DNA from: Deltaproteobacteria bacterium
Lineage (GTDB): Bacteria; Myxococcota; Myxococcia; SLRQ01
Length of the DNA: 64,000 bases
Assembly: GCA_029210625.1 (NCBI GenBank)
Contig: JARGFU010000012.1
Location: forward strand, 124,001 to 188,000
Direction of reading: 5' to 3'
Part shown: piece by piece, positions 1 to 64,000 of the stretch
How the letters are laid out: each line of letters starts with the position of its first letter
How positions within the stretch are numbered: position 1 is the stretch's first letter
Notes under the pieces: model-generated
Told to the model about the DNA's origin: nothing
Seen by the model: the letters and a program-made list of their open reading frames with translations, nothing else
Databases searched by the model: none
Position numbers and translations under genes: made by a program

Positions 1-1133
<1,133 letters not shown>

Positions 1134-1466
1134 GGGCGGGGGTCTACCAGCCCCCCCCGCCGAAAATCCAGCCACCAATGAACCTTTCGGGCCCGCCGGG
1201 CGTCAACAAGGTGGGGCGCAGCTCGATCCGGAACCGGGAAAGGAATGGCCTCCCGCCCGGCGAAGCCCTCCGCGCCCACCCTCTACCCCCTGCAACGCTG
1301 ACACGATGACACGCCCCTGGCGCCAGACCGACACGCCGTCGCGGCCCCCGGGAGGCCTCCGGGGCCCCGCCCGAGGGGCCGCGGCCACCGGATTTCAGGC
1401 ACTTGGCCGGATCCGGGCCGGGAAATCAGGACTGGCACGCAATGTGGAAACGAACCCAACGTAGGG
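1134..1466. other. divergent intergenic region without a gene
   Basis: This 333-base spacer separates argG from the divergent gene at 1467. It holds the weak argG promoter candidate and G/C-rich self-complementary patches around 1345-1385. I found no convincing ORF, tRNA or terminator in it. Confidence 0.5.
1177..1206 (-). promoter_or_regulatory. possible sigma70 promoter of argG
   Basis: On the minus strand TTGACG (1206-1201) is followed after 18 bases by TTCATT (1182-1177), about 44 bases before the argG start. The -35 is good and the -10 is weak (3 of 6 matches), so this is only a candidate. Confidence 0.3.
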
Positions 1467-2021
1467 ATGACCATGGAGCGGAGGACACATCGAGCCGATC
1501 GTTGGCTCCTCGGGCTGGCCGCCGCGGCGGGGACGCTGCTGCTGGTCGCCACGATGGTCAGCGGTCAGAGCCGGGCCAAGGCGAAGGGCGAGCCCCGCCG
1601 GGCGCCCATCGCCCGGGACAGCCGGCTGGTCTACGACCTGGCCCTGATGAACGCCGAGGGCGAGCTCCTGGCGCGGCCGCGCCTCCTGGGGCGGGCCGGA
1701 CAGCCCCTCCTCCTCACCTACCGCAACCCCGAGGCGCGGGCGCAGGGGCGCTCGCCCGCCCCGGATCTCACCCTGGGCCTGGACGCCCTGGTGGCCCCCG
1801 ACGGCCTCGACCTGGCCCTCGACCTCGCCCTGGATCGCGGAGCGCCGGAGCGGGTGCGGCTGCGCCTGCCCCTGACCGAGCGCCGCACCCTGCGCATCCC
1901 CCGGGAGGGCGGTGACCTCTACCTCGCCATCCACGCCCTCGCCGTCGACACCCCCGAGTTCGACAGCTGGGCGGAGGGCGTCCGGGCCGCCGAGCGCCTG
2001 CGGCGCGTGCCGGAGGCCTAG
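1467..2021 (+). CDS. hypothetical membrane-anchored or secreted protein
   Basis: This 184-residue protein has basic residues 3-12 followed by one hydrophobic helix (about 13-31), so it is either exported or anchored in the inner membrane by its N-terminus. The remainder is rich in Leu, Arg and Asp/Glu with alternating hydrophobic stretches suggesting beta structure (about 50-165). I do not recognise a family. ATG 1467 and ATG 1473 are both possible starts; neither has a strong ribosome site. Its stop codon shares the tetranucleotide CTAG with the stop of the convergent lipoprotein gene. Confidence 0.6.
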   Translation: MTMERRTHRADRWLLGLAAAAGTLLLVATMVSGQSRAKAKGEPRRAPIARDSRLVYDLALMNAEGELLARPRLLGRAGQPLLLTYRNPEARAQGRSPAPDLTLGLDALVAPDGLDLALDLALDRGAPERVRLRLPLTERRTLRIPREGGDLYLAIHALAVDTPEFDSWAEGVRAAERLRRVPEA

Positions 2022-3733
2022 GGCACCTGGGGCAGGAGGGCGTGGAAGGTGCCGGAGACCGTGTAGGTCCCGGCGCTGATCCCCGCCTCCACGTCGGCGG
2101 CGTTCGCGGGCACCGCCGTGCAGTCGGGCGCCGAGGTGGCGTGGACCAGCACCAGGGGTGAGTAGCCGGTGGCCGCCAGGCGGTGGGAGAAGACGTTGGC
2201 GCCACCGCAGGGCGCGCCGCCGGCGCCGGTGAACTGCCACATCTTGCCGACGAGCACGGTGGGCGGCTCGTTGTCCGGATCGGTCGAGGGCACCAGCGCC
2301 AGGGTGTCACCCTCGCCGGTCCCGGGCGCCTCGAAGACGTCGACGCTGCGCTTGTCGGCCCAGACCGTGAGGCGCCGCGGGCTGCCGGGCACCGGCCCGT
2401 CCTGGAGGTCCACGGTGGGGTCCACCGGCCAGAGGGCGCGCACCTCGTTGGTGCCCCGCACGACGAAGCCAGTGGCGGGATCGCGGCGGGCGAAGCGCAG
2501 GGTGGTGGCGCTCTTGATCCCGTCGGGGGTGTAGCCCTCCACGGCCTCGACCTCCACCACCTGCACCAGGAGCGAGTAGTTGCCCGAGTCGGGGTTCAGC
2601 TCGAGCACGGGGGTGCCGAGGGGCGCGCCGGCCGCGTCGACGAACTGGTAGAGCTTGCCCACGCTGAGGCCGCCGGTGCCGAAGACGTTCACCAGGGGCT
2701 CGGAGTCGCTCGCGCGGGACATCAGCCAGAAGTCGATGTTCTGGTCGTTCGCCTTGCCGGCGGCGTGGATGATCTCGCCGTTGCGGTTGCTGGCCCGGAA
2801 GGCCCCGAAGGCGTCCCGGAGGAACATGTTGGGGTAGGCGGCCGTGGGATAGGGCCCCTGATCCGCGTCGGAGTAGCGGTCGGGATCACAGAGGCCGCCC
2901 TCGCGGCAGGACTTGGTGACCGAGCCGCCGCCGTCGACCACGCCCCCGTCCGCATCGACGATCACCTCGGGGCTGACGGTGAAGGGGATCGAGGCGGTCC
3001 AGCCCATGCCCTGGCTGTCGAGGAGCTGGATCTGCCACTCGTAGATGCCCGGGGTGTCGACCTGCACCGTGAAGAAGGAGGTCTGCTCGACCATCCAGAT
3101 CGGCACGTGGGAGAGGCCGTCGGGGCCCAGGGGCGGCACGAAGGAGGAGGGGGCAGGGAACTGACCGTCCACGTTGCCGTCCACGACCTGCCCGGCCCGG
3201 GAGATGGTCCCCTCGATGGTGATCGGGAAGGTGTCGTTCGCGATCAGGGGCAGGCCCGTACCCGAGGGGGTGTCCCCGGTGGGCGCGCCCTCGGTGGGGA
3301 CCAGGTTCATCAGGAGGTAGATCCCCGCGGGCTGGTCGAACTCGGTCTCGATGAAGCCGCCGGTGTGCTTGAAGCCGGCCTCGCTGACGACGCCGGACCA
3401 CTCGTCGTCGTAGGGCGGCGCGTGCTCGGCGGCGGGGACGATCACCTCGTAGTCCAGGTCGAGCGCGTGCTGGCCGCCGGCGACCAGGGTCTCGAGGGTC
3501 TCGCCGAGCTCGATGAAGCCGCCGGCCTGATCGCCCATCGGGGCCGAGAAGAACTGGAAGCCCACCGGCTTCCAGGTCGGGCTGCCGTGGGACTCGAGGA
3601 ACACCTCGAAGGGGACGTCCGTGCCGCCGCCGCCGTCGGTCCCACCGTCTCCCCCGCCGTTGTTCTTCTTCGGACAGGCCGCGGCGAGCAGGAGGGCGGC
3701 ACCCAGGGCGAGGGCGGGGGCGAGGCTGCGCAT
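2018..3733 (-). CDS. large lipoprotein of unknown function
   Basis: This 571-residue protein starts at ATG 3733, chosen because AAGGAAG lies just upstream and the signal peptide begins there; the frame itself stays open to 3793. A lipoprotein signal ends in LLAAAC, giving Cys20, followed by a Gly/Asp linker (22-39) common in this genome. Two regions follow: one to about residue 265 with beta-rich sequence and an Asp/Gly loop, then a Cys-containing second half (about 275-571) with FWLMSRASD and LVNVFGTGG segments. I recognise no family. It probably sits on the inner leaflet of the outer membrane or at the surface. Confidence 0.7.
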   Translation of the reverse strand: MRSLAPALALGAALLLAAACPKKNNGGGDGGTDGGGGTDVPFEVFLESHGSPTWKPVGFQFFSAPMGDQAGGFIELGETLETLVAGGQHALDLDYEVIVPAAEHAPPYDDEWSGVVSEAGFKHTGGFIETEFDQPAGIYLLMNLVPTEGAPTGDTPSGTGLPLIANDTFPITIEGTISRAGQVVDGNVDGQFPAPSSFVPPLGPDGLSHVPIWMVEQTSFFTVQVDTPGIYEWQIQLLDSQGMGWTASIPFTVSPEVIVDADGGVVDGGGSVTKSCREGGLCDPDRYSDADQGPYPTAAYPNMFLRDAFGAFRASNRNGEIIHAAGKANDQNIDFWLMSRASDSEPLVNVFGTGGLSVGKLYQFVDAAGAPLGTPVLELNPDSGNYSLLVQVVEVEAVEGYTPDGIKSATTLRFARRDPATGFVVRGTNEVRALWPVDPTVDLQDGPVPGSPRRLTVWADKRSVDVFEAPGTGEGDTLALVPSTDPDNEPPTVLVGKMWQFTGAGGAPCGGANVFSHRLAATGYSPLVLVHATSAPDCTAVPANAADVEAGISAGTYTVSGTFHALLPQVP

Positions 3734-3932
3734 GATCTTCCTTTCGATGAGGCCCGGGCCGGGCGTCTCCTTCGTCAGGCCCCGACGGCACACCAGTCGG
3801 GGATACTAAGCGCCACCCCCCGCGGCGTCCGTCAAGGATGACGGGAGCCCAGCCGGCCGAGATTGAACGCCCCGGTTCCGGGTGCTATCGACGAAATCCG
3901 ACGAAGTTCTCGAGCCCGCAAACGGGGTCCCC

Positions 3933-4643
3933 ATGCGCCGCATCCTCCCTCCCCTCCTCCTGCCCCTCCTCCTCCTCCTTCCTGCCTGCGACGGCGGCGG
4001 CGGTGACACCGACGGCGGCGTCGACGTGGTCACCGACGAGGAGTATTTCGGGCTGGCCCTCGGCAGCTGCTTCGTCCTCCAGGGCGGCCTCGGCGGCGTG
4101 CAGGAGATGACCATCGGCGTCGAGGCCGAGAACGACGCCCTCGGCTTCATGGCCCGGCAGATCCGCTACCGCCTCGGGGGCTTCCTGCGGCGCACCGACT
4201 ACGTGACCGTCGAGGACGGCCTGGTGAAGATCCACCAGCGCTCCGAGGTGGGCTCGCCCAACATGGACGTGGAGTTCGACCCGCCCATCGACTGGCTGGC
4301 CCGCCCCTTCCGGCCCACCGGGACCAACCCTCTGCGCACCGACACCACGGCCACCGACGTCTTCACCAGCGAGACCGAGACCTGGACGGCGCGCACCTCC
4401 CTCACCGAGGCCGAGTCGATCACCGTCCCTGGCCTCGCCGAGGCCGTGGAGGCCTTCCCGGCCTTCGTGGTCTACGACCGCACCGACGCGGGTGGCGGCA
4501 TGACCTCCCAGGAGGATCGCTTCCACCTCGTCCCCGAGGTCGGCTTCATCAAGGCCGATCTCTTCGGGACCGACTGGCCTGACGTCCAGCTCATCGAGGT
4601 CCGCCAACTTCCATCGGGGGAAACGACATGTACGGGAAGCTGA
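3933..4643 (+). CDS. lipoprotein of unknown function
   Basis: This 236-residue lipoprotein starts at ATG 3933; the frame stays open further upstream but the signal peptide begins here. Residues 1-18 form a very leucine-rich signal ending in LLPAC, followed by a Gly/Asp linker. The mature part is acidic, with a single C-terminal Cys and no recognised domain. Its last 16 bases overlap the start of the next lipoprotein gene, so the two are probably translationally coupled and may act together in the envelope. Confidence 0.68.
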   Translation: MRRILPPLLLPLLLLLPACDGGGGDTDGGVDVVTDEEYFGLALGSCFVLQGGLGGVQEMTIGVEAENDALGFMARQIRYRLGGFLRRTDYVTVEDGLVKIHQRSEVGSPNMDVEFDPPIDWLARPFRPTGTNPLRTDTTATDVFTSETETWTARTSLTEAESITVPGLAEAVEAFPAFVVYDRTDAGGGMTSQEDRFHLVPEVGFIKADLFGTDWPDVQLIEVRQLPSGETTCTGS

Positions 4644-5458
4644 AGTCCACGCTCACGCTCGCCGCTCTCATGCTCGCGCCGGCCTGCGCCGGCAAGCAGG
4701 AGGTGGGCCCCGCGCCCGACGCGCCCCGCTTCGAGTACGGCCGCGTGCGAACCACCGCCCAGGACCTGTCGAGCTTCACCGTGACCTTCGACGCCACGGC
4801 CCACAACCCGACGGCCGCGGCCATCACCCTGCAGAAGGCCACGCTCGAGCTCTCCACCGGCGACGAGATCCTGGCCGAGGCCGTGGTCGAGCTGAACCTC
4901 GAGGTGCCCGCCGGCGGCCAGGCGGACCTCACCCTGCCAGCCTCGGTGACCTACGCGCGCAGCGCCGAGGAGATCCAGGCCTTCGCCCAGACCAAGAGCC
5001 TGCCGCTCCTGATGGAGGCGACGGTCTCGGTGGCCGGGGCCAGCCCGATGAGCTTCTCCCGGGCGGGGATGGTCCGCAGCCCTCGCCTGCCCTACCCCAC
5101 CTTCGGCGATCCCGACGCGGCCCGGCAGCGCAACGACGCCATCGCCGCGGTCTTCCGGCTGGCGGTGCACAACGACAACCCCTTCGAGATCAAGCTCGAC
5201 TTCGTGCGCTACGACCTGAAGGTCGAGGGCAAGTCCCTCTCCGACGGCAAGCTCGGCCTGGGCCAGACCATCCCGCCCTCCTCCTCCGCCCTCTTCGAGG
5301 TGCCGGTGGATCTGACCGAGGCGGAGCTCCCTGGCCTGGAGGTGACCGTGAAGGAGAAGAACGCCCTGGACTACGAGCTCGTCGGCAGCATCGAGATCGA
5401 CGGCCTCTCCCTGCCCATCGATCTCGAGAGCTCGATCCAGTTCACCGCCGAGCGCTGA
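4628..5458 (+). CDS. lipoprotein with two LEA14/WHy-type domains
   Basis: This 276-residue lipoprotein has its lipobox at LAPAC (Cys20). Two copies of a LEA-2 (water stress and hypersensitive response) type beta-sandwich follow at about 33-135 and 150-270, each with the typical NP-containing strand (ATAHNPTAAAI and LAVHNDNPFEI) and a later V-P turn. Such proteins are widespread envelope lipoproteins whose bacterial role is mostly unknown; desiccation tolerance is inferred only from plant relatives. A GGGGGA ribosome site precedes ATG 4628, which lies inside the previous gene. Confidence 0.8.
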   Translation: MYGKLKSTLTLAALMLAPACAGKQEVGPAPDAPRFEYGRVRTTAQDLSSFTVTFDATAHNPTAAAITLQKATLELSTGDEILAEAVVELNLEVPAGGQADLTLPASVTYARSAEEIQAFAQTKSLPLLMEATVSVAGASPMSFSRAGMVRSPRLPYPTFGDPDAARQRNDAIAAVFRLAVHNDNPFEIKLDFVRYDLKVEGKSLSDGKLGLGQTIPPSSSALFEVPVDLTEAELPGLEVTVKEKNALDYELVGSIEIDGLSLPIDLESSIQFTAER

Positions 5459-5462
5459 TCGC

Positions 5463-5888
5463 ATGGCAACCAGTCGCCACGCAGACAAGATCGTCTGGTC
5501 GAACCGCCTGGTCACGGGCTCGGCCAACCTCGACGCCGAGCACCGCGAGATCGTCGAGTGGCTGGGCTTGGTCGCTCGCTCCATCGAGGGCGAGGACGAG
5601 AGCCACGGCCTCTTCCACGCCTCCCGCTACCTGCGCCGCTTCTGGGACGACCACACCGAGCACGAGCGCTCCATGATGTTGGACCGCGGCTACGACCCTC
5701 AGGCGACCGCGGCGCACCTGGCGTCGCACCAGGAGCTCGTCGTGCTCCTCGACTCGATCCAGACCGCCCACGGCCTCGGCGAGCGCCCCGCGGCCACCCT
5801 GCACCAGATCTACGTCTGGCTGATCGACCACATCGAGCGCCACGACGCCCCCTTCATCGCCTTCATCCGGTCGATGAACGAGCGCTGA
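5463..5888 (+). CDS. bacteriohemerythrin
   Basis: This 141-residue cytosolic four-helix protein binds O2 at a non-haem di-iron centre and serves in oxygen sensing, storage or delivery. The full ligand set is visible: His27, His64-x3-Glu68, His85-x3-His89 and His123-x4-Asp128, in the correct order and spacing. The start at 5463 lies only four bases after the upstream lipoprotein stop, so it is probably cotranscribed with the two lipoprotein genes. There is no fused signalling domain. The ribosome site is weak, which suggests coupling to the upstream gene. Confidence 0.9.
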   Translation: MATSRHADKIVWSNRLVTGSANLDAEHREIVEWLGLVARSIEGEDESHGLFHASRYLRRFWDDHTEHERSMMLDRGYDPQATAAHLASHQELVVLLDSIQTAHGLGERPAATLHQIYVWLIDHIERHDAPFIAFIRSMNER

Positions 5889-5898
5889 AGGGGCGCGC

Positions 5899-7734
<1,836 letters not shown>

Positions 7735-7745
7735 GACGCCTTCCT

Positions 7746-9161
7746 CTACTTCTTCTTGCGACGCACCCAACCCTCGAGGTTGCGCTGGCGCGCCCGGGAG
7801 AGGCCGAGGCTCTCGGCCGGCACGTCGTGGGTGATGGTCGAGCCGGCGCCGACATAGGCCCCCTGCTCGATGCTGACCGGCGCCACCAGCGCGGTGTTCG
7901 AGCCGATGAAGACGCCGGCGCCGATGAGGGTCTGGTGCTTGTGCACCCCGTCGTAGTTGCAGGTGATGGTGCCGGCGCCGATGTTCGCGCCGGGGCCGAT
8001 CACGGTGTCACCCAGGTAGGTGAGGTGGCCGGCCTTGGTACCCGCCCCGACGATGGCCTTCTTGGTCTCGACGAAGTTCCCGAGGTGGGCCTTCGGCCCC
8101 AGGACCGTCCCCGGGCGGACCCGGGCGAAGGGGCCGACGCCGGCGCCCGGCCCGAGGCGGGCCTCCTCGACGACGCAGTAGGGCCGCACCTTGGCCCCCC
8201 GCTCGAGGACGGCGTCCCGCAACACCGAGCCCACGCCGACGCGGCAGTCGCTGGCGATCACCGTCGCGCCCTGCAGGTGCACCCCCGCCGCGAGGTGGAC
8301 GTCGCGGCCGAGCTTCACGCCGACCTCGACGTAGGTGGCGGCGGGGTCCTCGAAGCTCACGCCCGCCTTCAGGTGCTCGCGGTTGATCCGCGCACGCAGG
8401 AGGCCCTCGGCCTCGGCCAGCTCGGCGCGGTCGTTCACGCCGAGCACCTCGGCGACCTCCGTGACGCACTTGCCGATGACCCGGTGGCCCTCCTTGCGGG
8501 CCAGGGCGACCACGTCGGTGAGGTAGAGCTCCTTCTTCTTCCCCCAGCCCTTCAGCCGGGCGGTCCCCTCGAAGAGGAGCCTCCGGTCGAAGAGGTAGGC
8601 GCCGACGTTGATCTCGTCGATCTCCCGCTCGGCCTTGCTGGCGTCCTGGTGCTCGACGATCGCGCTGATCTCCCGCCGGCCCGCCGCGCCCTGCGGCCGG
8701 ACGATCCGCCCGTAGCCGCTCGGATCGGGCAGGCGCACGGTGAGGAGCGCGGCCTGCTCGCCCTTCCCGGCCGCGAGGAGCTTGCGCAGGGTGGCGGCGG
8801 TGCAGAGGGCCAGGTCGCCGTTGAGGACCATCACCTGCTGCGCGCCGCTCGCCTCGACGGCCTTGCGAGCGCAGCGCACGGCGTGGCCGGTGCCCCGCTG
8901 CTCCTTCTGCACGACGAAGTCGAGCTCGCCCTCACCGAAGAGGGCCTCCAGGCGGGCGCGGACGGCGTCCCCCTGGTGCCCCACCACCACCACCACCCGG
9001 CGCGCGCCGGCGGCCCGGGCCGCGGCGATGGGGAAGTAGCAGAGCGGGCGACCGCAGATCTCGTGGAGGACCTTGGCCTTCCCGGAGCGCATCCGGGTGC
9101 CCATCCCGGCGGCGAGGACGACCGCGGTGAAGCTCTTCCTGGTGTCGCGAGCGCGTGGCAT
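7746..9161 (-). CDS. glmU: bifunctional GlcNAc-1-phosphate uridyltransferase / glucosamine-1-phosphate acetyltransferase
   Basis: GlmU acetylates glucosamine-1-phosphate and uridylates it to UDP-GlcNAc. The N-terminal nucleotidyltransferase begins with LAAGMGTRM and the KAKVLH lysine motif; the C-terminal left-handed beta-helix of hexapeptide repeats contains GTITCNYDGVHKH and IGSNTALVAPV. Its 471 residues match the family (~455-460) with a slightly longer N-terminus. It is the first gene of a two-gene operon with glmS. No ribosome site is evident before ATG 9161, and a C-run precedes it. Confidence 0.96.
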   Translation of the reverse strand: MPRARDTRKSFTAVVLAAGMGTRMRSGKAKVLHEICGRPLCYFPIAAARAAGARRVVVVVGHQGDAVRARLEALFGEGELDFVVQKEQRGTGHAVRCARKAVEASGAQQVMVLNGDLALCTAATLRKLLAAGKGEQAALLTVRLPDPSGYGRIVRPQGAAGRREISAIVEHQDASKAEREIDEINVGAYLFDRRLLFEGTARLKGWGKKKELYLTDVVALARKEGHRVIGKCVTEVAEVLGVNDRAELAEAEGLLRARINREHLKAGVSFEDPAATYVEVGVKLGRDVHLAAGVHLQGATVIASDCRVGVGSVLRDAVLERGAKVRPYCVVEEARLGPGAGVGPFARVRPGTVLGPKAHLGNFVETKKAIVGAGTKAGHLTYLGDTVIGPGANIGAGTITCNYDGVHKHQTLIGAGVFIGSNTALVAPVSIEQGAYVGAGSTITHDVPAESLGLSRARQRNLEGWVRRKKK

Positions 9162-9216
9162 GGGGGGGGTCTATCACGCCTCCGGCGCACGCGCGCCAGT
9201 GGGAGAGCGCGGCCCT

Positions 9217-9570
9217 CTAGGCCCGCCGCTCGTCGACGTAAGCCTGGATGGCCTGGCGGTCCCGGTGCTTCAGGTCGACGAAGCGCAGGCCCATCCCGCT
9301 GCGGCGGGGACCGTGGTCCCGGGAGTGGACGGCCCGCACCACCTTGCCCAGCACGGTGAAGGCGCGCCCGGCCGGGAGGTGCAGGCGCAGGGTGACGTAC
9401 TTCCCCTCGGCCAGGGGGCTGCGGCAGCGCAGGAAGGCGCCGCTCCCCGAGAGGTCGGTGAGCCGGCAGCGGCTCCGGCCGTCCCAGGTGAAGATGTCCG
9501 CGTGCCCGCCGAAGGCCGCCCGGGGGGCCCGGCGGCGCGTGCTCCACTCGCTGGGGGCGAGGTCGTTCAT
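9217..9570 (-). CDS. PilZ domain protein
   Basis: This 117-residue stand-alone PilZ domain is a likely cyclic di-GMP effector. The arginine motif is present near the N-terminus (RRRAPR, residues 12-17) and the second motif appears as DLSGSG around residues 38-43, both needed for c-di-GMP binding in known PilZ domains. The start at 9570 was chosen over a longer frame (to 9855) because AAGGAGGAA lies immediately upstream. It lacks other domains, so it probably acts by binding a partner in motility, polysaccharide or envelope control. It lies upstream of glmU on the same strand, 55 bases away. Confidence 0.85.
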   Translation of the reverse strand: MNDLAPSEWSTRRRAPRAAFGGHADIFTWDGRSRCRLTDLSGSGAFLRCRSPLAEGKYVTLRLHLPAGRAFTVLGKVVRAVHSRDHGPRRSGMGLRFVDLKHRDRQAIQAYVDERRA

Positions 9571-9877
9571 GGCGTTCCTCCTTCGAAGGATGGGCGGGCC
9601 AGGTCGGAGGGTGGGTCGCGGGAAGGTGACGTCTGGGGTGGTCCGCTGGGGTAGAGCGGTAGAACGAAGCATCCGCCGTGCCAGGGCTCCCGACCGGGCG
9701 GCTCCGGGAGGCGCCCGTGCCGGATTCGGCTGGAATATCAGCGTCTTGGGGCAGGGAGGGGGCGCCCGCCGCCGGGGCCTCGGGCGCCTCGCGGGTGTCC
9801 ATTTCCTGCCTCGGAGCCGTGGAAGAGCGGTAACACCGTGGCAGCGCTGTCTCACCCGGGTGACACCCCCCAGGCCC
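9571..9877. other. intergenic region upstream of the PilZ gene
   Basis: This 307-base spacer lies between the slt stop and the PilZ gene. It holds a perfect 12-base palindrome TCACCCGGGTGA (9852-9863) just after the slt stop, and no T-run, so a terminator is doubtful; an operator is possible. I saw no gene or clear promoter in it. Confidence 0.4.
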
Positions 9878-12208
9878 TCAGGGCTGCGGGGGCGCCTTGC
9901 CGGTCAGCGGTGTCTTCAGGTCGAGGGGCAGCTCCCCCAGCTCGCCGCCGCCCAGGAGGCGGTACATGGCGTAGAAGGTGATCACCCGGCCGACGTAGCG
10001 GCGGGTCTCCTCGAAGGGGATCTCCTCCATCAGCACGTCGAAGGTCCAGCCCCGGTACTGCCAGCGCCAGCGATCCACCGCCGCCTCGCCCGCGTTGTAG
10101 GAGGCCAGCGCCAGGCCGAGGTGTCCGTCGAAGCGGGCGAGGAGATCGCCGAGGTAGGCCGAGCCCAGGGTGACGGCGATCTCGGGATCGTAGAGCTGCC
10201 AGCCCTGCACCGCGCCCTGCTTGTGGCGGCGGGCCACCGAGCGGGCGGTGGAGAGGAGCATCTGGGTGAGCCCGCGGGCGCCGGCGGTGGAGTGGGCCTT
10301 CGGGTCGAAGCCGCTCTCGTTGCGCATCAGCGCCCAGAGCAGCTCGGGATCGACCCGCTCGTCCCGGCGCTCGCTCTCGACCACGGCGGCGAAGGCCCGG
10401 GGATAGGAGAGGCGGGCGGCCTCGCGATCGATGGGCGGCGGCTCCTCCAGGCCGCCGGTCCAGGGCAGCGGCGCCATCCGGTGGGAGCGGGGCAGCTCGC
10501 CTCCCTGCTCCATCAGCCGGGCCGCGATCCGGCGGCTGTCGCCGTCGACGGTCTCCCGGTTGAGGGAGCCGAGGGCCAGGCGGGCGTCGCGGCGCAGGCC
10601 CATGGCGTGGAGCTCCACCGCCTCGGCCACCGCCGGGTGCAGCCGCGCCGAGGGGGGGTCGGACCGCACCTCCAGGAGGGGGGAGTCGACGATCACCCCG
10701 GCGTCGGCCAGGCGCCGGCGGGCCAGCAGGCCGTAGATCTGCATCGGCTGATCGGCGGCCAGGCGCCGGTGGGTCTCCCGCCACGCCTCCCGGTCCCCGG
10801 CCAGCTCCTGCCAGCGCCCCCGCCAGTAGCGGATGCGGCCCTCCAGGGCCGGATCGATGGGCCGCTCGGGGCTCGAGACGAGGGGCTCGTCCTCGCGGCC
10901 GATCAGCTCCAGCGCCGCCTCGGTGTCGCCGTCCAGGTGCTCGAGCCAGGCCAGCCGCCACCGGCAGAGGAGGAGGTGGTCGCTCGCCCCGAGGGCCTCG
11001 GCGCGCTCGAGGCAGGTCCGCAGGATCTTCCGCGCCTGCGCCAGATCCCCGAGGCGGCGGGCGCTCTCGGCGCCCTGGTCCAGGGCGTGGAGCCCGACCT
11101 CCTCGCCGGGGTAGCGGTCGGCGACCTCATGGTAGGTCTCGAGCGCGAGGTGCCGGCCGGCCCGCGCCCGCAGGCGGCCGAGGCCGAGCATCGCCCTCCC
11201 CTCGAGCTCCGGATCCGGCGCGAGCTTCCGGGCGCTCTCCAGCCAGCGCCAGGCGCGCTTGAAGCGGCGCAGGCGGAAGGCGTTCTCACCCAGCAGGAGG
11301 TCCAGCTCGGTGCGGGCCGCCCGCGAGGCCCGGCTGGCCAGCTCGGTGCGCAGGCCGAGGAGCACCTGCCGGGTGTAGCGGGGGTGCGCGATGGCGGCCA
11401 TCCGCCGGGCCCGCTCCAGGAGGTCCTCGGCCTCGAGGGAGAAGGGAGGCAGATCCTCCTTCTCGGCCAGCCGCTCCAGCCCCTGCCGCCCGAGGGGCGC
11501 CGTGGCGGCGCTGCGGGGCCAGAGGATGACCACCGCGCGGTAGAGCCCCCGGGCCTCGGCCAGGCGCCGGCGGGCGGCGTCGGCGTCGCCGCGGCGGGCG
11601 TGGCGGCGGGCCTCTCTCTCCAGGCAGCGGGCCAGGCGCAGGAAGGCGGTGGGCTCCCGGCGCTCGTGGCGCAGCTCACCGGCGAGCTCGGCGGCCAGAG
11701 CGCAGGCCGCCTCGAGCTTGCCCTGCGAGGTGAGCAGATCGATCTCGGCCTCCCGGGCCTCGAACCAGTGCCAGGAGCCGAAGGGGATGGTCTCGTAGAG
11801 CTCGAGGGCCGCCTCCAGCTCACCGTCCCCCCGGAGGATCCGGGCCTGCTCGAAGGCGATCAGGCGGCGCAGGCCCGCCGGCACTCCCTCGCTAGCGGTC
11901 ACCTGCTCGAGCCGGGCGCGCCCCTCGCTCAGGCGCCCCAGGCGCAGGAGGATCAGCCCCTCGAGGGTGGTGGCCCGCAGGCTGCGAGCGAGCGCCTCGT
12001 CGGCGGGCGCCTCCTTCCCCTCTCGCAGGGTCTTCAGCGCCGCGGGCAGCTGACCGGCGTCCAGCTGCCGGCCGGCGCGGACGATGCGCTCGAGGGCGAG
12101 GGCGGGCAGGAGGTCCGGCGCCTGCGCGTGGACCCCGGCGGGCAGCGCCGCGATCACGAGCGCGGCGAGGAGGCCCCTCTGGAGCGAGCTGCTGGAGACA
12201 CCGATCAT
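9878..12208 (-). CDS. slt: soluble lytic murein transglycosylase (Slt70-like)
   Basis: This periplasmic enzyme cleaves the MurNAc-GlcNAc bond of peptidoglycan with 1,6-anhydro product formation. The 776-residue protein has a signal peptide (about 1-27, ending AGVHA), a long helical TPR-like superhelix to about residue 610, and a C-terminal SLT domain with the catalytic Glu in NESGFDP, followed by GLTQML and ASYNAGE. I chose ATG 12208 because the signal peptide begins there; ATG 12232 is also in frame. It is somewhat longer than E. coli Slt70 in the helical part. It follows the methyltransferase gene by 79 bases on the same strand. Confidence 0.92.
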   Translation of the reverse strand: MIGVSSSSLQRGLLAALVIAALPAGVHAQAPDLLPALALERIVRAGRQLDAGQLPAALKTLREGKEAPADEALARSLRATTLEGLILLRLGRLSEGRARLEQVTASEGVPAGLRRLIAFEQARILRGDGELEAALELYETIPFGSWHWFEAREAEIDLLTSQGKLEAACALAAELAGELRHERREPTAFLRLARCLEREARRHARRGDADAARRRLAEARGLYRAVVILWPRSAATAPLGRQGLERLAEKEDLPPFSLEAEDLLERARRMAAIAHPRYTRQVLLGLRTELASRASRAARTELDLLLGENAFRLRRFKRAWRWLESARKLAPDPELEGRAMLGLGRLRARAGRHLALETYHEVADRYPGEEVGLHALDQGAESARRLGDLAQARKILRTCLERAEALGASDHLLLCRWRLAWLEHLDGDTEAALELIGREDEPLVSSPERPIDPALEGRIRYWRGRWQELAGDREAWRETHRRLAADQPMQIYGLLARRRLADAGVIVDSPLLEVRSDPPSARLHPAVAEAVELHAMGLRRDARLALGSLNRETVDGDSRRIAARLMEQGGELPRSHRMAPLPWTGGLEEPPPIDREAARLSYPRAFAAVVESERRDERVDPELLWALMRNESGFDPKAHSTAGARGLTQMLLSTARSVARRHKQGAVQGWQLYDPEIAVTLGSAYLGDLLARFDGHLGLALASYNAGEAAVDRWRWQYRGWTFDVLMEEIPFEETRRYVGRVITFYAMYRLLGGGELGELPLDLKTPLTGKAPPQP

Positions 12209-12287
12209 CGACCCGCACCGAGGATAAACCATCGCGGGAGAAACCCCGAAAGCGGCGCAGTGATCCGCCCTCGAGGGGGCGAGGCGA

Positions 12288-13061
12288 TCAGCTCGCCCGG
12301 CGGGCGGTGATCGCCGCGGCCGAGCCGAGGCCGAAGCGGTGGATCCGCTCGACGGTGAGCCCTCGCGCCTCCAGGCGGCGAGCGACCTCGTCGGGGGTGA
12401 CGTGGCGCAGGATGCTCTCGGCCAGGTAGCGGAAGGAGCGGTGGTCGGCGAAGGGCCGCACCAGGAGGGGCACGATGTGCCGCATCCAGAGGGCGTGGAA
12501 GCCGCGCCAGAGGGCGGGCCCCTGGGGCGGGAAGCCGTCGAGGATGAAGATCCGCCCGCCGGGGCCGAGCACCCGCACCATGTCGTCGAGGGAGGCGTCG
12601 AGGTCCGGGAAGTTGCGCAGGGTGAAGACCGTGGTGACCAGGTCGTAGCTGCCGTCCTCCCGGGGGATGTCGGTGACGTCTCCCTGGAAGTAGGTGGCCT
12701 GCGGGTCCCGGGCGCGGGCCTCGATCAGCATCCCCTCGGAGAGGTCCATGCCCTCGATCGTCGCGTCGGGCGCCCGGCCGGCGAGGTGCCGCACGACCCA
12801 GCCGGTGCCGCAGCCCACGTCGAGGATCCGCATCCCGGCGTGGAGGGGGAGGGCCTTCAGGGAGCGCCAGCGCCACCAGGAGGTCTGCCCCAGGGAGATG
12901 AGGAGGTTCATCGCGTCGTAGCGGCCGGCCAGCCGGTCGAAGACGCCGCGCACGAAGTGCCGCTTGTCGTCGCCGCGCAGCCCCACCGCGACGACGGGCG
13001 TCGGCGAGGTCTCCGGCAGGGTCTCGGGTGCCGATTCCTGGATGCGCGCGGGGAGGGCCAC
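12288..13061 (-). CDS. UbiE/MenG-like class I methyltransferase
   Basis: This SAM-dependent methyltransferase resembles the ubiquinone/menaquinone C-methyltransferase family. Motifs are FDRLAGRYDAMN near the N-terminus, the SAM loop LDVGCGTGW, the acidic GMDLSEGM, and TVFTLRNFPD where UbiE has FGLRNVTD. Many Myxococcota make menaquinone, so methylation of demethylmenaquinone is plausible but unproven. The start is uncertain: GTG 13061 avoids overlap with the divergent protease, while the open frame extends to ATG 13205 through a repeat-containing stretch. The annotated form is 257 residues, close to the usual 230-260. Confidence 0.82.
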   Translation of the reverse strand: MALPARIQESAPETLPETSPTPVVAVGLRGDDKRHFVRGVFDRLAGRYDAMNLLISLGQTSWWRWRSLKALPLHAGMRILDVGCGTGWVVRHLAGRAPDATIEGMDLSEGMLIEARARDPQATYFQGDVTDIPREDGSYDLVTTVFTLRNFPDLDASLDDMVRVLGPGGRIFILDGFPPQGPALWRGFHALWMRHIVPLLVRPFADHRSFRYLAESILRHVTPDEVARRLEARGLTVERIHRFGLGSAAAITARRAS

Positions 13062-13139
13062 GGGATGCTGTATGCCCCCCCGGGCCCCATGAGGCAAGGT
13101 GCCCTCGTGAGGTCGCCACCAGCGTGGTATGGACGGTTC

Positions 13140-15263
13140 GTGCGCGCCATCAAACCGACCCTGTCCCGAAGGGGTAGCGCCGTGCACGTGCTCGTGCTCG
13201 TACACGTGCTCGGCCTCTCCCCTGGTACCGCGGAAGCAACGGAGTCGACCGGCTCGAGGAGCGAGATCGCTCCACCGGCCGACGCGGTGGCTCCCCTGCC
13301 AGGCGAGCCGCTCCCCTCCCCCCTCGACCTCTACCTCCAGCGCCTCACAGCGACGGTCGAGGGCCGCGGAGCGCTGGCCCTCCCGGCGGTCTTCCCCGAC
13401 CTGCGCCCCGAGACGCTCGTCCCCCTCTACGCCCGGGCGAAGCCCGGACAGGGCGACGCGCTACGCGCCTCGGTGCTCGCCCTCGGCGGCAGCGCCACCC
13501 ACCTCTCCCGCGAGATCCACGCCGTGCGCCTCCCCGCCGCCGCGCTGGCGGCCTTCGGCGCCCTCCCCTCCCTCTCCCGGGCCGAGGCCTCCCTCCCCCG
13601 CCGTCCCCTGCTCGACACCTCGGTCCCCCTCATCGGCGCCGACCGGGTGCAGACCGGCGAGGGTCTGAACCTGCCCCTGACGGGCAAGGGCGTGATCCTC
13701 GGGCTGGTGGACACCGGCCTCGACTATCGCCACCCCGCCTTCGACGACGCGGAGGGCAACCCCCGGGTGCTCGCCCTCTGGGATCAGACCACCTCCGGGA
13801 CGCCCCCGCCGGGCTTCTCCGAGGGCCACCTCTGCGACGCGGCCAGCATCGCGGACGAGAGCTGCCCCGCCGCCTCGGACCTCGTCGGCCACGGCACCCA
13901 CGTCGCCGCCACCGCCGGCGGGCGCGACCACGACTACGGCGGCGTCGCCCCCGACGTGCGCTTCGTGGTCGCCAAGAGCCTCTCCTTCACCCTCCTGGCC
14001 GAGTCGGCCCGCTGGATCTTCGATCAGGCCGACGCGCTCGGTGAGCCCTGCGTGATCAACATGTCCCTGGGCGGCCACTACGGCCCCCATGACGGCACCC
14101 GCCTCGAGGAGCAGGTCCTCGACGACATCTCGGGTCCCGGCCACGTGCTGGCCATCGCCGCCGGCAACGAGGGCCTGTCGAACCTCCACTTCGGCGCCAC
14201 CCTCGGCGCCGATCCGGTGCGCACGGTCCTCTACGTCGAGCCGGGCTTCGGCTCGGACGGCGGCTTCATCGATCTGTGGTTCGAGGACGACGGCGCCACC
14301 CTCGACCTCGCCCTGCGCGACCGGGACGACTCGGTCCTGGCCGAGACCGGCCCGCGCGGCGCCACCGCGCCGGGCACCCTCGTCCTGCGGGACGGCAGCG
14401 GCGCCGCCTACGGCCAGGTGCAGATCGCCTGGGAGGGGCCGGACCCGGACAACGGGAAGTACCGGGCCAACGTGGTCCTCGTCCCCTCGACCTCGCCGGA
14501 CACCACCGCGGGCAACCCGGCGGGCACCTTCTGGGTGCTCTCCCTCACCGGCACCGGCGGAGTCCACGCCTGGATCGCGAGCAACGCGATGCTCGGCGGG
14601 GGCGCGGCCTTCGGCAACCGCGAGGGCGGCGACTTCCTGCCCGGCGACAGCCGCACCACCGTGGCCATGCCCGGCACGGCCGCCCGGGCCATCACCGTGG
14701 GCGCCCTGACCAGCCGCAAGGCCTGGACCGATCGGGACGGCCGGCCCTTCGAGGAGGCCGCCCTGATCGTCGGAGACCTGGCGGCCTTCTCCTCGGTGGG
14801 CCCCACCGGCGATCCCTCGCGCACGGGCCTCAAGCCGGAGATCACCGCGCCGGGCGAGTACATCGCCGCGCCCTTCGGCCGCAACGCCCTCATCATGGAC
14901 CGCAGCATGATGCTGGAGGAGGACGTCGTCGCCATGCGCGGCACCTCCATGGCCACCCCCCACGTCGCCGGCGTGGTCGCGCTCCTCCTCGAGGCGGACC
15001 CCACCCTCGACCCCGAGGCGATCGAGACGATCCTCACCGAGACCGCCACCGCCGACGGCTTCACCGGCGAGGTCCCCAACGACGACTGGGGCCACGGCAA
15101 GATCGACGCCTGGGCCGCGGCGGCCCGCCTGGTGGGCGAGCCGGCGCCCCCGGCCGATCCCAAGGGCTGCGGCTGCGCGAGCACCGGGGCCACCCCCGGC
15201 CTCGCCGCCCTGCTGCTGGGCGCGGGCCTCCTCGCCCTCGGCCTGCGGAGGCGCCGCGCTTGA
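13140..15263 (+). CDS. secreted subtilase (S8) with MYXO-CTERM-like anchor
   Basis: This serine endopeptidase has the catalytic triad Asp191 (VDTGLD), His251 (GHGTHVA) and Ser603 (GTSMATPH), with about 300 residues inserted between His and Ser that form an extra beta-rich domain. Starting at GTG 13140 gives a signal peptide whose core is made of alternating Val-His/Leu residues. The C-terminus has Gly-Cys-Gly-Cys, a hydrophobic helix and Arg-rich end (about 680-707), the MYXO-CTERM sorting pattern known only in Myxococcota, so the protease is probably surface-anchored. A propeptide likely spans 35-170. ATG 13089 is an alternative start. The esterase gene overlaps its stop. Confidence 0.88.
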   Translation: MRAIKPTLSRRGSAVHVLVLVHVLGLSPGTAEATESTGSRSEIAPPADAVAPLPGEPLPSPLDLYLQRLTATVEGRGALALPAVFPDLRPETLVPLYARAKPGQGDALRASVLALGGSATHLSREIHAVRLPAAALAAFGALPSLSRAEASLPRRPLLDTSVPLIGADRVQTGEGLNLPLTGKGVILGLVDTGLDYRHPAFDDAEGNPRVLALWDQTTSGTPPPGFSEGHLCDAASIADESCPAASDLVGHGTHVAATAGGRDHDYGGVAPDVRFVVAKSLSFTLLAESARWIFDQADALGEPCVINMSLGGHYGPHDGTRLEEQVLDDISGPGHVLAIAAGNEGLSNLHFGATLGADPVRTVLYVEPGFGSDGGFIDLWFEDDGATLDLALRDRDDSVLAETGPRGATAPGTLVLRDGSGAAYGQVQIAWEGPDPDNGKYRANVVLVPSTSPDTTAGNPAGTFWVLSLTGTGGVHAWIASNAMLGGGAAFGNREGGDFLPGDSRTTVAMPGTAARAITVGALTSRKAWTDRDGRPFEEAALIVGDLAAFSSVGPTGDPSRTGLKPEITAPGEYIAAPFGRNALIMDRSMMLEEDVVAMRGTSMATPHVAGVVALLLEADPTLDPEAIETILTETATADGFTGEVPNDDWGHGKIDAWAAAARLVGEPAPPADPKGCGCASTGATPGLAALLLGAGLLALGLRRRRA
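13177..13222 (-). repeat. hexamer array arm inside the subtilase signal-peptide region
   Basis: Read on the minus strand, GGGGAGAGGCC and GAG are followed by CACGTG, TACGAG, CACGAG, CACGTG and CACGGC. This is the same architecture (lead, GWG, four NNCGWG units, a fifth ending in GGC) as the arms at 34101-34134 and 61295-61340. On the plus strand it encodes the Val/His/Leu core of the subtilase signal peptide. Confidence 0.6.
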
Positions 15264-16108
15264 TGCCGGAGGGCCTCGTCCTCCCGGAGGACCTCCTCTT
15301 CGAGGAGCGGATCCCCTTCACCACCGGCGCAAGCGAGCGGGCCCTCTGCGCCCTGCGCCGCCCCGACCTCCCGGCCGGGGCCCCGGCGGTGGTCTACCTG
15401 CACGGCGGCGCCTGGCGCTGGGGCGATCGCTTCAGCCGCCTCCTCGACCGGCAGGCACCCCTGGCCCGGGCGGGCTTCGCCACCTTCAGCGCCAGCTACA
15501 CCCTCACCCCCGAGGCCTGCTTCCCGGCCCAGATCCACGACGCCAAGGCGGCGATCCGCTACCTGCGCGCGAACGCCGGCGCCCTCGGCGTCGATCCCGA
15601 TCGCATCGGCGTCTTCGGCTCGTCGGCCGGGGGTCACCTGGCCTGCCTCCTGGGCACCAGCATCGGCGTCGCCGAGCTGGAGGGTGAGCGGGGCAGCCCG
15701 GGCGCCTCCTCGGCGGTGCAGGCGGTCTGCGCCCTCTTCCCGCCCACCTGCTTCGAGACGATGGACACCTTCCCCGAAGGGGTGGTGCCCGAGCTCGAGC
15801 ACCGCTCCGCGGCGAGCCCGGAGGGCGGCCTCCTCGGCGGGCCCCTCGAGGAGCGCGCGACGAACGCGCGCCTCGCCAGCCCGCTCACCTGGATCCGCCC
15901 GGGCGCCCCGCCCTTCCTGCTGCTGCACGGCCGCGGCGATCCGGTGGTCCCCTTCGGGCAGAGCGAGCAGCTCGTCGAGGGCCTGCGCGCCGAGGGCAAC
16001 GCGGTCGACCTGATCGCGGCGGACGACCTCGGCCACGGCGGCGACGGCTGGGCCCGCTACCTGCCCGAGGTCATCGCCTTCTTCACGACGCACCTGGGGC
16101 GGGCATGA
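15263..16108 (+). CDS. alpha/beta hydrolase, esterase/BD-FAE type
   Basis: This 281-residue enzyme has the oxyanion motif HGGAW (about 44-48), the nucleophile elbow GSSAGG, a GDPVVPF acid-residue region and DLGHGG with the catalytic His. The architecture fits the hormone-sensitive-lipase/BD-FAE group that hydrolyses carboxyl esters or kynurenine formamide; the substrate cannot be told. No signal peptide is visible, so it is cytosolic. Its ATG overlaps the subtilase stop by one base (TGATG) and its own stop overlaps the next ATG by four, so the three genes form a translationally coupled operon. Confidence 0.85.
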   Translation: MPEGLVLPEDLLFEERIPFTTGASERALCALRRPDLPAGAPAVVYLHGGAWRWGDRFSRLLDRQAPLARAGFATFSASYTLTPEACFPAQIHDAKAAIRYLRANAGALGVDPDRIGVFGSSAGGHLACLLGTSIGVAELEGERGSPGASSAVQAVCALFPPTCFETMDTFPEGVVPELEHRSAASPEGGLLGGPLEERATNARLASPLTWIRPGAPPFLLLHGRGDPVVPFGQSEQLVEGLRAEGNAVDLIAADDLGHGGDGWARYLPEVIAFFTTHLGRA

Positions 16109-16599
16109 GAGCCGCGGGCGCCCTCCTGCTCCTCGCCCTGACCGGCGCCTGCGCCCACGGCGGCCCCGCCGGCGAGGTGCCGGTGGGCCCCGCGACCTCC
16201 CCGGCGGCCACCCCGGCGGAGGGAGCCACCGGCGCCGCGTCGCCCGGCGCCGCCCGCGAGGAGGAGGGAGAGGTCGACGCCCTGCTGCGCAGCCACCTCC
16301 CGGAGGTCACCCGCTGCTACGAGCTCCTCCTGAAGGAGGCCCCCGAGTACGGCGGCCGCTTCCTCCTCACCCTCGACGTCGCCCCCGGCGGAGAGCTCGA
16401 GGGGCTCACCTTCACCTCCGAGACCTCGGACCCCGCTCCCCTCGAGGGCTGCCTGCGCGCCTCCTTCGAGGGCCTGCGCTTCCCGCCGAGCGAGGCGGGC
16501 TTCCTCCTGGAGGTGCCCTTCTCCTTCGCCCCGAAGATCGTCGAGCCCGAGCCCGAGGGCGAAGGCGAGGCTACGCCTTCTCCTCCACCCGCTGGATGA
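16105..16599 (+). CDS. lipoprotein with AgmX/PglI C-terminal domain
   Basis: This 164-residue lipoprotein has the lipobox LTGAC (Cys16), an Ala/Pro/Glu linker (17-55) and a TonB-C-like domain (about 58-150) with EVTRCYE, GGRFLLTLDVAPGGEL and FPPSEAG, the AgmX/PglI pattern of myxobacterial gliding and envelope proteins. The two conserved Cys (in TRCYE and EGCLRA) are kept. It is the last gene of the subtilase operon and its 3' end overlaps convergent plsY by 29 bases. A longer membrane protein at 57294 ends in the same domain. Confidence 0.75.
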   Translation: MRAAGALLLLALTGACAHGGPAGEVPVGPATSPAATPAEGATGAASPGAAREEEGEVDALLRSHLPEVTRCYELLLKEAPEYGGRFLLTLDVAPGGELEGLTFTSETSDPAPLEGCLRASFEGLRFPPSEAGFLLEVPFSFAPKIVEPEPEGEGEATPSPPPAG

Positions 16600-17176
16600 T
16601 CCGGCGGATGTTGCCGTGGTGCTTGGCGATGACCACCACGGTGATGAGCACGGCCAGCCAGAAGGTCGTGTGGTCGTAGAAGAACCAGATCAGGGTGGGC
16701 ACCAGCAGCGCGGCCAGGAGGGAGCCGATGCTGGAGATCCGGAAGACCCCGTAGACCATCCCCCAGACCGCGGCGCCGGCGAGCGCCGCCAGGGGCGCCG
16801 TGCCCAGGAAGACGCCCAGGGCGGTGGCCACGCCCTTGCCGCCCTTGAACTTCAGGTAGAGGGGGAAGCAGTGGCCCAGGAAGGCGGCGAGGCCGGTGAT
16901 CGCGATCCAGAGGGTCGGCTGAGCGGTGCGGCCCTCGACGAGGGCCGAGGCGACGAGCACCGGCACCAGCCCCTTGGTGGCGTCGAGGAGCAGGGTCAGC
17001 GCGCCGAGGCCCTTGCCCACGGTGCGCGCGACGTTGGTCGCGCCGATGTTGCCGCTGCCCTGCTCGCGCACGTCCACCTTCGCGAAGGTGCGGGCGATGA
17101 GCAGACCGAAGGGCACCGAGCCCATCAGGTAGGCGAGCACGACCACCGAGGCCAGGAGGGGGGGGAGCTCGCTCAC
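16571..17176 (-). CDS. plsY: acyl-phosphate:glycerol-3-phosphate acyltransferase
   Basis: PlsY is an inner-membrane enzyme that makes lysophosphatidate from acyl-phosphate, the first committed step of phospholipid synthesis. The family motifs are present: GSVPFG (motif 1), EQGSGNIGATNVAR (motif 2) and KFKGGKGVAT (motif 3), with about six hydrophobic segments in 201 residues. Translation starts at GTG 17176, overlapping the DUF2752 gene stop by four bases (GTGA). It is the last gene of an operon with YIP1 and DUF2752 membrane proteins. Its 3' end overlaps a convergent gene. Confidence 0.96.
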   Translation of the reverse strand: MSELPPLLASVVVLAYLMGSVPFGLLIARTFAKVDVREQGSGNIGATNVARTVGKGLGALTLLLDATKGLVPVLVASALVEGRTAQPTLWIAITGLAAFLGHCFPLYLKFKGGKGVATALGVFLGTAPLAALAGAAVWGMVYGVFRISSIGSLLAALLVPTLIWFFYDHTTFWLAVLITVVVIAKHHGNIRRIIQRVEEKA

Positions 17177-17613
17177 TGCCAGGTCCCCAGCACGCGGTGG
17201 GAGAAGACGAGGTAGGCCCAGTTCGCCAGGATCACGGTGACCAGGGAGAGCTTCAGGCCGAGGGTCGCCCGCCGGGAGAGGGAGAAGCGCGGCCAGCGAA
17301 GCCCGAGGGCGAGGCGCAGCACACCGAAGAGGAGCAGGCCGCAGAGCAAGAGGAAGATCGTCGCGCCCAGCGGGGAGACCGCGAAGGCGCTGCCGACCTC
17401 GAGGTGCGCCAGCCGGATCCAGGAGCGGGTGAAGCCGCAGGTGAGGCAGGGCAGATCGAAGAGCACGAGGGAGGGGCAGCGGTAGAGGGTGCCCATCGCC
17501 TCGAAGGGGAAGAAGCGGGCGACCAGCACCGCCAGCAGGCCGATGCCCAGGTAGACCTCGGCCAGGCCGAGGCGCCGCAGCGGCGCCGGTGAGGGAGCGG
17601 CCAGCGGGATCAC
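17173..17613 (-). CDS. DUF2752 membrane protein
   Basis: This 146-residue inner-membrane protein has hydrophobic segments at about 15-33, 68-88 and 115-137. The DUF2752 signature is clear: CPSLVLFDLPCLTCGFTRSW, with the conserved Cys-Pro, Pro-Cys-x-x-Cys-Gly and Thr-Arg. The function of the family is unknown. Translation starts at GTG 17613, overlapping the YIP1 stop by four bases (GTGA), and ends overlapping the plsY GTG in the same way, so the three proteins are coupled. DUF2752 and YIP1 genes often occur together in Myxococcota and Bacteroidota as I recall. Confidence 0.82.
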   Translation of the reverse strand: MIPLAAPSPAPLRRLGLAEVYLGIGLLAVLVARFFPFEAMGTLYRCPSLVLFDLPCLTCGFTRSWIRLAHLEVGSAFAVSPLGATIFLLLCGLLLFGVLRLALGLRWPRFSLSRRATLGLKLSLVTVILANWAYLVFSHRVLGTWQ

Positions 17614-18434
17614 CCCAGGCCCCCGCCGCCCATCGCCGCGACGACCGAGGCCGCGACGATGCCGTAGAGGAGGCAGCAGCAGAGGCAGCCCAGCGCCACC
17701 ACCAGCAGCACCGCCGCCGTGGCCTTGCCGCCGGTGGTGCGCTGCAGGTGGATCAGGGCGTAGCCGGAGAGGGCGAGGCTCCAGACCAGGGCGACCATCC
17801 CGCCGCAGGCCGGCAGGGCGGCGAAGAGCTGTGGCGCCTGACCGAAGCAGTAGGCCCGGAAGGTGGCGTTGAAGCCGCGGTTGTTCGCGCCGACCATCAT
17901 CACCATGAGGTGGAGGAGGCCGGCGCCCAGGAAGATCGAGATCACGGAGCTGATGGGGAGGAGGACGAAGCCCAGCCCGCCGTAGAGCAGGTCCATCAGC
18001 GGCACCATCTGTCCGATCAGCTCGGCGACCTGCGGATCCCCGCCGGTCATGTTGGCCATCTGCGCCGCCTGGGTCTTCCACTGGATCCAGCCCCAGAGCA
18101 GGGCGAAGACCCCGCCGACGGTGGTGGCGATCCAGGCGTAGGAGAAGGCGCCCCGGGTGTCGGAGACCGTCATGGGCTCGAAGAGCTCGCGCGGGTGGAA
18201 GAGCGCCTGCTTGGTGGTCTCCAGGAAGCCGGCGAAGAAGCCGCGCTTCTCCCGCTCTTCCCAGGGCGTCCGCGCCTCCGCGGCCGGAGGCTCCGGCGCG
18301 GCGGCCGCCGGCTCCTCCCGGGGCTGGGCCCGGGGATCCACGAGGTGGACCCGCATCCCGCAGTGGGGGCAGTCCTGCGGCCCGAAGCTCTCGGTGTCGA
18401 AGGTCTGCTGGCAGGTGCTGCATTGAGCTTTCAA
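17610..18434 (-). CDS. YIP1 family membrane protein with N-terminal zinc ribbon
   Basis: This 274-residue protein begins with a zinc-ribbon of two Cys pairs (CSTC at 5-8 and CPHC at about 22-25), a proline/alanine linker, then a YIP1-type membrane domain with about five hydrophobic helices (100-265), including a Cys cluster LGCLCCCLL near the end. YIP1 proteins bind small GTPases in eukaryotes; the bacterial role is unknown. It heads the operon with DUF2752 and plsY. The start at 18434 is preceded by GGAG in the spacer. Confidence 0.82.
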   Translation of the reverse strand: MKAQCSTCQQTFDTESFGPQDCPHCGMRVHLVDPRAQPREEPAAAAPEPPAAEARTPWEEREKRGFFAGFLETTKQALFHPRELFEPMTVSDTRGAFSYAWIATTVGGVFALLWGWIQWKTQAAQMANMTGGDPQVAELIGQMVPLMDLLYGGLGFVLLPISSVISIFLGAGLLHLMVMMVGANNRGFNATFRAYCFGQAPQLFAALPACGGMVALVWSLALSGYALIHLQRTTGGKATAAVLLVVALGCLCCCLLYGIVAASVVAAMGGGGLG

Positions 18435-18497
18435 GAGGAGGCTCCTTTCCCGCGCATCCTAACCGCAACGCCCCGCTTTCGCACCGAGGGCGACGCC

Positions 18498-20114
18498 TCA
18501 GTTGCAGCAGGAAGCCGGCAGCTCGAAGGGCAGGCAGGTGACGCCGGCGCTCTCCCCCGCGATCTCCCGCAGGTGGCGCCCGGGCCCGAAGTCCTGCGCC
18601 GCGCAGAGGGGCAGCTCGCAGAGGTGGGCGACCGCCTCGCAGCAGGTGGCGGGGACGGCCTCCAGCACTGGCGCCCGCATCGTGCCGGTGGTCGGATCGA
18701 GGGCGCTCTCGCACCCCTCGCGCAGGCCCAGGCCGGGATCGGGCTCCACCACCGCCACCCGCGCGCCCGGGCCCTGCTCGGGAAGCTGCAGCGCGTCCGG
18801 CAGGCCGGCGGCGGCCGTGGGATCGTAGTGGGTGTCGGCCGGGCCCAGGGCGTTGGGCACCCGCCAGCTCTGGGTGGCGAAGCTCGCCCCGACCAGATCG
18901 AGGCCGGTGTCGGAGCTCGCGGAGGGGACGCCCTCGACCACCTCGCCGCCCGCGAGGCCGTGGACCACCGAGTAGCCGTAGCGGCCGGTGGGGAGCGCCT
19001 GGCACTCGGCGGGGGCGCCCTCGTAGGCGGACGCCAGGTTGCCCGGCGCCAGGTAGGGGATCGTGCAGGCGCGATCGCCGGGCTTCAGCTCGACGAGGGC
19101 CACCGGGGGCAGCAGCAGGTCGAGGCCCGGGTGGCGCGCCCGCCGGGTGGCGATCACGCTGGGCCGGGGCGAGGCGACCAGGCGCACCGCGGGGATACCC
19201 AGGGCCACCTCCTCGGCCGAGCGCACCCGCTCCAGGATCGTCAGCGGCGTCACCCAGGGCACCCCCTGGCCGCCCAGGATCGGGTGGGGCTCGGGCAGGC
19301 CGTCGCCGTCCAGATCCAGGGGACGCAGGTAGAAGGCGTCGGCGAGCGCGTCGTCCTCGTCCTCGATGCCGGCCGCGGCGAAGGCGTCGGCGGTGGCGGC
19401 GTCGGCGGTCGAGAGCCGGGTCAGGCGCTGGGGGGAGAGATCGTGCAGGGCGCCCTCGAAGAGGAGGGGGTCGGGCTGCAGCGGGAAGGTCGCCCGGGAG
19501 GAGAGCGAGGGAGGCGAGCGCCCGAGGGTGCTGCGCGGCGGCGAGGTCCGCATCACCGCGCCGAGGGTGACCACCACGCCCTCGAGCATGCGCTCCTCGA
19601 TCGCCTCGCTCTCGGGCACCACGAGCGCGGCCAGCCGCGCACCGCCGGCCTCGAGGGCGGCGCCCACCACGTCGCCGGCGTCCGGCGCGGCGCGCAGCCC
19701 GAAGAAGGGGTGGAAGTCGCCGTCGTCGTCGTAGAAGGCCCGGATCTGGTAGCGCCCCGGCGCGATGCCCGGCCAGGCGAAGCTCGCCGAGCGCAGCAGC
19801 ACCTCGTCGTCCCCGGCGCCGCGGCAGGGGGCCGGCGCGCCGAAGAGGTGATCACCGGGGAGGGTGAGGAGGTTCAGGGGCGCGGTGGCGCTCCCCTCCG
19901 GGAAGGGCGGGTCGTCGGCCGAGAAGAGGAAGAGGACGACCCGGCCCGCGACCGAGGGCGAGTCGCCCGCGCAGGTGGGCCGGGGCCCCTGGTAGACCAC
20001 CGAGCCCTGGATCAGGCCCTTGAGGCCGAGGTCGACGCCGGCCCCGGGGGCCACCTCGGGCTCGGTGCAGGCGGCGGCGAGGAGCGCCAGCGTCAGGAGG
20101 ATCGCGCGTCTCAT
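18498..20114 (-). CDS. large lipoprotein cotranscribed with a TonB-dependent receptor
   Basis: This 538-residue lipoprotein has its lipobox at LLAAAC (Cys16). It contains a transthyretin-like stretch (about 35-150) with FYDDDGDFHPFF, of the kind found in surface carbohydrate or metal binders, then unrecognised sequence and four to six Cys near the C-terminus (CCEAVAHLCELPLC, ending CC). ATG 20114 follows the receptor stop with no gap. By analogy with SusCD-type pairs it may be a substrate-binding partner of the receptor, but no SusD similarity is visible. Confidence 0.66.
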   Translation of the reverse strand: MRRAILLTLALLAAACTEPEVAPGAGVDLGLKGLIQGSVVYQGPRPTCAGDSPSVAGRVVLFLFSADDPPFPEGSATAPLNLLTLPGDHLFGAPAPCRGAGDDEVLLRSASFAWPGIAPGRYQIRAFYDDDGDFHPFFGLRAAPDAGDVVGAALEAGGARLAALVVPESEAIEERMLEGVVVTLGAVMRTSPPRSTLGRSPPSLSSRATFPLQPDPLLFEGALHDLSPQRLTRLSTADAATADAFAAAGIEDEDDALADAFYLRPLDLDGDGLPEPHPILGGQGVPWVTPLTILERVRSAEEVALGIPAVRLVASPRPSVIATRRARHPGLDLLLPPVALVELKPGDRACTIPYLAPGNLASAYEGAPAECQALPTGRYGYSVVHGLAGGEVVEGVPSASSDTGLDLVGASFATQSWRVPNALGPADTHYDPTAAAGLPDALQLPEQGPGARVAVVEPDPGLGLREGCESALDPTTGTMRAPVLEAVPATCCEAVAHLCELPLCAAQDFGPGRHLREIAGESAGVTCLPFELPASCCN

Positions 20115-22802
20115 CTAGAAGCTCGCCCGCAGGAGGAGACCGAGGCGCCGCTGCAGGCGCTGGCCGAAGGGGTGCTCGCGGTGACCCGCGTCGACGAGGT
20201 TGGAGCCGGTGAGGGCCAGCTCGAGGCGGTCGCCGGGGAAGCGGTAGCCCAGCCACGCGTCCAGGACCGTGTAGGCGGGCAGCTCGAAGGCCTCGAAGCG
20301 GACCCCCCGCACCTCGTCGGTGACCTGCTCCACCCAGACCGTGCCGGAGCGGAAGCTCAGATCGACGCCCAGCTCGAGGCCGAAGGGCGAGCGGTACTGC
20401 AGGCCCGCGCCCAGGGCGTGGGCTGGCGTGCGCCGGTCGGCCTCCCGCCCCTCGAGGCCGCTGGCGTCCTCGGGGCGCGTGTCGTGGAAGGCGTAGCTGA
20501 AGTAGGCATCGACGCCCTCGAGGGGGAAGAAGCGGCAGCCCAGCTCGGCGCCGGCTTGCCGGAAGCGGGCGTCGTCGTTCTCGAAGACCAGCTGCCCCAC
20601 CGGGAAGGCCTCGGCGTCCTCGAGGTAGCCGGGCGCGTCGGTGAGGCCGTAGGGCTCGATCCGGGAGAGCAGGATCTGGCGGGAGACCCGGTTGTAGTAG
20701 GCGTTGGCCTCCACCGCGAGGAAGCTCCCCTCGAGCCGGTAGCCCAGCTCGAAGGAGGTGATGACCTCGGGGAGCAGCTCGCGGTTGCCCAGGCCCAGCG
20801 CGGTCACGCCCCGCACCGGCGTCTGGTTGGCGAAGTCGAGGTAGCTCTCGACGAAGGTGGGCGAGCGGAAGGCGGAGCCGGCCGAGAGGCGCAGGGCCTG
20901 GGTGTCGGTGAAGCGCCAGTTCAGCGCCGCGCGCGGCGAGAGCTGCGGCTGCTCGAGGAGCGGGTGGTGATCGAGGCGACCGGAGAGGGTGAGGCGCAGC
21001 CGCGGGTGCAGCACCAGGGCGTCCTCCAGGAAGGCCGAGAGGTGGTGCTCGAGGTGGTCGTCGTCCAGCCAGGACATCACGATGGACTTGAAGCGGTAGC
21101 CCGCGCCCACCACCAGCTCGTGAGGCAAGAGGAGGTGGAAGCTGCGGGCGAGGACGACCTCGGCGTCGACCGCGTGGGAGGCCAGATCGTCGATGCGGGT
21201 CTCGACGCTCCCGAGGGGCGAGGCGAAGTCGCCCACGTCGGCCCGGTAGAGGTTCCAGTAGGCGCGGGCCTCGACGCCCCAGGGCGTGGAGAGGGAGAGG
21301 TGGGTCTGGCCGAAGACCGAGTCGCGGGCGTGGAGCTCGCGCAGGCGCCCGATCCCCAGGAAGGTCTGGGAGCCCCCGGTCAGGCCCGCGCCGCCTCGCA
21401 GGGTGAAGCCCCGCGCCGGCCGCAGCGTCAGGTCGAGGCGGGCCCCGAGGTTGCGCAGGCCGATCTGGGGCTGCTCGGGGAAGACGAGGAGGTCCGCCCG
21501 CTCGGGATCCACCGGCAGGGAGTGCTGCTGGGCCTGCTGCCCGTGGGCGCTCGCCCGCCAGGCCAGGCCCTTCTCGGTGCGGCCGGAGAGCACGGTCTGG
21601 AGGCCGAGGGTGCCGCCCTCACCGGCCCGCAGCGAGAGGTGCACCCGCTCCTCGCCGGGATCGCGCAGGACGATGTTGATGATCCCGCTGAAGGCGTCGG
21701 CGCCGTAGAGCGCCGAGGCCGGGCCGCGGATCACCTCGATGCGCTCGATCTCGTCGCGGGCCACCGGGAGCGCGGGCCAGAGGGTCGTCCCGAGGAAGTC
21801 GAGGTAGACCGAGCGGCCGTCGATGAGCACCAGCACTTTGTTCGAGAGGCGCTGGTTCAGGCCGCGGATCGAGACCTGGGAGTCGCCCGGGGTCAGGGTC
21901 ATCACCTCGACCCCGGCGGCGCGGCGCAGGATGGCGGCCAGATCGCTCGCCCCGGAGAGCCGCAGATCCTGCTCGCTCACCGCCGCGGTGGCCCCCGGCG
22001 CGTCGAGGGGAGAGGCCGCCAGGCGCGAGGCCGCGACCACCTGCTCGGCGTAGACCTCCTCGTCGGGCAGCTCGTCCGGCACCTCGTTGCGCGGCCGGGC
22101 CGGCGCCTCGGGCTCCCGCGCGGCGGCGCCCTCCCCCGCTCCGGTCTCGTCGGCGACGCCGGCCTCTCCACTCCCGGCCACCGTGACGGCGGCGTCGGGG
22201 GCCGCCCCGGGGTCCTCGCTGGCCGCGGCGGGGGCAGGCGCGAGGCTCGCGCTCCGGGCGATGGCCCCGAGGGCCTCGGCCCGCGCCTCGAGCTCGGGGC
22301 TGTGAGTGAGCCGCGCCAGGTCGAGGAGGAGGGCCGCGGAGCGATCGAGCTCGCCCCGGGCCTCGGCGCCCAGGGTCAGGGTCTCCTCTCCGCGGGAGGC
22401 CCTCTCGCGGGCGGCCTCGGCCTCGGCCTCCGCGGCCCGGGCGGCCTCGAGCTCCTCGCGCTGCATGGCCTCGAGGGTGGTGACGATCGCCTCCACCTTG
22501 CTGCGGTCCGCGGGGTCGCTCTCGAGGTAGCGCCGGTAGTAGTGCAGCGCCCGCTCGGGCTCCCCGGCGTCGGTCCAGGCGCGGGCGATGTTGAAGATCA
22601 CGACCGGGTGCGGCTTGAGCTCGTAGGCCCGCTCGAGCGCGGCGACGCCCTCCTCGTACTCGCCGGTCCGGATCAGCTCCATCCCCCGGGCGAAGTGCTT
22701 CTTGGCCTCGCGCCGGAGGTCCGCGCGCGCGGGGAGCACCGGCAGGAGGAGCGCGGCGAGGAGGAGGCCGAGGACGAGACGGGGGGAGCGGACGGCGAGC
22801 AT
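20115..22802 (-). CDS. TonB-dependent receptor with N-terminal TPR domain
   Basis: This 895-residue outer-membrane receptor has a signal peptide (1-~27, PARA), two or three TPR-like repeats (30-105, YELKPHPVVIFNIARA), an Ala/Glu coiled segment (110-150), a variable linker, a plug domain (about 250-375, with SIRGLN, VLVLIDGRSVY and IERIEVIRGPASALYGADAFSG) and a C-terminal beta-barrel ending in Phe. TPR fused before the plug is unusual outside Myxococcota. ATG 22802 overlaps the kinase stop by one base (TGATG), so the kinase, receptor and lipoprotein form one operon. The ligand is unknown. Confidence 0.9.
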   Translation of the reverse strand: MLAVRSPRLVLGLLLAALLLPVLPARADLRREAKKHFARGMELIRTGEYEEGVAALERAYELKPHPVVIFNIARAWTDAGEPERALHYYRRYLESDPADRSKVEAIVTTLEAMQREELEAARAAEAEAEAARERASRGEETLTLGAEARGELDRSAALLLDLARLTHSPELEARAEALGAIARSASLAPAPAAASEDPGAAPDAAVTVAGSGEAGVADETGAGEGAAAREPEAPARPRNEVPDELPDEEVYAEQVVAASRLAASPLDAPGATAAVSEQDLRLSGASDLAAILRRAAGVEVMTLTPGDSQVSIRGLNQRLSNKVLVLIDGRSVYLDFLGTTLWPALPVARDEIERIEVIRGPASALYGADAFSGIINIVLRDPGEERVHLSLRAGEGGTLGLQTVLSGRTEKGLAWRASAHGQQAQQHSLPVDPERADLLVFPEQPQIGLRNLGARLDLTLRPARGFTLRGGAGLTGGSQTFLGIGRLRELHARDSVFGQTHLSLSTPWGVEARAYWNLYRADVGDFASPLGSVETRIDDLASHAVDAEVVLARSFHLLLPHELVVGAGYRFKSIVMSWLDDDHLEHHLSAFLEDALVLHPRLRLTLSGRLDHHPLLEQPQLSPRAALNWRFTDTQALRLSAGSAFRSPTFVESYLDFANQTPVRGVTALGLGNRELLPEVITSFELGYRLEGSFLAVEANAYYNRVSRQILLSRIEPYGLTDAPGYLEDAEAFPVGQLVFENDDARFRQAGAELGCRFFPLEGVDAYFSYAFHDTRPEDASGLEGREADRRTPAHALGAGLQYRSPFGLELGVDLSFRSGTVWVEQVTDEVRGVRFEAFELPAYTVLDAWLGYRFPGDRLELALTGSNLVDAGHREHPFGQRLQRRLGLLLRASF

Positions 22803-24334
22803 CAGTAGGGATCGTCCTTGTAGCCCTCCGGCGGGCGCTCCTCGCCGGCGGGCTTCTCGGGCCGCTTCGGCCGGCGGGGCTTCCGGGGCTTCCGGGGCAG
22901 CGCCTCGAGCTCGGCCTCCAGCGACATCGGCCCGGCGAGCACCTCCAGGGGCAGCTCGACGCCGCGCCACCCCTCGAGCTCGAAGCCGAGGCGCAGCTCG
23001 CTCCCGGGCGCGGGGCTGCCCGGCAGGCGCACCTCGGCGCAGGGGGTCGCCTCGCAGAGGACGGCCTCGCCCAGCTTCACCCGGGCGCCCTCAGGCCGGG
23101 AGCCGAGGCTCAAGAGGCCCAGGACGGGGACGCCGGAGGGCTCGTCGGGGGTGGGCGCGGGCGTGGGCGCGACCACGGGGGGCGCCGGGCGGGCGGGCCC
23201 CGGAGGATGCTCCGCCCGCTGCCCCACCACCCAGGCCGCCGCCGCTCCGAGCGCCGCCACGGCGACGAGGACGAGCCCCAGGATCAGCGCGGTCTTGCGC
23301 CGCTCCTTGATCGGGGGACCCGTGTCGATGGCGCTGATCTCGAGGGAGTCGTCCAGCGGCGCCATCGAGGCCATCACCCGCTCGACCGCGGCGGTGGAGA
23401 GCGAGCGCGAGGTGCTCGAGCCCTCGGGGAGGGCGACCTCGGCCGCCGCCGCCGCCGTTCGCAGGGCGGCGATCAGCTCCTCCATCGAGGCGTAGCGGTT
23501 CATCGGCGCCTTCTCGAGGCAGCGCCGCGCGACCTCCTCCAGGAAGGGCACCTCCGGCGCGTCCGGCGCGATCTCGGCCATGGAGGGCAGCGGCTCGTTG
23601 AGGTGCGCCAGGAGCACGTCCATGGGGGCGGGCCGCTCGAAGGGCGGGCGGCCGCAGGCCATCTCGTAGAGGATCGCGCCGAGGGCGTAGATGTCCGAGC
23701 GCGCGTCGACCGGCTGGCCGCGGATCTGCTCGGGCGGCATGTACTTCGGGCTGCCCATGAACTGCCCGGTGAGGGTGAGGTCCTGATCGGGGCCCTTCAC
23801 CACCTTCACCAGCCCGAAGTCGAGGACCTTCACGTAGTCGGGATCCTCGTCGTTCTGCACCAGGAAGATGTTGCCGGGCTTCAGATCCCGGTGGATCACC
23901 CCGAGGCCGTGGGCCTCGCGCAGGCTGCGGGCGATCTGCAGGGCGATGTGCACCGCGCGGCCCGGCTCGAAGGGCGCCTGCTGGTGGATCGCGTGGCGCA
24001 GGGAGAGGCCCTCGAGCAGCTCCATCGCGATGTAGTAGACGTCGTCGTCGGTGCGCCCGTAGTCGAAGATCGTGACGGTGTTCGGGTGCTTGAGCCGGGC
24101 GCAGATCGAGGCCTCGAGGAGGAAGCGCCGGCGGAAGTCGGGATCGTCCGTCGCGTCGTTCACCGCGAGGATCTTCAGGGCGACCTGCCGGCCGAGGGGC
24201 TGCTGCTCGGCCCGGTACACCCTCCCCATGCCCCCCTTGGCGAGGAGCGAGAGGACCTCGTACCGGTCCGAGATGATCCGCCCGAGGAGCGGATCCGGAG
24301 CCCTGCCGGCCCCCTGGTCTGCCGCGTTTCCCAT
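22802..24334 (-). CDS. transmembrane Ser/Thr protein kinase with PEGA-like C-terminus
   Basis: This 510-residue Hanks-type kinase has a complete catalytic domain (about 22-290): glycine loop AKGGMGRVY, ALKI lysine, HRDLKPGN, DFGLVKV, PEQI and DIYALGAILYEM. A transmembrane helix follows at about 365-387, then a Pro-rich linker and a PEGA-like extracytoplasmic beta domain (SLGSRPEGARVKLG), ending in a Lys/Arg/Pro tail. The start at 24334 has GGGGGAC upstream. It is first in an operon with the TonB receptor and lipoprotein, so it may respond to receptor occupancy. A truncated response regulator lies divergently upstream. Confidence 0.93.
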   Translation of the reverse strand: MGNAADQGAGRAPDPLLGRIISDRYEVLSLLAKGGMGRVYRAEQQPLGRQVALKILAVNDATDDPDFRRRFLLEASICARLKHPNTVTIFDYGRTDDDVYYIAMELLEGLSLRHAIHQQAPFEPGRAVHIALQIARSLREAHGLGVIHRDLKPGNIFLVQNDEDPDYVKVLDFGLVKVVKGPDQDLTLTGQFMGSPKYMPPEQIRGQPVDARSDIYALGAILYEMACGRPPFERPAPMDVLLAHLNEPLPSMAEIAPDAPEVPFLEEVARRCLEKAPMNRYASMEELIAALRTAAAAAEVALPEGSSTSRSLSTAAVERVMASMAPLDDSLEISAIDTGPPIKERRKTALILGLVLVAVAALGAAAAWVVGQRAEHPPGPARPAPPVVAPTPAPTPDEPSGVPVLGLLSLGSRPEGARVKLGEAVLCEATPCAEVRLPGSPAPGSELRLGFELEGWRGVELPLEVLAGPMSLEAELEALPRKPRKPRRPKRPEKPAGEERPPEGYKDDPY

Positions 24335-24475
24335 GTCCCCCGGGTTGCTCGTGAACCCGCCTGACCTCCCGGGCGAGGGTAACGCGAAAGCCTCCGGGGG
24401 TGCACCTCCCCTGCGCGGTCGTCTCCGGCCGGGCGACCGGCTGCCCGGACCGTTGTGAAAGGCTGGAAGACGGCT

Positions 24476-24850
24476 ATGGTGCGGCCCGTGGCCTCGATCC
24501 TGATCATCGATGACGACGTCGCGGTGGCCCGGCTGCTGGGGGAGGCCCTCGCCAAGGCCGGCCACGCGGTGAAGATCGCCACGGGCGGGAGCGCCGGGCT
24601 GCAGTACGCCCTGCGGACCCGGCCGGAGGTGATCGTCTGCGACGTCGTGATGCCCGGCCTCGACGGCTGGGGGGTCCTGCGGCCGGACTCCGAGGTCCAG
24701 GACATCGACGCCGTGGCCGCCGCCCTCTCCTGGGCCGACGGCGAGTTCAGCTTCGACAGCGACGAGGTGCTCGTCGAGGATCGCATCGGCATGGGCACGA
24801 CCGGCCTGCTGATGGAGGCGGCCCGCCGCCTCGACGAGGCCGGCCGCTAG
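24476..24850 (+). pseudogene. collapsed response regulator: partial receiver joined to DUF4388 tail
   Basis: This 124-residue ORF begins as a normal CheY-like receiver with IIDDD acidic pair (12-14) and phospho-acceptor Asp56 in VCDVVMPGLDGWG. Right after residue ~69 it jumps to sequence like the end of a DUF4388/PATAN domain (LSWADGEFSFD, LLMEAARRLDE). The second half of the receiver, with its conserved Thr/Ser and Lys, and the first half of DUF4388 are absent while the frame is kept. I infer an internal deletion of roughly 100-130 codons near 24680-24690, or an assembly collapse. GTG 24455 is an alternative start. Confidence 0.7.
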
Positions 24851-24859
24851 GGAGCGTCC

Positions 24860-25453
24860 CTAGTCGAGGTCGAGGACCTCGGCGAGGCTCTCCAGGCGCC
24901 GGTCACCCGGGCGACGGAAACCGGCGAAGCGCATCCCCGCCGCGGCCGCCGCCTCGGCGTCGAAGCGCGAGTCGCCGATCATCCAGGCGCTGGCGGGGTC
25001 GCAGCCCAGCGCCTCGCAGGCCAGCAGCAGGAGATCGGGGGCCGGCTTCGAGCCGACGCCGGGCCGGGCCCCGACGATCCGCTCCGGGCGCAGGCCGCCG
25101 CCGGCCACCACCCCCTCGGCCAGCGCCTGCGGCGTGTTGGTGACCACCGAGGAGCGCTGCCCCCGGGAGGAGAGGGCCTCGAAGAGCTCGACCCCGCCGG
25201 GCTCGTAGCGCATCGCCCCGGTGTGCTCGAGGAAGTGCGCGTCGTAGTAGTCCGAGACCTCCTCGGGCGTCCGGCCGGGGAACCAGCTCAGCACGTCCGC
25301 CTCCAGCCCCTGCCCCCAACCGGCGTCGAAGGACGCGTCGCTGATGGGGGGCGCGCCGAAGTGGCGGGCCGTGGCCCGGCAGAGCGAGCGCCAGACCTCG
25401 TAGGAGTGCACGAGCACTCCGTCCAGATCGAAGAGGAGCGGCGGCGGGGCCAC
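24860..25453 (-). CDS. HAD superfamily phosphatase
   Basis: This 197-residue HAD hydrolase has motif I DLDGVL, Thr/Asn of motif II in VVTNTPQ, the motif III Lys in GSKPAPD and motif IV in MIGDSRFDAEAAAAAGM, the order of phosphoglycolate-phosphatase-like enzymes with a small helical cap (about 20-80). The substrate is not clear. Translation starts at GTG 25453, two bases after the stop of the upstream dinucleotide-binding gene, so the pair is an operon. It converges on the response-regulator remnant with a nine-base gap. Confidence 0.87.
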   Translation of the reverse strand: MAPPPLLFDLDGVLVHSYEVWRSLCRATARHFGAPPISDASFDAGWGQGLEADVLSWFPGRTPEEVSDYYDAHFLEHTGAMRYEPGGVELFEALSSRGQRSSVVTNTPQALAEGVVAGGGLRPERIVGARPGVGSKPAPDLLLLACEALGCDPASAWMIGDSRFDAEAAAAAGMRFAGFRRPGDRRLESLAEVLDLD

Positions 25454-25455
25454 GT

Positions 25456-26085
25456 TCAGTCGAGCTCGAGCGAGGCGCGGATCTGGGCGACCGTGAACTC
25501 CGAGTTCCAGACCTCGCTGCCCGGCTCGAGGAGGACCCCCTGGTCGAGGCCGCCCACCCGGAAGGGCTCGAAGCCCGAGTCGCGAACCAGCTGCTCGGCC
25601 ACCGCGAAGGCCTCCTCGTGGTCCGCGGCCAGCGGCACCCCCACCTGCTCCCCGCTGCGGTGCGCCTCCATCAGGAGGGTCTTCCAGAAGATCGTGTTGT
25701 AGGCCTTCACCACCATCGCCCCCGGGAAGCAGTCGGCGACGAAGCGGCCCGAGCCGCGGCCGTCGTGCTTGATCTTCAGGGCCAGGTCACCATCCCGCTG
25801 CCGGAAGACGTTACCGGCGTCGAGGATCACCTTCCCCTCGATCGCGGCGGCGTGGGCCTCGCCCAGATCCTCGACCGCCGCGAAGGGCACCGCGAGGAAG
25901 ATCACCTCGCCCTGGCGCATGGCCTCCTCGACGGTGACCGCGTGAGCAGAGCCGACCATCTCCCGGACCTTGGACTCCAGGCTCTCCGGGTGCCGAGACG
26001 AGAGCAGGATCTCGTGGCCGGCCCGGGCCCAGAGGGCGCCCAGGTTGGCGCCCATCATTCCACCGCCAATGATGCCGATCTTCAT
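25456..26085 (-). CDS. NAD(P)-binding reductase related to F420-dependent NADP reductase
   Basis: This 209-residue cytosolic protein opens with a Rossmann loop (GIIGGGMMGANLG, residues 4-16) and continues in the fold of NADPH-dependent F420 reductase / DUF4 pyrroline-reductase-like oxidoreductases, with AVPFAAV and KAYNTIFW, the latter matching the conserved KA[FY]N segment of the group. The substrate may be F420 or another carbonyl compound; no F420 synthesis genes are in the window. The start is ATG 26085, because the Rossmann beta-strand begins there although the frame is open to 26157. Confidence 0.8.
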   Translation of the reverse strand: MKIGIIGGGMMGANLGALWARAGHEILLSSRHPESLESKVREMVGSAHAVTVEEAMRQGEVIFLAVPFAAVEDLGEAHAAAIEGKVILDAGNVFRQRDGDLALKIKHDGRGSGRFVADCFPGAMVVKAYNTIFWKTLLMEAHRSGEQVGVPLAADHEEAFAVAEQLVRDSGFEPFRVGGLDQGVLLEPGSEVWNSEFTVAQIRASLELD

Positions 26086-26169
26086 GCAGTTCCGGTCGTG
26101 CTGGTCTCTTCGGCCCCCGGTGTCCGAAAGGATCACCCTTCCAGCCCGATCTCGCAAGTTCCGCCCCCC

Positions 26170-26198
26170 TTGCCCTCGGGCGAGGGATGAAATATGAA
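26170..26198 (+). promoter_or_regulatory. sigma70-type promoter of the CDF-arsR operon
   Basis: TTGCCC (26170-26175) and TATGAA (26193-26198) are separated by 17 bases, upstream of the cation exporter. The -10 lies within the palindrome at 26192-26211, so bound repressor would block polymerase. TATAAA at 26209-26214 is an alternative -10. Confidence 0.5.
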
Positions 26199-26211
26199 GG
26201 ATGCTTCATAT
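26192..26211. promoter_or_regulatory. ArsR/SmtB-type operator palindrome
   Basis: ATATGAAG and CTTCATAT form a perfect 8-4-8 inverted repeat around GATG. It is an AT-rich island in GC-rich DNA and closely resembles known SmtB/CzrA operators, which are built on ATATGAA half-sites. It lies 16 bases upstream of the exporter start and overlaps the promoter. Confidence 0.75.
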
Positions 26212-26227
26212 AAAGAAGTCCCCCCCG

Positions 26228-27163
26228 ATGCACACCCACGCCCATCCCCACGACGACGACGGCTCGGCCCCGATCCGGGCCCTGAAGCTCTCGCTCTGGC
26301 TGAACCTCGGCTTCCTGCTGGTCGAGGCGGGCGTGGGCCTGTGGACCAACTCCCTGGCCCTGCTCTCGGACGCCGCCCACATGCTCGGCGACGTGGCGGC
26401 GCTCGTCATCGCCCTGATCGCCGCCCGCCTGGCCGAGGTGGCGGCGAACCACCAGCGCACCTACGGCCTGCAGCGGGCCGAGGTCCTCGGCGGCTTCTTC
26501 AACGCGGTGACCATGCTGGTCCTCATCGTCTGGATCTGCGTGGAGGCCGTGCGGCGGATCAACGCCGGGGCCCCCGAGCTCGCGGGGATGCCGATCCTGC
26601 TGGTCGGCGCCGCCGGCCTCTTCATCAACCTCGCGAGCGCCTGGGTCCTCTACCGCTCCGGCCGCGACAACCTCAACGTTCGCGGCGCGCTCCTCCACAT
26701 GCTCGCCGACGCCCTGGGCTCGGTGGGCGCCATCGTCGCCGCCCTCCTGGTGATGGCCGGCTACCCCGCCGCCGACGCGGTCGTCAGCTTCCTCATCGCC
26801 GGGCTGATCCTGGCGGGCACCTGGACCCTGCTGCGCGACTCGACCCGGATCCTCCTGGAGCTGCCGCCGAACGGCTTCGACGTCGCGGGCCTGGAGCAGG
26901 CGGTGCTGGAGAGCCCGGAGGTGGTCTCGGTCCACGACCTCCACGTCTGGAGCCTGGCCGGCGCCGAGCCCATCGTCACCGCCCACCTGGTGCTCCCCGA
27001 GAGCGCCGAGCCCGCCCGGGTGCGGCAGGCCATCGAGTGCCGCCTGCGCGACGACTTCGGCATCACCCACCTCACCCTGCAGTTCGAGGACGTGGGGGGC
27101 GAGGTCTGCGGGCTGCACCACTGCGGCGGCTCGGAGAACGGAGGCCACCCTGAGCACCACTGA
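26228..27163 (+). CDS. cation diffusion facilitator, zinc-type (CzcD-like)
   Basis: This 311-residue inner-membrane exporter uses the proton gradient to expel Zn2+ and related ions. It has a His-rich N-terminus (HTHAHPHDDD), six transmembrane helices to about residue 205 with the metal-site motifs in TM2 (LLSDAAHMLGD) and TM5 (LLHMLADALGS), and a cytosolic domain (about 210-290, with VHDLHVWSL) ending in a His/Cys-rich tail. ATG 26228 is preferred because ATG 26201 lies inside the operator. It is followed by an SmtB-like repressor gene overlapping its 3' end, so the operon is most likely induced by zinc. Confidence 0.92.
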   Translation: MHTHAHPHDDDGSAPIRALKLSLWLNLGFLLVEAGVGLWTNSLALLSDAAHMLGDVAALVIALIAARLAEVAANHQRTYGLQRAEVLGGFFNAVTMLVLIVWICVEAVRRINAGAPELAGMPILLVGAAGLFINLASAWVLYRSGRDNLNVRGALLHMLADALGSVGAIVAALLVMAGYPAADAVVSFLIAGLILAGTWTLLRDSTRILLELPPNGFDVAGLEQAVLESPEVVSVHDLHVWSLAGAEPIVTAHLVLPESAEPARVRQAIECRLRDDFGITHLTLQFEDVGGEVCGLHHCGGSENGGHPEHH

Positions 27164-27449
27164 AGACCAGATCGAGGCGACCGCCCGGCTCTTCAAGGCC
27201 CTGGCCCACCCCGGCCGCCTGCAGGTGCTCCTCCTCCTCGCCGAAGAGGAGCCTCGCAGCGCGGGCGACCTGGCCCGCGCGACGGGCCTGGAGCAGACCG
27301 CCCTCTCCCATCAGCTCTCCGAGCTGCGCAAGGCGCGGCTGGTGGAGGCGCAGCGCGAGGGCCGCCAGCGCCTCTACCGCCTCGCCGACCACCACGTGGC
27401 GCACATCGTGAAGGACGCCCTCGCCCACGCGGGCGAGGAGCACGACTAG
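27150..27449 (+). CDS. ArsR/SmtB family zinc-responsive repressor, probable CTG start
   Basis: This 99-residue winged-helix repressor shows the ArsR pattern ALAHPGRLQVLLLLAEEE and the recognition helix QTALSHQLSELRKAGL-like segment. The helix-5 metal site of SmtB is intact: Asp and His in ADHHV, then His and Glu eleven and fourteen residues later (ALAHAGE), matching D-x-H-x10-H-x2-E. No ATG or GTG lies at the proper N-terminus; CTG 27150, five bases after GGAGG, gives a full domain, while GTG 27225 would remove helices 1-2. It overlaps the exporter gene by 14 bases and probably represses the operon from 26192-26211. Confidence 0.85.
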   Translation: MSTTEDQIEATARLFKALAHPGRLQVLLLLAEEEPRSAGDLARATGLEQTALSHQLSELRKARLVEAQREGRQRLYRLADHHVAHIVKDALAHAGEEHD

Positions 27450-27871
27450 AGGGCCTCGATGGCCTCGCGGATCGCCGGCGGCACCGCGACCTTCTCCCCC
27501 GTGGCGTAGTCGAGGAGCACGATCCTGCCGTCGCCGATCGCGGCCAGGCCCTTCGCCTCGGAGAAGATCGCGTACTCCATGGTGAAGCGATCCTCGCCCA
27601 GGTCGACGATCCGGGTCCCCACCGTGATCCGGTCCGGCCAGGTGATGGGCGCCCGGAAGACGCAGGAGGTCTTCGCGAGGATCGGCCCCTCTCCGGTCGC
27701 CTCCATGTGGGCGTTCAGGCCGATGGCCTCGAAGGCCGCCATCCGGGCGTCCTCGAAGAAGCGGAAGTAGACGGTGTTGTTGAGGTGCCCCAGGGCGTCC
27801 ATCTGCCCCCAGGCCACCGGCTGCTCCACCCGGATGGGATAGTCCTCGAGCCTCGGTGTCCCGCCGCTCAT
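27446..27871 (-). CDS. 4HBT acyl-CoA thioesterase (YbgC/FadM-like)
   Basis: This 141-residue hotdog-fold thioesterase hydrolyses acyl-CoA esters in the cytosol. The catalytic-loop signature is visible as AWGQMDALGHLNNTVYFRFFEDAR (Asp plus GHLNN; positions about 20-43). It is the family's usual length. Its start directly abuts the stop of the upstream trypsin-like protease gene. Its stop shares CTAG with the stop of arsR. Substrate chain length cannot be predicted. Confidence 0.88.
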   Translation of the reverse strand: MSGGTPRLEDYPIRVEQPVAWGQMDALGHLNNTVYFRFFEDARMAAFEAIGLNAHMEATGEGPILAKTSCVFRAPITWPDRITVGTRIVDLGEDRFTMEYAIFSEAKGLAAIGDGRIVLLDYATGEKVAVPPAIREAIEAL

Positions 27872-29017
27872 CTAGAAGCAGACGGTGTAGCCGAGGTTCT
27901 GGTCGAGGCCGCAGGAGAGGCCGCACTCGGCGCAGCGGCGAGTCTTCACCTGGCCGCCCTCGCACCAGACGGCGCTCGTGCCGTCGCAGCGGCCCTGCCA
28001 GGTCTCGCCGCCGCAGGGATCGACGCAGCGGAAGAGCCCATCGCCGTTCTGCTGGCAGACCTCGTCGGTGGCGCTGCAGTCGATCGTGATCGGCAGATCG
28101 TTCTCGCAGTAGGTGGTGCTGTTGCCGGCGCAGGAGCCCTCGGGGGTGACCGCGCCGCAGCCCGGCGCGTACTCGTCGAGGAAGTGGGCCTCGGAGTCGG
28201 TGAGGCAGTAGTGGTCCTGGTTGCCGCAGTCGGGATCGCCGTAGGAGAGGGTGCCGATGACCTTCACGCCCTCGCCGGGGAAGTGCCGCAGCAGCGGGCC
28301 GCCCGAGTCACCGAAGCAGACCCCGGCCACCCCGTGGCCGTCGATCGTGAGGTCGAAGGAGGTGAGATCGACGAGCTCCTCCACCGCCCAGTAGCGCAGG
28401 TTGTTGTAGAAGTCGCAGTTGGAGTCGATGCAGCCGAAGCCCACCGCCTGCACGTTCTGGCGCAGCACCTCGGCGGCGTTCATGGCGGTCCGGTTGAAGG
28501 GGATGGGCACCAGGTCGGGCACCTCCGCCGTGAGCGGGGTGTCGAAGATCAGGAGGGCCTGATCGTGGGCCGCCCCGGAGCTGCGGGCGTTGTACCAGGG
28601 GTCCTTCACCACCTGGACGGGCTGGACGAAGGCGCGCAGGCGCTCGGTGTTGTCTCCGATGCCGAAGCCGAAGGTGCTGGCCGCCTGCACGTTGCCGCGG
28701 CGATCGACCACGCAGTGGGCCGCCGTCAGCACCACGGTCGGCGCCACGACCGTGCCGGTGCAGATGGACGACCAGCCCCAGCCGGTGTCGCTCATGATCG
28801 CGCCGACGGCGAGCGCCTGCCCGTCGGTCAGGGGCACCACGGTCGGGTCCCAGGTGTCGTCGCCGTTGACGATGTTCGAGCTGCCGCTCCCCAGGGTCCC
28901 GCGGGTGTCTCCGCACTCGAGGGGCCCGTCGGGCTCCTCGGCGGGGCAGGCCGCCGAGAGGAGGAGGGTGAGAAGCAGGCTCGTGGCGAGGATCGGGGTG
29001 TTGGGCTTGGACGACAT
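27872..29017 (-). CDS. trypsin-like (S1) serine protease lipoprotein
   Basis: This 381-residue lipoprotein (lipobox LLSAAC, Cys24) contains a chymotrypsin-fold protease (about 50-265) with His in LTAAHC, Asp in HDQALL and Ser in GDSGGP. The activation-like segment NIVNGDD precedes the domain. A Cys-rich C-terminal region (about 270-381, some 18 Cys) follows, resembling EGF-like or small disulfide modules in other myxobacterial S1 proteases. It is probably on the outer membrane or secreted and may degrade prey or matrix proteins. The thioesterase gene follows without a gap but has no obvious link. Confidence 0.88.
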   Translation of the reverse strand: MSSKPNTPILATSLLLTLLLSAACPAEEPDGPLECGDTRGTLGSGSSNIVNGDDTWDPTVVPLTDGQALAVGAIMSDTGWGWSSICTGTVVAPTVVLTAAHCVVDRRGNVQAASTFGFGIGDNTERLRAFVQPVQVVKDPWYNARSSGAAHDQALLIFDTPLTAEVPDLVPIPFNRTAMNAAEVLRQNVQAVGFGCIDSNCDFYNNLRYWAVEELVDLTSFDLTIDGHGVAGVCFGDSGGPLLRHFPGEGVKVIGTLSYGDPDCGNQDHYCLTDSEAHFLDEYAPGCGAVTPEGSCAGNSTTYCENDLPITIDCSATDEVCQQNGDGLFRCVDPCGGETWQGRCDGTSAVWCEGGQVKTRRCAECGLSCGLDQNLGYTVCF

Positions 29018-29086
29018 GCTGCCCCTTTACGTCATGGCGGGCCCGGAAGACAGCCGGGAGCCCAAAAGGTAATGGTAGTCCCTGGC

Positions 29087-29593
29087 ATGCACCTCCACCC
29101 CCCCCTCTTCCTCGCGCTCCTCGGGCTGGCGGCCTGCGCGGCCACCCCCCGGCCGGACGCCCGGGCACCGGAGATCCCGCCCATGACCTTCGAAGACCAG
29201 GTCGCGAAGCTCGTGCAGGCCCTCGAGGCCGCCGCCCCTCCGGGTGTCCGCGTCCAGGTGGACGAGAGCACCCCCGAGACCCTGGGCTGGGAGGCGGCCG
29301 AGGGCACCCCCGCCCGGATCCTGGCGCTCTGGGCGCCCAGCGGCGTCAACCGCCACCTGGGCCTGCTCCCCGGGGGCGAAAGCTACGCGCCCCTCGCGGC
29401 CATGCGAGCCCAGGCGCCCCACGAGCGGGGCGGCCCGCCGCGGCAGATCGCGAGCGGCCCCGGTCTCCTGGTGGTCGACGCCCCCTCGCCGATGGTGGCC
29501 CTCACCCTCGAGGTGGAGCGGCGCGACGGCCCGCTCCTCCAGCGCACCCTCGACGCGGCGTTCGCTCAGTCGGGCGTGGAGCCCTCGGACTGA
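29087..29593 (+). CDS. small lipoprotein of unknown function
   Basis: This 168-residue protein has the lipobox LAAC (Cys14) after a short leucine-rich signal. The mature part is one domain without recognised similarity, ending near residue 168 in a region of mixed alpha/beta character (VALTLEVERRDG). ATG 29087 is chosen; ATG 29072 lies five codons upstream, with AAAAGG only two bases before it. The 3' end overlaps the convergent 82-residue gene by 28 bases. Confidence 0.62.
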   Translation: MHLHPPLFLALLGLAACAATPRPDARAPEIPPMTFEDQVAKLVQALEAAAPPGVRVQVDESTPETLGWEAAEGTPARILALWAPSGVNRHLGLLPGGESYAPLAAMRAQAPHERGGPPRQIASGPGLLVVDAPSPMVALTLEVERRDGPLLQRTLDAAFAQSGVEPSD

Positions 29594-29814
29594 TCGGGCC
29601 AGTCCTCCACCCGGCGCACCAGCCAGGAGGACTCGATGGGGACCAGGCAGTAGCGGTGCGGGTAGTCGCGGTCCACCCGCTCCTGGACCTCGTCGATCCG
29701 GTAGAAGGCGTCCTCGATCCGCACCGTGCAGGTCTCGCTCCAGGGCTTGGGCCGGCTCGACTCGATCACCCACATCTCCCCGAGGCGCTCGAGCCACGAC
29801 GCGCTCATGATCAC
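29566..29814 (-). CDS. small hypothetical protein
   Basis: This 82-residue cytosolic protein contains several Trp and charged residues (SWLERLGEMW, ESSWLVRRVEDW) and no recognised motif. It starts five bases after the stop of the SpoU methyltransferase gene on the same strand, so it is probably cotranscribed. The second in-frame ATG at 29808 is equally possible. Confidence 0.55.
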   Translation of the reverse strand: MIMSASWLERLGEMWVIESSRPKPWSETCTVRIEDAFYRIDEVQERVDRDYPHRYCLVPIESSWLVRRVEDWPDQSEGSTPD

Positions 29815-29818
29815 CAGT

Positions 29819-30622
29819 CTACCGTGCGCGCAGGGCGTAGAGCAGGATCGCCGCCGCGGCGTGCACCGAGTAGGAGTCGACCCCCTCGGCCATCGGGATC
29901 GAGACCGCGTGGTCCATCGACGGGACCAGGGTCTCCGGGAGGCCGAAGGCCTCCGAGCCCATGCAGATCGCCCAGCGCGCGTCCGCGGGGGGCACGACCT
30001 CGTCGAGGGGACGGCCCCCGGTGGTGACCGCCGCCAGGGTCTCGACCTCGCTGGCCTCGAGCGCCTCGAGCAGCTGCTCCGGGGCGTCGAAGCGGATCAC
30101 CGGGATGCGAAAGAGGCTGCCCCGGGAGATCCGCACCGCCCGCGGGTGGTAGGGATCCCCCACGCCGGTGATGACGAAGGCGTCCGCCCCGCCAGCCAGC
30201 GCCGTCCGGGCGAGCGCGCCGAGGTTGCCGGGATCGTCGACGCCGACGGCGACGAGGACGCGGCAGGGGCCGGCCGCGGGGAGCACCTCCCGGAGCTCCC
30301 GGGGTCCGGGCAGGCGGATCAGCGCCGCCAGCGCGCCGGTCTCCCGGCCGCCCGTCGCTTTCAGCAGCGCCTCGTCCGGTGCCTCGACGAGCTCGACGCC
30401 GGCGGCCTCCAGCCGCTCGAGGAGCCGACGCGCGCGCTCGTCCTCGCGGGAGGTCAGGGACGCACCGAAGACCGCGCTCTCGATCGCGAGCCCCGCGGCG
30501 AGGGCCCGCTCGATCAGGCGGAAGCCCTCGACGGCGAAGAGGCCCGAGACCTCCCGGCCCCGGGGGGTGGACGAGCGCTCGATCGCGGCGGTGAGGGACT
30601 TCCAGTGCATGACTCCGCGCAT
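29819..30622 (-). CDS. TrmH/SpoU family RNA 2'-O-methyltransferase
   Basis: This 267-residue SPOUT methyltransferase has an N-terminal substrate-binding domain of the L30-like type (GREVSGLFAVEGFRLIE, about 18-95) and a trefoil-knot catalytic domain with the three SpoU motifs: DDPGNLGALARTA (motif 1), ICMGSEAFGLPE (motif 2) and SIPMAEGVDSYSVHAAAAI (motif 3). The domain order fits 23S rRNA or tRNA ribose methylation of the RlmB/TrmH group. ATG 30622 is preferred (GGAG upstream); ATG 30610 is also in frame. Confidence 0.92.
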   Translation of the reverse strand: MRGVMHWKSLTAAIERSSTPRGREVSGLFAVEGFRLIERALAAGLAIESAVFGASLTSREDERARRLLERLEAAGVELVEAPDEALLKATGGRETGALAALIRLPGPRELREVLPAAGPCRVLVAVGVDDPGNLGALARTALAGGADAFVITGVGDPYHPRAVRISRGSLFRIPVIRFDAPEQLLEALEASEVETLAAVTTGGRPLDEVVPPADARWAICMGSEAFGLPETLVPSMDHAVSIPMAEGVDSYSVHAAAAILLYALRAR

Positions 30623-30722
30623 CCTACTCCAGGGGCGCGCCGGTGTTCCCCGCCGGCCGGGGCGCGAGCAGGTCGACGGGCCGGTGTGATCTTCGGCACA
30701 CTCCTCGCAATGGGTACGGGGC

Positions 30723-31625
30723 GTGAGACCCCTCCTGACCGCGCTCGTGCTGCTCCTCGGACCGCTCCCGGCCCTCGCCGACGGTCCGCAAGCGCCCGGA
30801 TTCGTTCCCTTCGAGGCGAGCCAGGGGGTGGATCCCGGCGCCGCGGAGCCCGAAGAGGGCGAGCCGACGCCGCCCCTGGTGCGGGCTCCGGAGTCACAGG
30901 TGTGCGAGGAGGGCACCGCGCCCTGCGAAGAGCCGGTGGCGTCTCCCCGCAAGCCCCGGCCGGCCAGCGCCCCGAGCGGCGGCGGCCTGAACCTCTCCGG
31001 CCTGAAGGTCGGCAGCTGCGGCGGCTCCGGCGGCGGCGAGGCCGCGCTGCTGGTCGCCGTGATCGCGGTGGCGGCGGCCCCGATCGTCATCTACGCCGTC
31101 GATGGGCCGCCGACCCCCGAGGCGAAGGAGGCGTGGAGGGCACCCGGCGCCAGCCTGCGCCTGCACAGCCTCTACACCGGCGGGTCGGACGTCACCCTCG
31201 GACTCACCACCACCTCGACCCTGGGTCCGGTGGGCCTCGAGGCGAACGCCGAGCGCGCCGTCCCCGGCCGCTTCTACACCCTCTCGGGCGCGCTCCTGCT
31301 CCGGCCTCCCCCGAAGATGCACATCGAGGCCGCCTTCGCCCTCGGCCTGCGCCGGACCGCCTCCGAGCTCGAGACCCGCACGGGCCTGGAGCTCGCCGTC
31401 CCCTACCGGGTGCTCTTCGTCCCCCGCCGCAACCGCGGCCACGCCCTCTACCTGCGCCCGGCCGTCTTCTTCGGAGAGGAGGGCATCGACGCCCGCCTCG
31501 ACCTCGGCCTCGACCTGGCGGTCGGCCCGCTGGAGGCCCAGCTCGGCATGCGCGCCTTCTCATTCGACGAGAGCGTGGAGGTCGGCTTCTTCGCCGGCCT
31601 CGGCGGCCGGCTGCGGCGCACCTAG
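30723..31625 (+). CDS. exported protein of unknown function, probable beta-rich outer-membrane protein
   Basis: This 300-residue protein starts at GTG 30723 with a signal peptide (about 1-20, ending in ALA). Residues 20-90 form an acidic/Pro linker with two Cys, followed by a Cys in GSCGGSGGG and a hydrophobic stretch (106-122) that could be a transmembrane helix. The last 170 residues contain alternating short beta strands (LTTTSTLGPVGLEAN, LGLRRTASELE, FFAGLGG) typical of small outer-membrane barrels. I recognise no family. Confidence 0.6.
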   Translation: MRPLLTALVLLLGPLPALADGPQAPGFVPFEASQGVDPGAAEPEEGEPTPPLVRAPESQVCEEGTAPCEEPVASPRKPRPASAPSGGGLNLSGLKVGSCGGSGGGEAALLVAVIAVAAAPIVIYAVDGPPTPEAKEAWRAPGASLRLHSLYTGGSDVTLGLTTTSTLGPVGLEANAERAVPGRFYTLSGALLLRPPPKMHIEAAFALGLRRTASELETRTGLELAVPYRVLFVPRRNRGHALYLRPAVFFGEEGIDARLDLGLDLAVGPLEAQLGMRAFSFDESVEVGFFAGLGGRLRRT

Positions 31626-31708
31626 CCTTCCGGACGAAAGACCGGCTCGAGCCCGCGGCCTCCCCGCGGCCGACCCTCAGGGCGCGCGCTCCGTGATACT
31701 GGCAGGTC

Positions 31709-32167
31709 ATGCTCGACCTCTATGTGGATGCAGATGCCTGCCCGGTGAAACCCGAGATCTATCGGGTGGCCGACCGCTGCCAGCTGAAGGTCTTCGTCGT
31801 CAGCAACACACCCATGCACGTGCCGGCGGCAGGCGGCCGGGTACGCAACGTGTCGGTGGGGTCGGGCTTCGACGCCGCGGATGACTGGATCGCCGAGAAC
31901 ATCGGCGAGGGTGACATCTGCATCACCGCCGACATCCCCCTCGCGGCCCGCTGCCTCGAGCGGGGGGCCGCCGTGCTCGGGCCGCGGGGCAAGCCCTTCA
32001 CCGAGGACTCCATCGGAGACGCCCTGGCGACCCGGGAGTTGATGCAGACCCTGCGGGAGTCGGGCGCCGTCGGCGGAGGTCCCCCACCCCTGGACAAGAA
32101 GGACCGATCTGCCTTCCTCGGCGCCCTCGATCAGATCATCCAGCGCATCCGCCGGGAGTCCTCCTGA
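31709..32167 (+). CDS. yaiI: YaiI/YqxD family protein (DUF188)
   Basis: This 152-residue protein of the conserved YaiI/YqxD family is predicted to have a PIN-like nuclease fold. The signature DADACPVK opens the protein, SNTPM and [11 protein letters not shown] follow, and the conserved C-terminal segment contains [21 protein letters not shown]. The length is normal. A poorly understood cytosolic protein; RNA processing is inferred from the fold only. It lies alone, followed by a lower-GC patch. Confidence 0.93.
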
Positions 32168-32242
32168 CGGCACCTCCACCGTCGGCGGAGGAAGGCAAGG
32201 CGCAGCGAGACGGATGTCAGGGGCCCGGGGCAGGATGTCATC

Positions 32243-32371
32243 ATGAGCCCTGGTGCAGAGAAGGTGTTCCGAGAGGCCCTGGCGCTGTCCGAGGAGGAGC
32301 GCGGCGAGGCGCGCTTGGTGGATACCCGCGAACACCTCGAGTCCCTGCGCCAGAAGTACGCGGCGGGATGA
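32243..32371 (+). CDS. short ORF resembling the N-terminus of an addiction-module component
   Basis: This 42-codon ORF contains ALALSEEERGEARLVD, which recalls the ALxLxxxERAxLA core of the TIGR02574 antitoxin-like family, but is about half the usual length. A further 36-codon ORF (32368-32475) overlaps its stop by four bases and has no recognisable content. It may be a decayed antitoxin or unrelated. Confidence 0.3.
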   Translation: MSPGAEKVFREALALSEEERGEARLVDTREHLESLRQKYAAG

Positions 32372-32410
32372 GCGATGCCAGCCTGGACGAGGATCCCTTC
32401 CGCGGCCCGT

Positions 32411-32617
32411 TCAGCGAGCCTGGTCGCGCTCGACCCGCGCGTCCCGCAAGTCCTCGTGCGACGCGTAGCGTCTGACGCCGGGAATCAGGCGAATGCCAGC
32501 AAGCGTGACCGCCAGCCGGCTCCACTCACAGGCGAGGCGAAAGTTCTCGGGGTTTCCGGGCTCTCGCGGCTCCATCTCCGGCAGCTCGGAGGCATCCCGG
32601 TACCGGCGAACCGCCAT
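32411..32617 (-). CDS. small partner protein of a nucleotidyltransferase pair
   Basis: This 68-residue protein has the pattern AVRRYRDASELPEMEP near the start, then a helical segment and PGVRRYASHEDLRDARVER at the C-terminus. Similar short proteins are found next to AbiEii-like nucleotidyltransferases, as I recall, in putative toxin-antitoxin pairs. ATG 32617 overlaps the upstream nucleotidyltransferase stop by one base (TGATG), showing coupling. Role inferred from context only. Confidence 0.6.
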   Translation of the reverse strand: MAVRRYRDASELPEMEPREPGNPENFRLACEWSRLAVTLAGIRLIPGVRRYASHEDLRDARVERDQAR

Positions 32618-33090
32618 CACTCCTCCTTCAGGCCGAAGCGCTCGCGCAACGCACGCGCGTCGATGCCATCCTGCGGCCGAACGGTGTCTCGCTTCATCCG
32701 GATCAACATCCCGGGTGTGGCGACCCTGATCTTCGTCTCCCCGACCCTCCGCTCTTCCCATTCGATGTCCTCGAAGGAGAAGGCCTCACCCAGACGGGAG
32801 AGGATATCGATACCGTAGAGTCCATGGGGCGGGACGTACTGGATCGCCGGATAGTCTCCCGCCAGGTCCTCGGCCCGAATCTCCCGGATGCTCTCATCCT
32901 GTGGGAAGACCTGCTGGAGGGCCTTCCGCAGCCTCTCCACGTTCTCTGCTGCTGGATCGACGAAGAGATCCAGGTCCCGGGTCGCCCTCACCAGGCCCTG
33001 AGCGGCCATGGCCATCGCACCGACCAGCACGTAATCGACCTCTTCTCGCTCGAGCGCGGCGAGAATCCGCATGGCCTCTTCGAACTCCAT
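32617..33090 (-). CDS. nucleotidyltransferase, AbiEii/DUF6036-like
   Basis: This 157-residue protein has a minimal nucleotidyltransferase core: VDYVLVGAMAMAAQG (the G[GA]xA substrate turn, about 18-32) and RATRDLDLFVD with the metal-binding Asp pair (about 36-46), then a helical C-terminus (EFEEAM... to RERFGLKEE). Proteins of this type serve as toxins or antitoxins in type IV/VII-like modules. GC content is visibly lower (55-67% by line) than in flanking genes. ATG 33090 is chosen over the open frame to 33144 because the domain begins there. Downstream lies its 68-residue partner. Confidence 0.75.
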   Translation of the reverse strand: MEFEEAMRILAALEREEVDYVLVGAMAMAAQGLVRATRDLDLFVDPAAENVERLRKALQQVFPQDESIREIRAEDLAGDYPAIQYVPPHGLYGIDILSRLGEAFSFEDIEWEERRVGETKIRVATPGMLIRMKRDTVRPQDGIDARALRERFGLKEE

Positions 33091-33184
33091 GGGGACGATC
33101 GTAGTCGTCCGGCCCGATGGCCGGCAAGCCGGCTCGAGCCGCAAGAAAGCGAGCGATTTGCTTCACCCTTGCTACGGCGAGGCC

Positions 33185-33221
33185 CAAAAGAAAGGGCCGG
33201 AAGGCTTTCACCTTCCGGCCC
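33185..33221 (-). terminator. intrinsic terminator of the fmt-rsmB-rpe-tRNA transcript
   Basis: On the minus strand a GC-rich perfect 11-base stem (GGGCCGGAAGG with CCTTCCGGCCC, loop TGAAAG) is followed by TTTCTTTT. It lies two bases beyond the tRNA-Pro CCA end. Confidence 0.9.
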
Positions 33222-33223
33222 CT

Positions 33224-33300
33224 TGGTCGGGAAGACTGGATTCGAACCAGCGACCCCCTGCACCCGAAGCAGGTGCTCTACCAGGCTGAGCCACTTCCCG
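33224..33300 (-). tRNA. tRNA-Pro (anticodon CGG)
   Basis: This 77-base cloverleaf begins CGGGAAG and ends CTTCCCG plus A and an encoded CCA. D stem GCTC/GAGC, anticodon stem CCTGC/GCAGG around TTCGGGT (anticodon CGG), and T arm GCTGG-TTCGAAT-CCAGT all pair. It reads proline codon CCG. It lies nine bases downstream of the rpe stop and just before the terminator, so it is probably cotranscribed with rpe. Confidence 0.97.
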
Positions 33301-33309
33301 ATTTTCGTT

Positions 33310-33990
33310 CTATTTCGCTGCCTCGCGCCGCATCGCCGCGATGACCTCTTCGTAGGAATCGGCCCCGAAGATCGCCGATCCTGCAACCAGGACCGTCGCT
33401 CCGGCATTCGCCACGGACGCGAAGTTCGGGACCTTTACTCCCCCGTCCACCTCGATGTCAACGCGAAGTCCGCGCTTCTGGACGGTATTCGCCAGGGCCT
33501 CGATCTTGGGGAGGACCTGCGGAATGAAGCTCTGCCCCCCGAAGCCGGGGTTCACGCTCATCAGGAGGACCATCTCGACCTCCTCCAGGACGTGATCGAG
33601 CACGTTCAGGGGCGTGTGGGGGTTCAGCGACACCGAGGGCTTCATCCCCGCCTCCCGGATCTGCTGCAGCACCCGGTGGAGGTGGACGCAGGCCTCGGCG
33701 TGGACCGTCAGCACGTCGGCCCCGGCCGCCGCGAAGTCGTCCACGAACGCTTGCGGCTGCTCGATCATCAGGTGCACATCCAGGGGCAGCTTCGTCGTCT
33801 GGCGCAGGGCCTCGACCACCGGGGCGCCGATGGTCAGGTTCGGGACGAAGTGCCCGTCCATCACGTCCACGTGGATCAGGTCGGCGCCGGCCTCCTCGAC
33901 CGCGGTGATCTCCTCGCCCAGGCGGGCGAAGTCGGCCGAGAGGATCGAGGGGGCGATGGCGGGTCGGGATTCGTCGGGTCTCACGGGCAT
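33310..33990 (-). CDS. rpe: ribulose-phosphate 3-epimerase
   Basis: Rpe interconverts ribulose-5-phosphate and xylulose-5-phosphate in the pentose phosphate pathway. The 226-residue TIM barrel has the expected residues: [24 protein letters not shown] (metal and catalytic Asp/His), [19 protein letters not shown] (phosphate loop) and DGGV. The start is ATG 33990. It lies downstream of rsmB across a 156-base spacer holding a hexamer-repeat hairpin, and upstream of tRNA-Pro. Confidence 0.97.
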
Positions 33991-34020
33991 GAACGCGTAG
34001 ATAACAGGTTCTCGGCGACC

Positions 34021-34136
34021 TCGTACACGTACACGTACACGTGCACGTACACGGGTTCTCCCCGGAGCCCGTCGGCGCCTCCCTCGTGCCCGAGGAAAGG
34101 CCGTGGACGTGCACGTGTACGTGGACGTGGACGGCG
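34021..34136. repeat. inverted hexamer-repeat element (two arms)
   Basis: Arms 34021-34054 and 34101-34134 are inverted repeats matching at 30 of 34 positions, with a 46-base loop. Each arm, read outward from the loop, is a G-rich lead, GTG, and five hexamers: TACGTG, CACGTG, TACGTG, TACGTG, TACGAG on the minus strand for the left arm; GACGTG, CACGTG, TACGTG, GACGTG, GACGGC on the plus strand for the right arm. It occupies the spacer between rsmB and rpe and encodes nothing recognisable. Confidence 0.85.
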
Positions 34137-34146
34137 TTGGAGTCGT

Positions 34147-35505
34147 CTAGCGCCGCCGCCAACGCACCCCGAAGAAGCCATCGACGTTGTCCCGATGCGG
34201 CCACGTCGCGAAGAGATGCTCCTCGTCCACGAGACCCTCGAGGGCAGCGCCGGGCTCGACGACGGGCTCCCGCTCGAACTCGGGGTGCTCCTCCTCGAAG
34301 TACTCGATCTGCTGCAGGGTCTCCTCCTTCGTCCAGGTGCAGACGATGAAGACCAGGCGGCCCCCTGGTGCGACCCGGGGGGCCAGCGAGGTGAGCAGCC
34401 TCTCTTGAAGTCCCGCCAGGCGGGTGACGTCCTCGGGACCCCGGCGCAGCTTGATCTCGGGGTGGCTGCGCAGGGTCCCCAGCCCGCTGCAGGGGGCGTC
34501 CAGCACCAGCAGATCCGCCTGCACCCCGGCCTCGTCCAGGTAGGGCATCGGCAGGGTGGCGTCGGCGGCGTGAATCTCCACCCGCTCGCCGAGGCCCAGC
34601 CGCGCGATCTCCCGGGAGAGGCGCCGGGCCCGGGAGGCGTGGAGATCACTGGCGAAGATCCGGGCGTCGGGCAGGGCCTGGGCCAGGTGGGCGGTCTTGC
34701 CCCCCGGCGCCGCGCAGGGATCGAGGACGATCCCGGGCGTCAGGGGAGTCGGGCCCTCCGCCAGGGCGAAGAGGGTGGCGAGCTGCGCACCCTCGTCCTG
34801 GGACTGAAGGCCGAGCTCGTCCCAGCCCGGGAGCTTCTCGGGGGTGCCGGCGCCCTCGAGGAGGATCCCCAGCGGGCTGCGGGGCGTGGGGCGCGCGGCG
34901 AGCCCGGCCTCGACGAGGTGGGCCAGCGCCGCCTCCCGGGCCTCGGGCGAGGCGGCCCGCAGGGTCAGGGGCGCGGGCTGCTGGATCGTCGCGGCCAGCG
35001 CGGCGAGCTCCTCCACCGGCAGGGCCTCCCGCCAGGCCTCGAAGAGCCAGGGGGGCAGCCCCTGCTCGATCAGGAGGTGGGTCGCGGGATCGACGGCGAG
35101 GGGCGGCGCGAGCGCCTCCTCCCGCAGGCGGATCAGCGCCCGCAGGACGGCGTTGATGAAGCCCGTCGCCCGCTCGAGGTGGAGGGCGTGCGCCTGGGCC
35201 ACCGTCTCGCTCACCGCCGCGTGATCGGGGATCCGCAGGTGGAAGAGCTGGTACGCCCCGAGGCGCAGGAGCAGGCGCACCCGCGGCTCGAGCTCCTCCA
35301 GCGGGCGGGTCGAGACCTGCGCGATGCGCCAGTCGAGGGCGAGGGTCTGGCGCAGGGTGCCGTAGGCCAGCTCGGTGGCCAGCGCCCGCTCGCGGGGGTC
35401 GATCACGCCCGCGCGCTCGAGGGCCGCGTTGAGGGCGGCGTTGGCGAAGGCGCCACCCTCCTCCACCCGCTCGAGCACCTCGAGGGCGATCCGCCGGGCG
35501 ATCAT
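34147..35505 (-). CDS. rsmB: 16S rRNA (cytosine-967-C5)-methyltransferase
   Basis: RsmB methylates C967 of 16S rRNA. The 452-residue protein has an N-terminal NusB-like helical domain (1-~140, LATELAYGTLRQ, YQLFHLRIPDHAAVSETV) and a C-terminal RsmB/NOP catalytic domain with SAM site VLDPCAAPGGKTAHLAQ, DAPCSGLGTL (catalytic Cys) and RHPEI-like SHPEIKLRRG. ATG 35505 overlaps the fmt stop by four bases (ATGA). The fmt-rsmB pair is conserved in many bacteria. Confidence 0.95.
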   Translation of the reverse strand: MIARRIALEVLERVEEGGAFANAALNAALERAGVIDPRERALATELAYGTLRQTLALDWRIAQVSTRPLEELEPRVRLLLRLGAYQLFHLRIPDHAAVSETVAQAHALHLERATGFINAVLRALIRLREEALAPPLAVDPATHLLIEQGLPPWLFEAWREALPVEELAALAATIQQPAPLTLRAASPEAREAALAHLVEAGLAARPTPRSPLGILLEGAGTPEKLPGWDELGLQSQDEGAQLATLFALAEGPTPLTPGIVLDPCAAPGGKTAHLAQALPDARIFASDLHASRARRLSREIARLGLGERVEIHAADATLPMPYLDEAGVQADLLVLDAPCSGLGTLRSHPEIKLRRGPEDVTRLAGLQERLLTSLAPRVAPGGRLVFIVCTWTKEETLQQIEYFEEEHPEFEREPVVEPGAALEGLVDEEHLFATWPHRDNVDGFFGVRWRRR

Positions 35506-36476
35506 GACGCGTCCGGGTCGGAGAGGAGATCGCCCGCCTCGACGCCCCGTCCGTTCACGAGGTCCGCGGCGTCCATGACCCGCTTGCCGGCGAGCTGCAC
35601 CCGCGAGAGGCGCAGGGTGCCCTCCCCGCAGGCGACGTCGATGCCCGCGTCGGTGGCGGCGGTCACCGTGCCCGGCGCGGCGCCGGAGGGCGTCGCGAGG
35701 GCCTTCGCGGCGAGCACCTTGAGCAGCTTGCCCCGGCAGCCGGTGTAGGTGCCCGGCCAGGGGTGGAGGGCCCGCACCCGCCGGGCGAGCTCGAGGGCGC
35801 TCGCGCCGAAGTCGAGGCAGCCGTCCTTCTTGTCCAGCATCGGGGCGTAGGTGGCGAGCGCGTCGTCCTGCGCCTCGGGCTCCACGGGCCCGGCCCGGAA
35901 GAGCTCGAGGGCCTCCATCAGGGCCTCGGCCCCCAGATCGGCCAGCCGGTCGTGGAGGTCGGCGCAGTCGGTCTCCTCCCCGACGGGGATGGCCCGCTTC
36001 AGGAAGACCGGGCCGGTGTCGAGGCCCTCCTCCATCCGCATGATCGAGACCCCGCTCTCGGTGTCCCCGGCCAGCAGGGCGTGGTGGAGCGGGCTGGCGC
36101 CGCGCCAGCGCGGCAGGAGGGAGGCGTGGACGTTGATGCAGTCGAGGGTGGGCAGCTCGAGGAGCGACACCGGCAGGATCTTGCCGTAGGCGGCCACCAC
36201 GATCAGCTCGGGGGCCAGCGCCTCCATCCGCGCGCGGAACTCGGCGCCCCGCTTGCCCTTGATCCGCTCGGGCTGCAGCACCTCGATGCCCCGCTCGAGG
36301 GCGGCGGCCTTCACCGGGGAGATCGTGACCTTCTGGCCCCTCCCCCGCGCGCGATCGGGCTGGGTGACCACCGCCACGACCTCGTCGGGGCCGTCGGCCA
36401 TCCGCACCAGGGGAGGCACCGCGAAGTCGGGGGTGCCCATGAAGACGATCCGGAAGCTGCGCCTGCCATCACTCAT
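35502..36476 (-). CDS. fmt: methionyl-tRNA formyltransferase
   Basis: Fmt formylates initiator Met-tRNA using 10-formyl-tetrahydrofolate. The 324-residue protein has the formyltransferase N-domain with MGTPDFAVPPL, QPDRARGRGQ, the catalytic NVHASLLPRWRGASP region (Asn/His) and DTGPVFLKRAI, then a C-terminal domain binding the tRNA acceptor (about 210-315, ALHPWPGTY). ATG 36476 follows the glycerate kinase gene by 28 bases and overlaps rsmB at its 3' end. Confidence 0.97.
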   Translation of the reverse strand: MSDGRRSFRIVFMGTPDFAVPPLVRMADGPDEVVAVVTQPDRARGRGQKVTISPVKAAALERGIEVLQPERIKGKRGAEFRARMEALAPELIVVAAYGKILPVSLLELPTLDCINVHASLLPRWRGASPLHHALLAGDTESGVSIMRMEEGLDTGPVFLKRAIPVGEETDCADLHDRLADLGAEALMEALELFRAGPVEPEAQDDALATYAPMLDKKDGCLDFGASALELARRVRALHPWPGTYTGCRGKLLKVLAAKALATPSGAAPGTVTAATDAGIDVACGEGTLRLSRVQLAGKRVMDAADLVNGRGVEAGDLLSDPDAS

Positions 36477-36504
36477 CGCAGCCCGCCATAGCGCGAAGCG
36501 CGGA

Positions 36505-37734
36505 CTAACACCACGCCAGGTAGAGATCGCAGAGGTTGGTGCGCGGCGCCCCCCCGGGGAGGGCCGAGCCGAAGCGCCGGTGGAAGTCGGCGCTGGACCA
36601 ACCCTCCAGGGCGGCCCGGCGCTCCTCGGCGCTCGCGGGGTGCCCGGCGGCGACCACCGCCCCTCCCTCCCCCGAGCCGTCCTTCAGGTCGCTGGCGCCG
36701 GCGAGGAAGACCCACTCGCGCTCCACCCCCGCCATGCGGTCGAGCACCTCCAGGGCGAGGTGGGCCGCCCGGCCGCCCCGCGCCTCGCTCGCCGGCCCCG
36801 GGCTGCCGCGATCGCAGGAGGCCTCGCCGGCCACGATCAGCGCGCCCTCGCCGGTCTGGAGGTGCGCCACCAGCTCGTCGGCCAGCTCCCGGCCCTCGAG
36901 GTGCGCTCGCGCACCGGAGGCCGGCGCGATGCGCACGCCGGCCGCCAGGAGATCGTGGGTGGCCAGCTCGACCATCGTCCGGGGGGTGGCCAGGACCTCG
37001 GGCCAGACCGTCGCCTCCGGCGCCTCGCTCCGGGCCTCCCGCAGGATCAGCTGGACGATGTCGGGCAGCTCGGTCAGCAGCCCCCGCCGCTCGAGCTCCG
37101 CGGCCAGCCCGCCCGGCCAGGGCGGCAGCGGGGAGCAGAGCCCGGAGCCGACGAGCTCGGGGGTGCCGGCGGGGATGTCCACCAGCACCAGCAGGCGCTT
37201 CAGCGAGTCGCCCAGCCACTCGGCCAGGCCCCCGCCCTTGAGCTGGGAGAGGCGGGCCCGAACCGCGTTCTGCAGATCGATGTCGACCCCGGCGGTGAGC
37301 AGGCGCTGCTGGACCTGCTGCAGCTCGGCGAGGGTGGGTCCGGGGCGCGGCAGCTCCACGAGCGCCGAGGCGCCCCCGGAGAGGAGGACCCAGACCTCGG
37401 CGTCCTCCTCCTGCGCGGCCTCCACCCACTCGAGGACCCGGCGCCCGGCCCGCAGCGACGCCTCCCCCGCCACCGGGTGATCACCGGCGAGGCACTCGAC
37501 CCCCGGCAGCTCGGGCGCGTCGGCGGTCTGCACCACCAGCGCCCCCTCCCGGGCGCCGGGCAGGACCTCGGCGGCGCCGCAGAGGAGCGCGCCCGCCGCC
37601 TTCCCGAGGGAGAGGATGCGGGGCCTGCGCTCCGCGCTCGTCCCCGCGAGGTGAGCGACGATCAGCTTTGACGCATCGCACCGTTCGAGGACGCTTCGCC
37701 ACAGCTGGATCGCACCATCTCGACTCGCTTGCAT
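36505..37734 (-). CDS. glycerate 2-kinase, MOFRL/DUF4147 family
   Basis: This 409-residue protein phosphorylates glycerate, probably at carbon 2. The DUF4147 N-terminus carries LSLGKAAGAL, ALVVQTADAPE, GDHPV and VLLSGGASALVELP, followed by the KGGGLAEWL stretch; the C-terminal MOFRL half contains IVAGEASCDRGSPGPASEARGGRAAHLAL and LAGASDLKDGSGEGGAV. Length is close to the family's 410-450. ATG 37734 is preferred (CAGGGGC upstream). It may supply the glyoxylate/serine pathway; its neighbours do not say. Confidence 0.85.
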   Translation of the reverse strand: MQASRDGAIQLWRSVLERCDASKLIVAHLAGTSAERRPRILSLGKAAGALLCGAAEVLPGAREGALVVQTADAPELPGVECLAGDHPVAGEASLRAGRRVLEWVEAAQEEDAEVWVLLSGGASALVELPRPGPTLAELQQVQQRLLTAGVDIDLQNAVRARLSQLKGGGLAEWLGDSLKRLLVLVDIPAGTPELVGSGLCSPLPPWPGGLAAELERRGLLTELPDIVQLILREARSEAPEATVWPEVLATPRTMVELATHDLLAAGVRIAPASGARAHLEGRELADELVAHLQTGEGALIVAGEASCDRGSPGPASEARGGRAAHLALEVLDRMAGVEREWVFLAGASDLKDGSGEGGAVVAAGHPASAEERRAALEGWSSADFHRRFGSALPGGAPRTNLCDLYLAWC

Positions 37735-37823
37735 GTGAGCCCCTGGACTAGGATGGGACCTCGGTTTCGAGGGTAGTTGCAACGGGCCCGCACAGCGGCC
37801 TTCCTGCTTTCACGGAGAGGACG

Positions 37824-38402
37824 ATGGCCAAACGCCGCCGCCAGTACATCGTCGACCGGTCGTTCCAGCTCAAGTACACCCTACTCATCTCGCTGGTGGG
37901 TGGCCTGATCGCCCTCATCTTCGGCAAGTGGATGCTCGAGGCTCACCGGGAGAACACCAATCTCCTGATGATGAACGAGCTGCTCCAGATGGACGACGCG
38001 CTCAAGCAGGAGCTCCTCGCCGCGGACCAGCACCTGCTCTGGATCTACGTCGGGATCACCGTCCTGATGATGGTGGCCCTCGGCCTCCTGGGCGTCCTGG
38101 TGACCCACCGGGTCGCCGGCCCCGCCTACATCATGGGCCGCTACCTCACCGTCATCGCCGAGGGCGCCTACCCTGCCCTGCGTCCCCTGCGGAAGCGCGA
38201 CGAGCTCCGCGGCTTCTTCGACAGCCTGAACGCCGCGGTCGAGGCCCTCAAGGAGCGCGATCGCAGCGAGGCCGACGCCCTGGAGAAGGCCATCTCGGCC
38301 CTCGAGGGGGCCGGCAAGGACGAGGTCGTGAAGTCCCTCGAGGCCATCAGGGACCGCAAACGTCAGTCCGTGGCCGGCGCCACCACGGTCGATTCGGAAT
38401 GA
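37824..38402 (+). CDS. two-helix membrane protein with HAMP-like segment
   Basis: This 192-residue inner-membrane protein has two transmembrane helices (about 18-37 and 72-92) flanking a short periplasmic loop of acidic residues, then a HAMP-like cytoplasmic segment (93-145, HRVAGPAYIMGRYL, AEGAYPALRPLRKRDELRGFFDSLN) and a helical C-terminus. It has the sensor-transducer layout of a chemoreceptor fragment, without methylation or signalling domain, and may bind a partner kinase. Its stop overlaps the next ATG by four bases (ATGA) so it is coupled to the HEAT-repeat gene. Confidence 0.78.
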   Translation: MAKRRRQYIVDRSFQLKYTLLISLVGGLIALIFGKWMLEAHRENTNLLMMNELLQMDDALKQELLAADQHLLWIYVGITVLMMVALGLLGVLVTHRVAGPAYIMGRYLTVIAEGAYPALRPLRKRDELRGFFDSLNAAVEALKERDRSEADALEKAISALEGAGKDEVVKSLEAIRDRKRQSVAGATTVDSE

Positions 38403-39559
38403 GCGGCCCAGCACCGTCGTCGCGGCGCGACCGATCCGTCCTCCACCCGGGACTGGGGGTCTGCCTGCTCCTCGCCGGGCTGGCCGGGAGCGGTGATCGG
38501 GCCCTGGCCCAGGCCCCCGAGGAGGCCGCGCCGGCTCCCGCCGAGGCCGAAGCCGAGGCGGTGCCCTCCGCTCGCCCCGCCCCCGGCCGGGTCTTCACCC
38601 TCGAGGAGAGCGAGCGGGCGACCCTCCACTCGACCCTCGCGGAGAGCGGCACCTACAAGGCCCGGATCCAGGCCGCCCTCCTCCTCGGCCGGCGCGGCGA
38701 CGCGCGGCACGACCTGGCGGCCCTCGAGCGCGCCCTCCAGGAGGACGATCACTACGCGGTGCGCGGCGCGTCGGCCATGGCCATGGGCAACCTCGGCGAG
38801 GCCACCGCCATCAACGCCCTCCTCGAGGGGCTCGGGGACGAGGACGCCTTCGTCCGCCGGGCCTGCCGCAAGGCCCTGGGCCAGCTGGCCAGCCCCCAGG
38901 CGATCCCCTACCTCGTGCTCGCCCGCGAGCGCCCGGAGGGCACCGCCCGGATGGTGGCGGTGGAGCTCCTGGGGGGCCTCGACGCCCCTGACGCCCGCCA
39001 CGCCCTCGCCGGCTTCCTCGGTGATCCCGAGCCGCCGGTGCGGGACGCGGTCGAGCGCGCCCTGAAGTCCTGGCCTCGCGAGGATCAGGTCACGGCCGTG
39101 CTCTCGGCGCTGGAGAGCGACTCCTACCGGGTGCGCACCCACGCCGCCCGCCTCGCCGGTCCCCTGCAGGACGGCCGCTGCCTGATGCCCCTGGCGGGCC
39201 TCCTCTCCTCTCCCCTGGAGACCGAGGAGGTCATCGCCGCGGTCGACGCCAGCCTCGTCGAGATGGAGGGGCTGATCGACGTGGACGATCACATCAAGCG
39301 GGTGCTGGGTCTGGTCGATCGCGAGGCCCGGATCCCCTCCCTCGTCCTCCTGGGCTTCGCCGGGGGCTCGGAGGCCATCGACGTCCTGCGGCGCAGCGCG
39401 AAGGATCCCGATCTGCGGGTGCGCTTCTATGCGGTGCAGGCCCTCGGCCGGGCCGGCGACACCGGCTCGCGCGTGATGCTCGAGGCGATGGAGAAGGATC
39501 CGGCCAACGCCCGGATCAAGAGCGTCATCCGGACGGCGCTGCGCACCATCGGCAGCTGA
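38399..39559 (+). CDS. exported HEAT/PBS-lyase repeat protein
   Basis: This 386-residue protein has a signal peptide (about 1-36, ending ALA), an Ala/Glu-rich spacer (39-60), and at least seven HEAT-like repeats of the E-x-A/DxxxRR type (about 90-386) such as DHYAVRGASAMAMGNLG, DAFVRRACRKALGQLA and DLRVRFYAVQALGRAG. HEAT repeats form protein-binding superhelices. It lies in an operon with the HAMP-like protein, and the next gene is a HEAT lipoprotein, suggesting a scaffold. No enzyme motif is visible. Confidence 0.8.
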   Translation: MSGPAPSSRRDRSVLHPGLGVCLLLAGLAGSGDRALAQAPEEAAPAPAEAEAEAVPSARPAPGRVFTLEESERATLHSTLAESGTYKARIQAALLLGRRGDARHDLAALERALQEDDHYAVRGASAMAMGNLGEATAINALLEGLGDEDAFVRRACRKALGQLASPQAIPYLVLARERPEGTARMVAVELLGGLDAPDARHALAGFLGDPEPPVRDAVERALKSWPREDQVTAVLSALESDSYRVRTHAARLAGPLQDGRCLMPLAGLLSSPLETEEVIAAVDASLVEMEGLIDVDDHIKRVLGLVDREARIPSLVLLGFAGGSEAIDVLRRSAKDPDLRVRFYAVQALGRAGDTGSRVMLEAMEKDPANARIKSVIRTALRTIGS

Positions 39560-39613
39560 CGCCGCCGCCTGCGGGCGACCCCCTCGCGCGGCCCCTCGGG
39601 GCTGCCGCAGGTC

Positions 39614-39641
39614 GTGACGAGAATCACGCGTCGCGTTATAA
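39614..39641 (+). promoter_or_regulatory. possible sigma70 promoter of the HEAT lipoprotein gene
   Basis: GTGACG (39614-39619) and TTATAA (39636-39641) are separated by 16 bases, 54 bases before ATG 39695. The -10 is unusually AT-rich for the locus; the -35 is poor. Confidence 0.4.
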
Positions 39642-39694
39642 GCGCGTCGATTCGATACCCGTCGCGCATCCGATACCTCCAAGGGGGACACCCA

Positions 39695-41359
39695 ATGATC
39701 TCGCGGCTTTCCTCGCTTCTGGCCTCGCTCCTGGCCCTGACCCTGATCGCCGGCTGCTCGAGCCCGCCGCCCACCACCGCCGAGGAGTGGGCCAAGGCCA
39801 TCCCGGAGCTGAAGCGCGAGAAGGAGGTCAAGGACGCCGCCGAGGAGCTGCGCAAGCTCGGCGCCAAGGACCTTCGCGAGGGCAAGGACCTGAAGCCCCT
39901 CGTCCCGACCCTGATCCCCCTGCTCCAGGAGAGCTACCCGGCCCGCGCCGCGGCCGCCTTCCTGCTGGGTGAGATCGGCGACAAGGCCGCGGTGGATCCC
40001 CTCCTCTCGGCCATCGACTTCTCGGCCGCCGTCTCCGACAAGGAGGCCTCGAAGGCCAACGGCCGCATCGCCGACGCCCTGGGCAAGCTCAAGGATCCCA
40101 AGTCGGTGCGCACCCTGCTCAAGCTCACCAAGAGCCGGGACAACTTCACCGCGCTGGCGGCCGTGCAGGCCCTCGGCGAGGTGGGTGATCCCTCCGCCCT
40201 CGAGCCCCTGATGGAGATCGCCGAGGCCGAGGCCACCGATCCCTTCATCTCGAAGAACGCCGTGCAGGCCATGGGCAAGATCGGCGATCCGAAGGCGATG
40301 CCCACCCTCATCCACATGCTCTTCATCGAGCGGCGGGGCGTCTCCTTCTACCGCGAGACCTCCTTCGCCATCTTCCAGGTGGGCGCCGACGCCATCCCCG
40401 AGCTGATCGACATCCTCGACGGGAAGAACAAGGAGCTCATGAAGTGGGCCGAGGGCCAGGGCGTGCTCGAAGCCGGCATCTACGCGAAGACCGCGCAGCT
40501 CCTCGGCGACCTCTCCGACCGCCGGGCCATCCCCTCTCTGCGCCGGCGGCTGAAGTTCGACGACACCTTCGCCGACCTCAAGCTCCTGCCCCCGATGTTC
40601 TCCGCCGAGGCCCTCGGCCGCCTGCGGGCCAAGGAGGCGGTGGGCGAGATCAGCAAGATGCTCGAGGAGAAAGAGGCGAACGCTCGCGGCGCCTACGCCC
40701 GCGCCCTCGTGATGATCGGCGATCAGCGCGGCGCCCAGCCCCTGGCCGACTCCGCCCTCGAGGGCTTCGGCTACGACGCTCGCGAGGAGGCCCTCTGGGG
40801 CTACGCCCGCCTGGCCCTCAAGAACGCCACCAAGACCTACGACCGCATCGTCGAGAAGAACAAGGACCTGAAGACCTGCACCGCCTGGTTCGAGGGTGAC
40901 AAGGCCGCCATCGAGGCCGAGTGCCAGAAGCGGATCGCGAAGCTCGAGGAGCGCGCCGCCAAGCGCCGCCCGATGGTCGTCGCCGCCGACGAGTGCGGCA
41001 CCGACAACGCCTGCTGGGTGAAGAAGCTCAAGGATCTGGACGGCAAGGTCCGCGAGCGCGCCGGCTGGGCCCTGGCCCAGGCCGCCGACCTCCAGTACCT
41101 CGACGATCTCCTCGGCGCCATCCAGGAGGACGATCTCGAGGCGCGCTTCGCCCACATCAACGCCCTGGACACCACCCTCTTCGGCGACAACGACCGCGTG
41201 CCGGAGAAGGCCGCGGCCCAGAAGACCGTCGACCGCCTCAACAGCGTCATGGAAGACGAGCAGGGCAAGGCCCAGTTCATCAAGATCAACGAGGACGTGA
41301 AGCGCCTCGCGCTGAAGGTCCAGCGGGCGCTGGACGACGCGGCGAAGGCCGCGGGCTGA
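39695..41359 (+). CDS. HEAT-repeat lipoprotein
   Basis: This 554-residue lipoprotein has lipobox LIAGC (Cys20) and a mature chain of about ten HEAT repeats, e.g. PARAAAAFLLGEIGDKAAVDPLL-like, FTALAAVQALGEVGDPSALEP-like, and later AEALGRLRAKEAV. A mid-region Lys/Glu-rich helical insertion (430-480) carries two Cys pairs (TCTAWFEG..., CGTDNACW). AAGGGGGA precedes ATG 39695. It is close to the exported HEAT protein but has its own promoter candidate. Probably a periplasmic-facing scaffold. Confidence 0.82.
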   Translation: MISRLSSLLASLLALTLIAGCSSPPPTTAEEWAKAIPELKREKEVKDAAEELRKLGAKDLREGKDLKPLVPTLIPLLQESYPARAAAAFLLGEIGDKAAVDPLLSAIDFSAAVSDKEASKANGRIADALGKLKDPKSVRTLLKLTKSRDNFTALAAVQALGEVGDPSALEPLMEIAEAEATDPFISKNAVQAMGKIGDPKAMPTLIHMLFIERRGVSFYRETSFAIFQVGADAIPELIDILDGKNKELMKWAEGQGVLEAGIYAKTAQLLGDLSDRRAIPSLRRRLKFDDTFADLKLLPPMFSAEALGRLRAKEAVGEISKMLEEKEANARGAYARALVMIGDQRGAQPLADSALEGFGYDAREEALWGYARLALKNATKTYDRIVEKNKDLKTCTAWFEGDKAAIEAECQKRIAKLEERAAKRRPMVVAADECGTDNACWVKKLKDLDGKVRERAGWALAQAADLQYLDDLLGAIQEDDLEARFAHINALDTTLFGDNDRVPEKAAAQKTVDRLNSVMEDEQGKAQFIKINEDVKRLALKVQRALDDAAKAAG

Positions 41360-41361
41360 TC

Positions 41362-41426
41362 GGCAGCTACGAGCTGCGAGCGCGGGACACGCCAAGCTCG
41401 AAGCTCATGGCTCGTAGCTCGCAGCC
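41362..41426. repeat. heptamer-based inverted repeat, possible bidirectional terminator
   Basis: Left arm AGCTACGAGC (41365-41374) is perfectly complementary to GCTCGTAGCT (41410-41419). Read on the minus strand, the right part is a run of loose heptamers GCTGCGA, GCTACGA, GCCATGA, GCTTCGA, GCTTGGC; the left part is GCTCGCA, GCTCGTA. It fills the spacer between the convergent HEAT and reductase genes. Confidence 0.6.
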
Positions 41427-41432
41427 GAGAAC

Positions 41433-42410
41433 TCAGGCCGGAGCGACGAGGCTCCGCAGCACATCTGCGGCGCTCATCACCTCGTGCACCTCCTCCACGC
41501 TCTTCCCCGCCTGGAAGAAGTCCTTGTACCCACGCCCGCGCTGGAAAGTGCGCTTGAGCTGCCAGACCGAGCGCAGGGTGTAGAAGGCCCGCATCCAGTG
41601 CTTGGTGCGCCGCCCCTTCAGGAGGCGGCGGGCCACCGGCCCGGCCTCGATCCCCATCTCCTCGACGTAGGGGGTCTTGATGACCGCCACCGGGACCCCG
41701 GAGATCTTGTCGGTGAGGACGATGTCCTCCTCCCGCGCCGCGAGGATGGCCTGCTTGTAGTCCTCGTGGGCGGTGCACTCGGTGGTGGCGATGAAGCGGG
41801 TGCCCAGCTGCACCCCGGCGTAGCCGATGGCCATCGCCTCGTCGAAGCGCGCCTTGCCGCCGATGCCCCCGGCGCAGACCAGGGGCACGCCCAGATCGGC
41901 CAGCTCGTCGTGGAGCTCCTTTGGGCTCCGGGTGCCGGCGTGGCCGCCCGCCCGGCCGTTCACGCAGATCAGCCCGTCGACCCCGCCCTCGAGGGCCTTC
42001 TCGGCCCACCTTCGCTCGGTGACGTCGTGGTAGACGACGCCGCCCGCGGCGTGGACCTTCTCCACCACCCAGCGGGGGTTGCCCAGGGCGGTGACGAAGA
42101 AGCGGATGTCGTGCTCCAGGGCCTGATCGACCCAGAGGCGCATCCGGTCCTCGTAGACCTTCGAGCTCTGCTCGACCACGGCGTTGAAGCCCACCGGCTT
42201 GTCGGTGAGAGAGCGGATCCGGCGCAGGCCGTCGAGGAAGCTCTCGTCGTGGACGTAGGCCAGGGAGACCGGCTGGATCACGCCGATCCCGCCGGCCTCG
42301 GAGACCGCGGCGACGAGCTCGGGGTTCGAGCAGGGATACATGGCGCCGCAGATCACGGGCACCTCGATGCCCAGCTGCCGGGTGAAGGCGACCGAGGGAG
42401 CGTCGCTCAT
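41433..42410 (-). CDS. FMN-dependent enoyl-ACP reductase / nitronate monooxygenase-like protein
   Basis: This 325-residue TIM-barrel flavoprotein belongs to the FabK/NPD (2-nitropropane dioxygenase) family. It has ICGAMYPCSNPELVAAVSEAGGIGV, GFNAVVE, VNGRAGGHAG (the FMN phosphate motif, with the catalytic His in GHAG), ICAGGIGGK-like VCAGGIGGKARF and YAGVQLGTRFIATTEC. Its role could be trans-2-enoyl-ACP reduction or nitronate oxidation; sequence alone does not decide. ATG 42410 overlaps the argC stop by four bases (ATGA). Confidence 0.85.
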   Translation of the reverse strand: MSDAPSVAFTRQLGIEVPVICGAMYPCSNPELVAAVSEAGGIGVIQPVSLAYVHDESFLDGLRRIRSLTDKPVGFNAVVEQSSKVYEDRMRLWVDQALEHDIRFFVTALGNPRWVVEKVHAAGGVVYHDVTERRWAEKALEGGVDGLICVNGRAGGHAGTRSPKELHDELADLGVPLVCAGGIGGKARFDEAMAIGYAGVQLGTRFIATTECTAHEDYKQAILAAREEDIVLTDKISGVPVAVIKTPYVEEMGIEAGPVARRLLKGRRTKHWMRAFYTLRSVWQLKRTFQRGRGYKDFFQAGKSVEEVHEVMSAADVLRSLVAPA

Positions 42411-43483
42411 GGCAGGAGACCCATCGGGGTGAGGCCCGCGGTCTCCGGGAGACCGCAGCAGAGGTTCATGCACTGGATCGCCTGCCCCGCGGCGCCCTTG
42501 ATCAGGTTGTCGATGGCGGACACCGCGATCACCTGCCCGGAGCGGGGGTGACGGGTGACGCCGATGGCGCAGCGGTTGCTCCCGCGCACCGAGCCGGTGC
42601 CCGGGAAGCGCCCCGCGGGCAGCACCTCGACGAAGGGCTCGTCCCGGTAGTGCTCCCGGTAGAGGGCGCGCAGCCCCTCCTCGTCCTCCGGCGCCTCCTC
42701 GGTGGTGCCGAGGTAGACGGTGGCGAGGATGCCGCGGCTCATGGGCACCAGGTGCGGCGTGAAGGTCACCCGGATCGCGTGCCCGGCGGCGTGGCCGGCC
42801 TCCTGCGCGATCTCGGGCTCGTGGCGGTGGGCGGCGATGCCGTAGGCGGAGATCTGCTCGCCGGCCTCCGAGAGGAGGGTCCCCACCTTGGGGCTCCTGC
42901 CGGCCCCGCTCGTGCCGCTCTTGCAGTCGGCGATGATGCCGCCGTCGACCAGGCCGGCCTCGAGGAGGGGCAGGATCGAGAGGAGGGTGGCGGTGGGGTA
43001 GCAGCCCGGGGCCGCGATCAGGGTGGCCTCCTTCAGCGCCTCGCGGTAGCGCTCGGGCAGCCCGTAGACCGCCTCCGGGATCAGCTCCGGGCAGGGGTGC
43101 TCGCCGTACCAGCCGGCGTAGACGTCGGGATCGCGCAGGCGGAAGTCGGCGGAGAGATCGATGACCTTCAGGCCGGCGGCGTGGAGGGGGGCCGCCAGCG
43201 CCGCGCTGGTGGCGTGCGGCAGGGCCAGGAAGACGAGATCGCACTCGCCGGCCAGGTCCGCGGCCACCGCCTCGGGCTCGCCGAGGGGCTCGAGCACCAG
43301 CGCCCCGGCGCCGCGCTCCCCCGGGAAGGAGGGGAAGAGCTCGGCCACGGTCTTGCCGGTCTCGCTGCGCGCGAGCGCCCGCAGGTGACCCACCTCCGGG
43401 TGGCTCTGGAGGAGGCGCAGGAGCTCGGCTCCGGCATAGCCGGTGGCCCCGGCGACGGCGACTCTGAGGTTCCCTTGGCTCAT
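42407..43483 (-). CDS. argC: N-acetyl-gamma-glutamyl-phosphate reductase
   Basis: ArgC makes N-acetylglutamate semialdehyde with NADPH in arginine synthesis. The 358-residue protein has the Rossmann loop VAGATGYAGAELLRLL, LPHATSAALA, the catalytic Cys in AAPGCYPTAT, and the AHRHEPEI, PHLVPMSRGIL and NLIKGAAGQAIQ segments of the family. The start is ATG 43483, in frame with the Rossmann strand. It overlaps the FabK-like gene by four bases at its 3' end. The other arginine gene here is argG at the window start. Confidence 0.95.
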   Translation of the reverse strand: MSQGNLRVAVAGATGYAGAELLRLLQSHPEVGHLRALARSETGKTVAELFPSFPGERGAGALVLEPLGEPEAVAADLAGECDLVFLALPHATSAALAAPLHAAGLKVIDLSADFRLRDPDVYAGWYGEHPCPELIPEAVYGLPERYREALKEATLIAAPGCYPTATLLSILPLLEAGLVDGGIIADCKSGTSGAGRSPKVGTLLSEAGEQISAYGIAAHRHEPEIAQEAGHAAGHAIRVTFTPHLVPMSRGILATVYLGTTEEAPEDEEGLRALYREHYRDEPFVEVLPAGRFPGTGSVRGSNRCAIGVTRHPRSGQVIAVSAIDNLIKGAAGQAIQCMNLCCGLPETAGLTPMGLLP

Positions 43484-43607
43484 GGGCACCGGACGGTACG
43501 CCGGGCGCGGGGATGACGCAACGCAGCAGCGCCTCCCGATCGGGACGCGACCCTTGACCGGGCCCCCGCCGCTGCCCGAACCTCGGAGGTCCGGAGGAAC
43601 GCGAGAG

Positions 43608-44291
43608 ATGAACGATCTGCTGGAGAAGAGCTGCACCCCCATCGAGAAGGGGAGCGCCCCCCTGGACGAGGCCGCCTGGAAGCCCCTGCTCGAGCAGCTG
43701 GGCGAGAGCTGGGAGGTGAGCGAGGGCACGCTCGTGCGCGAGTTCGTCTTCCCGGCCTTCGAGACTGGCCTGGACTTCGTGAACCAGACCGGCGGCCTGG
43801 CCGAGCAGGAGGGCCACCACCCCGAGCTCGCCCTCGACCGCCGCAAGGTGCGGGTCTCCCTGCGCACCCACGACGTCGACGGCCTCTCGGAGAACGACTT
43901 CATCCTGGCCGCGAAGATCACCGACGCGGTCATGGGCCTCGCCACCGCCCGGATGGTGGACGTGAACGCGATGAAGGGCGACAGCCCCACCTCGGCGGGC
44001 GCCGAGAAGCTCGGTGAGGAGACGGTGGCCGAGCAGGTGAAGACCCTGGGCGAGGGCTGGAGCGTCGGCGAGGAGGGCCGCCTCGAGCGCAGCTATGCCC
44101 CGGCCGACTACGTCGCGGCCCTGACCCTGGTGAACAAGATCGGCACCCTGGCCAAGGAGCGGCGCCACCACCCGGCCCTCCTCCTGACGCCGGGCCAGCT
44201 GAAGGTCAGCCTCTTCACCTACCCGGTGGAGGGCCTCACCAAGCTCGACTTCGAGCTGGCCGCGGCCATCGAGGGCGCCGCCAAGGGCTAG
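43608..44291 (+). CDS. tandem-duplicated 4a-hydroxytetrahydrobiopterin dehydratase
   Basis: This 227-residue protein contains two pterin-4a-carbinolamine dehydratase (PCD/DCoH) domains, about 6-112 and 130-227. Domain 1 keeps the catalytic set His70-His71-Pro72 and His88 (RTHDVDGLSENDF). Domain 2 has His187-His188-Pro189 but Tyr205 where His88 is expected (FTYPVEGLTKLDF), so it is probably less active. PCD recycles the pterin after aromatic amino acid hydroxylation. Family members are usually one domain of about 100 residues. GGAGGAA precedes ATG 43608. Confidence 0.88.
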   Translation: MNDLLEKSCTPIEKGSAPLDEAAWKPLLEQLGESWEVSEGTLVREFVFPAFETGLDFVNQTGGLAEQEGHHPELALDRRKVRVSLRTHDVDGLSENDFILAAKITDAVMGLATARMVDVNAMKGDSPTSAGAEKLGEETVAEQVKTLGEGWSVGEEGRLERSYAPADYVAALTLVNKIGTLAKERRHHPALLLTPGQLKVSLFTYPVEGLTKLDFELAAAIEGAAKG

Positions 44292-44295
44292 GGCC

Positions 44296-44940
44296 TTGGA
44301 CGACCCCGAGCGGCCGGCCGTGGGCGTCGGCCCCCACCCCCGGCCCTGGCCGGAGGACCCCCGCCTCGATCCCGAGCTGCTGGCCGGCGGCGATCGTCGC
44401 AACGTGCTCGATCGCTACCGCTACTGGCGGGTCGAGGCGATCGTCGAGGACCTCGACGCCCGCCGGCACCCCCTCGAGGTCGCCATCGAGAACTGGCGCT
44501 CGGATCCGAACATCGGCGCCGTGGTCCGCAACGCCAACGCCTTCGGCGTGGGCCGGGTCCACATCGTCGGGCGGCACCGCTGGAACCGGCGGGGCGCCAT
44601 GATGACCGAGCGCTACCTGCACCTCTTCGAGCACCCGACCCTCGAGGGCCTGCTCGCCCACGCCCGGCAGCAGGCGCTCCCCCTGATCGGCATCGACAAC
44701 CTGCCGGGCTCGAGCTCGCTCCACGAGAGCGAGCTGCCCCGCCGCTGCCTCCTCCTCTTCGGGCAGGAGGGCGAGGGCCTCTCGCCGGAAGCCCGGGAGG
44801 TGGTCGAGCGCATCCTGCACGTCCCGCAGTACGGCTCGACCCGCTCGATCAACGCCGGCGCGGCCTCGGCCGTCGCGATGGCCGAGTGGTGCCGCCGCCA
44901 CGCCGGCAGGGGTCAGAGCTCGCCGGGCAGCAGCGAGTAG
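44296..44940 (+). CDS. SpoU/TrmH family RNA methyltransferase, TTG start
   Basis: This 214-residue SPOUT methyltransferase has NWRSDPNIGAVVRNANAFG (motif 1), LLLFGQEGEGLSPEA (motif 2) and VPQYGSTRSINAGAASAVAM (motif 3), the tRNA-Gm18 or rRNA ribose type. It lacks the N-terminal L30-like domain of the enzyme at 29819. The frame begins at TTG 44296, four bases after the PCD gene stop, with AAGGGC about 8 bases upstream; GTG inside is less likely. It overlaps the convergent GNAT gene by 28 bases. Confidence 0.88.
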   Translation: MDDPERPAVGVGPHPRPWPEDPRLDPELLAGGDRRNVLDRYRYWRVEAIVEDLDARRHPLEVAIENWRSDPNIGAVVRNANAFGVGRVHIVGRHRWNRRGAMMTERYLHLFEHPTLEGLLAHARQQALPLIGIDNLPGSSSLHESELPRRCLLLFGQEGEGLSPEAREVVERILHVPQYGSTRSINAGAASAVAMAEWCRRHAGRGQSSPGSSE

Positions 44941-45482
44941 CAGGCCGCGTCGTGGGACCGGCCGCCGTAGAAGAGCCGGTCGCGAAGGACGCCCTCGTAG
45001 GTGGCGCCGAGCTTCTCGGCCACCCGCCGGCTCGCCAGGTTTCCCGTCTTCGCCAGGATCTCGATGCGGTGCAGCCCCAGCACCTCGAAGCCGAAGCGCA
45101 GGGTGAGCCGCGAGGCGGCGGTGGTCAGGCCCTGACCCGCGTGATCGGTGCGCATCCAGTAGCCCAGCCCGCCCACCAGGCGGCTGCGGAAGGCGCCGTG
45201 GATTCCGTTGGCCCCGAGGATCCGCCCGGTCGAGGGCTCCTCGACGACGAAGCTGAACTCGTCTCCGCTCTCCCAGGCCCCGGGCCGGCTCTCCACCCAG
45301 GCCCGGGTCTCCTCGATGCCGTACTCCGGGTGGCACCAGGGGAGCCACCGCATGATCTCGACCTTGGAGGCGGCGATCGCCTCGTAGATCGGCTCGACGT
45401 CGTCCTCGCGATAGGGACGGATGCGTACCCGCCCGTCCTCGGCGAGGTGAGGTTTGGGGATCTCGCGCGGCTGGGGCAGCAT
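44913..45482 (-). CDS. GNAT N-acetyltransferase, RimJ/RimL-like
   Basis: This 189-residue acetyltransferase of the RimJ/RimL group has RIRPYREDDVEPIYEAI near the N-terminus, MRWLPWCHP, and the acetyl-CoA site around GGLGYWMRTDHAGQGLTTAAS, followed by HRIEILAKTGNLASRRVAEKLGA and EGVLRDRLFYGGRSHD. It could acetylate ribosomal protein N-termini or small amines. The start is ATG 45482. It lies 16 bases after a small ferredoxin gene on the same strand. Confidence 0.88.
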   Translation of the reverse strand: MLPQPREIPKPHLAEDGRVRIRPYREDDVEPIYEAIAASKVEIMRWLPWCHPEYGIEETRAWVESRPGAWESGDEFSFVVEEPSTGRILGANGIHGAFRSRLVGGLGYWMRTDHAGQGLTTAASRLTLRFGFEVLGLHRIEILAKTGNLASRRVAEKLGATYEGVLRDRLFYGGRSHDAACYSLLPGEL

Positions 45483-45498
45483 TCGCCGCAGCGTACGC

Positions 45499-45678
45499 TC
45501 AGCAGCAGTCCCCCTGGAAGGCCCTACAGGCGTTGGTGCAGGCGCAGCAGTCGATGCAGCTCTCCTGGTCCACCTTCGGGGCCGAGTTGCCCTCCTGCTC
45601 GATGGCATCGACGGGGCAGAGGCGAACCACCGGGCAGGGGTGGTTCTGGGGGCAGTAGTGGGCAATGACTTCGATCAT
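45499..45678 (-). CDS. small ferredoxin-like iron-sulfur protein
   Basis: This 59-residue ORF contains ten Cys in ferredoxin-like spacing: Cys9, 15 and 21 (CPQNHPC, RLCPVDAI) and Cys41, 44, 45, 47 and 51 (CIDCCACTNAC), and ends Asp-Cys-Cys. The CxxC and CP patterns with the CPVDAI turn fit 4Fe-4S cluster binding, probably one or two clusters in a short electron carrier. No classic four-Cys set is complete in the first half, so cluster type is uncertain. It follows recA and its terminator and precedes the GNAT gene by 16 bases. Confidence 0.8.
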   Translation of the reverse strand: MIEVIAHYCPQNHPCPVVRLCPVDAIEQEGNSAPKVDQESCIDCCACTNACRAFQGDCC

Positions 45679-45696
45679 GGAGCGTCTCGAAATGAA

Positions 45697-45733
45697 GAAG
45701 GGCTCTCCCCGCCCCTGCGAGTGAGAGCCCTTC
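45697..45733 (-). terminator. recA terminator or attenuator
   Basis: An 11-base perfect stem GAAGGGCTCTC / GAGAGCCCTTC with a 15-base loop lies 43-80 bases downstream of recA, followed on the minus strand by TTCATTTCG. A second GC hairpin (GGCGGGCCGG with CCGGCCGCC) lies nearer the stop. It ends 19 bases before the ferredoxin start, so it could limit readthrough into it. Confidence 0.7.
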
Positions 45734-45776
45734 GAGGCGGCCGGGGATTCACCGGCCCGCCTTCGCCGCGAGCGCG

Positions 45777-46874
<1,098 letters not shown>

Positions 46875-46993
46875 GCCCATTTCCTTTCGTTTCGAAGCTG
46901 CAGGCGGTCTCTCTTTCGACCGCCCCTTGGGTATGCGCGCCAGTCTAGCCCCCACCCCTGACATCGCCTCCGACGGGCCGATCGCCCAGGGTG

Positions 46994-47010
46994 ACTGAAC
47001 ACCTGTATAG
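46994..47010 (-). promoter_or_regulatory. LexA-like SOS box of recA
   Basis: The minus-strand 17-mer CTATACAGGTGTTCAGT matches 15 of 17 positions of the Myxococcus LexA consensus CTRHAMRYBYGTTCAGS (consensus from memory). It overlaps the recA -10, a classic repressor position. Confidence 0.7.
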
Positions 47011-47032
47011 ATGCCCGGGATCCCCCGGTCAA
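47004..47032 (-). promoter_or_regulatory. sigma70 promoter of recA
   Basis: TTGACC (47032-47027) and TATACA (47009-47004) are separated by 17 bases on the minus strand, about 130 bases before the recA start. Both boxes differ from consensus by one base only, the best promoter seen in the window. Confidence 0.8.
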
Positions 47033-47046
47033 GCTAGGAGATTCCC

Positions 47047-48417
47047 ATGAGAGTCCTGCTCCTGGTCGCCGCCGCCCTCCTCCTGATCCTCCCCTCGACG
47101 GGCTGCCGCGACCCCGAGCCCGCCCTGCCCGTCGCGCTCTGCGGCATGGAGAGCTACGAGCTGCTGCCGGCCGAGGAGGTGGGCGGGGTCGTCGCCTCCG
47201 AGGAGGTCACCCTCCTCGACCTCGACGCCGCGGGCATCGACGGCCTGCTGGCCGCCGGCGGCCTCGCCGACGTGCTGGGCCCCTCCCCCTACGGCGCCCG
47301 GGTCTTCCGCCTGCGCTACCGCACCCAGGATCGCGGGGTCGTCCGCGAGGCCACCACCGTGGCGGCCTTCCCGGCGAACGCCGATCTGCCGGCCGAGCTC
47401 CCCCTCCTCATCTACACCCACGGCACCACCGGCTTCTCCGATCCCTGCGCGCCCTCCGCCGACCTCGGCGGCCAGCTCCTGGCCGCCGCCATCGCCGCGC
47501 GGGGCTACATCGTGGCGGCCCCCGACTACCTCGGCCTCACCGGCCTGGGCGAGACCGTGGACCTGCGCCACCCCTACCTGATCGGCGAGCCCACCGCGAT
47601 CGCCAGCTGGGACGCCCTGCGCGCCACCATCGCCCTGGGCGCCGCCGAGGGGGTGGAGGCCGTCCCCTCCCACCAGACCGCCATCATGGGCGCCAGCCAG
47701 GGCGGCCACGCCGCCTTCTTCACCGCCCGCTACGGGCCCCACTACGCCCCCGAGTTCGACATCGACGCGGTGCTCCCCTCCATCCCCCCCATCGACATGC
47801 GCGAGCTGATGGCCTTCGGGGTGGACGACCGGGGAGGCATCCACGGCCTGCTGGCCGCGATGCTCAACGCCTACCGCAACTGGTACGGCGCCCCGGCGAG
47901 CATGGAGGGCGTGCTCGTCAACGACGCGCCCCACAACCTGGCCGACAACATCGACACGCTCATGTACCCGACCGACGCCTGCGACGCGGGCGACGAGCTC
48001 GGCGCGATCCTCCAGGCGAGCGGCTCCCTCTACGAGGCGGACTTCACCGAGGGGATGCGCGGCGGCAGCGTGGGCGAGCCCTGGGACTGCTACCTCGAGG
48101 TGAACTCGATCAACGCCGCGCCGATCCCGCGCGGCGACGATCCGCCCTTCTTCGTCGCGGCGGGCGAGCTCGACGAGCTGGTCCCCCTGGTGACCGTGAC
48201 CGACGGGGTGAGCGAGCTCTGCGCGAGCGGCTACGGCATCGAGCTGCTCGTCTGCCAGGACGCCAACCACGTCCAGGGCGGGACCTGGTCCCTGCGCGAG
48301 CAGCTCGACTGGCTGAACGCCCGCATGGCCGGTGAGCCGATGGACCCCGCGCGCAGCTGCGAGATCCCGGCGCCCTCCTGCTGCAGCGGCAGCGACCCGG
48401 CGGTCTGCACCTCCTGA
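47047..48417 (+). CDS. lipase-like alpha/beta hydrolase lipoprotein
   Basis: This 456-residue lipoprotein (lipobox PSTGC, Cys20) has the nucleophile elbow GASQGG, the oxyanion region YTHGTTG, an acidic residue in AAGELDELVP and a His in DANHVQGG, in the order of secretory (LIP) lipases. The C-terminus is Cys-rich (ending with paired Cys near SCCSGS). Probably hydrolyses ester lipids at the outer membrane; substrate unknown. AGGAG precedes ATG 47047. The gene is divergent from recA and its 5' end abuts the recA -35. Confidence 0.82.
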   Translation: MRVLLLVAAALLLILPSTGCRDPEPALPVALCGMESYELLPAEEVGGVVASEEVTLLDLDAAGIDGLLAAGGLADVLGPSPYGARVFRLRYRTQDRGVVREATTVAAFPANADLPAELPLLIYTHGTTGFSDPCAPSADLGGQLLAAAIAARGYIVAAPDYLGLTGLGETVDLRHPYLIGEPTAIASWDALRATIALGAAEGVEAVPSHQTAIMGASQGGHAAFFTARYGPHYAPEFDIDAVLPSIPPIDMRELMAFGVDDRGGIHGLLAAMLNAYRNWYGAPASMEGVLVNDAPHNLADNIDTLMYPTDACDAGDELGAILQASGSLYEADFTEGMRGGSVGEPWDCYLEVNSINAAPIPRGDDPPFFVAAGELDELVPLVTVTDGVSELCASGYGIELLVCQDANHVQGGTWSLREQLDWLNARMAGEPMDPARSCEIPAPSCCSGSDPAVCTS

Positions 48418-48427
48418 TCCCCCCGCC

Positions 48428-49570
48428 GTGCGCACGCTCTCCCTCCTGCTGACGACCCTCGTCGGTATTGCCCTGGGCTGGCCCCTCCTCCCCCTGGAGG
48501 CGGCGGCGGGCGCCGAGGTCCCGCCGGGCGAGTGGCTGGAGGCGGGCCGCGCGCTCCTCCTCCTGGCCCTGCCGGCGGTGATCGTCGTCCAGGCCGCGAA
48601 GGCGCACCTGCTCCAGGATCACGCCGACAACCGCTGGGCCACCGAGGCCGGGGCCCTCGCCTGGGTGGCCGCCTCGCCGGCCCTCGCCGCGGTGGCGGCG
48701 CGCTCCACCCTGACGACGGGCATGGCCCTGCTCTTCGGCGCGCACCTCCTGGTGGTCAGCAGCCACCGCAGCAAGCGGCCGACCGTCCTGGCCGGCGCCG
48801 GCGCCGTCCTCGCCGGCGCGCTCCTGGCCCACCCCTACCTGGCGCCGGCGATCATCGCCGTCGCCCTCCACGGCCTCTTCGGAGGCTGGCGCCACCTGCC
48901 CGCGCCCCGCTTCGACAAGCTCTCCGGGCGAGCGATGGCGGGGATGGCGGGCTTCGCCCTCCCGCTGACCGCCGCGGGCCTGGTGTGGGACGATCCCATC
49001 GTCCCCGACCTGCCCGCCCTCTCGGTCGATCCCGCGCCGCTGCTCGCGGCCGCGCTCGGCGGCGAGGGGCTCCTGCTCCGTGCCCCCTGGGTGCTCCTCG
49101 GCCTCCTCGGGCTGGGGCTCTGGTGGAAGCGGGGCACCCGGCGCGGCTTCCTCCTGGTGAGCCTGGGCGTGGTGGCCGCGGTCCTGCTCGCCGCGCTCCT
49201 GCCGACGCCCGGCGCCCCCGCGGCCCCGGCGCTCCTGCTCCCCCTCCTCCCCTTCCTCGCCGGCCCCACCGCCCGGCTCCTCTCGGCCCTCCGGGACCGT
49301 CCGGGGACGAGCGGACCCCGCAGCGCCGGCCTGGCCCTGGGGCTGGTCCTCGCCGGCCTGCTCGCCGGCCTCGAGCCCGCGGCGCTCCTCACGCCGAGCC
49401 TCGCGGCCACCCCCCCGGCGGGGGCGCTCCTGGGGATCGCCCTGATCCTCGCCCTCCTCCTGCCCGGGCGGGCCTCGACCCGCGGGCGGCTGGAGGCGGC
49501 CGGCCTCTCCCTGGGGGTCGCGGGCCTGCTCCTCGCGGGCCTCCACCTCCTCGGGAACGCGCTGGGCTAG
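48428..49570 (+). CDS. polytopic membrane protein of unknown function
   Basis: This 380-residue protein is about 65% hydrophobic and contains about ten predicted transmembrane helices with short loops, and a GKD-type pattern only once (HSK-like basic loop SSHRSKRPT). No transporter motif is recognised. It starts at GTG 48428, ten bases after the lipase gene stop, and probably shares its transcript. Its stop shares CTAG with the convergent beta-helix lipoprotein gene. Confidence 0.7.
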   Translation: MRTLSLLLTTLVGIALGWPLLPLEAAAGAEVPPGEWLEAGRALLLLALPAVIVVQAAKAHLLQDHADNRWATEAGALAWVAASPALAAVAARSTLTTGMALLFGAHLLVVSSHRSKRPTVLAGAGAVLAGALLAHPYLAPAIIAVALHGLFGGWRHLPAPRFDKLSGRAMAGMAGFALPLTAAGLVWDDPIVPDLPALSVDPAPLLAAALGGEGLLLRAPWVLLGLLGLGLWWKRGTRRGFLLVSLGVVAAVLLAALLPTPGAPAAPALLLPLLPFLAGPTARLLSALRDRPGTSGPRSAGLALGLVLAGLLAGLEPAALLTPSLAATPPAGALLGIALILALLLPGRASTRGRLEAAGLSLGVAGLLLAGLHLLGNALG

Positions 49571-52314
49571 AGCTCGTCGGCGCCGAGGTCGATGGCGCCG
49601 TCGTCCCGGCGCTGGAGATCGAAGTCCCCCTGCGGCGCGCCGCCGGGCGCCCCGGCATCGACGCAGGCCGAGCCCCCCTCGACGTGGGGATCGAGGGGGA
49701 CGCTGTCGGGCGCGACGAGCCGGGGATCCCCGAAGAGGACGTCGAAGGCCTCGCCGAGGAAGGCCCGGGCCTCCGCCACGTCGTTGGCCACCACCGGGCT
49801 GGCCGGGTTCGAGTAGTCGATGGCCAGGGCCTGGGAGCTCCGGGAGAGCCAGACGAGGTTGGTGCCGAGGGTCCGGGGGCGGGCCCCGGCGCTCATCGCG
49901 CCGAAGGCCCAGCCGTAGTCCCCCCGCCCGGGCCGCACGACGTTGTTGCGGTAGTAGCCGCGGCGGATGGGATCGGCGGGGTCGCTGTCGAAGGCGATCC
50001 CCACCGTGGCGCCGCCGTAGCCGCCACCGTCGATCGTGTTGTTCACCACGTCGAGGTCGTAGGTGGACCGGGTCACGTGGGCCAGCAGGCCGAAGGCCAC
50101 CGAGCCCGTCGTCGCGACGCAGTTGCCGCCGAGGATCGCGTTGTTCTCCACCCGGGCCCCGCTGTCCATCGCCTCCAGGCCCGCCGCCCAGTAGGTCCCC
50201 TCGGGGCGGGCGGGATCGGCGCAGCCGCCCATCAGCTGGTTGCGCGCCACCAGGGGGCGGCTGTCGGGCATCAGCACCAGGGCCGCCGAGTGGGCGGCTC
50301 CGGGGTTGCCCTCGGCGCCCTCGATCCGGTTGCCCTCGATCCGGGCGCAGGCCCCGCCGCCGCAGGCCACCCCCAGGGCGGTCACCGGGGCGGCGAGCTC
50401 GCCGCCGCCGGCGATGAAGCGGTTGCCGATGATCTGGCAGGCCGAGGCCGTCCCGGGATCGTCGATCGGAGGATCGTCCGGGACGCCCTCGCAGAAGATG
50501 CCGGCGGCCATCGAGAGCCCGGTCACGCTGGCCGCGCCGACGATCGCGCCGTTGCCGTGGATGACCGCCGGGCAGTCCCGGCCGGCCACGATGCCCAGGG
50601 CGCTGCTGCCGGGGCTCGCCCCGTCGCTGCTGGCGAGGATGGCCGGGTTGAAGGCGATCTCCGGCGCCCCCCGGTGGCACTCGAGGAGCACCCCGAGGCC
50701 GGTCTGCCCGGCGTGGCTCGCCTCGATCCAGCTCTGCCGCAAGGCCACGCCCTGGGCCCGGCCGCTGACCCGCAGCCCGAGGCCGTAGGTCGCCTGGGTG
50801 TCACAGATGGAGATCCGATCGAGGGTCGTGTCCTGGGCGTCGATCAGCTCGATACCGACGGCGCCCTGGCTGGCGACCCAGGACTCCACGCCGTGGATCC
50901 CCCGGCTCCAGTCCCCGGCGCAGGAGCCGCAGCCGCCGGCGTTCGGGTCGGGGGTGCAGCTGTCCTCGAGCTGGAGGCGGGAGGCCTCCACCTTGATCCC
51001 GACGCTGCTGAGCACGCCCCCACCCCCGTGGACGTTGAGGCGGGTGGCCCGCACCTCGGCGCCGTTCTTGATCGAGAGCCCCAGGGTGGTGCTCTCGCTG
51101 ACCTCGGCCCCGATGATCGCCACGTTCGAGAGGGTGAACGACCGGGCGCCGCTGATGGTCATGCCGATGAGGTCGGCCTGCGCCCGGCGCAGGACCATCC
51201 GGGCGAGCGCCGTGGGGTTCTGCACGGTGTCGGGCACCATCAGCCCCTGCGGGTGGTGGGTCAGCAGCCGCGTCGTGTGGCCGGGGCACTCGGTCCAGGT
51301 GGTGCTCTCGTAGCTGCCCACGATCGAGACCCGGTCGTGCATCCGGAAGCCCTCCGTCGCCGTGTCGATCACGTAGTCGGCGGTCCCGGTGCCGCAGATC
51401 GGGCCGCCCGCCACGCAGATCGTCACCTGCTCCTCGGTGGCGAGCTGCCGCTCGGCCTCGGCCTGGGCGAACTGCAGGGTGCGCAGCGGCAGGAGGGAGT
51501 TGCGGCCGTCGTTGCCCGGCGTGTCGGCGCCGGTCGGCGCGACGAAGATGCAGTCCGGCAGGTTGCCGGAGGCGTTCAGGACCTCGTCGACGACCCCGTC
51601 GCAGTCGTCGTCCTCGCCGTTGGGGAGGGTGCCCTCGCCGCCGGGGGCCGGGGTGCCGGGAACGCACGCCCCCAGGGCGCCGCCGCTGCAGCGCCCCTCG
51701 GCCTCGCAGACCCCGATCCCGCAGGTCGGGAGGGGCACGCTCTCGTCGTCGGTGCCGTCGCAGTCGTCGTCGAGGCCGTTGCAGGTTTCCTCGGAGGGCA
51801 GGACCTGCCCGTGGCAGGGGTACCAGATCCCCTCGATGCACCACTCCTGTCCGGAGCGGCAGACGCCCCGGTTCGCCGTCCCCTCGGGGCCCTCGTAGCA
51901 CTGGCGCACGGTGTGCCGGCCCACGCCGGAGTGGGTGTCGTCGCAGTCCGGGCCGGCGCAGCCCTCGCCCTCGCCGAAGCCGTCCCGATCCCCGTCCACG
52001 TCGCAGCCGACGCAGGCGAGCTCGCAGCGCCCCAGGTTGCAGGCCCAGCTGCCCTCGGCGCAGGGGACCCCCTGGGGGCAGTCGTCGACGGTGGCGCAGT
52101 CGGGCTGCTCGACCTGGATGCAGAAGCCCACGCTCGCGTCGCACCAGAGCTGGTCGGGGTTCACCTCCTCGCTGCCGGCGAAGCGCTCGCGGCAGTCCGC
52201 GTCGCTCTCACAGCTGACCTTCTCGCCGCTCCAGCGCGGGGCCTTCGGGCAGGCCCCGAGACCCATGACGAGCATGATGGCCAGCCCCAGGCTGGTGGTG
52301 GTGCCGATCTTCAT
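49567..52314 (-). CDS. lipoprotein with MopE-type motifs and parallel beta-helix
   Basis: This 915-residue lipoprotein (lipobox GLGAC, Cys22) has an N-terminal Cys/Asp-rich region with several MopE/Ca-type repeats: CDVDGDRDGFGEGEGC, DCDD, CNGLDDDCDG and DDDCDG (about 105-240). From about residue 275 it contains a right-handed parallel beta-helix (DUF1565-like IFVAPTGADTPGNDG start, then many short strands with N-x-I/G-N turns), resembling polysaccharide lyases or surface adhesins. MopE in methanotrophs binds copper; Asp-rich loops here may bind calcium. It is likely surface-exposed. Confidence 0.82.
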   Translation of the reverse strand: MKIGTTTSLGLAIMLVMGLGACPKAPRWSGEKVSCESDADCRERFAGSEEVNPDQLWCDASVGFCIQVEQPDCATVDDCPQGVPCAEGSWACNLGRCELACVGCDVDGDRDGFGEGEGCAGPDCDDTHSGVGRHTVRQCYEGPEGTANRGVCRSGQEWCIEGIWYPCHGQVLPSEETCNGLDDDCDGTDDESVPLPTCGIGVCEAEGRCSGGALGACVPGTPAPGGEGTLPNGEDDDCDGVVDEVLNASGNLPDCIFVAPTGADTPGNDGRNSLLPLRTLQFAQAEAERQLATEEQVTICVAGGPICGTGTADYVIDTATEGFRMHDRVSIVGSYESTTWTECPGHTTRLLTHHPQGLMVPDTVQNPTALARMVLRRAQADLIGMTISGARSFTLSNVAIIGAEVSESTTLGLSIKNGAEVRATRLNVHGGGGVLSSVGIKVEASRLQLEDSCTPDPNAGGCGSCAGDWSRGIHGVESWVASQGAVGIELIDAQDTTLDRISICDTQATYGLGLRVSGRAQGVALRQSWIEASHAGQTGLGVLLECHRGAPEIAFNPAILASSDGASPGSSALGIVAGRDCPAVIHGNGAIVGAASVTGLSMAAGIFCEGVPDDPPIDDPGTASACQIIGNRFIAGGGELAAPVTALGVACGGGACARIEGNRIEGAEGNPGAAHSAALVLMPDSRPLVARNQLMGGCADPARPEGTYWAAGLEAMDSGARVENNAILGGNCVATTGSVAFGLLAHVTRSTYDLDVVNNTIDGGGYGGATVGIAFDSDPADPIRRGYYRNNVVRPGRGDYGWAFGAMSAGARPRTLGTNLVWLSRSSQALAIDYSNPASPVVANDVAEARAFLGEAFDVLFGDPRLVAPDSVPLDPHVEGGSACVDAGAPGGAPQGDFDLQRRDDGAIDLGADEL

Positions 52315-52398
52315 CGTCCCTCCCGGAACAGGCTCTCACTCTAGCAAAGAGCCCCCCTGCCTTGTGCCCGGCCGCCGAGGTCTTATTGTGAGCGGCGA

Positions 52399-54156
52399 AT
52401 GAGCTCTGACTCCAGCAGCCGCCGGCTCGGCATCCTCCTGCGGCTGGTCGAGCTGCTCCGGCCGCACAAGCTGCGCTTCGCCGTCGCGACCGTGGCCCTG
52501 ATGGTCGGCTCGCTGGTGGCGCTGGTCTACCCGCAGGCCGCCCGCTACGCCATCGACGAGGGCCTCGGGGAGGGCGGCTCGAGGGAGGTGCTGGATCAGG
52601 TCGCCCTCTTCCTGGCGATCCTCTTCGCCCTCCACGCCGGCGTCGTCTGGATCCGCCACTACCTGATGTCCTGGCTGGGCGACCGGGCGGTGGCCGACCT
52701 GCGCCGCCAGAGCTTCGATGGCCTGGTCTACCTGCCGGTGGGCTGGTTCCACCTGCGCCGCACCGGCGAGCTCATCGGCCGGCTCTCCGCCGACATCGCC
52801 ATCATCGAGGGCTTCGTCGGCAGCCAGCTCTCCATCGCCCTGCGCAACCTCATCCAGCTCATCGGCGGCCTCACGCTCCTGCTCTGGCAGAGCCCCCTGC
52901 TCACCTTGATCATGGTGGCGGTGGTCCCGCCGATGATGCTGGCGATGGTCGTCCTCGGCCGGAAGATCCGCCGCATGAGCCGGGAGGTGCAGGACCGTCT
53001 CGCCGAGACCAGCGGCGACGCCCAGGAGTCCCTCGGCGCGATCCAAACGGTGCAGGCCTTCGTGCGCGAGACCTTCGAGCAGGCGCGCTACGGCGAGGGC
53101 ATCGAGCGGGCCTTCGGCTCGATGGTGGACCTCGCTCGCTGGCGGGCGACCTTCATGGCGACGGTCACCGTCGCCGGCTACGCCGCCATCGCGGCCATCC
53201 TCTGGATCGGCGGCCGCTGGGTGGTGGACGGCCGGATGAGCGGCGGCGACCTGGCCGCCTTCATGATCTACACCTCGATCGTCGGGGTGGCGGTGGCGAG
53301 CCTGGCGGGCCTCTGGGGCACCCTGCAGCGCGCCGCCGGCGCCACCGAGCGCATCTTCGAGATCATCGACACCCTCCCCGAGATCCGCGACCCCGCCTCG
53401 CCGCGAGCCCTGCCCGAGGGCGGCGGCGCCGTGCGCTTCGAGGGCGTGCACTTCACCTACCCGGCCCGGCCCGAGCAGGAGGTCCTCGAGGGCGTCGACT
53501 TCGAGATCCACCCCGGCGAGCTGGTCGCCGCGGTGGGCCCCTCCGGGGCGGGCAAGACCACGCTCACCGCCCTGCTCTTCCGCTTCTTCGATCCGACGGC
53601 CGGGGCCGTGCGCCTCGAGGGGGTCGACCTGCGCGAGCTGGCCCTGGCCGACCTGCGCGGCGCCATGGCCATGGTCGAGCAGGAGCCGGTGCTCTTCTCG
53701 GGCACCATCGCCGAGAACATCGCCTACGGCCGGCCCGGCGCCACCCCCGCGGAGATCGAGGCCGCGGCCCGGGACGCCAACGCCCACGACTTCGTCACCG
53801 CCTTCCCCGAGGGCTACCAGACCCTGCTGGGCGAGCGCGGGGTGCGGGTCTCGGGGGGCCAGCGTCAGCGCCTGGCCATCGCCCGGGCGCTCCTGGCCAA
53901 CCCCCGCCTGCTGATCCTCGATGAGGCCACCAGCAACCTCGACGCCGAGAGCGAGGCCCTGGTGCAGGAGGCCCTCTCCCGCCTGATGCACGAGCGGACG
54001 ACCTTCGTCATCGCCCACCGGCTCTCCACCGTCCGGGACGCCGACCGGATCCTGGTCTTCGATCAGGGCCGGCTGGTCGAGACCGGCGACCACGAGAGCC
54101 TCATGACCTCGGACGGGGTCTACCGGCGCCTGGTGGAGCGGCAGCTCTCCGAGTGA
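52399..54156 (+). CDS. ABC exporter, fused permease and ATPase (MsbA/LmrA type)
   Basis: This 585-residue half-transporter has six transmembrane helices (about 27-310) and a nucleotide-binding domain (345-585) with Walker A GPSGAGKTT, Q-loop VEQEPVLFSG, signature VSGGQRQRLAIARAL, Walker B LLILDEATS and H-loop IAHRLST. It acts as a homodimer in the inner membrane, most likely for lipid or drug export; gene context gives no hint of substrate. ATG 52399 is divergent from the beta-helix lipoprotein gene. Confidence 0.95.
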   Translation: MSSDSSSRRLGILLRLVELLRPHKLRFAVATVALMVGSLVALVYPQAARYAIDEGLGEGGSREVLDQVALFLAILFALHAGVVWIRHYLMSWLGDRAVADLRRQSFDGLVYLPVGWFHLRRTGELIGRLSADIAIIEGFVGSQLSIALRNLIQLIGGLTLLLWQSPLLTLIMVAVVPPMMLAMVVLGRKIRRMSREVQDRLAETSGDAQESLGAIQTVQAFVRETFEQARYGEGIERAFGSMVDLARWRATFMATVTVAGYAAIAAILWIGGRWVVDGRMSGGDLAAFMIYTSIVGVAVASLAGLWGTLQRAAGATERIFEIIDTLPEIRDPASPRALPEGGGAVRFEGVHFTYPARPEQEVLEGVDFEIHPGELVAAVGPSGAGKTTLTALLFRFFDPTAGAVRLEGVDLRELALADLRGAMAMVEQEPVLFSGTIAENIAYGRPGATPAEIEAAARDANAHDFVTAFPEGYQTLLGERGVRVSGGQRQRLAIARALLANPRLLILDEATSNLDAESEALVQEALSRLMHERTTFVIAHRLSTVRDADRILVFDQGRLVETGDHESLMTSDGVYRRLVERQLSE

Positions 54157-54443
54157 GCTGCGCCCCCGCTACGCCTCCGGGGTTCGCGCGGGCCGGACGG
54201 GAATCTAGGTCCGGCGCCGCGCACCCCGAAAGAGTCCCGAGGGAGGCGTTGTCGCTGGCCCCTCGTCGGGACTCGAGCTGGCGACTTTCATAACCATAGG
54301 TACGAGCAAGTCGCGTGCCGGATCTGACGGAAGGCCGCGATCTCGCAAGCCCGCGAGATCAAAGAAAACGGGGCCGGGGGAAGATCCCCAGGCCCCGTCG
54401 ACTTCCGTGAAATCCGGATCGCGGTGTCGCTAATTCGACACTA
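54157..54443. other. 287-base gap with three hairpins
   Basis: The spacer between the convergent ABC exporter and acyl-CoA synthetase genes holds a 9-base inverted repeat (GAGTCCCGA 54232-54240, TCGGGACTC 54266-54274), an 8-base stem GATCTCGC/GCGAGATC (54339-54360) and the terminator described next. Its minus strand at about 54262-54292 resembles a tRNA T arm but has no paired acceptor or anticodon stem. No ORF is supported. Confidence 0.45.
54361..54398 (-). terminator. intrinsic terminator of the acyl-CoA synthetase gene
   Basis: On the minus strand ACGGGGCC and GGCCCCGT pair around a 15-base loop and are followed by TTTTCTTT, 45 bases after the stop. Confidence 0.85.
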
Positions 54444-56123
54444 CTACTCCTGCCAGATCACCGGCTTCTTGGCCTCGTACCAGGCCGGCGCCATCGGGGT
54501 GTAGGTGTCCTCGATCACGCCCCGCTTCACCTTGAGGGTGGGGGTGAGGAAGCCGTTCTCGGTGAGCCACTCGTCCTTCACCACGGCGAGGAACTCGAGC
54601 TTCTCGTAGCCGGCCAGCTCGCTGTTGATCTCGTCGAGGTGAGCCTTCAGTGCGGCCTCGAGGGCGGCCTTGTCGCCGTTCTTCCCGGCGCGGGCGTCCT
54701 CGGAGAGCATCACCAGCGCGTGGGGCTGGGGCTGGCCGCTGCCGCAGACGCAGGAGAGCTCCACCTGGGGGTGGTTGTTGATCATGTTCTCGATGGGCGC
54801 CGGGGCGATGTACTTGCCCTTCGAGGTCTTGAAGAGCTCCTTCACCCGGCCGGTGATGGTGAGGCGGCCCATCTCGTCCACCGAGCCGCGATCGCCGGTC
54901 TTCAGCCAGCCATCCTCGGTGAACATCTCCTTGGTGGCCTCCTCGTTCTTGTAGTAGCCCATCATGTCGCCGGGGCTCTTCACGAGGATCTCACCCTCCT
55001 CCGAGATCTTGCACTCGACGCCGGTCTGCGGGACGCCGACGGTGCCGGCCTTGGCCTGGCCCGGGCGGTTGGAGTGGGAGTAGGCGAAGTTCTCGCTCAT
55101 GCCGTAGCCCTCGAGGAGGTCGAGGCCGAGGGAGCGGTACCACTCGATGACCTCCTTCGGGATCGGCGCCGAGCCCGAGCCCGCGAAGCGGACGTGCTGC
55201 AGGCCGAGGCCGGTGAGCACCTTCTTCTTCACGATGCCCTTGAGGATCGGGATCTTCAGCAGGCGAGCGAGCTTCTCGGGGGGCATCTTCTGGAAGACGC
55301 CGAGCTGGAACTTCAGCCAGAGGCGGGGCACCGAGAGGAACATCGTCGGGGCCGCGCGCTGCAGATCCTTCACGAAGGTCTCGAGCGCCTCGGCGAAGAA
55401 GACCTGCCCGCCACAGTAGAAGAGGTGCGCCTCGATGAAGGCCCGCTCGAAGGAGTGGGCCAGGGGCAGGTAGGAGAGCGCCCGGTCGGTGATGCCCGTG
55501 TCCAGGTACTCGGAGATGTACTGCGCGCTCTGGCGCATGGCCTTGTGGCTGATCATCACGCCCTTGGGCTGGCCGGTGCTGCCCGAGGTGTAGATCAGGG
55601 TGGCCAGGGTCGCCGGATCGGGGCTATCGACCTCCTGCAGGGGCTCGTGCTTGGAGATGATGTCGTCCCACTGCAGGTAGTCGTTCTCGGGCGCCAGCGG
55701 GGTGGCGACGATGGTGATGTCGGAGGGGATGCCCTCCTTCATCTGCTCCCAGACCGGATCGAGCTTGCCCACGAAGAGCAGCTTCGACTCGGAGTGCTTG
55801 ATGATGTGCTCGACCGTGTCGGCGGTGAAGGTCGGAAAGATCGGCACGCTCACGTGGCCGGCCATCCAGATGGCGATGTCGGTGATCATCCACCAGGCGG
55901 TGTTCTTGGAGAGCAGGGTGATGCAGCTCTTCGGCGGCAGCTCCAGGCTCTTGATGTAGGAGGCCAGGCGCCTCGCCTCCTCCATCGCCTCGCCGTAGGT
56001 GTAGTACTTGAGGTTCTCGTCACCGCCGCCCATGGGCTGGGTGAAGACCCGGCGGTCCTTGCCCTGCTTCTCCCAGTTGAGCATGCACTCCAGCAGCGTC
56101 TTGGTATCCTTGTTCGTCGACAT
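54444..56123 (-). CDS. long-chain acyl-CoA synthetase
   Basis: This 559-residue AMP-forming ligase activates fatty acids for degradation or lipid synthesis. It has the AMP-binding signature IYTSGSTGQPKGVMISH, the YGMSE motif, DGWLKTGDRG and the C-terminal GRVKELFKTSKGKYIAPAPIE with the catalytic Lys in the last segment. AAGGAGAC precedes ATG 56123, chosen over the longer frame to 56243. Its GC (about 60%) is lower than neighbours, possibly codon adaptation in a highly expressed gene. The divergent gene starts 101 bases away. Confidence 0.93.
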   Translation of the reverse strand: MSTNKDTKTLLECMLNWEKQGKDRRVFTQPMGGGDENLKYYTYGEAMEEARRLASYIKSLELPPKSCITLLSKNTAWWMITDIAIWMAGHVSVPIFPTFTADTVEHIIKHSESKLLFVGKLDPVWEQMKEGIPSDITIVATPLAPENDYLQWDDIISKHEPLQEVDSPDPATLATLIYTSGSTGQPKGVMISHKAMRQSAQYISEYLDTGITDRALSYLPLAHSFERAFIEAHLFYCGGQVFFAEALETFVKDLQRAAPTMFLSVPRLWLKFQLGVFQKMPPEKLARLLKIPILKGIVKKKVLTGLGLQHVRFAGSGSAPIPKEVIEWYRSLGLDLLEGYGMSENFAYSHSNRPGQAKAGTVGVPQTGVECKISEEGEILVKSPGDMMGYYKNEEATKEMFTEDGWLKTGDRGSVDEMGRLTITGRVKELFKTSKGKYIAPAPIENMINNHPQVELSCVCGSGQPQPHALVMLSEDARAGKNGDKAALEAALKAHLDEINSELAGYEKLEFLAVVKDEWLTENGFLTPTLKVKRGVIEDTYTPMAPAWYEAKKPVIWQE

Positions 56124-56189
56124 GGCTGTCTCCTTCACCAGGCGCCAGGCATCCCATCGGTACCGGCGCGGTTGACCTTCCCGTAACTT

Positions 56190-56205
56190 CCCTCGACTTC
56201 GAGGG
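56190..56205. promoter_or_regulatory. palindrome in the acyl-CoA synthetase upstream region
   Basis: CCCTCGA and TCGAGGG flank CT as a perfect 7-2-7 palindrome, 67 bases upstream of the synthetase start and 20 upstream of the divergent gene at 56225. It is a candidate operator; the binding protein is unknown. Confidence 0.35.
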
Positions 56206-56224
56206 CCTCTTCTACCGAACTTCG

Positions 56225-56677
56225 ATGACTTCGACGAGTGCAAACGGACGGGCCGGCCGCTGCCGGGACCTCCCCCCGGGAACCGCCACCCTGGCCTTCG
56301 TGACCCCCTGCTCCGCCGAGAAGGACGCTGCGGGCGCGCCGCTCCCGGCGATCGAGCGCTACACGGACCCCCGGATCCGGGAGGTCGAGGCCGCCGCCCG
56401 GCAGGCCGGCGCCGACTTCCTCATCTTCTCGGGCGAGTTCGGCCTCCTCGAGGCCTCCACCCCGATCCCCCACTACGACCACCTCCTCCTGGCCGAGGAG
56501 GTGCGGGAGCACGCCTCCCAGGTGGCGCGCCAGCTGCGGCAGCGGGGGCTCGACCGGATCCTCTTCTTCACCGCGGGCCTCGAGAAGGACCCCCTCCTGG
56601 GCCCCTACCACGACTGCCTGGAGCAGGCCTGCGAGCTGGCCGCGGTCGGCCTCACCTTCATGGAGCTCGCCGCTTGA
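56225..56677 (+). CDS. conserved hypothetical protein, possibly DUF6884-like
   Basis: This 150-residue cytosolic protein has TPCSAEKDAAGAPLPAIERYTDPR, FLIFSGEFGLLEASTPIPHYDHLL and ILFFTAGLEK. The layout (Cys-Ser near the N-terminus, SGEFGLL in the middle, HYD-containing loop) recalls DUF6884/YaaA-like proteins, but I am not certain. It is divergent from the synthetase gene. Its stop overlaps the TTG start of the next gene by four bases (TTGA), so the two are coupled. Confidence 0.6.
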   Translation: MTSTSANGRAGRCRDLPPGTATLAFVTPCSAEKDAAGAPLPAIERYTDPRIREVEAAARQAGADFLIFSGEFGLLEASTPIPHYDHLLLAEEVREHASQVARQLRQRGLDRILFFTAGLEKDPLLGPYHDCLEQACELAAVGLTFMELAA

Positions 56678-57246
56678 ACCCCGTCACCCACGGCCTCTCG
56701 GGCTGGGTGCTCGGCAGCGCCCTCCAGCTCGACCGGCGCGATCGGGCCCTCGTGACCCTCGCCGCGCTCTCGCCCGACCTGGACGGCGCCGGTCTGGTCG
56801 TCGACCTCCTGCGCGGCGACTTCGCGCTGCGCCGGGACTACTGGGAGGCCTGGCACCACGTGCTGGCCCACAACCTCACCTTCGCGGTGGCGGTCACCGG
56901 GATCGCCCTCCTCCTGGCCCACCGGCGCTGGCTCACCGGCCTGCTGGTCTTCGCGGTGGTCCACCTCCACCTGCTGGAGGACCTCGTCGGCTCCCGGGGG
57001 CCCGACGGCTACCAGTGGCCGATCCCCTACCTCGCCCCCTTCGACCGGAGCCTGCAGCTGACCTGGTCGGGGCAGTGGGCGCTGAACGGCTGGCCCAACA
57101 TCGCCCTGACCCTCTTGCTGATGGTGATCACCGGCTACCTGGTCTGGCGGCAGGGCTGGTCCTTCTTCGCCTACTTCTGGCGGCGCGGCGACGAGGTGCT
57201 GGTGAAGACCCTGCGCGGCCGCTTCGGCGAGCCCTCGGAGCGCTGA
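56674..57246 (+). CDS. YdjM-like inner-membrane metal-dependent hydrolase
   Basis: This 190-residue polytopic protein shows the DUF457/YdjM pattern: VTHGLSG at the N-terminus, LSPDLDGAGL, AWHHVLAHNL and HLHLLEDLVG, all potential metal-binding His/Asp residues at membrane-facing positions, with about four transmembrane helices. E. coli YdjM is LexA-controlled; no LexA box is visible here. Translation starts at TTG 56674, overlapping the upstream stop (TTGA). Confidence 0.82.
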   Translation: MNPVTHGLSGWVLGSALQLDRRDRALVTLAALSPDLDGAGLVVDLLRGDFALRRDYWEAWHHVLAHNLTFAVAVTGIALLLAHRRWLTGLLVFAVVHLHLLEDLVGSRGPDGYQWPIPYLAPFDRSLQLTWSGQWALNGWPNIALTLLLMVITGYLVWRQGWSFFAYFWRRGDEVLVKTLRGRFGEPSER

Positions 57247-57293
57247 CCGCTTCCTGATAGGTACGGGCGGTACCCTCGTTCGCAGGAGGTCCC

Positions 57294-59528
57294 GTGACGA
57301 CCGCTGACGTCCGCAAGCCCGCCTCTCCCGGCCTCGCGCTGGCCCTCGTGATCGGCTTCGATCTGCTGGCCTTCCTCGGCGTCGGTGCCGCCGTCGTCCT
57401 CGCCAGCCGGGGACCGGGCCGCTGGTTCGTGGAGGGGGGCCCCTGGATGTACCTCCTTCTCCTCCTCTTCTTCGCCCAGGCCGGCGCGGCCATCCTCCTC
57501 TCGGTGCTCCACCTCTCCCGCCGGGTGCCCCTGCCCCTCTACCTCGCCCTCCCCTTCCTGGTCCTGCTGGTCGGCGTCCTGGGCCGGGTGCTGGGCATCG
57601 AGCAGGCCTTCGAGGCCATCGCCTACGCCGCCCCGGATCAGAAGGGCGCGATGTGGGGCATGTCCCTCTCCATCGCCGACATCCCCCGCGCCTTCGCCTT
57701 CTTCCTGGTCTCCGCCGGCGGGCTCTTCACCCTGGCAGGCGTGACGGCGGCGGCCTTCACCCGCCGCACGCCGGGCGAGCACCTGCCCTTCGCGGGCATC
57801 GCCGGCGGCACGGCGGTCGTGGGCGCGGCGGCGGTGATCGTCCTGGGCCTGATCGAGAGCCAGGCCACCGGCCTGCGGCCGGTCCTCTTCGGGGTCGTGC
57901 TCCTGCTCTGCGCGCCCCTCCTGGCCCTCGCCGCGCCGGCCCTCAAGGGGCTCTCCGAGCACGAGGACGAGCGTGAGCGGGCCCATGGCTTCGCGCTGGC
58001 CCTCGGCGCCGCCCTCGGCCTGCTCCTGGGGGTGGCCGGGTTCGCCCTGGCCCTCGAGAGCGGCGATCGCTCCACCGCCCTCTCCGCGGTCTACGCCGCC
58101 CCGCCGGATCAGATGGCCGCGATGCTCACCGCCTCGATGGCCTTCTCCCGGACCGCCTCCCTCCTCGGCGTGATCGCCACCCTGGCCGCGCTCTTCGTGG
58201 CGGCGCCCCTGCTGATCTTCGCCGGCCCGGGTGCCCCGGCCTTCGCCGGGCGCCACCCCCTGCAGCTGGTGCTCCTCCTCGTCCTCGTCGGCGGGGGCGT
58301 GGGCATCGACCGGCTCGGGGAGGGCAACGAGGGCCGGCGCCACGCCGTCCTCCGGGAGGCGCTGAAGAGCCCCCTCCCGGCGGACCTGGACCTGCCCGAG
58401 AGCAGCGCCCGCCTCGTCCCCGACGGCGACCACGCCATCCTGCTCCTGCGGGGAGAGGCGCTGGTACCGGCCCGGGAGGGCGCGGGTGAGCTGCAGGGAC
58501 GCGAGCGCCCCAACCTGGCCCTGGACGCGAGCACCTCCGGGACCACCCTGCGCTCGCTGGCGGCCGGCCTGCAGCGGGACCGCGTGGATGGCATCCGCCT
58601 GCTGGTGCGAGAGCGCCCCGGCGGGGAGCGCCTCGCTCTCTCCGACGAGCGGCGGGCCCACCTGCTCTCCTTCGGCATCCCCGGCGAGCTGCTGGTGCTC
58701 TCGGGCCCGGAGGCGAGCGCCATCAACCTGGGGCTCGCCGAGCGGATCGCGGAGTTCATCACGCCGGGGGAGGACGCCCTCGGGCTGATGCTCGAGCTCG
58801 ACGGCGCCGAGGTGCGGCCCTCGACCACCCTCGGCCCCCTCGCGCCGATCCCGGCGACCGCCGCGGGTGAGGTCGATCGCGCGGCCCTCGGCGCCCTCCT
58901 CGCCCGGCTCAAGGAGGAGCACCCCGACGAGACCCTGGTCGCGATCTACCCGGGCGATGAGAGCTCGCTGCAGCAGGTCGTGGACGTCCTCGACGCCACC
59001 CGCGAAGGCCCGGGCGAGGCGTGGGATCGCGCCCTCCTCTACCCCGACACCCTCCTCGTCACCTCGCCGCTCCGCACGCCGGCGCCCGGGGGGCGCGACC
59101 GGATGAGCGAGCTGCTCGAGGCCATGATGGGCCGCCCTCCCGCCGCCGACGGTCTCGGCGACGGGGACGGCCCTGACCACGGCCCCGCCGGGACCTCGGG
59201 CGCGGCCGATCACCGGCCGCCGACCGTGATGGGCTCACTCTCGCAGGAGGTGATCGCCCGGGTGGTCCGGCGCCATGGCGCCGAGTTCCGCTACTGCTAC
59301 GAGAAGGAACTACAGACGACGCCGGGGATGGCCGGCGAGGTGGCCGTGAAGTTCGTCATCACCAGCGAGGGCAGCGTGAGCACCGCCAAGATCGCGCGCA
59401 CCACCCTCCAGAACGAGAGGGTCGAGCGCTGCCTGCTCCAGCGCTTCCAGCGCCTGCGCTTCCCCGCGCCCGCGGGCGGCGGCATCGTCATCGTCACCTA
59501 CCCCTTCGTCTTCCGCACCGCGGAGTGA
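57294..59528 (+). CDS. membrane protein with C-terminal AgmX/PglI domain
   Basis: This 744-residue protein has about nine transmembrane helices in the first 330 residues, a long soluble region (about 355-600) with ExbD-like alternating segments of charged and beta sequence, and a C-terminal AgmX/PglI domain (about 640-744: SLSQEVIARVVRRHGAEFRYCYEKEL, GGGIVIVTYPFVF) as in myxobacterial gliding-related and TonB-like proteins. It may couple membrane energy or build an envelope complex. It starts at GTG 57294 with AGGAGGT upstream. Confidence 0.82.
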   Translation: MTTADVRKPASPGLALALVIGFDLLAFLGVGAAVVLASRGPGRWFVEGGPWMYLLLLLFFAQAGAAILLSVLHLSRRVPLPLYLALPFLVLLVGVLGRVLGIEQAFEAIAYAAPDQKGAMWGMSLSIADIPRAFAFFLVSAGGLFTLAGVTAAAFTRRTPGEHLPFAGIAGGTAVVGAAAVIVLGLIESQATGLRPVLFGVVLLLCAPLLALAAPALKGLSEHEDERERAHGFALALGAALGLLLGVAGFALALESGDRSTALSAVYAAPPDQMAAMLTASMAFSRTASLLGVIATLAALFVAAPLLIFAGPGAPAFAGRHPLQLVLLLVLVGGGVGIDRLGEGNEGRRHAVLREALKSPLPADLDLPESSARLVPDGDHAILLLRGEALVPAREGAGELQGRERPNLALDASTSGTTLRSLAAGLQRDRVDGIRLLVRERPGGERLALSDERRAHLLSFGIPGELLVLSGPEASAINLGLAERIAEFITPGEDALGLMLELDGAEVRPSTTLGPLAPIPATAAGEVDRAALGALLARLKEEHPDETLVAIYPGDESSLQQVVDVLDATREGPGEAWDRALLYPDTLLVTSPLRTPAPGGRDRMSELLEAMMGRPPAADGLGDGDGPDHGPAGTSGAADHRPPTVMGSLSQEVIARVVRRHGAEFRYCYEKELQTTPGMAGEVAVKFVITSEGSVSTAKIARTTLQNERVERCLLQRFQRLRFPAPAGGGIVIVTYPFVFRTAE

Positions 59529-59557
59529 GAACCCCGGGCCCCTGAAGGAGCGAGCGA

Positions 59558-59992
59558 ATGACCCACCTGAACGCCCACTGTCTCTGCGGCGCCGTCCGCG
59601 CCCGCCTCGAGCTGCCCACCCTCTTCGGCGTCCACTGTCACTGCCGCTGGTGCCGCCGCGCCCACGGGGCGGCCTACGTCACCTGGACCGGCGTGCCCGA
59701 GGAGCGCTTCGAGCTCGTCTCCGGCGAGACCTCGGTCACCTGGTACGCGTCCTCGAGGTGGAGTCGGCGGGGCTTCTGCCCGACCTGTGGCACCACCCTC
59801 TTCTTCCAGACCACCGCCGCGCCTGGCGAGATACACGTGGCCGCGGCCTGCCTAGAGGGCGAGCTCGACCGCGAGATCGGCGCCCACGTCTTCTTCGAGC
59901 AGCACCTGCCCTGGGTCTCGGTGGACGAGCACCTGCCTCGCCTGGAGGGTGACGATCCGGCCCTGGCCGCCTACGCTGAGGTGGGCAAGTAG
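59558..59992 (+). CDS. GFA-family (CENP-V/formaldehyde-activating-like) zinc protein
   Basis: This 144-residue protein has the GFA/CENP-V fold with two zinc sites: CLCGAVR, HCHCRWCRRAHG and FCPTCGTTLF. Most family members are not formaldehyde-activating enzymes, so the reaction is unknown. It starts at ATG 59558 with AAGGAG-type sequence upstream (TGAAGGAGC) and is 29 bases after the AgmX-domain gene, probably in the same transcript. Confidence 0.88.
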   Translation: MTHLNAHCLCGAVRARLELPTLFGVHCHCRWCRRAHGAAYVTWTGVPEERFELVSGETSVTWYASSRWSRRGFCPTCGTTLFFQTTAAPGEIHVAAACLEGELDREIGAHVFFEQHLPWVSVDEHLPRLEGDDPALAAYAEVGK

Positions 59993-60011
59993 AACGACAA
60001 GGAGGACCTCC

Positions 60012-60728
60012 ATGTTCGACCGCTGGCTGCTCCTCTCCACCGCCGGGCTGCTCCTCTTCACCGGCTGCCCCACTGACGACGACCCCGGCGACCCCGACGG
60101 GGGCGGTGCCTCGACGACGCCCTGCGCCGAGCTGGCGGAGGCCGGCTGCCGGGAGCGCGCCGACTGCGCGGTGGACACCTGCTTCGTCTGCTCCTGCGCA
60201 CCCACCTTCCACGCGTGCCGTGAGGCGTCGGCCGCGCCGGCCGAGTGCCCGGACTACGACTGTCCGCAGCCCGAGTGCTGTGGTGCCACCGCCGACTGCT
60301 CCAACGCCGGTGCTCCCTGCTCCCCTCCGGGCTCGGTGCCCTCCTGCGGCATCTGCGACGACGCGCCGGGGGACTGCACGAGCGACGCGGAGTGCGGATA
60401 CTTCGAGATCTGCGAGCCGGTCCGCTGCTCCTGCTCGGGCGCGAGGGCCTGCGTGCCGGGCTGTCGGGACCCCGGGGATGGCTGCTCGCCGACCGACCCC
60501 TGCTCGGGGCTGGTGCTCTGCCCCACGGGGTGGAGCTGTGACGCGCGCGAGCACCCGCACTGCGTCGCGACGAGCTGCGCCGCGGCCCCCGACTGCCCGC
60601 CCGACTTCGACTGCAGCGCGGGCGCCTGCGAGCGGCGCCACTGCCAGCTCGATCTGGACTGCGAGGGCGTCTGCGTCGAGGGCCGCTGCTACGCGTCCTA
60701 CGGCCGCTGCGAGCTCCCGGTACCTTGA
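60012..60728 (+). CDS. cysteine-rich lipoprotein
   Basis: This 238-residue lipoprotein (lipobox LFTGC, Cys19) contains 37 Cys (about 15%), arranged in short C-x3-6-C repeats through the whole mature chain with Asp/Gly/Pro linkers, suggesting many disulfides and a rigid exported rod or a metal-binding protein. AAGGAGGACC precedes ATG 60012. Its TGA directly abuts the TCA (stop on the minus strand) of the convergent lipoprotein gene at 60729, so the two stop codons form TGATCA. Confidence 0.72.
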   Translation: MFDRWLLLSTAGLLLFTGCPTDDDPGDPDGGGASTTPCAELAEAGCRERADCAVDTCFVCSCAPTFHACREASAAPAECPDYDCPQPECCGATADCSNAGAPCSPPGSVPSCGICDDAPGDCTSDAECGYFEICEPVRCSCSGARACVPGCRDPGDGCSPTDPCSGLVLCPTGWSCDAREHPHCVATSCAAAPDCPPDFDCSAGACERRHCQLDLDCEGVCVEGRCYASYGRCELPVP

Positions 60729-61283
60729 TCAGAAACCGGTGGGCACGGGCCCGCAGACCTTCGCGTCGACCCGGGCGAAGACGCCCTGCTCCAGGGTGCA
60801 GTGCTCGTCCGCGCCCTCGGCCTCGCAGGTGAAGGTGAAGCCCTTCGCGTCGAGGGTGCCGGAGTAGGTCCAGAGGTTGCGGGAGAAGCCATCGCTCTCC
60901 TTGCCCGAGAGGTCGGTGTCCAGGCCGATGGCGTCGCCCCAGAGATCGCGCTCGCCGAGCTGGAAGGAGAGCTTCACCCCCTCGACCTTCACGGCCTTCG
61001 CGTCGGTCTTGAACCAGGCGACGAAGTCCGGCCCCTCGACTCCGAGGTACTCGGCGGAGAGGACGCCCTCGCTGCCGGTGATGCGCAGCTGGTGGGGCTC
61101 CTGCCCCTCCTCGGACCACTGGTAGCAGCCGGTGAGCTCGACGGCGGGCGGCGCCTCGGGCTTCGTCGGCGCGGGCGCGGCCTCCTCTGGCGCGGGCGCG
61201 GTGGGGGGCGGCGCCTCCTCCTTCTGCTCGGGGCAGGCGGTGAGGAGGAGCACGAGGGCGAGGAGAAGTGACGGGGTCCGCAT
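60729..61283 (-). CDS. small lipoprotein of unknown function
   Basis: This 184-residue lipoprotein (lipobox LLLTAC, Cys17) has a Pro/Ala/Glu linker (20-50) and a beta-rich domain with four Cys (GCYQWSEE, CEAEGADEHC, CGPVP). I recognise no family. ATG 61283 is chosen over ATG 61292. A hexamer repeat arm lies just upstream. Confidence 0.62.
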   Translation of the reverse strand: MRTPSLLLALVLLLTACPEQKEEAPPPTAPAPEEAAPAPTKPEAPPAVELTGCYQWSEEGQEPHQLRITGSEGVLSAEYLGVEGPDFVAWFKTDAKAVKVEGVKLSFQLGERDLWGDAIGLDTDLSGKESDGFSRNLWTYSGTLDAKGFTFTCEAEGADEHCTLEQGVFARVDAKVCGPVPTGF

Positions 61284-61294
61284 GAGGGCCATCC

Positions 61295-61340
61295 TAGGAA
61301 AGGCCGTGCGCGAGCGTGAGCGCGTGCGCGTGCGCGGGCG
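61295..61340 (+). repeat. hexamer array arm (GC version)
   Basis: TAGGAAAGGCC and GTG are followed by CGCGAG, CGTGAG, CGCGTG, CGCGTG and CGCGGG. The lead AGGAAAGGCCGTG is identical to that of the right arm at 34101-34134 and the units keep the NNCGWG (or NNTGAG) form. It fills the spacer between the lipoprotein at 60729 and the sigma54 activator. Confidence 0.65.
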
Positions 61341-61351
61341 GACCGGGGGCT

Positions 61352-62800
<1,449 letters not shown>

Positions 62801-62844
62801 GGGCGGTCCGGACCACCCTAGGCGCCAGATCCCGGGTGACAATC

Positions 62845-62878
62845 GCCGCCGGGCCCCGAGGGGGCGAGGCCCGGCGGC
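62845..62878 (-). terminator. GC-rich hairpin after the octaheme cytochrome gene
   Basis: GCCGCCGGGCC and GGCCCGGCGGC form an 11-base perfect stem with a 12-base loop, 16-50 bases downstream of the cytochrome stop, followed on the minus strand by GATTGTC. It lacks a T-run, so it may be a stabiliser or a weak terminator. Confidence 0.45.
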
Positions 62879-62893
62879 GGGCAGGCCCGGGGC

Positions 62894-64000
62894 CTAGGGG
62901 TTGCGGCTACCGCAGGCCACGGCGCCACCCGTCATCGGATCGCAGCTGTAGCCCAGCGCGGCGAAGTCGAAGTCCGCGTTGCCGTTGTGGCAGTCCGAGC
63001 ACCCGAGCGCGGCGGTCCGCGGCGCGACCTCGTGGTTGATGCCCAGGTAGAGCTCGGTGTGGATCCACTCCCAGTCCGAGGCGGTCAGGACCGTGCCGGC
63101 GGCGAGCTGGCCCGCGGCGATGCCGCCGGCCTGCAGGGCGGCCGTCCAGTTCGCCTCGACCGTGGCCGGATCGTAGGAGGCGGCGTCGGGGATGGTGGCC
63201 CAGAAGCCGCCGGGGCCGAAGAGCTTCGGCGCGGCGACCAGCCGGGTGGCGGTGAAGGCGGGCTGCTGCCCGACCATCCGCTTGAAGGGGAAGATCTTCG
63301 CGCCGGCGTCGGCGAAGGTGGCCAGGGGCTCGCCCAGGGTCACGGGCTGCGCGGCGGAGACACCGTCGCCCGCCGGGTAGCTGTCGGCGAGGGTCATCCG
63401 GGTGGTCCGGCCGTCGTACCAGCGGTAGGCCGGGCGCACGTTCTTCTCCCAGACGAAGTCACCCTTCATGTAGTCGTAGCTCTTCACCACGGTGCCGTCG
63501 GAGAGGGTGGTGGTCTCGACGCCATCGGTGCCGCGGGTGCGGTTGCCGGCGGTGGACCAGTTCCAGTCCATCTTCGTGGGCTGCTGCCGCGAGAAGGCCG
63601 GCACGTGGCAGGTCTGGCAGGCGATGTCGAGGGCGTGGTTGTTGGTGGCCGCGCTCGCGTGGGGGGTGCCGCCGTGGCAGTCCTCACAGGCCAGCCGGCC
63701 CTCGGAGACGGGCAGGTGCACGCCCTGACCGGTGAGGGTGTGGTTGGGGCCCGCGTGGCAGTTGGCGCAGTCCATGCCGTTGCCCATGTGGAAGTCGGTG
63801 TCGACCGTCGGGGCGGCCAGGGCCGAGCCGATGTCGCCCTTCTTCACGTTGTCGCCGCCACCCGCGCTGAAGTGGCACTTTCCGCAGTTGGCGCGCTCGG
63901 GGCGACCGACGCTGCGGGCCGCGATGGCAAGGTCGTAGGCCGGCGGCGGCAGGCCCGCGGTCTTCGGCTCCTTGGTGTAGCCGACGCCCGGATCGGAGTG
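62894..64000 (-). CDS. tetrathionate-reductase-family octaheme c-type cytochrome, N-terminus cut
   Basis: The visible 368 residues contain five CxxCH haem sites (CGKCH, CANCH, CEDCH, CQTCH, CSDCH) and signatures of the TIGR04315 octaheme (OTR) family: the SVGRPERANCGKCHF segment, GGGDNVKKGDIGSALAAP, and QTCHVPAFSRQQPTKMDW. The family reduces tetrathionate, nitrite or hydroxylamine in vitro. The gene is open to base 64000, so the signal peptide and about three haems lie outside. Periplasmic location expected. The sigma54 activator lies downstream on the same strand. Confidence 0.88.
   Translation of the reverse strand, partial: HSDPGVGYTKEPKTAGLPPPAYDLAIAARSVGRPERANCGKCHFSAGGGDNVKKGDIGSALAAPTVDTDFHMGNGMDCANCHAGPNHTLTGQGVHLPVSEGRLACEDCHGGTPHASAATNNHALDIACQTCHVPAFSRQQPTKMDWNWSTAGNRTRGTDGVETTTLSDGTVVKSYDYMKGDFVWEKNVRPAYRWYDGRTTRMTLADSYPAGDGVSAAQPVTLGEPLATFADAGAKIFPFKRMVGQQPAFTATRLVAAPKLFGPGGFWATIPDAASYDPATVEANWTAALQAGGIAAGQLAAGTVLTASDWEWIHTELYLGINHEVAPRTAALGCSDCHNGNADFDFAALGYSCDPMTGGAVACGSRNP

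Follow-up and report, generated by a model that had tools for sequence, protein, structure and literature searches.

The element between rsmB and rpe

The window analysed here is the whole 64-kb stretch C12:124001-188000 of a genome of 6.1 Mb in 64 contigs, and both arms of the element under study lie within its 156-bp rsmB-rpe gap. Gene positions and distances throughout come from a codon-usage predictor trained on the same DNA rather than from curated annotation. The features of the locus are as follows.

33310..33990, - strand: rpe (gene prediction; TIGR01163 at 311 bits, cut-off 212.6)
34020..34061, - strand: left arm, with head GGAGAACCCGTG (34061 down to 34050) and five hexamers; arm-model score 33.8
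34062..34093, no strand: centre between both heads, 32 bp
34094..34135, + strand: right arm, with head GGAAAGGCCGTG, four NACGTG hexamers and the tail GACGGC
34147..35505, - strand: rsmB, whose 3' end the element follows (codon-usage gene prediction and NCBIfam)

For the rsmB product, the top NCBIfam models are those of RsmB (E 1e-94 to 1e-79), at scores under the curated cut-offs. Between the outer end of the right arm and the stop codon of rsmB (34147-34149, - strand) there are 11 bp, and 29 bp separate the element from the predicted rpe start. Two tRNA genes were also seen on the - strand of the window, these being tRNA-Pro(cgg) at 33224-33300, downstream of rpe, and tRNA-Arg(gcg) at 24944-25030.

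An earlier note on this DNA had described an inverted hexamer element between the two genes, and the sequence at 34013-34136 indeed reads as it was described. At 34020-34135, two arms are inverted relative to each other, with their heads facing across the centre. Read on its own strand, an arm runs from a head GGRRARN through CCGTG and a series of NACGTG units to an end NACGRS. In terms of blocks, the head of an arm at this locus is followed by CCGT and by GN-ACGT units, four or five in number, before an ACGR block closes it. In the left arm (- strand), GGAGAACCCGTG is followed by TACGTG, CACGTG, TACGTG, TACGTG and TACGAG, and in the right arm (+ strand), GGAAAGGCCGTG is followed by GACGTG, CACGTG, TACGTG, GACGTG and GACGGC. 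While the inversion stands, the limits once given for it (34-base arms around a 46-base loop) do not, as the GGRRAR lead belongs to the conserved arm, which is thus 42 nt long and leaves a centre of 32 bp. A consensus cgggtgcccgtcggcgccgacct... is weakly recognisable both in this centre and in those of other head-to-head copies. As the top inverted repeat of the window, we obtained 34022-34065 and 34090-34133 (44 nt with 84% complementarity and 24 nt between), and TRF returned both arms as period-6 arrays (34022-34053 and 34102-34133). A head-plus-array scan of three mononucleotide-shuffled copies of the window gave no match.

A family of headed ACGT arrays

In its own genome, the element is one of many. 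A search for four NACGWG units had 31 hits in each direction, where the reversed control pattern had one in each, and a sequence model built from 21 arms gave at least 151 matches, with palindromic copies counted on both strands. From 82 stretches of this genome (475 kb out of 6.1 Mb), we catalogued 88 elements. Of these, 37 are single arms and 18 are loop-less palindromes; the others are pairs, 23 of them head-to-head and 10 tail-to-tail. The gap in head-to-head pairs is 24-33 bp and mostly 29-33 bp, and the loop-less palindromes measure about 48 bp with one head per end. Two further copies, one of them a candidate only, are found in the window.

13185..13220, - strand: second family copy, a single arm with some units ACGAG, in the gap of the divergent genes 12288-13061 and 13287-15263
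61297..61332, + strand: candidate degenerate copy with head GGAAAGGCCGTG and an array whose units have drifted to CGCGWG, within the gap 61293-61351; weak score of 12.5-13.1

The family arm can be written CCGT(xxACGT)4xxACGG, where xx is mostly GN, and the outer blocks of this formula differ from ACGT by a C-G in place of the outer A-T pair. The stems of the family are, in other words, short tandem arrays of self-complementary ACGT plus GN, with a period of 6, behind a purine head GGRRAR. Between CCGT and ACGG, the modal number of ACGT blocks is four, though the family ranges from 2 to 8 units, and one 8-unit array shows a regular alternation. Contrary to what had been proposed from the two arms at rsmB, the unit count is therefore not exactly conserved across the family. 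Of 48 arrays selected by their hexamers only, 45 carry the head GGRRARNCCGWG with at most one mismatch, and so the head is no artefact of selection; about 15% of heads read CCGAG. Hexamer arrays with a coding look (Ala-Glu repeats) are also present in the genome (C2:245754-245880, C9:9571-9617, and C54:9118-9162), some of them within 300 bp of a NACGTG element.

Placement relative to genes

Intergenic placement was found for 23 of 23 head-to-head pairs, 17 of 18 palindromes, and 9 of 10 tail-to-tail pairs, with the remaining two copies partly overlapping a gene end. Among the single arms, 14 of 37 fall inside predicted genes, several of these at gene edges. The distance from an element to a flanking 3' end has a median of 14 bp and is no more than 25 bp in 74 of 91 cases, and the median to 5' ends is 62 bp. 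In gaps between codirectional genes, the element is closer to the stop side in 25 of 29 (p=1e-4), and 25 elements are within 25 bp of the stop versus the 9.8 expected from uniform placement. At convergent sites, 40 bp or less of the gap is left outside the element in 22 of 30. Moreover, in the fetched stretches, 21 of 37 convergent gaps bear an element versus 13 of 60 divergent ones (Fisher p=0.0009). Divergent gaps, which have no annotated 3' end, nonetheless hold 13 of the 74 intergenic elements. Relative to the nearest 3' end, 12 single arms are in the same orientation and 7 in the opposite one.

Conservation and folding

The first base of each unit had been noted to differ between the two arms at rsmB, which holds as a free N position; the accompanying claim of a kept unit number fails with the family range given above. 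At N, the paired copies gave no sign of arm-to-arm covariation (35 of 92 matches versus 36.1 by permutation), nor were compensatory changes found between the arms of palindromic copies. For 10 partner arms outside the selection set, 13 of 260 constrained positions are off consensus, while their N positions are only 46% identical between copies. The head-to-head centres are barely above shuffled similarity (best matches of 13.2 versus 11.9). From this small sample of ten arms, we infer that the arm positions are probably under selection, rather than recently copied.

Predicted as RNA, the element at rsmB folds stably on both strands, as a single long stem of -71 and -76 kcal/mol. For paired copies in general, the medians of the two strands lie between about -56 and -62 kcal/mol, with a z of about -5 to -6; the head-to-head copies reach -57 and -59.5 kcal/mol, with a z of about -5 for each strand. 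Palindromes come to about -26 kcal/mol (z about -4.8), and values of -13 to -21 kcal/mol (z -1.8 to -3.5) were obtained for single arms. Together with the 88 elements, a paired fold z of about -5 upholds the suggestion that this is a real hairpin-forming element of characteristic length and not random low-complexity sequence. We observed no consistent U-tract, as the reversed head gives only YTYYCC and this in one orientation only, and a consensus terminator scan called no terminator at the element behind rsmB. A search of Rfam gave nothing at gathering score, and only sub-threshold low-complexity microRNA matches at elements.

Distribution and parallel families

A search for copies in other Myxococcota genomes had been proposed; the exact family is confined to its own genome among those searched. 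Exact four-unit NACGTG arrays are absent from 57 relatives, bar one unheaded GACGTG array; with a shorter pattern, only four others among 147 genomes of the class have matches, one or two each; and with a widened headed pattern, among 195 genomes of the phylum, only G068 matched besides the own genome. Ten matches from a species collection (85k species) and eight viral ones were set aside, as they look isolated and either coding or fortuitous. Matches in G069 and G110 were likewise rejected as relatives, these being plain GACGTG arrays with the head missing; in both genomes (L181-L194), many such headless arrays are intergenic, some straight after stop codons.

Related heads do occur with other stem units. 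The own genome holds about 20 arms of the form GGARAARGAC(GGNRAC)n, several in inverted pairs. In G068, which belongs to another genus, we found about 30 copies of GGAGAAGCCGGG(NACGKG)n, and several of those inspected are directly behind stop codons. G057, from the same genus as G068, has at least 37 copies with GGAGAAGCCGGTGACGGTGACGGG in a longer, more uniform repeat, and 23 of 23 inspected are intergenic; this repeat (L245-L264) is palindromic over about 200 bp, with CCACGGG heptamers, the head GGAGAAGCCGG, and GGTGAC units. The head common to the NACGTG, GGNRAC, NACGKG, and GGTGAC arrays likely reflects homology, a resemblance of sequence that stops short of proof.

A heptamer family (GAGCTNY)n, whose core is AGCT and whose ends are GGCT...AGCC, gave 68 matches in the own genome and none in the 57 relatives. 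All 21 of the 21 inspected places are intergenic, and mostly close to stop codons. One copy lies in the window.

41360..41432, no strand: heptamer-family copy with AGCT core, filling the 73-bp gap between convergent stop codons

The GAGCTNY family thus parallels the NACGTG family, with the same layout and a similar placement.

Comparison with known repeats

The earlier note knew of no named element with this structure and, in fact, our search of the literature available to us on Myxococcota repeats found no description or name for the NACGTG family, but the arrangement itself is of a known kind (REP, BIME, and REPIN). We file the family with the REP/BIME kind, outside any named family. By a general definition (PMC12306157), REPs are extragenic, form palindromic stem-loops, and share a common consensus in multiple copies. 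Here, the 51 paired or palindromic copies all lie between genes, save for partial overlaps with a gene end, the RNA folds give palindromic stem-loops, and one consensus covers the model matches and the catalogued elements alike; REP units so defined are usually transcribed (PMC12306157). As with REP/BIME, the elements are short, extragenic, palindromic, and numerous with a tag at one end, and they share the dimer anatomy of single, head-to-head, and tail-to-tail units (PMC3733652). Contiguity with stop codons has been reported for REP/BIME as well (PMC3733652, PMC12306157). In contrast, the tag is GGRRAR instead of the GTAG or CGTC of the REP superfamilies (PMC3733652), tandem ACGT hexamers, in which a free mismatch recurs periodically, take the place of a single 5-13 bp stem, and a transposase gene was not found beside the family.

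The likeness to REPINs with their RAYT (PMC3116915) is in the inverted doublet with a poorly conserved spacer and a single hairpin, as seen in the 23 head-to-head and 10 tail-to-tail pairs, and in the expansion within one genome. However, a cognate RAYT flanked by the repeat (PMC3116915) was not found beside NACGTG elements; the NACGTG arms lack the compensatory changes that REPIN doublets commonly carry between arms (PMC3116915) and occur also as loop-less palindromes. In bidirectional intrinsic terminators, too, the stop codons of convergent genes are separated by a hairpin that folds stably whichever strand is read, though the NACGTG family is without a reliable U-rich tract, has its own head, and presents its arms in either orientation. 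The STRR of cyanobacteria are comparable dispersed intergenic arrays of short direct-repeat units. The TAACTGA repeats of Beggiatoaceae and cyanobacteria (PMC4679880) are also intergenic arrays of 6-7-base units with many copies and a patchy spread, but they are direct repeats, most in Beggiatoaceae being just upstream of start codons (PMC4679880), whereas the NACGTG elements are inverted, headed, and behind stop codons.

A putative role at mRNA 3' ends

In the explanation that we favour, and which we judge about evenly poised between right and wrong, the element at rsmB is one copy of a lineage-specific REP/BIME-like palindrome family whose hairpins would end or protect mRNA 3' ends in either orientation. 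Upon transcription from either side, an RNA hairpin would form immediately behind the stop codon, made by each arm singly or by both partners together, the latter giving a stem of about 34 bp with periodic N-N mismatches. Such a hairpin may define or protect the 3' end by orientation-independent termination or attenuation, or by blocking an exonuclease. The element behind rsmB would then serve rsmB, and those at convergent sites both genes. Should it terminate fully, the mere 29 bp up to the predicted rpe start would leave little room for a separate rpe promoter. Counted in favour of a 3'-end role are the copy number, the pairing, the placement at stop codons, the stable folds, the arm constraint, and the GAGCTNY parallel. 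Counted against it are the lack of a consistent U-tract, the single arms in both orientations, and the share of genes able to carry a copy, which is a few percent only; the copies in divergent gaps, moreover, are unexplained by a terminator role.

The main rival is a selfish REPIN-type element without host function, whose inverted doublets would be moved as single-stranded DNA by a Y1/RAYT-like transposase and inserted preferentially at hairpin-rich gene 3' ends. The paired inverted layout with its near-fixed centre length, and the presence of the family in one genome but not in the searched relatives, both suit such an element, as do four Y1_Tnp genes in the own genome that resemble REP_Tyr_transpos, and the GGTGAC copies of the other genus, which look recently dispersed. 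One paired GGNRAC copy (C26:847-949) is even found upstream of one of these Y1_Tnp genes, but a single neighbour is within chance by a rough estimate. None of the four genes adjoins a NACGTG element, although in a draft assembly a gene could be missed; their NCBIfam scores are under the curated cut-off, and of the Y1_Tnp loci in the other genus none has a clear element. Moreover, about 95% of the constrained sites are intact even as the N sites approach saturation, which is unexpected for the neutral decay of dead copies. On balance, we regard mobility of this sort as a real but rather doubtful option. As for the surroundings of the Y1_Tnp genes, the GGNRAC copy is an inverted array pair with the head GGAAAAGAC between a gene stop and the transposase gene (L062 826-960), and elsewhere, at the end of a contig (L065 950-1290), dense GAGAAAGGTACC(ACCCACTTGGC) repeats immediately precede a Y1_Tnp gene, where they are possibly the true REP of the adjoining transposase.

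The element could alternatively be a site array in double-stranded DNA, with a protein or methyltransferase reading ACGT cores at 6-bp spacing, for example in nucleoid organisation or in gyrase-like binding as at E. coli BIMEs. This would agree with the orientation independence, the invariant ACGT cores with a free N, and the parallel AGCT family, yet by itself it leaves the placement directly behind stop codons unexplained, as well as the head and the G/C-closed outer blocks (CCGT...ACGG and GGCT...AGCC), which are expected of a hairpin. Nor are ACGT and AGCT avoided in the window (o/e of 1.29 and 1.62), which gives no sign of restriction-site avoidance; a site array seems improbable to us. 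For short tandem repeats grown by replication slippage and of no shared origin, one may point to the variable unit number, the alternating 8-unit array, and the coding hexamer arrays of the same genome. The conserved head largely refutes this, and the inverted pairing across a mostly 29-33 bp gap and the conserved tail also speak against it, so that it is now very unlikely. Hardly credible, finally, is a coding or leader sequence, in which GGAGA-N-GTG-NAC would be a Shine-Dalgarno sequence followed by a V-[YHDN] peptide, or a promoter element of rpe. Even though GTG-NAC is an open frame and the head is similar to a ribosome binding site, GTG is mostly kept where any GTN codes for the same residue, the CCGAG heads are without a start codon, both strands and both orientations occur, and the placement tracks stops rather than starts.

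Implications for the Myxococcota

Beyond the one genome, it is conceivable, though we lean against it, that these families make up an unrecorded Myxococcota palindrome superfamily, in which a purine head GGARAARNC is kept and the stem unit is exchanged between lineages and within a genome (NACGTG, NACGKG, and GGNRAC), each unit with one free mismatch position, and whose members would act as orientation-independent determinants of mRNA 3' ends. If the NACGTG elements are mobile instead, they would form a REPIN-like population lacking any obvious transposase, a case relevant to the spread and constraint of such repeats. If the 3'-end role is true, terminator-like or mRNA-protecting hairpins would be buildable from swappable tandem units behind a conserved head, and this would help explain how transcripts end in GC-rich myxobacteria without clear U-tracts.

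What the first reader, a model, noticed from the sequence alone, without database searches (positions are those of the whole stretch)
61295..61340. Third repeat arm, with GC-converted units
Lead AGGAAAGGCCGTG is identical to the right arm near 34.1 kb, but units read CGCGAG/CGTGAG/CGCGTG/CGCGTG/CGCGGG, i.e. A replaced by G at the second base of most units. Conserved length with changed sequence suggests selection on period or structure.
Basis: partly seen in the sequence, partly recalled or inferred. Interest (0 to 1): 0.5.

Follow-up and report, generated by a model that had tools for sequence, protein, structure and literature searches.

The report
Diverged arm of an S23 element
The short GC-rich repeat is a worn, single arm of a family of over a hundred tandem-repeat arms scattered through this bacterium's genome, and arms of the same build, with a different repeat each time, bracket the gene for the little-understood S23 four-helix-bundle protein in several kinds of bacteria, in what looks like a small mobile element.

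Summary
In detail: AGGAAAGGCCGTG at 61296-61308 is followed by six 6-nt units in which A became G. The 13-mer occurs six times in the 6.1-Mb genome, each time before a 6-nt array.

The arm belongs to a dispersed family, [GGARARNCC][GTGNAC]x5: 136 hits against 7 for the reversed pattern. N is free, the other unit positions are 90-99.6% fixed; two-arm elements are inverted (46 of 47) and mostly sit just behind stop codons. Opposed bases do not covary, so sequence rather than pairing is held. The finding scores 17.9 bits, canonical arms 41-68 with one at 29.0: a diverged single arm.

The family leads to PF05635 ("S23", 23S rRNA IVS protein). One of the genome's three S23 genes lies between two of these arms, the other two between arms of other short repeats, one of them a two-unit remnant. 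Of 25 plasmid S23 loci, 21 have inverted flanks, against 2 of 50 controls. Two Nostoc plasmids show reciprocal filled and empty sites.

I read the array as an ORF-less arm of an S23 element; movement and S23 binding are inferred.

The parts
61296..61305 (+). A plus family lead GGAAAGGCC (61297-61305) of the finding's arm
   Evidence: Exact 13-mer AGGAAAGGCCGTG, 6 copies in the genome, all before arrays; GGAAAGGCC is the lead of 17 of 117 clean arms, this one included
61306..61341 (+). Six-unit diverged array GTGCGC GAGCGT GAGCGC GTGCGC GTGCGC GGGCGG
   Evidence: Sequence, TRF 61305-61340 period 6, profile score 17.9 bits
61352..62746 (-). Gene for a PAS / sigma-54 activator / HTH_8 regulator (start uncertain, up to 62842); its stop lies 10 nt from the array
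   Evidence: Pfam PF00158 2.5e-67, PF00989, PF02954; gene call
60729..61292 (-). Small protein gene that starts 4 nt beyond the lead; N-terminus looks like a lipoprotein signal (read by eye), no Pfam match
34020..34135 (.). Canonical two-arm element, leads inward (GGAGAACCC on -, 34053-34061; GGAAAGGCC on +, 34094-34102), between the genes for RsmB/F and ribulose-phosphate 3-epimerase
   Evidence: arms C12:158061(-) and C12:158094(+); folds at -71 and -76 kcal/mol on the two strands; genes by Pfam
13173..13220 (-). Another arm of the same family in the window: GGAGAGGCC then GAG/GTG units
   Evidence: C12:137220(-), 49.1 bits
41360..41427 (.). Hairpin of the second, heptamer family (GAGCTNN), starting right after the TGA stop of a called gene
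   Evidence: family count 68 against control 1 in this genome

Best explanation
The array is a single, diverged, ORF-less arm of a dispersed element family. A complete element is a pair of inverted arms, each a 9-nt lead plus about five 6-nt units, around a gene for an S23 (PF05635) four-helix-bundle protein; in this genome that form is the 636-bp element at G000:C34:39167-39802, the only hexamer element found with the gene. The other copies lack it (48-bp fused palindromes, two arms with a short spacer, single arms) and settle mostly just behind stop codons. Shown here: family, conserved and free positions, inverted pairing, placement, S23 genes bracketed by such arms in this and other genomes, and two reciprocal presence/absence sites in Nostoc plasmids. 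Inferred: that arms-only copies descend from S23-bearing ones, that S23 acts on the arms, and that the ring of five S23 subunits reads about five units, the free base being one it does not read. How the element moves is unknown. In the finding's arm the units changed by CpA to CpG steps and GTG to GAG steps seen elsewhere in the family; it has no partner arm and is most likely a relic.
For: Lead plus array pattern, up to 1 mismatch: 136 hits, reversed pattern 7. 117 clean arms, first four units: N is T 166, C 157, G 122, A 23 of 468; other positions 90-99.6% fixed. N patterns are independent among the 53 arms with four canonical units (11 identical pairs, 12.1 expected), so no recent copying or gene conversion keeps the units alike. 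Two-arm elements: 46 of 47 inverted. Tandem contexts: 21 of 25 usable elements nearer the upstream stop, P 1.5e-4; convergent flanks median 11.5 nt to a stop. S23 genes: in this genome 3 of 3 have short-repeat arms on both sides, each of another family (the third, L370, by eye only); in G125 2 of 2, one with the family dispersed there, and most of its short copies share the ends and two inner motifs of the S23-bearing one. Plasmids: 21 of 25 S23 loci with inverted-flank score 28 or more, 2 of 50 controls (P 1e-12); at 34 or more 19 of 25 and 1 of 50; short repeats on both sides 13 of 25, 0 of 50. Mixed set of 45 S23 loci: 27 at 34 or more, 0 of 86 controls. Reciprocal empty sites. PDB relatives 2gsc and 2rld have five chains each.
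Against: Only one S23 gene in the genome carries hexamer arms. The sister-genus S23 gene (G001, L373) has none; the G087 gene shows an array on one side only (short contig); at L370 one arm is a two-unit remnant and the locus fails the score (24). Four of 25 plasmid S23 loci fail, one with direct rather than inverted repeats and three with truncated or broken S23 genes; two controls pass. In the mixed set three loci score higher as direct than as inverted repeats (L378, L400, L413), and short repeats on at least one side also occur in 20 of 86 controls. Thresholds were set after seeing the scores, and loci are not all independent. No clean target duplication was established. No transposase-like domain is known in S23 (recalled). 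The finding itself scores close to the best coding coincidence (17.9 against 17.4 bits). 14 of 77 intergenic elements lie between divergent genes, and 8 more were called inside genes.
Confidence: 0.65

Rival explanations
1. Transcription terminator or mRNA 3'-end hairpin: arms are kept because the hairpin behind the stop codon ends or protects transcripts, with no mobile element involved.
For: Placement behind stops and excess between convergent genes (26 of 77 elements; 28 of 313 gaps of 40 nt or more in the background); strong folding of paired forms (9 of 9 lead-out, 16 of 16 fused and 19 of 21 lead-in elements have z below -2, against 17 of 30 single arms).
Against: Single arms in tandem gene pairs show no strand preference (9 to 9) and sense folding is stronger than antisense in only 10 of 18; 1 compensated among 69 changed position pairs; no long U-run in the arms listed; S23 genes bracketed by arms are unexplained.
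Confidence: 0.15
2. A binding array for an unrelated DNA-binding protein (nucleoid or roadblock protein), maintained by selection at about 100 loci.
For: Fixed GTG-AC positions with a free N look like a recognition sequence; both strands used alike by single arms.
Against: The canonical array is rare elsewhere in the phylum (219 hits here; G087 51, G128 36, the other 192 genomes 7 or fewer), and the lead-plus-array pattern gave 32 single hits in 84,980 species, none with four canonical units, odd for a housekeeping site; S23 bracketing unexplained.
Confidence: 0.1
3. The finding itself is a chance GC-rich low-complexity stretch next to a chance 13-mer, not a family member.
For: GC-type pattern matches elsewhere include codon runs read by eye as signal peptides (LALALAL) and ER-rich tails; reversed-pattern control 7 against 30; score near the best coding site.
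Against: All six genomic copies of the 13-mer precede 6-nt arrays; intergenic, 10 nt behind a stop like other members; the same substitutions occur inside other arms (GTGCGC 13, GAGCAC 7, GAGCGC 3 units).
Confidence: 0.15
4. REP/RAYT-type element spread by a Y1 (HUH) transposase.
For: Dispersed intergenic palindromes at gene ends are REP-like (recalled); the genome has 4 Y1_Tnp matches, 3 over the cut-off.
Against: None of the stretches held around the 4 Y1 matches (1.9-5.2 kb) contains an arm; arms instead bracket an S23 gene.
Confidence: 0.05
5. Plain microsatellite slippage.
For: Tandem units; a slight excess of identical neighbouring N (58 of 159, expected 50.7).
Against: One free and five fixed positions, a shared lead, inverted pairing and 5-unit preference.
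Confidence: 0.03

Closest known systems
23S rRNA intervening sequences with an S23p ORF (e.g. Coxiella burnetii IVS, PMC4990558)
   Same: S23 (PF05635) ORF inside inverted repeats; the Coxiella IVS also has tandem heptamers (GACAGAT) before the ORF; called a selfish element, with mobility mentioned as one theory (abstract and passages seen)
   Different: Here the elements lie between protein genes, the stem itself is built of short tandem units, and many ORF-less copies are dispersed
GGGNATC heptamer repeats of Xanthomonas and Nostoc (PMC4692102: abstract and two sections read) and cyanobacterial STRRs (recalled)
   Same: Degenerate short tandem units, few units per array, intergenic, near stop codons, under-represented between divergent genes
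   Different: Described there as G-quadruplex repeats, generally not associated with mobile elements; here a lead, inverted arms and a bracketed S23 gene
TAACTGA heptamer arrays of Beggiatoaceae (PMC4679880: abstract and outline)
   Same: 169 sets of direct intergenic heptamer arrays in one genome
   Different: Mostly just before start codons; S23 not mentioned in what I saw
REP/BIME with RAYT (recalled)
   Same: Dispersed intergenic palindromes with a gene flanked by the same repeats
   Different: Protein is S23, not a Y1 transposase; arms are tandem 6-8-mers
Avd of diversity-generating retroelements (PMC10053308: passages seen)
   Same: PF05635 is said there to resemble Avd
   Different: I looked for no reverse transcriptase or template repeat

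Membership tests
23S rRNA IVS element | Encodes an S23/IVP protein | tested here: met
   For the 636-bp element at C34 (PF05635, 57 bits); the finding's own arm encloses no such gene
23S rRNA IVS element | Inserted in a 23S rRNA helix | tested here: not met
   The elements lie between called protein genes; most of the plasmid ones lie among annotated CDS (L381 and L383 carry no annotation there); the window has no rRNA match in Rfam
23S rRNA IVS element | Terminal inverted repeats | tested here: met
   Arms at C34:39167 and 39802; 21 of 25 plasmid S23 loci
23S rRNA IVS element | Excision by RNase III | not testable with these tools
   -
Degenerate short tandem repeat families (STRR, GGGNATC) | Tandem 6-8-nt units with a degenerate position, dispersed and intergenic | tested here: met
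Degenerate short tandem repeat families (STRR, GGGNATC) | G-quadruplex capacity | not tested
   The unit GTGNAC holds no run of three or more G (by inspection)
REP/RAYT | Y1 transposase gene flanked by the repeat | tested here: not met
   4 Y1_Tnp matches, no arm in the stretches held around them
MITE-like non-autonomous element | Ends shared with a gene-bearing form | tested here: met
   Most G125 short copies and its S23-bearing copy; GGCTSAC copy C1:197034 and L375; for the hexamer family only the arms themselves are shared
MITE-like non-autonomous element | Target-site duplication | tested here: inconclusive
   ATG on both sides in one Nostoc case, no clear repeat in the other
Intrinsic terminator | Hairpin followed by a U-run, oriented with the gene | tested here: not met
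   No orientation preference of single arms (9 to 9); longest T-run in the reverse of the leads is TTTT

The most novel reading that the evidence does not exclude
S23 (PF05635) proteins define a widespread class of small mobile elements whose arms are short degenerate tandem repeats. Each S23 lineage has its own unit (GTGNAC, GAGCTNN, TCGAGNG, AGGAGTC, AGGGTGT and so on), which the S23 ring of five subunits reads roughly one unit per subunit, with the free bases between contacts. Arms-only copies would then be the long-unexplained dispersed 6-8-mer repeat families of cyanobacteria, xanthomonads and these bacteria, and rRNA IVSs and S23 genes in cas operons would be other landing sites of the same element.
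Probability: 0.3. Interest if true: 0.9.

Novelty: new variant of a known kind. Interest (0 to 1): 0.72.

Why it matters
S23/IVP proteins have a solved fold and no known function (so stated in PMC4990558, passage seen), and dispersed heptamer repeats have had no known partner. If arms and S23 belong together, both questions become testable with one protein and one oligonucleotide. It would also give S23 genes inside cas and conjugation operons a simple reading as insertions rather than parts of those systems. The finding itself, a worn single arm, matters only as the lead to this.

Tried and rejected
Coding: on the complementary strand the units read GTN CAC (Val-His), with N at a silent site, but 35% GTA does not fit a genome with 0.4% GTA among Val codons; the other frame would use GTG and hardly ever GTC or GAT, so coding was rejected. 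Z-DNA: alternation is broken wherever N is G (26% of units); not pursued. Terminator and RNA-hairpin roles: see rivals. RAYT: see rivals. Known RNA families: Rfam at gathering thresholds found only a tRNA in 113 kb that included elements. Congeners: the genus has no other genome among those searched. The lead-plus-array pattern gave 0 hits in a stricter form and 32 in a looser one among 84,980 species, none with four canonical units, and one in viral contigs, also without. The 34.1-kb element has no match in plasmids or phages. S23 of the C34 element had no tblastn match in plasmids, and S23 of L370 none in phages. A GC-rich subfamily: several matches were dropped as coding coincidences by eye (C1:170238, C14:162500, C20:105912, C46:14804 with 14835, C21:78054 with 78133).

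Limits of the counts: the 1.21 Mb used for arm statistics was chosen partly by pattern hits, so it is not a density sample; gene starts come from my own simple caller and were trimmed where the arm lay at a called start, and such trimmed elements were left out of the placement test. The 117-arm set still holds three coding coincidences and the right halves of fused forms. The one same-strand two-arm element is one arm detected twice, 6 nt apart. The 45 and 25 S23 sets overlap and hold near-identical loci. Score thresholds were chosen after seeing the scores. Paper listings were capped.

Full report
What is at 61.3 kb. The lead AGGAAAGGCCGTG lies at 61296-61308 and six 6-nt units follow to 61341. 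It fills most of a gap of about 60 nt between two genes on the minus strand: a PAS/sigma-54 activator/HTH_8 regulator whose stop is at 61352, and a small protein that starts at about 61292 and has a lipoprotein-like N-terminus. In the whole genome (6,114,754 bases, 64 contigs) the 13-mer occurs six times, never in the reversed control, and each copy precedes a 6-nt array.

The family. Searching the genome for lead plus array with up to one mismatch gave 136 hits against 7 for the reversed pattern. From 1.21 Mb of fetched stretches I collected 134 arms, 117 of them clean. The consensus is [GGARARNCC][GTGNAC]n with a conserved C four bases before the lead (103 of 117). Over the first four units N is T 166, C 157, G 122, A 23 of 468; the other positions are 99.6, 91, 91, 90 and 97% constant. 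Most arms have five units (57 of 92), and of 16 fused palindromes 12 hold five units in all. Arms come as fused palindromes (16), as pairs with leads outward and a longer loop (9), as pairs with leads inward and a spacer of 24-33 nt (21), or alone (30 folded); 46 of 47 two-arm elements are inverted, the odd one being a double detection. In inward pairs the two leads tend to differ: 15 of 21 are one A-type and one G-type, 6 two G-type, none two A-type.

What is conserved. Among 53 arms with four canonical units, N patterns are unrelated (11 identical pairs, 12.1 expected), while the neighbouring positions are nearly constant. Recent copying or gene conversion would make N alike too, so the fixed positions look selected for recognition. 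Pairing is not what is kept: opposed N bases are complementary at chance level, and of 69 opposed position pairs with a change only 1 is a matching change. Neither frame looks coding.

Place. With my own gene caller, 77 intergenic elements fall 37 tandem, 26 convergent and 14 divergent, and 8 more were called inside genes; gaps of 40 nt or more in the background are 176, 28 and 109. Of 25 tandem elements fully inside untrimmed gaps, 21 are nearer the upstream stop (P 1.5e-4), and convergent elements have a median of 11.5 nt to a stop. Single arms show no strand preference (9 and 9), which speaks against a directional terminator.

The changed units. In the clean arms with the finding left out, 18 units have G for the A, and in 16 of them N is C, so the change is CpA to CpG; GAG for GTG recurs in 15 units. 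Both changes fill the finding's array. Other arms rich in GCGC exist (C18:131269, C21:78728, C21:78956, intergenic by gene call; C22:70330 and C12:22901, intergenic by eye), whereas several GC-type pattern matches are signal-peptide or ER-rich codon runs and were dropped. The finding scores 17.9 bits, canonical arms in the 864-kb sample 41-68 with one at 29.0, the best coding coincidence 17.4. I read it as a diverged single arm.

Only here. Of 194 other genomes searched in the phylum, G087 had 51 hits of the canonical array, G128 had 36, and the rest 7 or fewer; this genome had 219 against 2 for the control. The sister genus G001 had none. In a collection of 84,980 species (near relatives of the window may be left out) the lead-plus-array pattern hit 32 times, once each and never with four canonical units.

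Other families of the same build. Convergent gaps in this genome also hold heptamer hairpins GAGCTNN (68 hits, control 1), one of them in the window at 41360-41427, right behind a TGA stop. A control row of that search led to genome G125, another genus, which carries TCGAGNG heptamers (48 hits, control 0); six listed inverted pairs are 113-163 nt apart, and in several printed loci TAG stands right before the array (by eye, frame not checked).

S23. One outward pair, C34:39167-39802, encloses an ORF that matches PF05635, 23S_rRNA_IVP (2.1e-15). The genome has three such genes. One lies between hexamer arms, one between GGCTSAC heptamer arms, and one between GAGCTNN arms, of which one side has five units and the other a two-unit remnant, so that this locus (L370) fails the automatic score. 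In G125 both S23 genes are bracketed, one by TCGAGNG arms, one by 77-nt 88% inverted arms built of 6-mers. The G087 gene has a 6-mer array on the side that can be seen; the G001 gene has none. In G125 the ends of the S23-bearing element match most of the short copies through the array and two inner motifs; in this genome an arms-only GGCTSAC copy at C1:197034 shares both ends with the S23-bearing one.

Is that general? tblastn of one S23 protein found 25 plasmid records, mostly cyanobacteria; I fetched the best place of all 25. Scored against the reverse complement of the other flank, 21 of 25 reach 28 or more, against 2 of 50 same-locus control intervals (19 of 25 and 1 of 50 at 34 or more); short repeats on both sides 13 of 25 against 0 of 50. 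The four failures are one locus with direct repeats (L387) and three with truncated or broken S23 genes (L423-L425). An earlier mixed set (15 of those plasmid loci, 24 viral-contig and 6 phylum loci; one too short was dropped) gave 27 of 45 at 34 or more, 0 of 86 controls; three of the 27 score higher as direct repeats (L378, L400, L413), and short repeats on at least one side occur in 36 of 45 and in 20 of 86 controls. The units differ between most of the lineages printed.

Mobility. Plasmids pC052_D of Nostoc sp. C052 (L384) and pNsp_c of Nostoc sp. ATCC 53789 (L386) share neighbouring genes. L384 has an S23 element with AGGAGTC arms at a stop/start junction that in L386 is empty; L386 has an S23 element with GGGGAAA-type arms at the next junction, which in L384 is empty. 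In the second case ATG stands on both sides; in the first no clear duplication is seen.

Structure and mechanism. The solved relatives 2gsc (XCC0516) and 2rld have five chains each, and PMC4990558 describes the former as a homopentamer of four-helix bundles (passage seen). Five subunits beside five units suggests, but does not show, a ring that reads a repeated motif and skips the free base, as TRAP does with its RNA (recalled).

Literature. PMC4990558 (abstract and passages): the Coxiella IVS has an S23p ORF, inverted repeats and tandem heptamers. PMC4692102 (abstract, two sections): GGGNATC arrays near stops, function unknown. PMC4679880 (abstract, outline): TAACTGA arrays. PMC3936711 (passages): 18 23S_rRNA_IVP genes in cas loci; three of my plasmid loci (L378, L380, L382) lie among cas genes and have repeat flanks. 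PMC10053308 (passages): PF05635 resembles Avd. Ten searches (listings capped, two of them drawn from 173 and 3,566 matches) listed no paper that by title or abstract links S23 genes with short-repeat arms, apart from the Coxiella heptamers; the library is open-access only.

Verdict. The arm is a worn single copy of an S23-associated repeat family. The S23-arm association and the Nostoc empty sites are shown; descent of arms-only copies, binding by S23 and the manner of movement are inferred.

Noticed in passing
L376 and L375, the 100 bases or so before the S23 start (1393 and 1453): Two S23-bearing elements share a hairpin-like stretch before the S23 start (GCCGGCCCC...GGGTGAGGGCCGTCG) with an outer stem that seems to vary by matching changes (by eye).
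   Followed up: no
window 41360-41427: Heptamer (GAGCTNN) hairpin right behind a TGA stop, a second repeat family of this genome.
   Followed up: partly
L378, L380, L382 (cyanobacterial plasmids): S23 genes with short-repeat flanks sit among cas genes (cas6/cas4, cas10/cmr3-like); they may be insertions rather than cas genes.
   Followed up: partly
G000:C3:231303-231479: An outward pair whose loop holds an AT-rich stretch of about 75 nt in a 72% GC genome, between genes called divergent.
   Followed up: no
G012:C14:111954-112035: A perfect TCGAGGT heptamer array of about 12 units at one place in another genome.
   Followed up: no
G087 (e.g. C51, C138, C179): GTGGAC/GTGGTC 6-mer arrays in another genus (206 hits with up to 2 mismatches, control 0), some as hairpins between genes by eye, without the lead in those printed.
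   Followed up: partly
L421 (Nostoc sp. ATCC 53789 pNsp_b): Two short neighbouring four-helix-bundle ORFs, perhaps a decaying S23 element.
   Followed up: no
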